Below the pieces are notes generated by a model. It saw only the letters and a list, made by a program, of their open reading frames with translations, searched no databases and was not told the origin of the DNA. Positions 1-33,997 of a DNA stretch of 33,997 bases are shown piece by piece. Position 1 is the stretch's first letter; each line of letters opens with the position of its first letter. The stretch comes from Thermoplasmata archaeon (lineage in GTDB: Archaea; Thermoplasmatota; Thermoplasmata; Thermoplasmatales; Thermoplasmataceae), in contig JAKAAT010000016.1 in the NCBI GenBank assembly GCA_021802205.1, forward strand, positions 1 to 33,997. Direction: 5' to 3'. The translations under genes and the position numbers were made by a program.

Positions 1-499
1 TGTTCTTCTCATCGGGCATGGAGTCAAATGAGAACAATCCTGAAATGCCCATAGTATTGAATTCTCCAAAAGTTTCAATAATATTGTTTTTGCTATCTAT
101 CCTATCAATTATTTCCATAAATCTGCTTACTGGCTTAAAACCATTCTTTTCAATTTCATCCACATCCATAATAGATATGTAAAAATCACCAAGGGCCCTT
201 TCCGCATGGTTCTGGCTATTTTGTGCACATGATTCTAAAATTTTCCCAAGTATAAAGTTATTCCATTCCATAAGTTCAGTGGATGCGTCATACACGTATT
301 TGTCTTCAGGAACAGGGTGGGATCTTGCCCACTTCCCATATGAATACATTGAAAAATCATCCATAGGGTCATATGATTTATCCAGATAATCTATGGAAAA
401 AACGGGTTTTTCAGGTTTCTCTTTCTCAGATATAACTGGTATTCTGTCTAATCTGCTAGCCATAATACCTGATAATTGTATTTCTATTAATCTTTTCAT
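1..499 (-). CDS. M13 family metallopeptidase (neprilysin-like), N-terminal part
   Basis: Partial gene: the reading frame is open from an ATG at 499 leftwards through the window edge (about 166 codons). Residues about 47-72 read DDFSMYSYGKW, then SHPVPEDK, a strong match to the start of the Peptidase_M13_N domain (family consensus DDFY.Y.NGKW...IP.DK). GDFYISIMDVDEIEKNGFKP further on fits the same domain. Family members are zinc endopeptidases of about 650-700 residues; the HExxH zinc site would lie outside the window. I see no signal peptide, so a cytoplasmic enzyme is likely, probably in peptide turnover. A second in-frame ATG at 463 (MASRLDRIP) has a weak AGGT upstream; the ATG at 499 has a TTTTTAT box 20-26 bases upstream. 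The start choice is uncertain, the family call is not. Confidence 0.85.
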   Translation of the reverse strand, partial: MKRLIEIQLSGIMASRLDRIPVISEKEKPEKPVFSIDYLDKSYDPMDDFSMYSYGKWARSHPVPEDKYVYDASTELMEWNNFILGKILESCAQNSQNHAERALGDFYISIMDVDEIEKNGFKPVSRFMEIIDRIDSKNNIIETFGEFNTMGISGLFSFDSMPDEKN

Positions 500-532
500 G
501 AGATTTTCTATTCTATGGATAAAAAGAAGATG

Positions 533-840
533 TCATTCATCTGCAGCTCTCAATTTTTCTGCTCTTGACGACGCAAGATAGATTAAAAATGGTGAGACAA
601 TATTTGCAATAGGAATAATATACAATATTGCACCTAACTCTCCAATTTCCTGGTGTACCATTTCGAAAATCTGTATAAACCGATGAGAATGTATATAGAG
701 ACAATTAAAGCCAGCACTGAAATAATTAAAAAATTAATAGGAATATAAGCAAAAGTACCAGAAAAACGTGTGTTAATGTGCCAGATGAAGAAATGGCGGG
801 ATTTATGGTATTTCAATAATTTATTGTTTTTTCGGGGCAA
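533..840 (-). pseudogene. Small membrane protein ORF, apparently split by a frameshift
   Basis: Two short minus-strand frames overlap here. The first (840 to 634, 68 codons) has one hydrophobic segment (IPINFLIISVLALIVSIYI) and ends YRFSKWYTRKLES. The second (ATG at 661, stop at 533, 42 codons) opens MVHQEIGELGAILYIIPIA, has a second hydrophobic segment and ends in a charged tail, AEKLRAADE. Joined near 661-672 they would give a plausible two-helix membrane protein, so I read this as one gene broken by a one-base shift, a sequencing error, or two overlapping small genes. The first frame also overlaps the end of the upstream membrane-protein gene by 20 bases. No function can be assigned. The N-terminal 25 residues of the first frame look poorly coding. 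Confidence 0.35.
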
Positions 841-1498
841 TATTATTATTTGCTTTAAAGAGGTTTTTCAGGACCTTGAAATCCACAAAACCTATCCATA
901 GAAGCAATATACCGAAAAATTCTGCGTAGTATAGAAAAGCCGGGAATTCAACAATATATAACGTACCTGCAACGCTAACTATTATAACTCCTACAACAAT
1001 GCTTAATAATTTAGGATTCTTTGTTTTAATATAACTGGTTAAAGAGATGTAGATAAGCAGAATAGCTGCCGGGAATGTTACAGTTATAGACGATATGGAT
1101 ATCAATATAGGTAGGACTCCGTATACAACACCATGGGTTACTATATCTCCCACGTGGGAAATAACTGCAGAAACTATAACAAAAACAGTTGATATTATCA
1201 TGTAAATGCCATAATAAATTGTAATATTATGCTTTTTAAGAAGCAGGACTGACCCGAGGGCAAGGAGTTCCACAAGTACTGCTACCAGAATTAGATATGA
1301 TTTCATCAACAGAGGTGTCTCATAATTTGTTGAGAACACAACTTCAAGCGCTACTGAGATTGAAAATACCCAGAGTCCGGAGGTCCATGCCAGTAAATTT
1401 AATTGCTTTTTCCTTATATAATTGGAGGAAATCAAAATTGACAGCCCTAAGCTTAAAATCAAAATAATTATAGTTGATATTACTGCTAAAATATACAT
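821..1498 (-). CDS. Multi-pass membrane protein, about seven helices, function unknown
   Basis: 225 residues, almost entirely hydrophobic, with about seven predicted transmembrane segments separated by short loops and a basic C-terminal tail (FKVLKNLFKANNNIAPKKQ) that should lie in the cytoplasm. The layout resembles seven-helix sensor-type membrane domains found in archaea, but I see no attached kinase, GAF or HTH domain. An A/T-rich TATA-like sequence (AAAATAAAG) lies about 22-31 bases upstream of the ATG, consistent with a leaderless transcript. A dyad at 1579-1602 lies further upstream. The small split membrane ORF follows and overlaps its 3' end, so the two may be co-transcribed. I do not recognise the family. 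Confidence 0.7.
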   Translation of the reverse strand: MYILAVISTIIILILSLGLSILISSNYIRKKQLNLLAWTSGLWVFSISVALEVVFSTNYETPLLMKSYLILVAVLVELLALGSVLLLKKHNITIYYGIYMIISTVFVIVSAVISHVGDIVTHGVVYGVLPILISISSITVTFPAAILLIYISLTSYIKTKNPKLLSIVVGVIIVSVAGTLYIVEFPAFLYYAEFFGILLLWIGFVDFKVLKNLFKANNNIAPKKQ

Positions 1499-1578
1499 TT
1501 AAACTTCACCTTTAACACTTTATTTTTATTTACCACATCCTATTGTTTCCCTATAAGATGTAGTTTTACTTATAATGG

Positions 1579-1602
1579 TAAACATTTATTTAAATATGTT
1601 TA
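1579..1602. promoter_or_regulatory. Inverted repeat TAAACAT-N10-ATGTTTA
   Basis: Perfect 7-base arms (1579-1585 and 1596-1602) flank a spacer that is itself mostly the palindrome ATTTAAAT. It lies about 80 bases upstream of the start of the seven-helix membrane protein and about 280 bases upstream of the diiron-type protein on the other strand. It could be an operator, but in DNA this A/T-rich such dyads also arise by chance. The rest of 1499-1885 holds no ORF I would call a gene. Confidence 0.3.
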
Positions 1603-1855
1603 AATTCAAGTTTACAGGAATAATATTTCTAAATTTTAGCGTTTCAAACTGTTTTTATGTCATAGACTGTTATGTAGAATTGAAAGTGTCAAGAATCTCT
1701 TAAATTAAAATTTCTATTATAGTAAAGTTAGAAACAGCATAAGTTACTGCCGCTTTTAAATATGTAAAAATATATTGATAAAAAATAAAAAAACACTATT
1801 GGATGAGATACATAATAATGTATAATTTCTATTGTTTATATGTCTGTTTCAAAAA

Positions 1856-1867
1856 GATTAAATATAA
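1856..1867 (+). promoter_or_regulatory. TATA box for the diiron-type oxidase gene
   Basis: GATTAAATATAA centred near 1862 would place the transcript start about 26 bases on, at or next to the ATG at 1886. This favours ATG 1886 over the upstream TTG (1868) and ATG (1880) as the real start. Confidence 0.5.
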
Positions 1868-1885
1868 TTGCGTATATTTATGTAT

Positions 1886-2557
1886 ATGCAACAATCGGAT
1901 TTTTATGGAGAAATAAAAAGAGTTGTAAAGAGCCACTCAGCAACTGATAATGATTTCATCAATAGATTTTCCAGAGGCGATATTAGCGATGAGGAATTTA
2001 AAAGATTTTCTATTGAGTTTTACCATTTTACCAGGGAATGGCCAGAAATACTGGCAAAATTGCTGGTAAGCACAGAGAATGAAAACGACGCATATGAATT
2101 AACAGGCATTCTAGTCTCCGAATTGGGAAGTGGCGATTCTGGGAAAAGGCACGAATTGCTTTACAGAAGATACCTGAGGTCTATTGGCTTTAAACCAGAA
2201 GAACTTGTAAAAAGAGAACAGCTTTCTACAACAAAGGGATGGCTTGACGGGATGAGAGAATATTTTTCCTCTGACCACGCAAAGGCATTAGGTGCAGAAT
2301 TTGCACTTGAAAATATGGCAATACCAATGTGGGATAAACTTCTGCCTGGGCTAAAGATCATGAAAGAAAGGAAATATAAAGACATGGATATGCTTTATTT
2401 CACATTCCACAGGGAACTGGAATCAACCCATGAAGATGCTATGGAAAATGTAATAGGAGTACACAGCAATGACCAGAAAGAACAATTTATCTCCAGTGCA
2501 AAGGGAATGCTTGATCTTGAAGAGAAATTCTGGCTTGGCCTTGCCGATAGAAAATAA
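1886..2557 (+). CDS. Heme-oxygenase-like diiron protein (TenA/CADD-like, iron-containing redox enzyme family)
   Basis: About 223 all-helical residues from the preferred start. The six metal-ligand positions typical of heme-oxygenase-fold diiron proteins can be picked out: Glu79 and His89 in the SELGSGDSGKRHE stretch, Glu142 in ALENMAIP, and the helix FHRELESTHEDA giving His175, Glu179 and His182 (HxxxExxH spacing). This separates it from thiaminase TenA and heme oxygenase and places it with Haem_oxygenase_2/CADD-like proteins. Known relatives catalyse oxidative C-N, C-C or N-oxygenation chemistry, or make p-aminobenzoate from their own tyrosine. The substrate here cannot be told from sequence. 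It stands alone, flanked by membrane proteins on the other strand. ATG 1880 and TTG 1868 are alternative in-frame starts. Confidence 0.75.
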   Translation: MQQSDFYGEIKRVVKSHSATDNDFINRFSRGDISDEEFKRFSIEFYHFTREWPEILAKLLVSTENENDAYELTGILVSELGSGDSGKRHELLYRRYLRSIGFKPEELVKREQLSTTKGWLDGMREYFSSDHAKALGAEFALENMAIPMWDKLLPGLKIMKERKYKDMDMLYFTFHRELESTHEDAMENVIGVHSNDQKEQFISSAKGMLDLEEKFWLGLADRK

Positions 2558-2668
2558 TTCTACATACACAAAGTTTTTATAAATTTCAATTTTCACTATT
2601 GAAGAATAAAAGCATATTTTTTGTTTGCTTAGAATTTGTTAATTAATTTTATTAAAATTATAAAATTA

Positions 2669-3061
2669 TTATTTCTGGTTTGCCCCTTTTGATTTTAAGG
2701 CCCTTGCTGAAAAGTATATCGCGCCTGATATTATTATCATTATAACATCAAGTAGGATACTGTCTATTGCTGATGCCGTCCATGGAAGCCTTTCATTAAA
2801 TATCGGGGCTATACTTATTCTTGACTCTAATAGTAATATAGTATCAAGTATATAGAATATAAAAACAGGCAAGTAGAATTCTTTTTTATCACTCACATAT
2901 ATCATTGCAGATACTATTGCAATTGCAATTACAAATCCGAAGAATACTTTTACTATATATGGCAAAGTTAGCCCTAATAAAGTCATATGTATTCCAGCCC
3001 ATATAGCTGAGCCCAATATCCCCAGCCATCTTAAAATATCAATTGCCTTATTTGTTGCCAT
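2669..3061 (-). CDS. Four-helix membrane protein, unknown function
   Basis: 130 residues with about four hydrophobic segments (roughly 10-30, 35-56, 64-80 and 97-118), a short charged loop (SDKKEF) and a basic C-terminus (KSKGANQK). A TTTATAAAT box lies 20-28 bases upstream of the ATG, so the transcript is probably leaderless and monocistronic. Two inverted repeats lie just beyond the promoter at 3138-3155 and 3159-3178. I do not recognise the family; the size and topology fit small archaeal membrane proteins without assigned function. Confidence 0.65.
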   Translation of the reverse strand: MATNKAIDILRWLGILGSAIWAGIHMTLLGLTLPYIVKVFFGFVIAIAIVSAMIYVSDKKEFYLPVFIFYILDTILLLESRISIAPIFNERLPWTASAIDSILLDVIMIIISGAIYFSARALKSKGANQK

Positions 3062-3137
3062 GTATTGGTTATGGAAATCAATTTATAAATATTTTTCTGT
3101 ACAATTATCAGAATTTTGTGTTGAAGATAAATAATTC

Positions 3138-3178
3138 ATGAAATACCTATTTCATAGCATTGCAAATTGTTCTGCAAT
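3138..3178. promoter_or_regulatory. Tandem dyads upstream of the four-helix membrane protein
   Basis: Two perfect inverted repeats lie back to back: ATGAAATA-cc-TATTTCAT (3138-3155) and ATTGCA-N8-TGCAAT (3159-3178). They sit 77-117 bases upstream of the membrane-protein start and about 145 bases past the end of hmgA, so they look more like operator sites than a terminator. No regulator is known. Confidence 0.35.
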
Positions 3179-3297
3179 AAAAAGAAATAAATGAGAATAA
3201 ATTGTGTGTGAACTGTATGAAAATTATCAGTTGTCTTTATTCCAGATCGTATGGTTATGCTGTGTATTAGATGGCACAAAAATGTAATTTTTTATAT

Positions 3298-3310
3298 AAT
3301 AAAAAAAATT
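3298..3310 (-). terminator. T-run terminator after hmgA
   Basis: On the minus strand a run of about eight T residues follows the hmgA stop by roughly 15 bases, without a stem. This is the usual form of an archaeal intrinsic terminator and would end the hpd-fah-hmgA transcript. Confidence 0.45.
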
Positions 3311-3323
3311 AAGTTTAAAATAT

Positions 3324-4472
3324 TCAATCTTTTCCTGCTTTCCATGAATACATATAATTTTTATCCTTTACAGATTCAGCTTTTTCCGTTGGCATAAGCC
3401 ATTTATATGACTCTACCATAATTGCAACTTCGTCCGTTTTTGTTTCTCCCAGGCTATTTTCCACAACTCCGGGCTGTGGCCCATGGATTATCCCGTGCAC
3501 ATGCATGGTTATTGATTTCTCTCCTATGCCCTTTCTGCTCATAAAGTTCCCGGAGGAATAGAATATGAGTTCATCCGAATCAATATTATTGTGGTAATAT
3601 GGTATGGGTATTGCCCTTTCATGGAAGTCAAATAATCTCGGGAGGAAAGCCCCTATCATAAAATGGTCTGCTTCGAACACTGTGTGGACAGGCGGTGGCA
3701 TGTGCAATTTACCTACAATAGGTGCAAATTTGTCTATATTTATTGTGAATGGGTACAGATAACCATCATAGCCCTCTAAATCCAGTACAGGGTAAGTTCT
3801 GGTAATGTTAAGATAGTAACTGCCGTAGTCAACCATTATATGGTATTCGCCAGGAGATTCAGTGCTTTCATGAAATTCCGGGATTTCAATATCCCTTGTG
3901 TAATATGGCATGCCCTCTTTTATCTGCCCGTATTTATTCATGTAATGTGCAGGTATATCCATATGGTCTGATGAAATTGTGAAAAAGAAGAAAGACCGCT
4001 CATCCATAACTGCGCGGTATGTTGTTCCCCTTGGAATATAAATGAAATCCCCTTTCCTGAATTTCAGCGTGCCAAATGGCGATTCGATGGAACCTTTGCC
4101 GGATTGTACATAAAAAACCTCATCGCAGAGGGCATTCCTGAAATAGGTATCAGGGCTTGTATCTGTATCTATTATTCCTGTGCTTGTGGAATCATTGTAG
4201 AAAAGAGTCTGCCTGCCTGTGTAGAAGTTATTGAGCTTTCCAAGCATTCCGGTCTTTATATGCCTGTGTTCTACAAGATCTACACTGGATAATTTTTCCC
4301 TGTATTCCACAGAGGTTTTTTCAATTTCTGCCGGATCATATTTGTGGTATAGCAATGAATATTTTCCATCAAATGCCTTCAATCCAAATAGCTCTTCCTT
4401 AAAAATATGTGACCTGTCATCGTATGTATGGCGCTGTTCAGGCACCTTCCCTTTTTTTACATAATAAACCAT
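3324..4472 (-). CDS. hmgA: Homogentisate 1,2-dioxygenase
   Basis: Non-heme iron dioxygenase that opens the ring of homogentisate to maleylacetoacetate, step two of this pathway. The 382 residues form a double-cupin protein. The iron ligands are readable: His294 in PIPYYHNN, the acidic residue in SDELIF (Glu301), and His330 in IHGPQPG, matching human His335, Glu341 and His371. The cupin motif GKGSIESPFGTLKFRKGDFI and IPRGTTYR fit the family. Human and bacterial enzymes have about 430-445 residues, so this is a compact version. It is the last gene of hpd-fah-hmgA and starts at the base after the fah stop codon, with a GGGTGGTG ribosome-binding site inside fah. A cupin of unknown substrate is the alternative, made unlikely by the neighbours. 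Confidence 0.92.
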   Translation of the reverse strand: MVYYVKKGKVPEQRHTYDDRSHIFKEELFGLKAFDGKYSLLYHKYDPAEIEKTSVEYREKLSSVDLVEHRHIKTGMLGKLNNFYTGRQTLFYNDSTSTGIIDTDTSPDTYFRNALCDEVFYVQSGKGSIESPFGTLKFRKGDFIYIPRGTTYRAVMDERSFFFFTISSDHMDIPAHYMNKYGQIKEGMPYYTRDIEIPEFHESTESPGEYHIMVDYGSYYLNITRTYPVLDLEGYDGYLYPFTINIDKFAPIVGKLHMPPPVHTVFEADHFMIGAFLPRLFDFHERAIPIPYYHNNIDSDELIFYSSGNFMSRKGIGEKSITMHVHGIIHGPQPGVVENSLGETKTDEVAIMVESYKWLMPTEKAESVKDKNYMYSWKAGKD

Positions 4473-5360
4473 TTACACCACCCTGTTAACTAAATTGCCT
4501 AATTGTGGAGATTCAAGACTCACCTCATCCCCGGGCTTAAGCCAGCCATAATTCTCCGAACCAAGTTCAAGAATGCAGCCTGTGCCAAATGTACCGCTAC
4601 CTATTACATCACCGGGCAACAGAGGTACTGATTCAGATGCCCGTTCCAGCAGTTCTGAAAAGCTGAAATAAATATTCTTTAAATTATTTTGCGAGTATAA
4701 TTTTCCATTAACATAGCCCTTAAGATCTATATTGATTTTTCCGCCTTCTGATTCACTGAGTATTTCATCCTTTGTCACAAGGAATGGCCCGAATGACGTA
4801 GCATAATCCTTTCCCTTGGCAGGTCCGAGCATTACTTTCATCTCTTCCTTCTGGATATCCCTGAGGCTCCAGTCATTCATTGTTATGAATCCGAATATGG
4901 CATCCATGCAGTTTTCATGGCAGTCAATCGTCCTGTTTCCTATGACAGCAGCAACTTCCATTTCATAGTCAAAGGCCTTGCTTTTTTCAGGATATTTAAT
5001 TTTATATCCCGATGGGTAAACATTGGGTGTACATGAAAAGTAGAAAACTGGAAAATCGTACCATTCTTTAATCATATCCAGGCCCTTGTTCTTTCTTGCA
5101 TTTTTTACATGGTCTTCAAAGGCGTAGAAATCTCGCACCGACCTCATTCCCGGGATGGGTACACCATATTTTACCGCTTCCGGTTTTATGGCATACTTAT
5201 CATCCAGCTTTAAATTTATAATTTTACTGTAGAGATTATAGAATTCCATCACCAGTTCATCTTCCTGCATATTCAGCATTGGAGCCATTTCATAATATTT
5301 TCCTTCATAGTATATGCAGTACCGGTAAGACCCGGAATATTCAATAAGGCAGATCTTCAT
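4473..5360 (-). CDS. fah: Fumarylacetoacetate hydrolase
   Basis: Cleaves fumarylacetoacetate to fumarate and acetoacetate, the last step of tyrosine breakdown. The 295 residues match the FAH C-terminal hydrolase fold with a short N-terminal domain, close to the small archaeal/bacterial type rather than the 420-residue eukaryotic enzyme. Active-site residues equivalent to human FAH can be read: Asp77 and His84 (DFYAFEDH, seven apart as in human Asp126/His133), Glu133 and Glu135 (DYEMEVA), Asp163 (NDWSLRD) and Lys184 (KGKDYATSFGP). The start overlaps the hpd stop by four bases (ATGA), with GAGAGG as ribosome-binding site. Many FAH-superfamily members act on other keto acids; here the operon with hpd and hmgA makes the specific call strong. 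Confidence 0.9.
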   Translation of the reverse strand: MKICLIEYSGSYRYCIYYEGKYYEMAPMLNMQEDELVMEFYNLYSKIINLKLDDKYAIKPEAVKYGVPIPGMRSVRDFYAFEDHVKNARKNKGLDMIKEWYDFPVFYFSCTPNVYPSGYKIKYPEKSKAFDYEMEVAAVIGNRTIDCHENCMDAIFGFITMNDWSLRDIQKEEMKVMLGPAKGKDYATSFGPFLVTKDEILSESEGGKINIDLKGYVNGKLYSQNNLKNIYFSFSELLERASESVPLLPGDVIGSGTFGTGCILELGSENYGWLKPGDEVSLESPQLGNLVNRVV

Positions 5361-6436
5361 AGATTGCCTCTCATAGCCTGGTCTCTTTCAATAGATTCGA
5401 AGAGAGCCTTAAAGTTCCCTGCACCGAATGATTTTGCCCCTTTCCTTTCTATGACTTCGAAGAATACTGTGGGCCTGTCTGTCAATGGTTTTGTAAATAT
5501 CTGTAGCAGGTATCCATCATCATCACGGTCTACAAGTATATTCAGTTTTTTAAGTTCTTCAATATCCTCATCCACATTGCCTACCCTTTCGGTTAACGTA
5601 TCATAGTAGGACTCAGGTGTCGGAAGGAATTGTATTCCATTTTCTTTCATCTTTGATACAGTTTCTATTATATTATCCGTTTTTAGTGCTATGTGCTGCA
5701 CTCCCTGTGAATTGTAATAATCTAAATATTCCTGTATCTGTGATTTTTTTAATCCCTGTGCGGGTTCATTTATTGGAAATACTATATTATCGTTATATTT
5801 AACAACCTTTGACCTGAGGGCAGAATAGTCAGTCCTTATCATTTTGTCATCAAATGTTACAAGCTGGCTAAAGTTCATATTTTTGATATAATAATTAACC
5901 CACTGGTCCATTTCACCTTCGTAGACGTTCCCAACAACATGGTCAACTTTGTATATTCCGGTGTCAGCAGCATGTGTATCTTCTTCCCTATACCCGGGGA
6001 GAAAGCCCTTATAATCCCCCTTTTCTATCATAGTATGTATTGTATCGCCATATGTTTGCATTACAGCCTTTCTGATTTTTCCATTATCGTCTTTCTCCTC
6101 TTTAATTGATGAAACTTTAATGTTTCTAGATTCCAGGTGTTTTTTTGTAAATTCTATATCATCAACTTCCAGTGATATATCCCTGACTCCATCGCCGTGA
6201 AGGCTTATTGAGTCGTTTATTTCAGAATGCTTTTCCATTGAACTGGAGAACACAAGATTTATGTCGCCTTTGCTCAATACATAGGAGGATTTGGCACGGT
6301 TGCCTGTTTCAAGGCCTGAGTAAGCCTTAAGGTCAAGCCCCAGACCCCTTTCCATAAAATATGACCAGGTCTTGGCACTGGAAACATAGAACTCTATATG
6401 ATTTATTTTTTTAAAAAGTTCGTCGTTACTATACAT
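5357..6436 (-). CDS. hpd: 4-Hydroxyphenylpyruvate dioxygenase
   Basis: Converts 4-hydroxyphenylpyruvate to homogentisate using Fe(II) and O2. Two vicinal-oxygen-chelate domains: residues about 10-140 (HIEFYVSSAKTWSYF... ETGNRAKSSYVL) and 160-340. The three iron ligands are His166 (VDHVVGN), His248 (QGVQHIALK) and Glu327 (FFEVIER), the positions equivalent to His161, His240 and Glu322 of the Pseudomonas enzyme. The length of 359 is typical. It is the first gene of the operon, with a TATA box centred 27 bases upstream of the ATG, so translation is probably leaderless. 4-Hydroxymandelate synthase is a close relative, but hmgA and fah downstream favour HPPD. Confidence 0.93.
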   Translation of the reverse strand: MYSNDELFKKINHIEFYVSSAKTWSYFMERGLGLDLKAYSGLETGNRAKSSYVLSKGDINLVFSSSMEKHSEINDSISLHGDGVRDISLEVDDIEFTKKHLESRNIKVSSIKEEKDDNGKIRKAVMQTYGDTIHTMIEKGDYKGFLPGYREEDTHAADTGIYKVDHVVGNVYEGEMDQWVNYYIKNMNFSQLVTFDDKMIRTDYSALRSKVVKYNDNIVFPINEPAQGLKKSQIQEYLDYYNSQGVQHIALKTDNIIETVSKMKENGIQFLPTPESYYDTLTERVGNVDEDIEELKKLNILVDRDDDGYLLQIFTKPLTDRPTVFFEVIERKGAKSFGAGNFKALFESIERDQAMRGNL

Positions 6437-6456
6437 AGAAGCTTATTTACATTATA

Positions 6457-6469
6457 CAATATATATTTT
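6457..6469 (-). promoter_or_regulatory. TATA box of the hpd-fah-hmgA operon
   Basis: Minus-strand AAAATATATATTG centred 27 bases upstream of the hpd ATG, the spacing expected for an archaeal leaderless promoter. The 6484-6502 palindrome lies 15 bases further upstream. Confidence 0.65.
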
Positions 6470-6483
6470 ACGGTAATTATATA

Positions 6484-6502
6484 TGCATGAGAGTATCATG
6501 CA
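6484..6502. promoter_or_regulatory. Palindrome TGCATGA-N5-TCATGCA, likely operator of the divergent promoters
   Basis: Perfect 7-base inverted arms with a GAGTA spacer lie between the divergent hpd and acetoacetyl-CoA synthetase TATA boxes, 15 bases from the first and about 23 from the second. Position and symmetry fit a dimeric regulator acting on both transcripts. No regulator gene lies beside it in the window. Confidence 0.55.
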
Positions 6503-6524
6503 CGAACATATATGCTTAAAGCAA

Positions 6525-6538
6525 TTTATTTATATAAA
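6525..6538 (+). promoter_or_regulatory. TATA box of the acetoacetyl-CoA synthetase gene
   Basis: TTTATTTATATAAA lies 17-30 bases upstream of the ATG at 6555. There is no Shine-Dalgarno sequence before the start, which again points to a leaderless transcript. Confidence 0.6.
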
Positions 6539-6554
6539 GATATGTTGAAGCATT

Positions 6555-8495
6555 ATGGATACAGGGGCAAAAAAACTCTGGGAACCAGTGAATGAATATA
6601 AAGAAAAATCAACAATGAATCAATTTTTAAATTATGTGAATACAAATAATCATACTAATATCAATAGTTATAAGGAGCTGTGGGAATGGTCTGTAAAAAA
6701 TCCTGAAATCTTCTGGGGAGCACTTGCAGATTTCTCCGGACTGAATTTGGGGGAATACAGTTCTATATTATCTGGAAACAATGTAAATGCCAGATGGTTT
6801 GAAGGTGCAATGGTTAATTACGCCGATCGTGTGTACAGAATGCGTGATATGGAAAAAGCTGCGATTATTTCATATAATGAAGAAGGAAAAGAGCAGGTTA
6901 TAACTTACCATGGCCTGTGGCAAAAAGTTTCTTCTCTCGCTGCATATTTTCAAAACAACGGGATAGCTGCTGGTGACACTGTCTGCGCATATATCGGGAA
7001 TATACCTGAGGCTGTGATAGCTTTCCTTGCAACAGCGTCCATAGGGGCAATATGGTCGTCATGCTCTCCCGATTTCGGCATTAAAGGCGTTATAGAGCGA
7101 TTCTCGCAGATTTCACCTAAGGTGTTGATAGTTTCACCGGAATATTCATACAACGGCAAATTATATGACAGAACTGAAAATGCAATTAAAATTTTGAAAG
7201 CACTTCCTGAAGTACGGATTGCAATAACTACCGGAAATAAAGAAATACATAATTTCACAAAGATGATTTCAATTCCAGACAGCAATGGTGATTTTATGCC
7301 GGTAAAGGTTGAATTTTCACATCCACTATGGATACTTTATTCCTCTGGTACAACAGGAAAACCAAAAGCAATTGTGCACGGACATGGTGGAATACTCCTG
7401 GAACATTTGAAGGTAATAATGCTGCATATGAATATTAGGGAAAATAGTGTATTCACATGGGCTACCACAACAGGGTGGATGATGTGGAATGTCCTTGTTA
7501 GCGGACTGCTGGCCGGTTCAACTATATTTCTCTACGATGGGAGCCTGTCATATCCTGATACAGGCATACTATGGAAACTATCCGAAAAATACGGTATCAC
7601 ACATTTAGGTGTCAGTGCTGCTTATATTGGAGCATTGATGGATTCCGGGATAAAAATTAAGGATCAGTATCAGCTGGATAAACTCGAGTTTATAGGGTCA
7701 ACAGGCAGCCCATTATCCCCTGCTGCTTTTGAATTCGTATATAAACACATTAAAGGCAATGTATGGCTTTCCTCTTTAAGCGGTGGAACAGACCTCTGTT
7801 CTGCTATCTGCCTTGGTTCGCCTACACTGCCTGTGTATAGTGGCATGCTCCAGTGCAGAGGGCTCGGAGCACATGTAGAGGCACTTGATCCGGATGGGAA
7901 GCCAGTAGTCAATGAAAAGGGCGAGCTTGCAATAATGGATCCGATGCCAGACATGCCGGTATTTTTCTGGAACGACCCGGATAAAACACGTTACTATGAG
8001 AGTTATTATGACTATTATCCCGGCATATGGAGGCACGGCGATTATATTTCCATAGATGATGAGGGCAGGGTAATAATTTATGGCAGATCCGATGCAATAT
8101 TGAACCGCAACGGCATAAGGATCGGAACAGGCGAGATATATTCATCCCTCAATGGGATTGAAATGGTGGACGATTCCATTGTTATAGGTTATACGGATTC
8201 CAGGAAAATATACAGAATAGCACTTTTTGTTGTTCTGAAAGGAAATACAGAACTTGATGATAATCTGGTTAGGGCCATTAAAAGCAAAATCAGGGATGAC
8301 CTTTCACCCAGGCATGTTCCTGATTATATTTTCCAAGCCCCGTCTGTGCCTTATACTTTAAATGGGAAGAAAATGGAGGTTCCGGTAAGAAGAATTCTTG
8401 AAGGCGAATTGCCAGAACATATCTTGAACAGGGATTCCGTTAAAAATCCAGATTCCCTGGATTATTATGTTGCAATAGGGAAAACTATTTTCTGA
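6555..8495 (+). CDS. aacS: Acetoacetyl-CoA synthetase (acetoacetate-CoA ligase)
   Basis: ANL-superfamily adenylating enzyme of 646 residues that would activate acetoacetate with ATP and CoA. The ATP loop YSSGTTGKPK is at about residues 261-270, the hinge/core motif GRSDAILNRNGIRIGTGEIY about 510-530, and the catalytic C-terminal lysine in NGKKMEVPVRR near 603. The strings HGHGGILLEHLK and WATTTGWMMWNVLVSGLL, with the LWEWSVKNPEIFW N-terminus, are typical of the acetoacetyl-CoA synthetase branch rather than acetyl-CoA synthetase. The gene is transcribed away from hpd-fah-hmgA; its substrate is the product of fah, so it finishes the pathway by feeding acetoacetyl-CoA towards thiolysis or the mevalonate pathway. 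A downstream hydrolase gene follows after 44 bases. Confidence 0.85.
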   Translation: MDTGAKKLWEPVNEYKEKSTMNQFLNYVNTNNHTNINSYKELWEWSVKNPEIFWGALADFSGLNLGEYSSILSGNNVNARWFEGAMVNYADRVYRMRDMEKAAIISYNEEGKEQVITYHGLWQKVSSLAAYFQNNGIAAGDTVCAYIGNIPEAVIAFLATASIGAIWSSCSPDFGIKGVIERFSQISPKVLIVSPEYSYNGKLYDRTENAIKILKALPEVRIAITTGNKEIHNFTKMISIPDSNGDFMPVKVEFSHPLWILYSSGTTGKPKAIVHGHGGILLEHLKVIMLHMNIRENSVFTWATTTGWMMWNVLVSGLLAGSTIFLYDGSLSYPDTGILWKLSEKYGITHLGVSAAYIGALMDSGIKIKDQYQLDKLEFIGSTGSPLSPAAFEFVYKHIKGNVWLSSLSGGTDLCSAICLGSPTLPVYSGMLQCRGLGAHVEALDPDGKPVVNEKGELAIMDPMPDMPVFFWNDPDKTRYYESYYDYYPGIWRHGDYISIDDEGRVIIYGRSDAILNRNGIRIGTGEIYSSLNGIEMVDDSIVIGYTDSRKIYRIALFVVLKGNTELDDNLVRAIKSKIRDDLSPRHVPDYIFQAPSVPYTLNGKKMEVPVRRILEGELPEHILNRDSVKNPDSLDYYVAIGKTIF

Positions 8496-8539
8496 TTTCC
8501 ATGGCGTTATAATTTTATAGATATTGCATATGCACAGGT

Positions 8540-9469
8540 ATGGCAAAAATCAATAGTGAAAATGGAAATAAACTATATAACACTGAGAGCGACCTATCCT
8601 CTGTTTTTGGCCAGGATGACCAGCGGGGAAACCTGAACCTGATTGATAATATAAAGGTAATGAAATCACTTAAAATACCTGAGACTGGAAAAGTATATCG
8701 CATGTCACATACTATTTACAACGGAATGGCAGACAGGCCTACACATGGCCCATATTTCTTTGATATTATGTTGAGGCCCTATGATAATGGCTTTACGGAA
8801 AAATATGCCAATAAATATGGCCCTTCACTTGGCAGGCTTGAAATGTGTGACCATACCGGGACACATTTTGATGCACTGTCCCATATGGCTTATGATGGGA
8901 AGTTTTTCAACAACATCCCGGTAAATGATGTAATTACAAATACAGGCTATAAAAAGCTTGGAGTAGAAAATGCAGGGCCAATTATAACTGGTGGAATAAT
9001 GGTTGATGCAGCCGCAGCCAGTGGTACTGATATTCTAGAGGGGGGTTACCCGATTACTGTGCAGGAAGTTAAAAAATTCCTGAAAGATAACAGCATAACC
9101 CCGGAACCGGGGGATGCAATGTTTTTCCATACCGGGGCTTCTTCAAAGTTTTCAAATCCAGGCAAATACGACAAATTTTATGATTCTTCTGCTGGAATAG
9201 GGTACGAACTTGCCAGGTATTTAAACGAACTAAAAATTTCAGTAACAGGGAGTGATACTCCTTCATCGGAAGTTGTTCCACCCGAGGATAGGAATACAAG
9301 ATTGCCGGTACACCAGTATTTAATTGCAAAAGCTGGAATACATATAATAGACAACCTTAGCCTCCACAGAATGGCAAAGGACAGGGCTTACCGCTTCCTA
9401 TTTGTATGCTCGCCCATACCTTTCATGGGAGCCACTGCATCACCTGTTTCCCCTGTTGCAATAGTATAA
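8540..9469 (+). CDS. Cyclase-family metal-dependent hydrolase (kynurenine formamidase-like)
   Basis: 309 residues of the cyclase/kynurenine formamidase family. The metal-binding signature is clear: CDHTGTHFDALSH (HxGTHxDxxxH) at about residues 111-123. Family members hydrolyse amides or lactones such as N-formylkynurenine, usually as a Mn or Zn enzyme. At 309 residues it is longer than bacterial KynB (about 210), resembling the longer uncharacterised cyclase-family proteins. It follows acetoacetyl-CoA synthetase by 44 bases; a TTATAATTTTATAG box at 8507-8520 and an AGGT before the ATG mean it could be read from its own promoter or from the operon. The location suggests a role in aromatic amino-acid breakdown; the substrate is unknown. 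Its stop lies two bases from that of the convergent glycosyltransferase. Confidence 0.75.
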   Translation: MAKINSENGNKLYNTESDLSSVFGQDDQRGNLNLIDNIKVMKSLKIPETGKVYRMSHTIYNGMADRPTHGPYFFDIMLRPYDNGFTEKYANKYGPSLGRLEMCDHTGTHFDALSHMAYDGKFFNNIPVNDVITNTGYKKLGVENAGPIITGGIMVDAAAASGTDILEGGYPITVQEVKKFLKDNSITPEPGDAMFFHTGASSKFSNPGKYDKFYDSSAGIGYELARYLNELKISVTGSDTPSSEVVPPEDRNTRLPVHQYLIAKAGIHIIDNLSLHRMAKDRAYRFLFVCSPIPFMGATASPVSPVAIV

Positions 9470-9471
9470 TT

Positions 9472-10386
9472 TTATTTTACTTCCTGTTTCATTTTTTCAT
9501 TTTTGTATAATTTGCCCGCACTATATTTTCTCATAAAGAGCGATGCAATGGCAACCTTAATTTCATATGACCGGGATTCCAGTGCTGGTGTATATAACAA
9601 AACCAGGTAATCTTTTAATCCGGCTACATTGCCACCAAAAATATTCAACCTAATCCTTGTAAAGCCGATTTTATGCTTAAGAATTCCCCGGGTTTCTCTG
9701 GAGTGAAAAAGTGGAAGCATCTGAATATATGAATTGAGTATAATATTCAGGGAATTGTAGGAAAATTCCATGAAAGAATTGAAATCGGTGAAAGAATGTG
9801 TTACACTTTGATCTGTGACCCGGTAATACGTAAGTTCCCTGCTGTCAATTTTCAGTTCCATCCCTGATTCTTTTGCGTATAGATAAATCAATGTGTCAAT
9901 GCTTTTTGTTACATTTCCAAATGCTTCCCCATTTATGATTTCCCTCCGGATAGATATTGAAGACATGTTAAAATCTGGATTTTTGTTATAATAAACCAGT
10001 GGTTTCCCCTCTCTGTCTATTGCTGTAAAATTATTGTGCAAATAGCACAGATTATTGCTCTCATTAAACTTTTTAAATACATATTCAAGTTTTTTCCGGT
10101 AAAACATGTCATCGTCATCCAGAAAACATAGAATATTTCCCCTTGCAATATTGATTGCTTCTATTATCTTTCCTGAGAGTGTTTTATTTTCACTATAAAT
10201 ATTAATAACGTTATTCGCTTCCGCAAAAGCGTCAATATTTGTATCCTGGAAGTTTTTAACCACGATTACTTCGTACAATTGCCGAGAAAGTGATTGCTCT
10301 GTAGTTGACTTTAAAGCATCCAGAACGTATTCCATTCTATTATATGCTGTAATTATGACAGATATATAATTATTTGATTTCGCCAT
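9472..10386 (-). CDS. Family 2 glycosyltransferase
   Basis: 304 residues with a GT-A fold: YISVIITAYNRMEYVLDALKS at the start (nucleotide-sugar binding) and LDDDD at residues 89-93 as the metal-binding DxD site. The C-terminal third carries no clear membrane span, so the enzyme is probably cytoplasmic or peripheral. It should add a sugar to a lipid-linked or surface glycan; donor and acceptor cannot be told. GGTGA lies five bases before the ATG, and the upstream gene on the same strand encodes a flippase-type transporter 116 bases away, so the two probably belong to one glycan pathway. Confidence 0.82.
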   Translation of the reverse strand: MAKSNNYISVIITAYNRMEYVLDALKSTTEQSLSRQLYEVIVVKNFQDTNIDAFAEANNVINIYSENKTLSGKIIEAINIARGNILCFLDDDDMFYRKKLEYVFKKFNESNNLCYLHNNFTAIDREGKPLVYYNKNPDFNMSSISIRREIINGEAFGNVTKSIDTLIYLYAKESGMELKIDSRELTYYRVTDQSVTHSFTDFNSFMEFSYNSLNIILNSYIQMLPLFHSRETRGILKHKIGFTRIRLNIFGGNVAGLKDYLVLLYTPALESRSYEIKVAIASLFMRKYSAGKLYKNEKMKQEVK

Positions 10387-10502
10387 AAGGTCACCGGACT
10401 AACTATTTTACTGCACATATTTGTTAACATTTATACGTTTATTATGCACATTGTTTCTTATAGATTTCTATTACAGTATTATTTTTAAATCTTGTTATGC
10501 AA

Positions 10503-12074
10503 TTATTTTATAAATCTGAAAAGCCTGTCATAGTTTCCGTTGTGTTCATTGTATGCCAGGCGCTTTGCCATGTATCTTAATGTGCTAAAGCGTTCCGGTA
10601 TTACAGATATTATATACCCCATTTCCTCCTGGCTTATCAGGTGAAATACCTTGATTTCTACTAGATAGATCAAAAGCCCGGCAAGTATATATATGAAAAT
10701 ATTTATCATTGAATAGGAGAATAAGCCCTGTATTGTAAATATTATGCCGAACATAATTATGGCAGAAATCCATATCCTTATTACTCTGGAAATATCATAA
10801 TTATTTACAGAAAACTTTCTGGCGTAATAATAAACTATGCTAAAATTAACTGCATTCATTGAAGAATAAGCAATTGCAGCGCCTATAATATTAAATCTGG
10901 GTATGAGTATAACAGACAGAACAATATTGGATGCCAGTGCAAAGCCGGAAGAATAAAGGAATATTCTGGTTTTTCTGATACTGGAGATTCCTGATGCAAG
11001 AACTGTTGTACCGATAAAAATAGATGTTATGAACATTATTATAATGAGCGGGATATAAGCTATTGTATAAGCTGAACCTGCAAACTCATAGAGTATTATT
11101 CTCGAAAGTGCAGCTATGCCAAGTGCTGCAGGTATGTAAATAAGTGAGACAATATTTAGCAGAATCCTGATACTTTTCCTGAAACCCTCTTTATTGTCCA
11201 GTGAAAAGAATGAGGAAAGTTTTGGAACCAGGAGGTTTGAAACAGGCACTACAAGGAATGTAGCAGCAGATGCTATTATCAGGGCAAAATTATAAACCCC
11301 TAGATATGAAAGGTTAATAAAATAAGAAACAACTATTCTGTCAATATATGTGGCGCTGGTTCCCATTATTGATGAAAAAAATAATGGAATAGAATAGTAT
11401 ACAAGATTGCGGTATGGTTCTTTGACAGTTTTTGACTGCAACCCGCTGAGCCTGTTATACACCTTAAAAACAAAAATCATGAAAAGCATGGCACTTATAA
11501 TATTAATTGTTGCAAGCCCGGCTATTAAGTATACAGATTTCCCCGTAATAAAAAGCATCGAAAGCGGGAAGAAATATGTAAAAATGTTTATGAAAATATA
11601 AATCAGTGAATATTTTTTATACTGATTTAATCCAAGCAGCATGGAACCTGATACATTGATCATCACAGAACCAGCTATTGCAATTCCAATAAGCTTTATT
11701 GAAAGTACATAGGCACTACTGTGGAAAAATAATATTGCTATTTCACCTGAAGAGAAATACATAAAGCTAAAAGCCGCAAGTGCTAATAGTATTGAAAATG
11801 CAATAGTTTGTTTCATTAGCTTCATTACAGCGCTATGGTTTTCCCGTGCAATATGGTATGAAAGGTAATGCTGTACACCGTTCGAAAGCCCGAACACAAA
11901 TACAACGGCCATTATGTTCATTATAGCATACAGCAGGGATATTGAACCCACTACGGAAACAGGAAGGAGATGTGCTATGAAAAAATAAAACAGGCTGGAA
12001 GAAATAAACATAGAGGCAACTGCTGAATACTGAAATGTGACGCCAGAACTAAAAGATTCAGTTATATTACCCAA
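10503..12074 (-). CDS. Polysaccharide/oligosaccharide flippase (Wzx-like, MATE-fold)
   Basis: 523 residues with about 14 hydrophobic helices, the layout of the polysaccharide biosynthesis/Wzx branch of the MOP superfamily. It would flip a lipid-linked glycan across the membrane for S-layer or membrane-protein glycosylation. Conserved features are the early VTFQYSAVASMF segment, GLSNGVQHYLSYHIAREN after helix 2, and NLVYYSIPLFFSSIMGTSATYIDRIVVSYF in the middle. The start is a TTG at 12072-12074, the only start that keeps the conserved N-terminus; TTTTTATTTAG at 12093-12103, centred 24 bases upstream, fits a leaderless transcript. A 12-base palindrome abuts this box. The GT2 gene follows on the same strand. 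Confidence 0.8.
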   Translation of the reverse strand: MGNITESFSSGVTFQYSAVASMFISSSLFYFFIAHLLPVSVVGSISLLYAIMNIMAVVFVFGLSNGVQHYLSYHIARENHSAVMKLMKQTIAFSILLALAAFSFMYFSSGEIAILFFHSSAYVLSIKLIGIAIAGSVMINVSGSMLLGLNQYKKYSLIYIFINIFTYFFPLSMLFITGKSVYLIAGLATINIISAMLFMIFVFKVYNRLSGLQSKTVKEPYRNLVYYSIPLFFSSIMGTSATYIDRIVVSYFINLSYLGVYNFALIIASAATFLVVPVSNLLVPKLSSFFSLDNKEGFRKSIRILLNIVSLIYIPAALGIAALSRIILYEFAGSAYTIAYIPLIIIMFITSIFIGTTVLASGISSIRKTRIFLYSSGFALASNIVLSVILIPRFNIIGAAIAYSSMNAVNFSIVYYYARKFSVNNYDISRVIRIWISAIIMFGIIFTIQGLFSYSMINIFIYILAGLLIYLVEIKVFHLISQEEMGYIISVIPERFSTLRYMAKRLAYNEHNGNYDRLFRFIK

Positions 12075-12092
12075 TAAATAGGTATATAAATT

Positions 12093-12115
12093 CTAAATAA
12101 AAACTTATGCATAAG
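12093..12115 (-). promoter_or_regulatory. Flippase promoter: TATA box abutting the palindrome CTTATGCATAAG
   Basis: The TATA-like TTTTTATTTAG (12093-12103) is centred 24 bases upstream of the TTG start. The perfect 12-base palindrome CTTATGCATAAG (12104-12115) begins at the next base, exactly where the archaeal BRE lies, so a bound repressor would block TFB. A smaller dyad, GTCAT-CA-ATGAC, is at 12119-12130. Confidence 0.45.
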
Positions 12116-12130
12116 AAGGTCATCAATGAC

Positions 12131-12400
12131 TATCCTGGAGTAGGTTCTCATCATTAACATAAATACAGTTAAAATCGTTTATTTTACTTATTTATTATAT
12201 TATTTTATTCATCATTATATCATATTATAAACAACACCAAATATAAATCAATATGCAGAACACCTAATTAACTTTATGAACAATTGATACTGGCAAATAT
12301 TCAATTTGTTTAAAATGTTAATAACACAAACTTTATATAAATTGCATGAAAACTATTTTTTAATGAAATATTGTAATGGCTATCTGTTATTTCATAAAAT
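12131..12400. other. Intergenic region, no gene seen
   Basis: A very A/T-rich stretch between the divergent flippase and DUF2079 genes, with stops in all frames and no ORF or RNA motif I can support. It probably holds the two promoters and spacer only. Confidence 0.5.
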
Positions 12401-12410
12401 AAATATATTA
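12401..12410 (+). promoter_or_regulatory. TATA box of the DUF2079 gene
   Basis: AAATATATTA centred about 25 bases upstream of the ATG at 12430, with no Shine-Dalgarno sequence: a leaderless promoter. Confidence 0.55.
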
Positions 12411-12429
12411 ATAAAGACTTGGCAATTAG

Positions 12430-14448
12430 ATGAAATTTGAGTGGATGCCATTCCGAATAAAAAACATATTTAAAGATGGAAAGACTGTAAATTACCACAA
12501 CATCCTTATTTTATTATCCATTATATTTGCTATTTTCTTTTCATTTTATTCTATATTAAAGGCATATACACTTAATGCTTATGCATGGGACCTGGGCTTA
12601 TATTCACAGGCGTTTTATTCTTCTATGCACGGGCAATTATTCTATTCAAACCTGCTTGGAGAGAGTTACCTGGCAGAACATTTCTCGCCATTTATGTTTG
12701 CTCTACTCGGCGTTTTTTACATATATCCGAATCCATACATATTGCTTATTATTCAGGCGGTATTCTTAAGTTTCGCGACAATTCCACTTTACTATATCTC
12801 TTTGCATATTTTTTCCAGGATAAAGGAAAAATACCCTGAAAACATAAAAAATCCTTCATTTTATTCATTTATAATAGCAAGTGCCTTTCTACTTTCACCC
12901 TTAACAGAAAGCCCGATTTATTTTGATTTCCATCTAATGATATTTCTCCCATTCTTTTATTTTATGGCAATTTATTTTTACATTAAAAACAGGATGGCAT
13001 GGAATATTGTTTTTCTTGCCCTGATAGTAAGCCTTCATGCCTCCTTTGTTTTTATTGTAGTAATGACATTAATAATGGAAATGATGATATCCCGGTATTA
13101 TTTCAAAGAATCCGGTGAGCGGACAAAAAAAATGGCATACCTGTTTATCACATCACTTATAGTTTTACTGATCTATTATACTGTAGCAGGGTATCTCAAA
13201 GGAGACATAGCACATAGCCAGAGTATTTTGCTTTTCGCAAGTGGAGCTACGGATTCTGCATCGAAGAGCATCACTGGCCTTGTTTTAACATTTTTTCTCC
13301 ATCCATACAGATTCATGACCTATATTATCGCCAATTACCAGATTAAGCTCCTCTTCCTGGTTCTTGCATTTCTGGCCGTGGATTTTGCATTTTACCGTTT
13401 CCCTATTGGTTTAATCCCGGCTATTCCATATCTTGTTTATGCCATGACCTCCTCATACATACCTTATTATTTTATAGGATACCAGTACTCCATGATGTTT
13501 ATACCTATGATATTTGTCGCTGCCGTATTTGGGATATCTAAAATGATGGAATTTAAGCCTACCCCTTCAATTAAGACTAAACGGGCATACAGAAATTTAA
13601 AAAATACCATGGTAGTTATAGCTATATTTGCAATTGCAGCGTTTATAGTGGTGTCACCCATATCACCTGTATCTCTGGAACCTTCAGGCATCCATAATAT
13701 TGTAAATGATTCAACAGGATATTCTGCACAACGGAACCACCTTGTATATTCACTGGAAAATAATATAAGTATGAATTCGTCCCTTGTAACCGGAAATAAC
13801 ATTTACCCGTTATTTTATAAAGATTTAAACGCAACAGCGTTTCCGTACAATAATATTTCATCGCCATCTGTGCATTTTAAGTATCTAATTGCAGATTTAA
13901 ATGATAGCCAGACCTACATTGAAAATGCTTATAACATATCACTAGCAAATCTTGCATCGGATTATATGAATAGTGGTTCCTATGGCATACTTGCTGAGGG
14001 TTACGGTGTGATAGCACTTGAACTCCATTATACAGGAAAACCATTAATATTTAACCCATTAAATATTTCCTATAGTTCAAAGGAATTTGACCATAATAAC
14101 GGTAAGGTCTATGGCCCGATACCGGATAAAAACATGTCCAGTTTTCAAGAATTAGAAAATCTGGGGGCAGATGTTTTTTCCGGCAACACCACCTATCTTT
14201 TGCCCGGGAATTACAGCATATCTGTGTATTTAAACAGCAGCTATAAAATACCTGCATCCGGGATTAATATCACTATTCTCGACAATGGAAGGGTTTCTCT
14301 ATATACGATAAATTCCAGCTCATACAGATTAAATGGTGAAACTTTAACATTCAATGTGAACAGCACAGAGATATATACTGGAGTTACTTACGTATTCACC
14401 GGCGTTCCTTCCATAAATGGAATGTCAATAATGCAGAATTATGTATAA
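12430..14448 (+). CDS. DUF2079 membrane protein, GT-C-like, with a sequon-rich external domain
   Basis: 672 residues. Residues about 20-420 are a multi-pass membrane domain (about 10-12 helices) with DUF2079 hallmarks: YAWDLGLYSQAFYSSMHGQL near 36-55, then SYLAEHFSPFMF and YFDFHLMIFLP. The acidic/His motifs in the first external loop resemble GT-C glycosyltransferases that use polyprenyl-phosphate sugars, but no activity is established for DUF2079. The last 230 residues are predicted to lie outside the cell and contain about 15 Asn-X-Ser/Thr sequons. It is divergent from the flippase and GT2 genes and convergent with the next gene (16-base gap). A role in surface glycosylation is inferred from context. 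Confidence 0.75.
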   Translation: MKFEWMPFRIKNIFKDGKTVNYHNILILLSIIFAIFFSFYSILKAYTLNAYAWDLGLYSQAFYSSMHGQLFYSNLLGESYLAEHFSPFMFALLGVFYIYPNPYILLIIQAVFLSFATIPLYYISLHIFSRIKEKYPENIKNPSFYSFIIASAFLLSPLTESPIYFDFHLMIFLPFFYFMAIYFYIKNRMAWNIVFLALIVSLHASFVFIVVMTLIMEMMISRYYFKESGERTKKMAYLFITSLIVLLIYYTVAGYLKGDIAHSQSILLFASGATDSASKSITGLVLTFFLHPYRFMTYIIANYQIKLLFLVLAFLAVDFAFYRFPIGLIPAIPYLVYAMTSSYIPYYFIGYQYSMMFIPMIFVAAVFGISKMMEFKPTPSIKTKRAYRNLKNTMVVIAIFAIAAFIVVSPISPVSLEPSGIHNIVNDSTGYSAQRNHLVYSLENNISMNSSLVTGNNIYPLFYKDLNATAFPYNNISSPSVHFKYLIADLNDSQTYIENAYNISLANLASDYMNSGSYGILAEGYGVIALELHYTGKPLIFNPLNISYSSKEFDHNNGKVYGPIPDKNMSSFQELENLGADVFSGNTTYLLPGNYSISVYLNSSYKIPASGINITILDNGRVSLYTINSSSYRLNGETLTFNVNSTEIYTGVTYVFTGVPSINGMSIMQNYV

Positions 14449-14464
14449 CAAAAATAAAGAAAAA

Positions 14465-15355
14465 TCAGAAATTTATTATTCCCATATTTTTTAATATTAC
14501 ATAACCTGCTGCAACATCTTCCAATCCTATTCCCATGGATTTAAATATGGTTTTATTTCCGGGATATTTGCCTTTATTTATCATATAATCCTTCAACTCA
14601 ACTATTTTTTCCTTTTTCTGTACACCCATTATTTCTGCCGATTCTTTCATTCCCTGTTCCAGATTTTCCACTATCACTACGTCAGAGTTGTCCAGTACAT
14701 CAGGTGCGGCCTCCCTTCTGATAGGAAAATTGGATCCTGCGAGGTTTATATGGTACCGCTCTGGCAGCTGGCTATAGTTGAATATAGGGCTATTGCTATT
14801 CGTAATGCTTGTAATGACATCCGATTCCTTTAAAACATCAAGTGAATCAACGGACTCTATTCCAAATTTGTCTGCAAATGCCTTTGAGTGCGAGGGATTC
14901 TTTGAATATACGTGGGCATGCTTTAAATTAAAAATCTCTTTCAATGCCAGAAACTGTGATTCTGCCTGGTATCCAGATCCTATAATAGTGAAGTTTATGG
15001 ATTTTTTTTTCACGACCTCTGAAGTAGCCATTGCAGCAAGTGCTCCTGTCCTGACCTGCCCCAGTGTGTTTGCCTCCAGTATGTAAAGGTCTTTAGGTTT
15101 CTCAGTATTGAATATTATAACTACAAAATGTATTCCGGATGGACCTGCATAATAGGTTTTTAATCCAGCTAAATGCCGATCCCCATAAAAACCCGGCATA
15201 GTATTAAGGATGCTATTGTTATTCATTATTCTGTCTCTTGGATGGGCATCTGATACCCCATTTCCATAGGATTTGAAGGCTTTTCTTAACTCTTCAATGC
15301 ATTCGCCCATTTTCAAATTTGATTTTACATCCTCTTCCGTTACGTAGGTAATCAT
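14465..15355 (-). CDS. Ornithine cyclodeaminase/mu-crystallin family enzyme
   Basis: 296 residues, NAD(P)-dependent. The substrate-binding half carries GLKTYYAG (Lys66) and GQVRTGALAAMATSEV (residues 99-114), both signatures of the family; the Rossmann motif follows as IIGSGYQAESQ at 124-134. Members include ornithine cyclodeaminase (ornithine to proline plus ammonia), archaeal alanine dehydrogenase and imine reductases of opine-type pathways; sequence alone does not decide. GSGYQAES departs slightly from the usual GxGxQA. An ATTTTATTAAAC TATA box (15374-15385) lies about 25 bases upstream of the ATG, so it is probably a leaderless single gene. Given the nearby permeases, a role in amino-acid catabolism is plausible. 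Confidence 0.82.
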   Translation of the reverse strand: MITYVTEEDVKSNLKMGECIEELRKAFKSYGNGVSDAHPRDRIMNNNSILNTMPGFYGDRHLAGLKTYYAGPSGIHFVVIIFNTEKPKDLYILEANTLGQVRTGALAAMATSEVVKKKSINFTIIGSGYQAESQFLALKEIFNLKHAHVYSKNPSHSKAFADKFGIESVDSLDVLKESDVITSITNSNSPIFNYSQLPERYHINLAGSNFPIRREAAPDVLDNSDVVIVENLEQGMKESAEIMGVQKKEKIVELKDYMINKGKYPGNKTIFKSMGIGLEDVAAGYVILKNMGIINF

Positions 15356-15431
15356 GGATTTTAATTGCCACTCGTTTAATAAAATTTTTGTTTGAACCTT
15401 TATAATATTTTAACTATAATTCCAACAAAAC

Positions 15432-15460
15432 GAGGGTTGTGTATGTAATTATGTGTAAAT
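15432..15460 (+). repeat. Putative left terminal inverted repeat of the IS256-type remnant
   Basis: GAGGGTTGTGTATGTAATTA and the following TGTGTAAAT have the look of IS256-family termini. The right copy is absent, so the exact outer end is a guess. Confidence 0.4.
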
Positions 15461-15468
15461 ATAAACCC

Positions 15469-15505
15469 CTCTGTTATCAATGAATTTAATCATTAAATAA
15501 CAGAG
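15469..15505. repeat. Stem-loop in the IS leader: CTCTGTTAT ... ATAACAGAG
   Basis: Perfect 9-base arms enclose 19 bases that contain a second small dyad (AATGA/TCATT). It lies between the terminal repeat and the strong GGGAGGT ribosome-binding site of the transposase. It may terminate or sequester incoming transcription, as known for other insertion sequences. Confidence 0.5.
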
Positions 15506-15540
15506 AAGGATACCTCTTTTGTTCAGGGAGGTAATAAAAT

Positions 15541-15893
15541 ATGGAAAATACAGATATAAACATATCGGCTCTTGAGAATATAGATATAGATGGAATATTA
15601 AAGCAAACAATAAAAGAGAAAATAGAGAAATTAATGGAAATAGAGTTAAATGCATATTTAGAGGAGAATCCAGGAATAAAGAATGGAAAATATAAAAGGG
15701 ATCTAAAGACAAAGTATGGTGAAATAAAACAGTTAAACATACCAAGAGACAGGGAAAGCAATTTCCATACACAGGTAATAGAACCATATAACAGATCAAT
15801 AGGAATGGAGGATCTTATAGTATCAATGTATTCCAATGGAATATCTACAAGGAGAATAGCAGGTATACTTGAAGATATTTTAGGAAATAAACA
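15541..15893 (+). pseudogene. IS256/mutator-type transposase, N-terminal fragment
   Basis: About 117 codons match the N-terminal region of IS256-family transposases: KIEKLMEIELNAYLEENPGI, NGKYKRDLKTKYGEIKQLNI PRDR, and SMYSNGISTRRIAGILEDILG. Homology stops after ILEDILGNK; the reading frame then runs on by chance to 16032 with unrelated residues (HSYIHYIRNDCY...). The DDE catalytic domain is missing, so the product cannot transpose DNA. GGGAGGT eight bases before the ATG is a strong ribosome-binding site, unlike the leaderless neighbours. Confidence 0.85.
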
Positions 15894-15946
15894 TTCTTAT
15901 ATTCATTACATTAGAAATGATTGTTATAATCTATACGTCGTAAAAC

Positions 15947-15955
15947 GTAAATATT
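15947..15955 (+). promoter_or_regulatory. TATA box of the B12/radical SAM gene
   Basis: GTAAATATT centred about 24 bases upstream of the ATG at 15975. It lies between the point where transposase similarity ends and the gene, so the insertion and its loss may have changed the upstream control region. Confidence 0.5.
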
Positions 15956-15974
15956 CGTTAATTATATTAATAGT

Positions 15975-17573
15975 ATGTCGTTCAGGGCGGTTTTTGTTAG
16001 GCCCAGCAACCGTACCGGGTCAGCATATTTAAGTAAATGGGGGTTCCTTCCGGCACCCCTGGGATTGTTAGCTCTAGCAGGGGAGATCAAAAGAATACCG
16101 GATAGTGAAGTAAAAATTATAGACATGGAAGCAGATAATATCTCCCTGGAGGAGGCCATAAGCCAGATTCTTGAGTTTGAGCCTGACCTGGTTGGAATTA
16201 CACTTCATGCCACCGCTGCACACAATAATGCAGGGTATATAGCCCGTGGCGTTAAGAAAGCTAAACCGGATACAGTTCTTGTGGCAGGTGGCCACCATGC
16301 GACTTTTCTCCCGGAAGAACTTATAGAAGCAGGCTTCGATATATCGGTGCTTGGTGAGGGAGATGAAACCATTTATGATATAGCTATGGCAATAATAGAA
16401 AATGGAAGCTTTAATCGGATAAATGGAATAGTTTTCAGGGATAATGGGAGCATAAAGCGGACAATGCCCAGAAAATTAATCCAGGACCTCGATACACTTC
16501 CCATGCCCCCACTTGAACTTCTTAATCCTTCGAAATACACATTCAAGGTATTTGGCACTGATGACAGGGTTATGTGCCTGGAGACCTCCCGCGGATGCCC
16601 CTATGGCTGTGATTTCTGTTCTGTTACGCCAACATGGGGAAATACCTGGAGAAATAAATCCAACGAACGTATTATACAGGAAATGGAAAACGCTAAAAGT
16701 TATGGCTATAACTGGATATTCTTTACTGATGACATATTCATAGTTGAACCCAATGTTAAACACAGAGAAGCTTTATTTGATATGATACTGGAAAAGAATC
16801 TTAATACTTCATGGATTGTGCAGATGCGCGTCGATGTAACATCCCGCCATCCGGATCTAATAGAAAAGGCCGCTAAGGCGGGAATGAGCATTTCCTTCCT
16901 TGGTGTTGAATCAGGCAGTGAGGAAATATTAAAGAAAATGCATAAGGGGGAGTTTACACCGCAGTCCGCACAGGCAGTTAAAATTCTATCCAGCAATGAC
17001 ATCGTTGTCATAGTTGGCATGATGGTTGGAGCACCCTATGAAAGATACCGCGATTTAAGATCCACGGTCGTGTTTTCACGGGAACTGGCAAGGGCAGGTG
17101 CTGATGCCCTTCAATTTTCAATATATACACCGCTTCCGGGTACCAGAATATTCGATGAAGCACTTGAGAAAAAGTCGCTCTTCACATTGGATTGGGATAG
17201 ATTCGATGTCCTTACGCCAGTTATGAAAACACATGTCGGCCCGGTACTTGACCAGATGGTACAGTTCTATGCTTCCTATTCATTCTATATCTATAAATTT
17301 TTAAGGGGGAAAATTACAGGATTGCAACTGGCCGGAAAAAAGAAAAAGTTAATTGATACCGGAACAAAATTTATAGTTAATATGATGCCTGAATATTTAC
17401 GCAGCATTGCCCAGTTTCCCAGGCATTTGCTGGAAACATACGACATGTACTGGAACTCGAAGAAGAATGGGTTTATCGGAAAAGAAGGACATGAGGAACT
17501 AGTTTCCAATTCAAATAAGATAATTTATGATATGGGAAAAAAGAAAAATGTATATTATATGATAAAGCGTTAA
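15975..17573 (+). CDS. B12-binding radical SAM protein, candidate GDGT ring synthase (Grs-like)
   Basis: 532 residues. An N-terminal cobalamin-binding Rossmann domain (about 5-145; PLGLLALAGEIKR, GGHHATFLPEEL, LGEGDETI) is followed by a radical SAM domain with CPYGCDFC (Cys208, Cys212, Cys215) and a C-terminal extension of about 150 residues. There is no DxHxxG motif, as usual in this class. Members include BchE, HpnP (hopanoid methylation) and the archaeal GrsA/GrsB proteins that form cyclopentane rings in tetraether lipids. Thermoplasmatales make ringed tetraethers, and the length and domain order fit, so Grs is my leading guess. Other methylation or cyclisation roles remain possible. The gene stands alone. 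Confidence 0.8.
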   Translation: MSFRAVFVRPSNRTGSAYLSKWGFLPAPLGLLALAGEIKRIPDSEVKIIDMEADNISLEEAISQILEFEPDLVGITLHATAAHNNAGYIARGVKKAKPDTVLVAGGHHATFLPEELIEAGFDISVLGEGDETIYDIAMAIIENGSFNRINGIVFRDNGSIKRTMPRKLIQDLDTLPMPPLELLNPSKYTFKVFGTDDRVMCLETSRGCPYGCDFCSVTPTWGNTWRNKSNERIIQEMENAKSYGYNWIFFTDDIFIVEPNVKHREALFDMILEKNLNTSWIVQMRVDVTSRHPDLIEKAAKAGMSISFLGVESGSEEILKKMHKGEFTPQSAQAVKILSSNDIVVIVGMMVGAPYERYRDLRSTVVFSRELARAGADALQFSIYTPLPGTRIFDEALEKKSLFTLDWDRFDVLTPVMKTHVGPVLDQMVQFYASYSFYIYKFLRGKITGLQLAGKKKKLIDTGTKFIVNMMPEYLRSIAQFPRHLLETYDMYWNSKKNGFIGKEGHEELVSNSNKIIYDMGKKKNVYYMIKR

Positions 17574-17678
17574 AATGCAGATTGCCAGTTAGCTTTATCA
17601 TATCATCTTTTTATAAAAATTGCCGTTAAATACAGGCTACATGTATATTGTTGCACCGCAGGTTATTGTGGATTAATT

Positions 17679-18062
17679 TTAATCTGACCGTATGGAAGAA
17701 ATTATTCTTTTAACGCTCTCAATTATATCATTCTCAGTATAACCCATTGCAAGTGCCTCGTTTACCATATCCTTTTCCTTTTCAATTAATTTTGTTCCTT
17801 TTTCTGAATTATTGCCTTCTGCAATTGCATATTTTTTGCTTTTCCCAAGAACAATAATTCCATTGGTGCGCAATTTTTGATATGCCTGGTTTACAGTGTG
17901 GAAGTTGATATTTAGAACTTCTGCCAGGGTCCTGGATGAGGGCAGTATATCACCCTTATTTAATTTCTTTGTTGAAATATTATATGTTATCTGATTGTAA
18001 ATCTGCAGATACAGCGGTTGTTCAGAATTTCTATCAATAACAATTTCTAATGTTTTTGCCAT
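17679..18062 (-). CDS. GntR-family transcriptional regulator, YtrA type
   Basis: 127 residues. Residues about 8-78 form the GntR winged helix-turn-helix: PLYLQIYNQITYNISTKKL, GDILPSSRTLAEVLNINFHT and VNQAYQKLRTNGII. The remaining 50 residues are a short helical tail, as in the YtrA subfamily, which lacks a large effector domain and often controls a neighbouring transporter. It has its own TATA box (18081-18092, centred about 25 bases before the ATG), although it follows the permease gene by only 66 bases on the same strand. The permease is the obvious candidate target; autoregulation is usual in the family. Confidence 0.85.
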   Translation of the reverse strand: MAKTLEIVIDRNSEQPLYLQIYNQITYNISTKKLNKGDILPSSRTLAEVLNINFHTVNQAYQKLRTNGIIVLGKSKKYAIAEGNNSEKGTKLIEKEKDMVNEALAMGYTENDIIESVKRIISSIRSD

Positions 18063-18128
18063 ATGTTATAGTTATTCTATAATAATATAAATTTGTTACG
18101 TCCATAAAATACTAAAAAATTTAAATTT

Positions 18129-19805
18129 TTACTGGGGCTCTTTCGCTTCCGATTTACTATTCTGGCTATCTTTCCAATCGGCTTCACCCTGTTTTGTGTA
18201 GAGTTGCTCAGTAAAGTCCTTGTGTATAAATTGCTTTTTAAAGCCAGATAGCACACCTAGCGGGTATATTACAAAGAGTCCAACTATAAAGGTTATGATA
18301 GTTCCCTGCAGATATGTGAAATATTGCGGGAATACGGCGGATGTCAATCCATCGTGGCTGGTAGCTACCATGAAAGTTGCGAATCCTATAAAGAATACGT
18401 ACCACAGGGCATTTTTTGCACCTATTTTTACCTTTGAAAGCGCACCGAACAGTACTGCCCCAGCTGCTATAAGTATCACGGCATAGGGTTCAGATGGCCA
18501 TCCTGTCCAGAACACAATTAAAGCAGAACCCGCTGTAGCAAGTGGCGCTATTATGCTCATTCCACGTACCATATCTTTCTTCTTCGTTATTCCCTGCCTC
18601 CTTGTTACCATAAGTGCTATTGGATTAGTTATCAGGCCAATGTAACCTGCTGCCGTTGCATCATCTATAAAGGTATATATGCTAGGTACTGGTGCAGTCA
18701 CGAATACGAGCACTACACCAACTACCGCGAATACGATCAAAGACCATAATGGTATAGAGTGTTTGCTTTCGATATTTTTTAATTTATTTGATACATAACC
18801 AGATCTTCCCATAGAGAACAGAACCCTCGTTCCTGAACCAAGGTAAATATAACCGGTAACAAATGGAGTTAATACTCCGGTAATTACAGCGGCTATAAAT
18901 ACAAATGGGAATGGTTTTGACAGCAAGAAAAATGGATTATTTCCATGGAAAGCTGCCTGCACGCCCAGGAAGTTCCCGGGTATCACACCTATCAGGGACC
19001 AGTTTGTCCCCATTGTGATTGCAAATGCTACGCTTATGTATATTAATGTTTCAAATAACAGAACCAGCCCTATTGCACGGGGCATTTTGCTTCTGTTATT
19101 TGTTTCCTCAGCAAGGTCAGGTATTACCCGTATAGCCCCGAAATCATACATGGCATAGGGCATTATAGAGAATAGAGGAATAGCAACTCCATATGGTGCA
19201 AAGCCATATTTATAGAAATTCGCATAATCAAAGGCAAAAAATACCAATCCAAGAGACATTGACAGGTAAAAGAATATTTTAACAGCACCTGTATATAGTG
19301 AAGATTTTCCGAATTGCTTAATGCCATAATAATTAAATGGAATTAATCCGAGCATAAGTGCAAGCCCCAGTGCAACGCCAATATATGTGGGAGCCCCGCT
19401 TGCAGCCAGAAATATGGGGTCAAAATAATTTATACCTGCTATTATGGAGATTACTTCAACCGGCGGTATGAACAGATACCAGATAATATCGGACATGGCG
19501 TTTATGATATTTGTCCATCGCCCATGTGTATAAATGGAATACCTTGTTGGGCCACCTGCCTCCGGGTAGGTAACTCCAAGTTCCATGTATGTCAATCCTA
19601 TCAGGGAATATATAGCGGCACCCAGTATAAAAGCAAGGATAGCTTCAGGCCCTGCAATAGTTATCATAGCAACCGTTCCAAACAAAGCTCCGTTACCAAA
19701 TGCACCTACAAGACCGACCATAAGCATTTGATTAAATGTCAGGTCTTTTTTAAGCCTTTGTTTTCGTTTTATTATATTGTGTTTCATAGTATTAGAGTTT
19801 TCCAT
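18129..19805 (-). CDS. APC-family amino-acid permease
   Basis: 558 residues with 12 or more hydrophobic helices. The first helices read MLMVGLVGAFGNGALFGTVA and EAILAFILGAAIYSLIGLTY, followed by MELGVTYPEAGGPTRY, the unwound-helix substrate region of APC permeases. The middle holds IRVIPDLAEETNNRSKMPRA, the conserved loop after helix 6. Both tails are charged and cytoplasmic. It would take up amino acids or amines by proton symport; the substrate cannot be read. A TATA box (19824-19833) lies about 24 bases upstream of the ATG. The GntR regulator follows. Confidence 0.85.
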   Translation of the reverse strand: MENSNTMKHNIIKRKQRLKKDLTFNQMLMVGLVGAFGNGALFGTVAMITIAGPEAILAFILGAAIYSLIGLTYMELGVTYPEAGGPTRYSIYTHGRWTNIINAMSDIIWYLFIPPVEVISIIAGINYFDPIFLAASGAPTYIGVALGLALMLGLIPFNYYGIKQFGKSSLYTGAVKIFFYLSMSLGLVFFAFDYANFYKYGFAPYGVAIPLFSIMPYAMYDFGAIRVIPDLAEETNNRSKMPRAIGLVLLFETLIYISVAFAITMGTNWSLIGVIPGNFLGVQAAFHGNNPFFLLSKPFPFVFIAAVITGVLTPFVTGYIYLGSGTRVLFSMGRSGYVSNKLKNIESKHSIPLWSLIVFAVVGVVLVFVTAPVPSIYTFIDDATAAGYIGLITNPIALMVTRRQGITKKKDMVRGMSIIAPLATAGSALIVFWTGWPSEPYAVILIAAGAVLFGALSKVKIGAKNALWYVFFIGFATFMVATSHDGLTSAVFPQYFTYLQGTIITFIVGLFVIYPLGVLSGFKKQFIHKDFTEQLYTKQGEADWKDSQNSKSEAKEPQ

Positions 19806-19839
19806 AATAGTTGTTTATTGCATATTTATATTTAAATAT

Positions 19840-20048
19840 TAATGAAAAAGCCTATATACATGAATGTAAATTATCGAAAATTTGCATAATTAAAAAATTA
19901 TAAAAATATCTGTATTTTAAAGGATTAGCTTTCGCATATTATGCTAAAATCAAAAGGTAAAATTTATATTATATACTAAACAACATCATAGAAATTTTTT
20001 TAAATACACATCTAAAAATTCAACATACAACCAGAGAATTGCCATTTG
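19840..20048. other. Intergenic region with small dyads, no gene seen
   Basis: Very A/T-rich. It holds ATAATT-AAAA-AATTAT and an 11-base palindrome GCATA-T-TATGC (19934-19944), but no ORF or RNA I can support. It separates the permease promoter from the end of the pyrophosphatase gene. Confidence 0.4.
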
Positions 20049-20070
20049 AAAATAAAAAAATAAAAAAATT
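20049..20070 (-). terminator. T-rich terminator after inorganic pyrophosphatase
   Basis: Read on the minus strand, two T7 runs separated by a single A follow the ppa stop by about 35 bases, the typical stem-less archaeal terminator. Confidence 0.5.
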
Positions 20071-20104
20071 GGGCGGTATTTCTATTAGGGTTAGACCTGA
20101 TTTA

Positions 20105-20611
20105 TCAAAGAAGTGATTCTTTAATTTGCTTAATGGCCTCATCTTTTCCTTTGAAATCATGGAAGGTCATAAATTTGCCCTTTTCCAGTTCTTTATAGTG
20201 CTGGAAGAAATGCTTTATCTTATCTTTAACGGCATCAGGGACATCCTTTATGTCAGTGTATTCTTTAGACATTGGATCCACCTTATCCAGCGGTACCGCT
20301 ATGACCTTATTGTCAGAACCTTCCTCATCGCTCATTTCAGCTATTCCGATAGCCCTGCATTTAACTATGGTACCCGAAGGTATAGGTACAGATGAAATAA
20401 CAAGGACATCCAGTGGGTCCTCATCCTTTGCTTTTGTGTTAAGCACAAACCCGTAATTTGTCGGGTATACCATTGATGTGAAAAGTATCCTATCTAAAAC
20501 TATATTTTCCACATCAAATTTATATTCAAGCTTTGTGTTTCCTCCCTGGGGAATTTCTATAAATACATAGAAAGATTCAGGGAAATTTTCTGTCTGAACA
20601 TTAAATTTCAT
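20105..20611 (-). CDS. ppa: Inorganic pyrophosphatase, family I
   Basis: 168 residues, the normal length for the soluble hexameric enzyme that hydrolyses pyrophosphate to phosphate and pulls biosynthetic reactions forward. The family signature DEDPLD is at residues 63-68, giving the Mg-binding aspartates 63, 65 and 68; Asp100 (SDNK) supplies a fourth. YKFDVENIVLDRI and MVYPTNYGFV (residues 48-57) are also standard. A TATTTAATATAAATA box (20627-20641) lies about 23 bases before the ATG, and there is no Shine-Dalgarno sequence. It is a single-gene transcript. Confidence 0.95.
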   Translation of the reverse strand: MKFNVQTENFPESFYVFIEIPQGGNTKLEYKFDVENIVLDRILFTSMVYPTNYGFVLNTKAKDEDPLDVLVISSVPIPSGTIVKCRAIGIAEMSDEEGSDNKVIAVPLDKVDPMSKEYTDIKDVPDAVKDKIKHFFQHYKELEKGKFMTFHDFKGKDEAIKQIKESLL

Positions 20612-20754
20612 AATTTGTTATTGTTCTATTTAATATAAATATTATCTAAATCTTAGAATTTTCATCAATTAACTATGCCGTTATATTAATTGGTTTTCAG
20701 TAATGAGTTAAATTCCAAACAAAAAAATTATATTCACATTTAATATATATTTTA

Positions 20755-21999
20755 ATGGATGATTTTGAAAACAGATATACTTATAATAATGAATTGAAAT
20801 TTGACCAGGTAAAACGTATTTTATTCGGTGTGGGGCAATCCATGCTCGTTGGCGAACAGTTAAAAGAAATCGGAAAGAAAAATACCATAATTGTAACTGA
20901 TCCTAATGTTTACAAATTCGGGTTGCTGGACAACATTGAAAAATCACTTTCCAAATCTCAGATAAAGTACGAAGTTTACGATAAAATTTCCAATGAACCT
21001 ACAATGGATAACATCGTGAATGCAGTAGAATTTGCAAGAAGCAATGGAAAATTTGACTCGGTGGTTGCAGTGGGTGGAGGGAGCGTGCTTGATACCAGCA
21101 AGATGGTGGCATCCATGGTAACCAATAAGGGAGAGCCTGCAGAATACTTAACGCCAGTCGAGGATAAATTTAAAAATCCAGGGCTTCCCAAGATTTTAAT
21201 ACCCACAACAGGGGGAACAGGAAGCGAAGTTTCAAACATGTCCGTTGTTATAAACCGGGAATCCATGTATAAAACATGGGCAGCCAGCAGCAACCTTCTT
21301 GCAGATACTGCAATAGTAGACCCTGTACTGAATGTTAGTGCACCCCCCAGGACTACTGCAGCAAGTGGAATGGATGCCCTTGCGCACAATGTGGAGGGAT
21401 TAATCAGCAAAGAAGCAAATCCTATTTCTGATGGCATAGCCACAAAGGCTGCGTCATTGATTTTTAGAAATTTACGTACAGCTTATAATGATCCTTCTAA
21501 TATTGAGGCAAGGTCGGCAATGTCAATGTCCGCTATGCTTGGTGGGATGGTAATCACATTCCCATGGGTGGCCGGGCCATCGGTTCTCGGGCATTGCCTT
21601 GGCGAAGCTTTTGGGCCAAAATACGGAGCAATACACGGTGTTGCAGTAGGCATGGCATTGCCATACATACTGGATTTCAACATATCTGCTGCCTATAACA
21701 AAATAAGCTCACTTGCGAGGATATTCAATATACGTTATAAAGGAGAATCGGCAAGAGTCGTGGCATCAAAGATTCCACCGGCAATAATCCAGCTGCTTGA
21801 AGACCTGGAAATGCCTACAACACTGAAGGATATAAATTTCCCAGCATCGGATATTGAAAAATTTGGTGATTATATATTTTCATCAAGGCAGAAACTCTAC
21901 GATCTCCCCAGATTTAATCCCAGAAGGCTCACAAAAGAAAATTCTATCAGGCTAATACAGAATATGTATGATGGGACACTGGAAAACCAGGTAAGGTAA
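20755..21999 (+). CDS. Iron-containing alcohol dehydrogenase
   Basis: 414 residues of the Fe-dependent ADH family, NAD(P)-linked. The dinucleotide-binding motif is GGGSVLDTSKM and the second loop is TTGGTGSEVSNM. All four metal ligands are present with the spacing of E. coli FucO: Asp207 and His211 (GMDALAH), His280 (VLGHCLG) and His294 (GAIHG). The substrate class (alcohol, lactaldehyde, hydroxy acid) cannot be settled. A TATA box (20726-20734) lies about 25 bases before the ATG. The aldehyde dehydrogenase gene starts five bases after its stop, so the two probably act in series: alcohol to aldehyde to acid, or as disposal of an aldehyde from amino-acid breakdown. Confidence 0.9.
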   Translation: MDDFENRYTYNNELKFDQVKRILFGVGQSMLVGEQLKEIGKKNTIIVTDPNVYKFGLLDNIEKSLSKSQIKYEVYDKISNEPTMDNIVNAVEFARSNGKFDSVVAVGGGSVLDTSKMVASMVTNKGEPAEYLTPVEDKFKNPGLPKILIPTTGGTGSEVSNMSVVINRESMYKTWAASSNLLADTAIVDPVLNVSAPPRTTAASGMDALAHNVEGLISKEANPISDGIATKAASLIFRNLRTAYNDPSNIEARSAMSMSAMLGGMVITFPWVAGPSVLGHCLGEAFGPKYGAIHGVAVGMALPYILDFNISAAYNKISSLARIFNIRYKGESARVVASKIPPAIIQLLEDLEMPTTLKDINFPASDIEKFGDYIFSSRQKLYDLPRFNPRRLTKENSIRLIQNMYDGTLENQVR

Positions 22000-22004
22000 T
22001 TACA

Positions 22005-23498
22005 ATGGAAACATATAAAATGTTTATAAATGGTGAGTGGGTAGAATCATCAGGGAAGCAGGTTCTGAAAGTACTGAATCCCTCTACAGGATTGGCTGTT
22101 GCCAGTGTCCAATCTGCATCCAGAGACGATGTCAGGAAAGCTATAGAATCGGCAAGAAAATCATTTGACTCAGGAGCCTGGAGCAGGGCCACCCCCGGTG
22201 ATAGGTCAAATGTCCTTCTAAAAGTAGCCGATCTTATAGAGCAGAACCAGGATAAATTTATTAAAGTTGAAACTGAAAATTCCGGGAAAAGTATAAAACA
22301 GATATCCGGTTATGACATTCCATATACCATAGACAACATACGTTTTCTGGCAGGAGCCTGCAGGATTCTTGAAGGGAAAGCAATGAATGAATATGTTGCA
22401 GATGGGACAAGTGCAATAAGGCGTGAGCCCATAGGGGCTATTGGGATTATAACACCATGGAATTATCCATTAATGATGGTTGTTTGGAGAGCTTTCCCTG
22501 CCCTTGCAATGGGCAATTCTGTCGTGGTAAAACCAGCCAGCTATACACCATTGACAACACTTATGCTTGCGGATATAATGAAAGAAGCAGGTATTCCGGA
22601 TGGAGTGTTCAATGTTATTACAGGTCCGGGCAGCTCTGTCGGAGAGGAAATGGCAAAAAGCGAAAAGCTGGACATGATAGCATTTACCGGTAGCACAGAG
22701 GTTGGAAAACGTCTGTCAGTACTAGCTGCTTCCAATTTAAAAAAAGTTTCACTGGAACTTGGCGGAAAGGCACCGTTTATAGTTTTCAAAGATGCTAATA
22801 TAGATGCTGCGGTTGAAAGTGCCATTGTGGGCGGATTGGTAAACAACGGCCAGGATTGTGCAAACTCAACAAGGTATTATATACAGGAAGAGGTGTTCGA
22901 GAAATTTGTTTCAAGGTTGAAAAATAGGATACAGAAATTAAGAATTGGGGACCCGATGGACCCGGCAACTGATATGGGGCCATTAATATCTGAAACCCAG
23001 AGAGAAAGGGTTGAGGGATATATAGAAAAAGGGATTAAAGAAGGCGGAAAATTGCTTTCAGGAGGAGAGAGGCCTGAGATACCGGGCCACGAAAAAGGTT
23101 ATTATATAAACCCTGCACTTATTTACACAGAGAATGAGGATTCTGCAATTGTAAAAGAGGAGATATTTGGCCCTGTATTTACCATATTAAAATTTAAGGA
23201 TTATAATGATGCAATAAGAAGAAGCAACGACGTTACTTATGGACTCGGTTCCTCTGTCTGGACATCGGATATTACCACAGCCATTAGAGCTACAAGGGAT
23301 TTAAGATTCGGAACAGTCTGGGTCAATGAACATGTTGTAGTGCCCTCTGAAATGCCATGGGCAGGATATAAGGAAAGTGGCCATGGGGCATCATTATCAC
23401 CCTATTCCCTGGAAGAATTTACATATATAAAACATGTATATTTTGATCTAACAGGGAAGGTAAGAAAAGACTGGTATGATCAAATATTCAAAGGATAA
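22005..23498 (+). CDS. NAD(P)-dependent aldehyde dehydrogenase, aminobutyraldehyde/betaine-aldehyde-like
   Basis: 497 residues, full length. Catalytic residues: Asn153 (TPWNYPL), Glu251 (ELGGKAP) and the nucleophile Cys285 (NNGQDCANS). The coenzyme loop FTGSTEVGKRL is also present. The GQDC form of the active-site motif, rather than the commoner GQxC with other residues, is seen in gamma-aminobutyraldehyde dehydrogenases, so an amino-aldehyde substrate is a reasonable guess but no more. AAGGTAA before the ATG serves as ribosome-binding site for this second gene of the operon. Its stop lies seven bases from the stop of the convergent permease. Confidence 0.9.
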   Translation: METYKMFINGEWVESSGKQVLKVLNPSTGLAVASVQSASRDDVRKAIESARKSFDSGAWSRATPGDRSNVLLKVADLIEQNQDKFIKVETENSGKSIKQISGYDIPYTIDNIRFLAGACRILEGKAMNEYVADGTSAIRREPIGAIGIITPWNYPLMMVVWRAFPALAMGNSVVVKPASYTPLTTLMLADIMKEAGIPDGVFNVITGPGSSVGEEMAKSEKLDMIAFTGSTEVGKRLSVLAASNLKKVSLELGGKAPFIVFKDANIDAAVESAIVGGLVNNGQDCANSTRYYIQEEVFEKFVSRLKNRIQKLRIGDPMDPATDMGPLISETQRERVEGYIEKGIKEGGKLLSGGERPEIPGHEKGYYINPALIYTENEDSAIVKEEIFGPVFTILKFKDYNDAIRRSNDVTYGLGSSVWTSDITTAIRATRDLRFGTVWVNEHVVVPSEMPWAGYKESGHGASLSPYSLEEFTYIKHVYFDLTGKVRKDWYDQIFKG

Positions 23499-23505
23499 TA
23501 ATATA

Positions 23506-24936
23506 TTAATCTGTGGTAATCACCTCTGAAAAATCTTCTGATCCGGCATTCTCCAGGTCTTTTCTCTTATTTTTATATAGGTATAATCCAAATATAAATG
23601 CACCCAGAACCCATAATCCAGCCAGAATAGGCGATAGGATATAGGGCCACGTCAGTTCATCAAATGCAAATGCTATAATTGGGATTAGAATTATAAGCGA
23701 GGCTAAAGGTATTATTGCATCCTTGAGAATGCTATATTTGATTTTATTGTCTTTCCTTGCATATCTTATATAAGCCAGGCTTGACATAGCATGTGCCGAT
23801 ACCAGGCCTATCCCCGCCATGGCTCCTGTTATAATTGCAGCGTCAAATGGCCCGAAGGGAAATGATAACCCCATGGAAACAATAAGTGCTATAATTGAAA
23901 CAAGAATGACCGCACGGTATGGTGTTTTATATTTTTTATGTGTAACTGCGAACCACCTGGGAAAAACTCCATCACGCGCCATTGCATATATAACTCTGGA
24001 TTGCACTATAGGATTCGCAACAGTGTACGCAATATAGCCATTAAGTATGAAGAACAGGAGTATGATCTCTCCGGGAAGCCCAAAAAATCTATGCCATATA
24101 ATTAATCCGGGATCAGGAGACGTCGCATAGCTGGTCATGCTGGTCGTCCCCCATGCTATCGTCAATGCATACATAGCTGAAATAAGTGTAGCTCCTGCGA
24201 GTATGGATGCTATGATTATGGCCCTTGGAATATTGAATTTAGATTGCTTTGTTTCTTCGCTGATGCCAATAACTGTACCGAGTCCCCCATAAGCTTCTAT
24301 GCCGTATAACAGCGCAAAGATAAATGGAATTACATTAATCCCTGAAAGGGAGAATACACTTAAGGTATTAGCATGCCCCATTGTAAATATAATATACCAG
24401 CTGGTTGATAGAAGGAATATGACCTCAACTGCAGCTGTTATAAGTAGATAAACAAGGGATGGTTTTATGCCGAAATAGTTAAACAGCAAGCCGGTTGCGA
24501 AGGGAATAAGTATTAATGGTACCCAGATGAATGGTATTGAAGATATTGCAGGGCTCAATAGAAATATGACTGAAGCAAACCCCAGAAGGCCAAAACTTGG
24601 ATAAATTATCATTTCGTCAAGAAGGTAAATCCAGCCATTCATAAACCCGTAAAAGCCACCCATACCATGTCCGCCGATTGCGTAGTAACCACCAGCGTGT
24701 GAAACCCTCTGGCTGAATCTATAATTGGTATTGACCATTAAGAGGTAAATGACCCATGATAACAAAACAGCCAGCGGGGATGCCCCAAGTGCAAAAAGTG
24801 CAACGCCAGTAAGCAATATTCCGATATCCCCGGAAGGTGCAACATGCGTATATGCCTGAAAAACAGCATGCCATTTACCAACTGCTCCTTTTTTCAGTTG
24901 AAATTTAGATTCAAGTGTGGGTTCATTATTATCCAT
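23506..24936 (-). CDS. APC-family amino-acid/amine permease
   Basis: 476 residues with about 12 hydrophobic helices. VFQAYTHVAPSGDIGILLTG in helix 1 carries the unwound substrate-binding region; RVSHAGGYYAIGGHGMGGFY follows helix 2. GGLGTVIGISEETKQSKFNI is the conserved loop after helix 6. It is only distantly like the other permease in the window, so it probably takes a different substrate. The promoter has a TATA box at 24951-24964, about 24 bases before the ATG. Convergence with the dehydrogenase operon suggests, but does not prove, that it imports the amino acid or amine whose aldehyde those enzymes handle. Confidence 0.85.
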   Translation of the reverse strand: MDNNEPTLESKFQLKKGAVGKWHAVFQAYTHVAPSGDIGILLTGVALFALGASPLAVLLSWVIYLLMVNTNYRFSQRVSHAGGYYAIGGHGMGGFYGFMNGWIYLLDEMIIYPSFGLLGFASVIFLLSPAISSIPFIWVPLILIPFATGLLFNYFGIKPSLVYLLITAAVEVIFLLSTSWYIIFTMGHANTLSVFSLSGINVIPFIFALLYGIEAYGGLGTVIGISEETKQSKFNIPRAIIIASILAGATLISAMYALTIAWGTTSMTSYATSPDPGLIIWHRFFGLPGEIILLFFILNGYIAYTVANPIVQSRVIYAMARDGVFPRWFAVTHKKYKTPYRAVILVSIIALIVSMGLSFPFGPFDAAIITGAMAGIGLVSAHAMSSLAYIRYARKDNKIKYSILKDAIIPLASLIILIPIIAFAFDELTWPYILSPILAGLWVLGAFIFGLYLYKNKRKDLENAGSEDFSEVITTD

Positions 24937-24950
24937 TCGAATATAATTTT

Positions 24951-24964
24951 TAATTATATATAAA
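24951..24964 (-). promoter_or_regulatory. TATA box of the 476-residue permease
   Basis: Minus-strand TTTATATATAATTA centred about 24 bases upstream of the ATG. A longer-range dyad, TTGACA (24966-24971) and TGTCAA (25013-25018), flanks the upstream region. Confidence 0.5.
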
Positions 24965-25163
24965 CATTGACAAAAACATATTAGAAATTGTTAAGCGCTA
25001 TCATACATTGTGTGTCAAAACGTTTACATTGTTATGAATCATAGGCATGAATTCTCCAATGAATTTTCTTTTAATCTTGCAACATATAAAAAATTACTCA
25101 TACTTAATCAACATCACAGGTTGTGAAATTTTCTTATCCGGATATTGTGTAAGCATAATATTT

Positions 25164-25298
25164 TTAATGCCAATTAATAATGCATCCCCCGGTTTTTCCT
25201 GCAAGCATTTTCTTAAACCTTTCATTTCCGGCCTTTATCTTCCTTACAACAGTACCTATCCCTATTGCTGTAGGCTCGATGCCTCCAGTACAGATGTA
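25164..25298 (-). pseudogene. Orphan coding-like fragment
   Basis: In the 395-base gap 24937-25331, one minus-strand frame of 44 codons reads like protein: CTGGIEPTAIGIGTVVRKIK, then AGNERFKKMLAG, ending at TAA. It has no ATG, GTG or TTG at its beginning, and a TATAAATA box lies just upstream (25315-25322). It may be the tail of a decayed gene. I do not recognise it. The plus-strand ORF overlapping it looks non-coding. Confidence 0.3.
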
Positions 25299-25331
25299 TC
25301 ATAACTCTTTCTATTTATAGTATATTTGGGT

Positions 25332-26285
25332 TTACTGAATATTTTCTGGATAGTTGAATAACAGTTCAAAATTGTCTAAATCTCCATAGAATTCCAGAGT
25401 AACCCATTCAAAATTTTTTAAATCAATTTCAGTATCCACTATGAGCTGAAAATATTCTTTTGCCATGAATTCTGGAACGATAAAATTTAAAAACAACTTA
25501 TCATCACTTTCATACATAAATGTGAAATTTGAGGTTATATTATTCTTTCTGGTATTTGATGCAAACAAAAGCAATATACTTTCATCTGTGCTGGTTTCAT
25601 ATATGTGGTCAACGCCTGATATAACATTAATGCCTTCAACTTCACCCAGATTACTATCAGAATAAAGGATAATTCGGAATTTTCCACCTTTGGGGATATT
25701 GTCTACATACTGAATTACTGTATTAGTGCCTTTCAATACTTTAATTGTCCGGTACTGCGAGAATTCAGACATAGGAAGGCTTATGGTGATACATTTAAGT
25801 GGAATCCCCATATTCTTCATAAAATCATAAAAGCCCATGGATGGCTTCAAGGTTAGTTCTTCAATGTTTGCCTGCATATAGTTGTATTTGCTCAACAAAT
25901 TAGAAAAATCTGTTTCAGAGTTTGTATGCATAAAACCTTTTAATTTCATTTTGCCAGCTTCAATACCAGCATAGCTGATTACCAGTCCATTTATACTATC
26001 AAGGTCTCCTAAAAATCCTGATAAGTAAGGGTCTTGAATTTTTTCACTGTAAAAATAATAAGGCCCCCTCTCCTCTATATCAGCGAGTTGAAGAAATGGT
26101 TTTAAGGCTGTAATATCATCTGACTTCGGGATAAAAACATTAAAAAAGAAATCATGGCCATCCATTACAAGGCTGCCAGCACCATTATACCCGGTTGCAC
26201 GGAACAATGCTATCGGCCGGGAGTTAAAATTTATAGAAATATCAAAGTATTTTGAGAGCTTTAAATCAAAATTTACCGGTTTCAT
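25332..26285 (-). CDS. Unknown protein next to a KaiC/cellulose-synthase-like pair
   Basis: 317 residues, soluble: no signal peptide, no membrane helix. Composition is aromatic and acidic with alternating hydrophobic strands, suggesting a mostly beta protein. Motif-like segments are GPYYFYSEK near 75, LKPSMGFYDFMKNMGIPLKC near 147-166, and an acidic end, FYGDLDNFELLFNYPENIQ. The middle part loosely recalls the sensory half of archaeal bacterio-opsin-activator-type regulators, but there is no helix-turn-helix. It follows the cellulose-synthase-like gene on the same strand after 119 bases that hold TATA-like sequences, so it may be read from its own promoter. No function can be assigned. Confidence 0.65.
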   Translation of the reverse strand: MKPVNFDLKLSKYFDISINFNSRPIALFRATGYNGAGSLVMDGHDFFFNVFIPKSDDITALKPFLQLADIEERGPYYFYSEKIQDPYLSGFLGDLDSINGLVISYAGIEAGKMKLKGFMHTNSETDFSNLLSKYNYMQANIEELTLKPSMGFYDFMKNMGIPLKCITISLPMSEFSQYRTIKVLKGTNTVIQYVDNIPKGGKFRIILYSDSNLGEVEGINVISGVDHIYETSTDESILLLFASNTRKNNITSNFTFMYESDDKLFLNFIVPEFMAKEYFQLIVDTEIDLKNFEWVTLEFYGDLDNFELLFNYPENIQ

Positions 26286-26325
26286 TAATTTCTATAATAT
26301 ATAAATCTATAAAAATATTCTTTTA

Positions 26326-26412
26326 ATGGCTAAATCAGCAGCCTTAAAATTGCTTGACCGTAAAAACGCTTCTGGAATTTCTTCTCAATTAAATGAATAT
26401 AAACCTACATAG
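26326..26412 (+). CDS. Possible 28-residue leaderless microprotein
   Basis: A plus-strand ORF, ATG to TAG, begins MAKSAALKLLDRKNASGISS and ends QLNEYKPT. It sits in the gap between the unknown protein and the glycosyltransferase, overlapping the latter's stop by eight bases on the other strand. ATATATAAAT near 26297-26306 lies about 25 bases before the ATG, the leaderless spacing seen for real genes here. It is too short to be sure. Confidence 0.3.
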   Translation: MAKSAALKLLDRKNASGISSQLNEYKPT

Positions 26413-27895
26413 AATTTTTAAAGGCAGGGTCATCCATTGATGATGCACGCGGGGTTTTATTTAACCAGAATATGGGCATGAGAAGTGTGAACTGAAAAAA
26501 CGCCCAGAATGCAGTAATATATGAAAAAGTGTTGTGCTGTAAAATAAGATAAATTGCAGCAAGAGGCAGGAGGATTATAATTGTGATCTGTGGCCAGAAA
26601 CGGTACAGGGGAATTTTTCCGCCGGTTCTGGCTGTGGTGAATGGTTTGGATTTTTTCAGTAACGCACTGATTGAAGTAGAAATGCTCAGTGGGAATACCA
26701 GTAGATTTGCGGCCATATTATAGAAGACAAACCTTAATTGTGCCTTTTTAGATACCTGAGAAAGGGTAAATGTTGTCATGAGAAGTATAGTATAGGGCAA
26801 CCAGGCAAAAAGATAAAGAAGATTGTTTATTGTCAGAACCCGTATTCCAACAATTTCAAGTATCGGAGAAAGTAGAAAAATTAGATAAAACCAGCCAAAG
26901 ATATACCATGTTGATGTTGCAAACCAGTCTAATTTCTGTTTCGGCGAGAACTTTCTGCTTAAAAGGATTTTTTTGACAATTTTTGGCATTAGAGACAGTG
27001 AACCATACATCCATCTCCATTGCTGATTAATGTATCCCTGCATTGTTACCGGAGCCCGGCCAAACACTAACTTTTTATTGTAATATATGCCGGTCCATCC
27101 ATTTATGGCCATGTTAACAGATGTGGCTATATCTTCAACTATGTTATTCTCATCGAAATAACCTACTGACTTCAATGCATCTAGATTATACACTACATTT
27201 GTGCCACAGGAGAATAATGTGCCTACTACACTTTTACCTTCCGTGAGTATCTCATAAAATATGAATTGCTGGGCCTGTGCTATCTCTGCAAGTGTACTTG
27301 AATCTGTATTTGAATATACCTGTGGAACCTGGACAAACCCTATTTTTGTATCCTTTGCCAGCAAAGCTGTAGCCTCGCGTAGAAAATCAGGAGCCGGTGT
27401 CTGATCTATATCTATTACTGCAGCATATGGCACTTCGAGGGTTTTAAGGACATCATTCAATGCACCGGCCTTGTATCCCCGTCTATTCTCACGGTGTATA
27501 TATTTCATCCCCAGTTTCCGGCATAAATCTATTATAGGAGCAGAATCGCCACGCGTTGAATCATCAAGGACATATATAGTTGAGTCTTCTCCTGCATTGG
27601 AATAAATGGCTATTAGATTTGTAATTACCATTTCCTCTTCTTCATTGAAAATGGGTACAAGGACAGCAACTTTGCCACGGAGCCCTGGCACATAAGAATC
27701 ATGTATTGTATCTACATATTCAGTAGCACTCCGGTGGAAAGATATAAAGTATGTTACACTCTGAATTCCAAAAAACACGCTTGCAAGCCAGAACCACGCG
27801 GTAAATATATAATCAAAAGTAGTGCCATTCTTTAAAACCACAGCCGAATACAAAGCGGAAGTAATACCGATGATTATGAAAACTATAGAAAACAT
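26405..27895 (-). CDS. Cellulose-synthase-like processive glycosyltransferase (GT2)
   Basis: 496 residues. Two N-terminal helices (about 1-20 and 30-52), a cytoplasmic GT-A domain, then four or five C-terminal helices: the BcsA-like layout without a PilZ domain. The full processive GT2 set is present: VLDD (Asp111/112), DID (Asp162, Asp164), the VED catalytic site (Asp255) and QQWRW (Gln291, Arg294, Trp295). It should polymerise and export a beta-linked polysaccharide, probably an exopolysaccharide; the sugar is unknown. No BcsB-like partner is visible, as expected for a cell without an outer membrane. It starts 43 bases after the KaiC-like gene on the same strand, so the two are probably co-transcribed. 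Confidence 0.88.
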   Translation of the reverse strand: MFSIVFIIIGITSALYSAVVLKNGTTFDYIFTAWFWLASVFFGIQSVTYFISFHRSATEYVDTIHDSYVPGLRGKVAVLVPIFNEEEEMVITNLIAIYSNAGEDSTIYVLDDSTRGDSAPIIDLCRKLGMKYIHRENRRGYKAGALNDVLKTLEVPYAAVIDIDQTPAPDFLREATALLAKDTKIGFVQVPQVYSNTDSSTLAEIAQAQQFIFYEILTEGKSVVGTLFSCGTNVVYNLDALKSVGYFDENNIVEDIATSVNMAINGWTGIYYNKKLVFGRAPVTMQGYINQQWRWMYGSLSLMPKIVKKILLSRKFSPKQKLDWFATSTWYIFGWFYLIFLLSPILEIVGIRVLTINNLLYLFAWLPYTILLMTTFTLSQVSKKAQLRFVFYNMAANLLVFPLSISTSISALLKKSKPFTTARTGGKIPLYRFWPQITIIILLPLAAIYLILQHNTFSYITAFWAFFQFTLLMPIFWLNKTPRASSMDDPAFKNSM

Positions 27896-27938
27896 AGTCA
27901 GTATATTTACAAAAATTACAGTTCGTCTGCCCAGATGA

Positions 27939-29165
27939 TCACCTTATACTTCTAAATAGGCTGCCATCTGAAGACTGATTTTCTGATGAATTGCCTTCAA
28001 TATTTTCCTGATTTGTTTGTGTTACTTCCGGTTCTGGCATTTTAAGTTTGCTCAAAGGCATTATGCCGTTTGCGGTAATTTTAAAGTTAAATGGGCTTGG
28101 ATCGAAGGTAGTGCCCCTCATTTTAATTATGCTTCCTGTTCTGGTACCTATATCATCCTGTGATCTATATTCAAGTTTTATAATGCCTGTGGCGTAATAT
28201 TCTTCAATGCCGAAAATACTTAAATTGCTATTTCTCAAACCGCTTGTGATTAATATTGTGACTCCCTTGATCGCCATACTATTTAAAAGGAGGTTGACAA
28301 AATCATCATCAGGTATAATGAGGAGCGTAATCGGGTCTATGACAACACGTTTAATATCCCTGGAAATAATAATTTTCTTCAGTTCTGTGACTAATTTTGT
28401 GATAAATTTTCTGGAGTCTGCTTTTCCCTGGGATATATCAGATTTCATTGACCTTATCTGGTCTGAAATTTCCATTACCTCTATTTGTTTATTTTTATAT
28501 GCCTCTGCAAATCCAATATTCATAGTGCGTATATTATCAATAAACTGGTCAGGGAACGTATCAGTAAGTATCATCAACCCCTTTTCGCCTATACTGGCAC
28601 CATATGAGAGAAAGATGCTTGAAAGTGTGGTTTTTCCCACACCAGTTTTTCCAGATATCATATACACATACCCTGGCCGGAGCCCTCCGGATAATTTCGC
28701 ATCGAGGATAGGAATTCCAAATTTCGCCCGTAAGGCATCCGGTGTTGTGACTTCTCTTGGATCCGATACTATAATACTGTAAATGTTACACATTTTTTTT
28801 ACGTACTCGCCCAGTTCGCTTTCACTTATTAAAATTTTTTTTGTGATACCTGCATCCGTAGCCTGGGAATTAAAAATCATAATATCATTCGTTGTGATAT
28901 CTGAATGTGCAAGCTTTACAGCTATGATATCCTTACCTGAAGCAATTATATAATCAAATTTATAACTTAATCCTGATGCACCATAGACTTCCATTCCTGC
29001 AGATACCTTAACTTTGTGTATATCAAATTGAAATTTTTGCAAGGCAATTTGCACCAGGATATCATCATCCAGTTTTACCAATATTTGTGCTATATCAAAT
29101 AGGGATATAAATTTTTTTAAAAAACATAGATAAATATCATTAAATAGCCCTGTATTTTCAAACAA
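27939..29165 (-). CDS. KaiC-like RecA-fold ATPase with N-terminal nuclease-like domain
   Basis: 408 residues in three parts. Residues 25-135 look like a PD-(D/E)xK-type fold (LVKLDDDILVQIALQKF, then YKFDYIIASGKDIIAVKLAH); Asp71 and Lys84 fit the site, but the usual acidic residue before Lys is Ala82, so it is probably not a nuclease. Residues 145-375 are a KaiC-like ATPase: SGKTGVGKTT is the Walker A (171-180) and RVVIDP with Asp277 the Walker B. The last 35 residues are Asn/Gln/Ser-rich and probably disordered. Translation starts at a TTG (29163-29165); a TATATAAAC box near 29195-29203 fits a short leader. Archaeal KaiC-like proteins act as ATP-dependent signalling or assembly factors (for example ArlH). 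Linkage to the next gene suggests control of polysaccharide synthesis. Confidence 0.8.
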   Translation of the reverse strand: MFENTGLFNDIYLCFLKKFISLFDIAQILVKLDDDILVQIALQKFQFDIHKVKVSAGMEVYGASGLSYKFDYIIASGKDIIAVKLAHSDITTNDIMIFNSQATDAGITKKILISESELGEYVKKMCNIYSIIVSDPREVTTPDALRAKFGIPILDAKLSGGLRPGYVYMISGKTGVGKTTLSSIFLSYGASIGEKGLMILTDTFPDQFIDNIRTMNIGFAEAYKNKQIEVMEISDQIRSMKSDISQGKADSRKFITKLVTELKKIIISRDIKRVVIDPITLLIIPDDDFVNLLLNSMAIKGVTILITSGLRNSNLSIFGIEEYYATGIIKLEYRSQDDIGTRTGSIIKMRGTTFDPSPFNFKITANGIMPLSKLKMPEPEVTQTNQENIEGNSSENQSSDGSLFRSIR

Positions 29166-29268
29166 CCGATTATAAAATATTTTTGATTCATAATGTTTAT
29201 ATACCAGATAATCTATTCGTCTCGAAGTTCCGATATTGTTTCTATTTAATAAAATTATAAATATAAAA

Positions 29269-29567
29269 CTATATTGACTGTGAAAGTGCCGGTGTTAAAT
29301 ATTCCATTATTATATTTGTGCTGGTTTGAGAAGAAGGATAAATTATTCTGCTCCAAATTTCGTCAGCATCTGCCCGTAAATATACCCGTTGTGTTGGAAT
29401 TGATTTTAATCACATTATCCAGATGATAGGTATAATATATCTAGAATATTGCTTTTTTCAGATATAACTGTAAATTTCCCGTTTACTGATATTCGCTCTC
29501 CTAAAAATGTGCTCCATTCAAAATTATACACCAGAGGAATTTTTGCCGATATATACCATTCAATCAT
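29269..29567 (-). pseudogene. Frameshifted remnant of an unknown gene
   Basis: Three minus-strand pieces in different frames read like one broken protein. ATG 29567 gives MIEWYISAKIPLVYNFEWST and, further on, GERISVNGKFTVISEKSNIL. A shifted frame continues YYTYHLDNVIKINSNTTGIF. A third frame gives ADADEIWSRIIYPSSQTSTN and ends LTPALSQSI at TAG. At least two frameshifts would restore about 99 codons. It lies directly upstream of the KaiC-like gene on the same strand, whose reading frame is open back into it without a start codon. I do not recognise the family. The remaining bases of the 29166-29718 gap hold only A/T-rich sequence. Confidence 0.45.
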
Positions 29568-29743
29568 TCTCTATAATTTCTTTTAATACAGAAACTGCAT
29601 TATGCACGGAAACAGGCATAGGGCATTTACACTATGATACAGTGTGCCATATAAGCCTATAACTAATACCAGAAACATGAACTAAATTTTATAATTGGCA
29701 GGAATTAAATAACAATCATTGACTATTATAGGAAAAGCAAAAA

Positions 29744-29752
29744 ATAGATATA
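29744..29752 (+). promoter_or_regulatory. TATA box of the ferredoxin-geranylgeranyl reductase operon
   Basis: ATAGATATA centred about 25 bases upstream of ATG 29773. This spacing favours ATG 29773 over the in-frame TTG at 29719 as the ferredoxin start. Confidence 0.45.
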
Positions 29753-29772
29753 GGTATGTAGCTTTTACGCTT

Positions 29773-29982
29773 ATGGAAGTGAAAGTTAAGAGCGAGATGG
29801 ATGTGGACAGAGGGCTTTGCGACTATTGCGGAGCCTGCGTTGGAATGTGCCCCACAGACGCGATTAATTTAGATGAGACCGTAATAGCTATAAATGAGGA
29901 TAAATGCATAAAATGCGAATTTTGTGTAATTGGATGCCCTACAGGGGCAATATCTGCGGAGTGGTTCCATGCTAAACTATGA
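29773..29982 (+). CDS. 2[4Fe-4S] ferredoxin, likely electron donor to geranylgeranyl reductase
   Basis: 69 residues from the preferred ATG. Two cluster-binding motifs are clear: CDYCGACVGMCP and CIKCEFCVIGCP, each CxxCxxCxxxCP, separated by about 27 residues. It is a small dicluster ferredoxin acting in the cytoplasm. Its last 14 bases overlap the start of the geranylgeranyl reductase gene, so the two are translated together. In Methanosarcina acetivorans a ferredoxin encoded beside the reductase supplies its electrons, which supports the same job here. The longer frame from TTG 29719 adds 18 basic, unconserved-looking residues and is unlikely. Confidence 0.9.
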   Translation: MEVKVKSEMDVDRGLCDYCGACVGMCPTDAINLDETVIAINEDKCIKCEFCVIGCPTGAISAEWFHAKL

Positions 29983-31159
29983 TGTTCTTGTAATAGGTGC
30001 AGGTCCAGCAGGAAGTTCTGCTGCAAGATATGCATCAAGATATGGATTGAAAACGTTGCTTGTTGAAAAAAGGCCAGATATAGGATCACCGGTAAGATGT
30101 GGTGAAGGAATTTCAAAAGCATGGATGCCAGAAGTCGATATAAAGCCCGAAGCACACTGGATATCAGACGAAGTCAAAGGAGCACGTATATATGGCCCGT
30201 CGGAAAAAAAGCCTATTATGCTTACCGCCGAGAGTGCAGGGAATGAGGTTGGATTTGTTGTTGAGAGAGATAAATTTGACAAGCATATTGCCACACTTGC
30301 AGCAACTGAAGGAGCAGATATATGGATAAAATCTCCTGCTATGTCAGTAATAAAAGAAGGGAACAGAGTTGTTGGCGCAAAGATAAGGCACAACGGGGAA
30401 GAAGTTGAAGTACGTGCAAAAATGGTAATAGCAGCAGATGGATTTGAAAGTGAATTCTCAAGGTGGGCTGGATTAAAATCGCCTATTTTGAAGAAGAATG
30501 ATATAATATCTGCACTTGAGTACAGAATGGAAAACGTTGATTCTAATGAAGATTTCACGGACTTCTATCTTGGCTCTATAGCGCCAGCAGGATACCTCTG
30601 GGTATTTCCAAAAGGCCCGCATGAAGCTAATGTTGGAATAGGTGTAACAATAACAATGATGAAAGACAGGCTTGATGTTAAAAACTATCTTGATTCCTGG
30701 ATTAAATCACATCCAGCATATAGCAAGGGCAGAATAATCCAGCAGATAAGTGGTGGAGTTTCAGTTAATAAGGTAAAGGATAAGATGAGCCTTCCAGGTC
30801 TTCTTGCAATAGGAGATGCAGCAAGGCTTATAGATCCCATTACCGGTGGCGGTATAGCCAACGGAATGATATCCGGAAAGTTTGCAGCCCAGGTCTCAAA
30901 GAAAGCTATTGATGAAAATGATTTTTCAGAAGAAATGATGAAGAATTATGATCTCATGGTGAAGGACAAATTCGAGAGAAAACATCTGAGAAACTGGTTT
31001 GCAAAGGAAAAATTGGGTACACTTTCTGATGAAACACTGGACAAACTTGTTGACGTTGTTGCTGACGTGAAAATGACAAATATATCTGTTGAAGAAATAT
31101 TGAAAGGAGTCCAGTTAAAATATCCGGAACTTGTTTCACAGCTGGAAGACCTGATTTAA
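29969..31159 (+). CDS. Digeranylgeranylglycerophospholipid reductase (geranylgeranyl reductase)
   Basis: 396 residues from the ATG at 29969. An FAD enzyme that saturates the geranylgeranyl chains of archaeal ether lipids. The FAD-binding motif VIGAGPAGSSAARY is at residues 8-21, the family motif PAGYLWVFPKG lies near the middle and GDAARLIDPITGGGIANGM later on; the length fits the Thermoplasma acidophilum enzyme of known structure. The C-terminal helical part is EEILKGVQLKYPELVSQL. GGAG lies eight bases before the ATG, inside the ferredoxin gene. The 409-residue reading from TTG 29930 would add residues that overlap the ferredoxin cluster region in another frame and is rejected. Confidence 0.92.
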   Translation: MLNYDVLVIGAGPAGSSAARYASRYGLKTLLVEKRPDIGSPVRCGEGISKAWMPEVDIKPEAHWISDEVKGARIYGPSEKKPIMLTAESAGNEVGFVVERDKFDKHIATLAATEGADIWIKSPAMSVIKEGNRVVGAKIRHNGEEVEVRAKMVIAADGFESEFSRWAGLKSPILKKNDIISALEYRMENVDSNEDFTDFYLGSIAPAGYLWVFPKGPHEANVGIGVTITMMKDRLDVKNYLDSWIKSHPAYSKGRIIQQISGGVSVNKVKDKMSLPGLLAIGDAARLIDPITGGGIANGMISGKFAAQVSKKAIDENDFSEEMMKNYDLMVKDKFERKHLRNWFAKEKLGTLSDETLDKLVDVVADVKMTNISVEEILKGVQLKYPELVSQLEDLI

Positions 31160-31160
31160 A

Positions 31161-32810
31161 TTAATCTTTTGTTTCTAATTTTTCTTTTAATATTGATGTT
31201 ACATATTTTTCTGCAACTTTGAAATTAAGTTTTGGAGGCATAGGAGTTTCATTTGTTTCAGTCACAACATCAAGTACTGCCGGTCCATCGCATTTAAAAA
31301 ATTTATCAAGCCCTGCATCTAGTGTTTCGACGGTATCAACTCTTATTCCTGTAATGCCAATTGATTCTGCAAGCTTTGCGAAATCTGGATTATATAAGTC
31401 CACGCCGTATTCCGGATATCCCATTACCTCCTCCTCAAGTTTAATCATGCCCAGTATGCTGTTATCATACACTATTAATTTAACCGGCAGATTATACTTT
31501 TTGATGGTAATCAATTCCATTACCGTCATTGCAAAACTGCCATCGCCTATCAGGCCATAAATTTTTTTTCCCGATGCAAAGGCAAGACCTACTGATCCGG
31601 GAATTCCGGAACCCATGGTTCCTAACCAGGATGAAAAATAAAACTTATTGTTGTTCCCAGCATTAAGAAAACGGTTTGACCACAGGGTTACATTGCCCGT
31701 ATCTGTAATTATTATTGCATCGTCTTCAATTTTCTTTGATATTTTATCTGTTAAGAGTTCAGCCCTTATGGGATTTTTATGGTTGCTCGCGAGCCTGACC
31801 ATATCTTCCGACCATTTTGCCTTTTCATCCTGCATTTCCTGATAGAATTTTTTATCTTTTTCATTTACATTGATATTATCAAGGAAATATTTTATATCGC
31901 ATAGATAAGAATAATTTGCCTTCATTATTTTATTCAAATCATCTATATTTGTATTCACCTGAATATTGTCTACATTTTTCAAAAACTGTGTATACGGGAA
32001 TATGGTACCCAGGAATATTATTAAATCTGATTTTTCTATTGCTTTGATAGATGGCTTTGTACCCAGAAGTCCGATGCCCCCCATCACTTTTTTATCCGTA
32101 TCGTTGAACACACCCTTGCCGTTCAATGAATATATTATCGGAGCTCCTATCTTTTCGGCAAATTCGTCTATTTCTCCGCGATAGTTTCTGGAACCGCCAC
32201 CAATCATTATAACCGGTTTATTTCTATTATTAATCAAATTTACAGCCTCATCCAGGCCGCCCGGGTTATAATTTACCGGATTTATGTAATATGATAGGTC
32301 CTCCTCTTTGCATGATTCCATTAAAATATCTACAGGCATATCAATATGCCCTACACCTTTCTTCGTTATAGCTTCTCTGCAGGCCTTCCATATTAAATAA
32401 TGTGCATTGTCCGGTGTTATAATTCTCGCGTTGAAGACAGAAACGTCATCAAATAATTTAACCAGGTTTACTTCCTGAAAATAATCATGATGCAACAGTT
32501 CTGTTTCCACCTGGCCTGTTAAAGCTATTACAGGAACATGCTGCGTTTTTGCATCATATAATCCATTTAGCAGATGTATTGAACCTGGGCCTGAAGTTCC
32601 CATACAGGCCGACAAATTCCCCGTATATTTTGATTCGTATGAAGCACTGAGGGCACCGCCTTCTTCATGCCTTACCTGAACATATTTTATATCTTTATTT
32701 CTCCGTATTGCATCGATTATAGGATTTAGAGAATCCCCTGGAATTGCATATATTCTTTTTACACCGAAGTTTACGAGTGTTTTAATTATGACATCGGCTA
32801 CAGTTGGCAT
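31161..32810 (-). CDS. Pyruvate oxidase-type ThDP enzyme (PoxB-like)
   Basis: 549 residues with three domains: pyrimidine-binding (1-180; conserved glutamate in VRHEEGGAL, residues 46-54), a central FAD/NAD-like domain (about 190-330), and a ThDP-diphosphate domain with GDGSFAMTVMELITIKKYNL and an Asn in VYDNSILG. The segments HLLNGLYDAKTQHVPVIALT and HHDYFQEVNLVKLF follow E. coli PoxB ([20 protein letters not shown]) closely, and TNETPMPPKL near the end also fits PoxB. Likely reaction: oxidative decarboxylation of pyruvate to acetate with electrons to quinone, or to acetyl phosphate and peroxide. Acetolactate synthase is a less likely alternative. Its stop is two bases from that of geranylgeranyl reductase. 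Confidence 0.82.
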   Translation of the reverse strand: MPTVADVIIKTLVNFGVKRIYAIPGDSLNPIIDAIRRNKDIKYVQVRHEEGGALSASYESKYTGNLSACMGTSGPGSIHLLNGLYDAKTQHVPVIALTGQVETELLHHDYFQEVNLVKLFDDVSVFNARIITPDNAHYLIWKACREAITKKGVGHIDMPVDILMESCKEEDLSYYINPVNYNPGGLDEAVNLINNRNKPVIMIGGGSRNYRGEIDEFAEKIGAPIIYSLNGKGVFNDTDKKVMGGIGLLGTKPSIKAIEKSDLIIFLGTIFPYTQFLKNVDNIQVNTNIDDLNKIMKANYSYLCDIKYFLDNINVNEKDKKFYQEMQDEKAKWSEDMVRLASNHKNPIRAELLTDKISKKIEDDAIIITDTGNVTLWSNRFLNAGNNNKFYFSSWLGTMGSGIPGSVGLAFASGKKIYGLIGDGSFAMTVMELITIKKYNLPVKLIVYDNSILGMIKLEEEVMGYPEYGVDLYNPDFAKLAESIGITGIRVDTVETLDAGLDKFFKCDGPAVLDVVTETNETPMPPKLNFKVAEKYVTSILKEKLETKD

Positions 32811-32883
32811 AATATATTGATAATTTTATCTTTTATAAATCCTTGTGTTTAATACATTTATTAACTTCTTAACGGGAATCTCC

Positions 32884-32958
32884 ATGATACTGGTAGATCT
32901 GGTAAATGGTACCGGCAGTGTTATAGCATATCCGGTTAGCACAATGGGTGCTATTTAA
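32884..32958 (+). CDS. Possible 24-residue microprotein
   Basis: A short plus-strand ORF, MILVDLVNGTGSVIAYPVST then MGAI, lies in the 297-base gap before SRP54. CATTTATTAA lies about 20-30 bases before its ATG, so a leaderless transcript is possible. Nothing else supports it. The rest of 32811-33107 holds no gene I can see. Confidence 0.15.
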   Translation: MILVDLVNGTGSVIAYPVSTMGAI

Positions 32959-33088
32959 TATTTTAGAATTATGTTTCCGTTTTATTTAACTGGTTTGCTA
33001 CCAGGTACACAGTTTCATACCCGGTTCCATTGTACATTTTAATGAACATACAAGGCATACAAGTTATTTGCTTATGTGTTTCTGGCAT

Positions 33089-33096
33089 AAAAAAAT
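33089..33096 (-). terminator. T-run terminator after SRP54
   Basis: A T7 run on the minus strand about 13 bases past the SRP54 stop, preceded by A/T-rich DNA and no stem. Confidence 0.4.
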
Positions 33097-33107
33097 AAAT
33101 TTTAATT

Positions 33108-33997
33108 TTATAACATTTTTGATTCCAGGTCATCGAGGCTGAAATTCCCGCCTTTGAGCTGGGTTTTTAGCATTTTCTTGAAATTTCTGTTCTTTTTTAT
33201 GCTTTTCATGTTTTTCTTCATGGCGTTATATTCTTTAAGCAACTGGCGCACGTTTTTCTCACCCTGCCCGGAGCCAGCAGCAATTCTTTTGATACGTTTT
33301 GCATTCAATACATCCGGGTTTTCCAGTTCATAAAATGTCATTGAATCGAGTATTACACGGTAAAGCCTTAATTTCTCATCTGCCTGGTCCAGCTGTGATT
33401 CGTCAAGTTTGTTGCCTCCTGGCATTTTTCCAAGTGGGAGTGCTCCAAAGAATTTCTTAAGCAACCCTGGCTTGGCAAATTTCTCCCAGACATCATACAT
33501 ATCCTTTAAATCAAATTTCCCTGACATGAGTTTATCCAGTGAGGCTTCAGCTTCTTCTTCAGTTATGTTTGTTTCCTTTACTACTTCCATAAGGGCATCT
33601 ATATCACCCATACCCAGTAGCCTTGACAGGAACTTTTTCGGATTAAATATCTGGATATCATCCATGTGTTCCCCGGTTCCAATAAAATAGACAGGTGATT
33701 GTATATCGGCGACAGCACTCAGCGCACCACCAGCCTTTCCAGTACCATCCATCTTTGTAATAATTACTCCATCTATGTTTACAGCATCGTGCAGGGTTTT
33801 TGCCTGAGGGCCAGCCTGCTGGCCAAGTGTTGCGTCTATAACAAAAAGCACCGTATCAGGATTGATTTTTTCCTTAATTTCATGTACTTCGTCTATCAAT
33901 TCCTGGTCCAGTGAATCCCTGCCGCTGGTATCGATAATCTTTATTTTGAAGTCTTCAAGTTCCTTTATGCCGTTTCGAACTATTTTAAGGGCGTTTT
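33108..33997 (-). CDS. srp54: Signal recognition particle 54 kDa protein, C-terminal two thirds
   Basis: The frame is open through the right window edge; the visible 296 residues are the C-terminal part. The GTPase half shows IIDTSGRDSLDQELIDEV (G3 region; DTSGR where most have DTAGR), ATLGQQAGPQAK, TKMDGTGKAGGALS (G4) and FIGTGEHMDDIQIFNPKKFL. The M domain begins around FLSRLLGMGDIDALMEV and holds the SRP-RNA-binding segment RIKRIAAGSGQGEKNVRQLL near the C-terminus. It binds 7S RNA and signal peptides and targets nascent membrane proteins to the translocon with FtsY. The N-terminal N domain and Walker A lie outside the window. Confidence 0.93.
   Translation of the reverse strand, partial: NALKIVRNGIKELEDFKIKIIDTSGRDSLDQELIDEVHEIKEKINPDTVLFVIDATLGQQAGPQAKTLHDAVNIDGVIITKMDGTGKAGGALSAVADIQSPVYFIGTGEHMDDIQIFNPKKFLSRLLGMGDIDALMEVVKETNITEEEAEASLDKLMSGKFDLKDMYDVWEKFAKPGLLKKFFGALPLGKMPGGNKLDESQLDQADEKLRLYRVILDSMTFYELENPDVLNAKRIKRIAAGSGQGEKNVRQLLKEYNAMKKNMKSIKKNRNFKKMLKTQLKGGNFSLDDLESKML

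Follow-up and report, generated by a model that had tools for sequence, protein, structure and literature searches.

A KaiC-family ATPase gene adjoining a cellulose-synthase-like gene in Ferroplasma and its relatives suggests KaiC control of surface sugars

Bacterial cellulose synthases are usually switched by c-di-GMP via PilZ, while most archaeal KaiC-like proteins have, to our knowledge, no assigned target. The 33,997-nucleotide stretch of Thermoplasmata DNA analysed here (the window; GenBank assembly GCA_021802205.1, contig JAKAAT010000016.1) places a KaiC-family gene directly ahead of a cellulose-synthase-like gene, and so raises the question of whether the ATPase could take the part of PilZ and c-di-GMP, as proposed in the initial annotation. 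The three open reading frames on which that proposal was built are all present in place, on the minus strand.

The synthase-like gene (26405..27895, minus strand) encodes a 496-aa BcsA-like membrane glycosyltransferase (GT2) with two N-terminal TM helices, a cytosolic GT domain, and several C-terminal TM helices. The catalytic motifs had been listed as complete, and each is found (DD111-112, DID162-164, VED253-255, and QQWRW291-295); the reported absence of a PilZ domain likewise holds in Pfam. With its D,D,D,QxxRW set and C-terminal TM bundle, the protein has the features of a processive GT2, processivity itself being predicted, and it shares this set and membrane architecture with BcsA, PgaC, and hyaluronan-type synthases. 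It differs from them in having no PilZ, in scoring far under the family cut-offs, and in the altered gating loop of its type. Among NCBIfam models CelA (3e-42) and PgaC (8e-22) score best, each far under its cut-off, and the bacterial cellulose synthase BcsA model TIGR03030 is not reached (144 bits versus a cut-off of 699; NCBIfam). The stretch of the window protein that aligns with the FxVTxK gating loop reads FTTARTGG (26618..26641, minus strand). Alignment shows F-x-T-A-R-T-G throughout its close relatives, here called type A, and the F-x-V-T-P-K pattern in type B, a second, divergent pair, as well as in distant relatives.

The model scores and altered loop, together with the lack of a cell wall in Ferroplasma (PMC4408177), would fit a KaiC-regulated GT2 that adds sugar to a protein glycan carrier or to a membrane lipid, giving a lipoglycan head group. 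We consider this product unlikely, as the processive motif set with QxxRW and the C-terminal TM bundle point the other way, as do the nearest solved structures, which are cellulose synthases (BcsA 4hg6 at 2e-26), and a lectin-staining report of exopolysaccharide with glucose and mannose in F. acidiphilum (PMC4408177).

The upstream gene encodes a KaiC-like ATPase, as first described: its KaiC domain passes the curated Pfam cut-off (PF06745, E=6e-39, 134 bits versus 26.6), its predicted model matches KaiC structures in a fold search of the PDB (best E 6e-15), and both Walker A (GKTGVGKTT, residues 172-180, at 28626-28652) and Walker B (D277) are intact. Only a single KaiC domain is present, and the double-domain model of circadian KaiC (TIGR02655, NCBIfam) is not reached, at 39 bits versus a cut-off of 546. 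The start codon probably needs revision. As originally drawn, the reading frame extends up to TTG 29165 and encodes 408 aa, of which residues 1-30 (in 408-aa numbering, kept below) are unconserved and mostly have pLDDT<50. The orthologues are 380 aa long, these residues are poorly predicted, and 22 nt ahead of TTG 29081 there is a TATA-like TTTATATC; translation therefore probably does not begin at TTG 29165, and the probable true gene occupies 27939..29081 on the minus strand and encodes 380 aa from TTG 29081.

Within this protein the KaiC/RecA ATPase domain spans residues 148-371 (28053..28724, minus strand). In alignments, the EE pair that follows Walker A in KaiC corresponds to D202-T203, of which D202 is invariant among relatives. 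Since the glutamate pair is missing, slow or no ATP hydrolysis is plausible, and the expected ATPase activity may be lowered; the family model does not demand the pair, so its loss was not counted against membership in the KaiC superfamily. The N-terminal domain (residues 29-142; 28740..29081, minus strand) had been described as PD-(D/E)xK-like and apparently inactive, a plausible reading. The order of its predicted elements, read from the secondary structure of the model, does fit an alpha-beta-beta-beta-alpha-beta core, and the catalytic (D/E)xK position reads AVK, AIK, AVL, etc. in the aligned relatives, none of which keeps an ExK. The fold itself is not proven, as the family search gave only non-significant matches (DUF1829 0.004, Mrr_cat 0.055), and a profile search against the PDB returned no significant match. 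This domain is probably an adaptor. The C-terminal tail (residues 374-408; 27942..28046, minus strand) has pLDDT<50 and ends in a short motif, ..SLFRSIR, that is conserved among relatives.

Is the adjacency of the two genes more than local? The proposal of a linked system depended on the genes being neighbours in related genomes, and this holds for KaiC and GT2, which are kept together in several genera and as two divergent types, whereas the third gene is more loosely attached. In a survey of 390 genomes drawn from the phylum, a KaiC-domain gene lies immediately upstream, on the same strand, in 21 of the 29 complete GT2 relatives (E<=1e-90), namely all 16 of type A and all five of type B. The 43-nt gap noted between KaiC and GT2 in the window is correct (27896..27938, minus strand); many relatives have a 4-nt overlap instead. 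The gene order of this Ferroplasma window recurs in Fer1, and linked pairs also occur in two more Thermoplasmata families. A 696-aa KaiC protein is encoded directly upstream of GT2 in two genomes of another family (G097 and G111), and in one more of the 29 relatives (G190) KaiC lies two genes upstream, separated from GT2 by a gene for a V4R-domain protein.

Within the window's family, 11 genomes have both genes, one has KaiC only, two have GT2 only, and 23 have neither (Fisher p=1e-6, uncorrected for phylogeny). Distances among type A KaiC proteins track those among their GT2 partners (Mantel r=0.82, p at its floor of 1e-4, with shared ancestry uncorrected). The arrangement Ta1207-KaiC-GT2-Ta1207 of G006 and G007 appears in G004 and Fer1, with the same flanks, as Ta1207-Ta1207 separated by a 391-nt gap; KaiC and GT2 are thus present or absent as a unit between conserved flanks. 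The type-B pair is broken in Fer1, where each gene contains stops, and intact in G004. These observations establish KaiC-GT2 as a conserved module whose recurrence exceeds chance.

The excision-like difference between flanks, along with patchy presence and multiple copies per genome, could also be produced by selfish transfer of a mobile or defence unit, in which case the linkage would not reflect surface work. This is very improbable: the neighbouring genes in the window have ordinary roles in metabolism and transport, with no integrase recognised among them, and the best PADLOC match (0.001) covers only part of the ATPase region. A defence reading was rejected for want of any meaningful PADLOC match.

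The pairing has exceptions. G001, an 80% complete genome, has GT2 but no KaiC was found in it; in G003 an intact KaiC adjoins a GT2 remnant; genomes of family f5 carry GT2 alone; and genus g6 and part of family f14 hold small proteins in the KaiC slot, with undetectable similarity to KaiC. These small proteins were tried as KaiC homologues and not counted (profile-profile probability 0.1-0.3%), nor was c60 of G058 and G049, a P-loop NTPase of which only the P-loop region aligns (E 8e-4, 25% probability). A TackOD1 domain in the KaiC proteins of family f15 was likewise rejected as a weak match, no genome of the class being above the family cut-off.

KaiC also occurs without the synthase. In family f3 the KaiC family adjoins Ta1207 genes and giant PKD/Ig-like proteins, with no GT2, and members in f15 are also found without GT2. 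As KaiC accompanies Ta1207 without GT2 in f3, it must have at least one other job. These cases favour a scenario in which the pair is real but KaiC makes no contact with the synthase, instead controlling expression or acting on another surface component; its main partner would be Ta1207, and GT2 just one of several outputs. We judge this improbable, since the 4-nt overlaps, the KaiC partner of every type-A GT2, the paired presence and absence, and the joint decay indicate a specific tie of KaiC to GT2.

The third protein (317 aa; 25332..26285, minus strand) had been thought to have no recognisable family, but it is a member of the Ta1207 family (PF19020, E=2.6e-33, 115.7 bits versus 26.3). Its predicted model (pLDDT 88), the structure prediction suggested earlier, matches PDB 5m86 (E=3.7e-15, TM 0.72), an entry that lists 10 chains of a single sequence; by profile and fold it belongs to the family as a distant paralogue. 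A search for homology between KaiC and Ta1207 found none. A TATA-like box about 22-30 nt ahead of its ATG means that Ta1207 need not share the KaiC-GT2 transcript, and the gene probably has its own promoter. Ta1207 genes also flank KaiC where GT2 is missing, in f3. The part of Ta1207 in the system is looser than the KaiC-GT2 tie.

A search for GGDEF and PilZ families found none in ten Ferroplasma genomes, with bacterial controls positive in the same search; the c-di-GMP route of bacteria therefore seems closed to them. Gene linkage alone cannot separate regulation from a shared pathway. Nevertheless, we think that the locus probably represents a two-gene module, a KaiC-family ATPase and a BcsA/HAS-like GT2, usually with one or two Ta1207 proteins, in which KaiC acts on GT2. 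GT2 most likely polymerises a surface glycan at the cytosolic face of the membrane and exports the polymer through a channel of its own. The ATP-bound KaiC protein most likely assembles as a RecA-type ring or oligomer and acts on GT2 by direct contact, assembly or gating, thereby replacing PilZ and c-di-GMP in control of the synthase; the dead nuclease-like N-terminal domain and conserved C-terminal tail would be its docking parts. The KaiC-GT2 contact, direction of control, polymer, and any role of Ta1207 are what we infer from this arrangement. The role first proposed for KaiC is partly supported by the conserved pair, the lack of GGDEF and PilZ, and the precedents of ArlH and BcsE, with functional coupling still at the level of inference. 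A bolder and more doubtful extension is that Thermoplasmata KaiC proteins, active or degenerate, are direct allosteric partners of BcsA-like synthases. They would form a c-di-GMP-free counterpart of BcsE/PilZ, with glycan export turned on or off according to the ATP state of a KaiC ring, and the small slot proteins found elsewhere would be the same fold worn down.

In the literature searched, a scope that leaves the Makarova 2017 KaiC survey (mBio) outside, we found no earlier description of the KaiC-GT2 pair. In the acidophilic Ferroplasma and its relatives the cellulose-synthase-like gene is almost always right behind the KaiC gene, which suggests, at the level of sequence, KaiC control of surface sugars. 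As the conserved pair is found in cultured species (Ferroplasma acidarmanus and Acidiplasma aeolicum), it names a concrete KaiC target and makes both this question and c-di-GMP-free control of surface polysaccharides testable in archaea.

Known systems offer partial parallels. By analogy with ArlH in the archaellum, KaiC most likely serves the synthase as an ATP-dependent switch or scaffold. ArlH, which governs its machine while binding ATP without hydrolysis (PMC8978795), is likewise an archaeal, ATP-binding protein of KaiC-family RecA fold with a membrane machine encoded alongside, but its partner is a motor ATPase rather than a glycosyltransferase; the window KaiC adds the N-terminal domain and tail and does not reach the ArlH model (NF052589, NCBIfam; 36 bits versus a cut-off of 215). 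In Methanobacteriaceae (MTH_548), REC domains are fused to BcsA-like GTs (PMC5847659), again tying an archaeal synthase to a signalling domain, here through a two-component receiver in place of a KaiC ATPase and within one fused protein instead of two paired genes. The nearest bacterial parallel, as a works-like comparison only, is BcsE, encoded beside the E. coli cellulose synthase BcsA, with an N-terminal domain predicted to be RecA/KaiC-like (PMC7439463). BcsE similarly serves a BcsA-type synthase but is a degenerate c-di-GMP sensor with REC-GGDEF domains, and the window KaiC protein has no match to BcsE/GIL families in Pfam or NCBIfam. If direct control is correct, a KaiC/RecA-fold partner would stand beside a BcsA-type synthase in both domains.

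The three minus-strand ORFs that the initial annotation grouped as a polysaccharide control system are indeed present, transcribed in the order KaiC-family ATPase (27939–29081), BcsA-like membrane GT2 (26405–27895) and Ta1207-family protein (25332–26285). Ferroplasma acidarmanus Fer1 carries an orthologous locus with flanking genes identical in kind and a KaiC protein 87% identical to that of the window, which on sequence grounds makes the host (contig C61 of a 1.75 Mb genome, 84.6% complete) a Ferroplasma. About 12 kb from the pair lie a Wzx/MATE-like polysaccharide exporter and a DUF2079 membrane protein (10503–12074 and 12430–14448). The region 29719–31159 holds a digeranylgeranylglycerophospholipid reductase whose start shares bases with a small ferredoxin ORF, likely its electron-donor partner; the true start of the reductase may be near 29970.

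Assignment of the first protein as a KaiC-like ATPase is borne out by a PF06745 match (E=6e-39) and by KaiC structures as the best PDB matches of its predicted model. Walker A and Walker B are intact, but D202-T203 (in relatives, an invariant Asp and another residue) stand where KaiC has two glutamates after Walker A. The protein is therefore expected to bind ATP, perhaps with slow hydrolysis or none. The suggested inactive PD-(D/E)xK-like N-terminal domain agrees with the order of elements in the predicted model and with the absence of an ExK motif from every relative aligned, but sequence searches of the domain for this fold returned no significant match. The low-confidence C-terminal tail closes with a short motif (SLFRSIR in the window; DIFRNIR and SIFKRVEA in relatives) that is conserved, including in relatives without GT2. 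Translation likely starts at TTG 29081 rather than at TTG 29165 as first annotated, because orthologues are 380 aa long, the first 28 residues of the longer ORF show neither conservation nor a confident model, and a TATA-like box lies 22 nt ahead of the inner TTG.

The GT2 contains, as claimed, the complete set of processive-synthase motifs, with two N-terminal transmembrane segments and several behind the GT domain (simple hydropathy). Its best solved relatives are BcsA structures, and it scores far under the BcsA and PgaC model cut-offs. At the gating-loop position, all of its close relatives (type A) share F-x-T-A-R-T-G, read as FTTARTGG in the window; type B, a second, divergent KaiC-GT2 pair type, and distant relatives retain F-x-V-T-P-K. 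For F. acidiphilum (see also PMC12350378), lectin staining of biofilms indicated glucose and mannose (PMC4408177).

A draw of 390 genomes from the phylum yielded 30 GT2 relatives at 1e-90, every one in class Thermoplasmata. With one fragment excluded, 21/29 directly follow a KaiC-domain gene on the same strand, including 16/16 of type A and 5/5 of type B; in type B, KaiC has lost Walker A wherever sequence covers that part. Gene overlaps of 4 nt recur among the pairs. KaiC distances track GT2 distances (r=0.82 for type A, r=0.94 for all), and the two genes strongly co-occur (Fisher 1e-6, without correction for ancestry). In genome G190, KaiC lies two genes upstream, separated from GT2 by a V4R-domain protein (L157:2489-3319), a possible small-molecule sensor of the system. 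Two genomes of family f14, not among the draw's matches, encode a 696-aa KaiC protein directly upstream of GT2. The expected conserved neighbourhood therefore holds for the pair, but no KaiC lies upstream of seven GT2s (two in f5 genomes, four in genus g6 and one in G256). The small proteins occupying this upstream slot in other lineages showed no demonstrable relationship to KaiC when compared.

Several GT2 loci have features of their own. Two f5 GT2s without a KaiC neighbour (L064:7783-9735 and L066:9518-11491) have a C-terminal extension of ~150 aa, ferritin-like by eye. Another GT2 with a long C-terminal extension (L079:15474-17147) ends in DDELFTRFK, like the KaiC tail motif DNNDLFKEFKG; the two are perhaps a shared docking peptide. 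An IS605-like element (recombinase and TnpB-like ORF; L159:4893-6540) lies upstream of the G182 GT2, where the close relative G235 has a small slot protein.

Joint presence and loss were also seen within shared flanks. Between the same flanking genes, G006 and G007 carry Ta1207-KaiC-GT2-Ta1207, and G004 and Fer1 only two Ta1207 genes, 391 nt apart. The type-B KaiC and GT2 of Fer1 both contain premature stops (L084:8338-11327) and are intact in G004; KaiC-B stops at about codon 45, and GT2-B has stops and an insert. An intact KaiC adjoins a GT2 remnant in G003, so GT2 loss is not at once accompanied by KaiC loss.

In family f3, the window's KaiC family occurs beside Ta1207 and giant PKD/Ig-like proteins with no GT2, and so must serve more than a single enzyme. 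At five f3 loci (L054, L055, L057, L086, L088), KaiC and a divergent Ta1207 pair adjoin giant proteins that reach about 2,700 aa; an 860-aa f3 neighbour has PKD/Ig-like domains.

The third protein, initially described as lacking a recognisable family, belongs by profile to Ta1207 (PF19020), and its confident predicted model agrees with 5m86, the crystal structure of Ta1207. This family is expanded to up to 14 copies per genome in the window's archaeal family. Ferroplasma-type cassettes flank the KaiC-GT2 pair with two different Ta1207 paralogues, and the window retains only the downstream type (mostly 41–57% identity to its members, 28% in G026; about 20% to the upstream type). A TATA-like box, read by eye, precedes its ATG and suggests that the gene has its own promoter.

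The system first proposed is thus strengthened for the KaiC-GT2 pair, provisionally novel, but the start codon and the nature of the third gene had to be corrected. We favour, with moderate confidence, a KaiC protein that would act on GT2 as an ATP-dependent switch or scaffold. This mechanism is supported, as context rather than proof, by the absence of GGDEF and PilZ from ten Ferroplasma genomes (bacterial controls were positive) and by three known systems: ArlH, a relative of KaiC in archaea that binds ATP without hydrolysing it and works via its oligomer state on a membrane machine; BcsE, which serves BcsA in E. coli and has an N-terminal domain predicted to be KaiC-like; and the REC-BcsA fusions of methanogens, in which a BcsA-like enzyme is linked to signalling.
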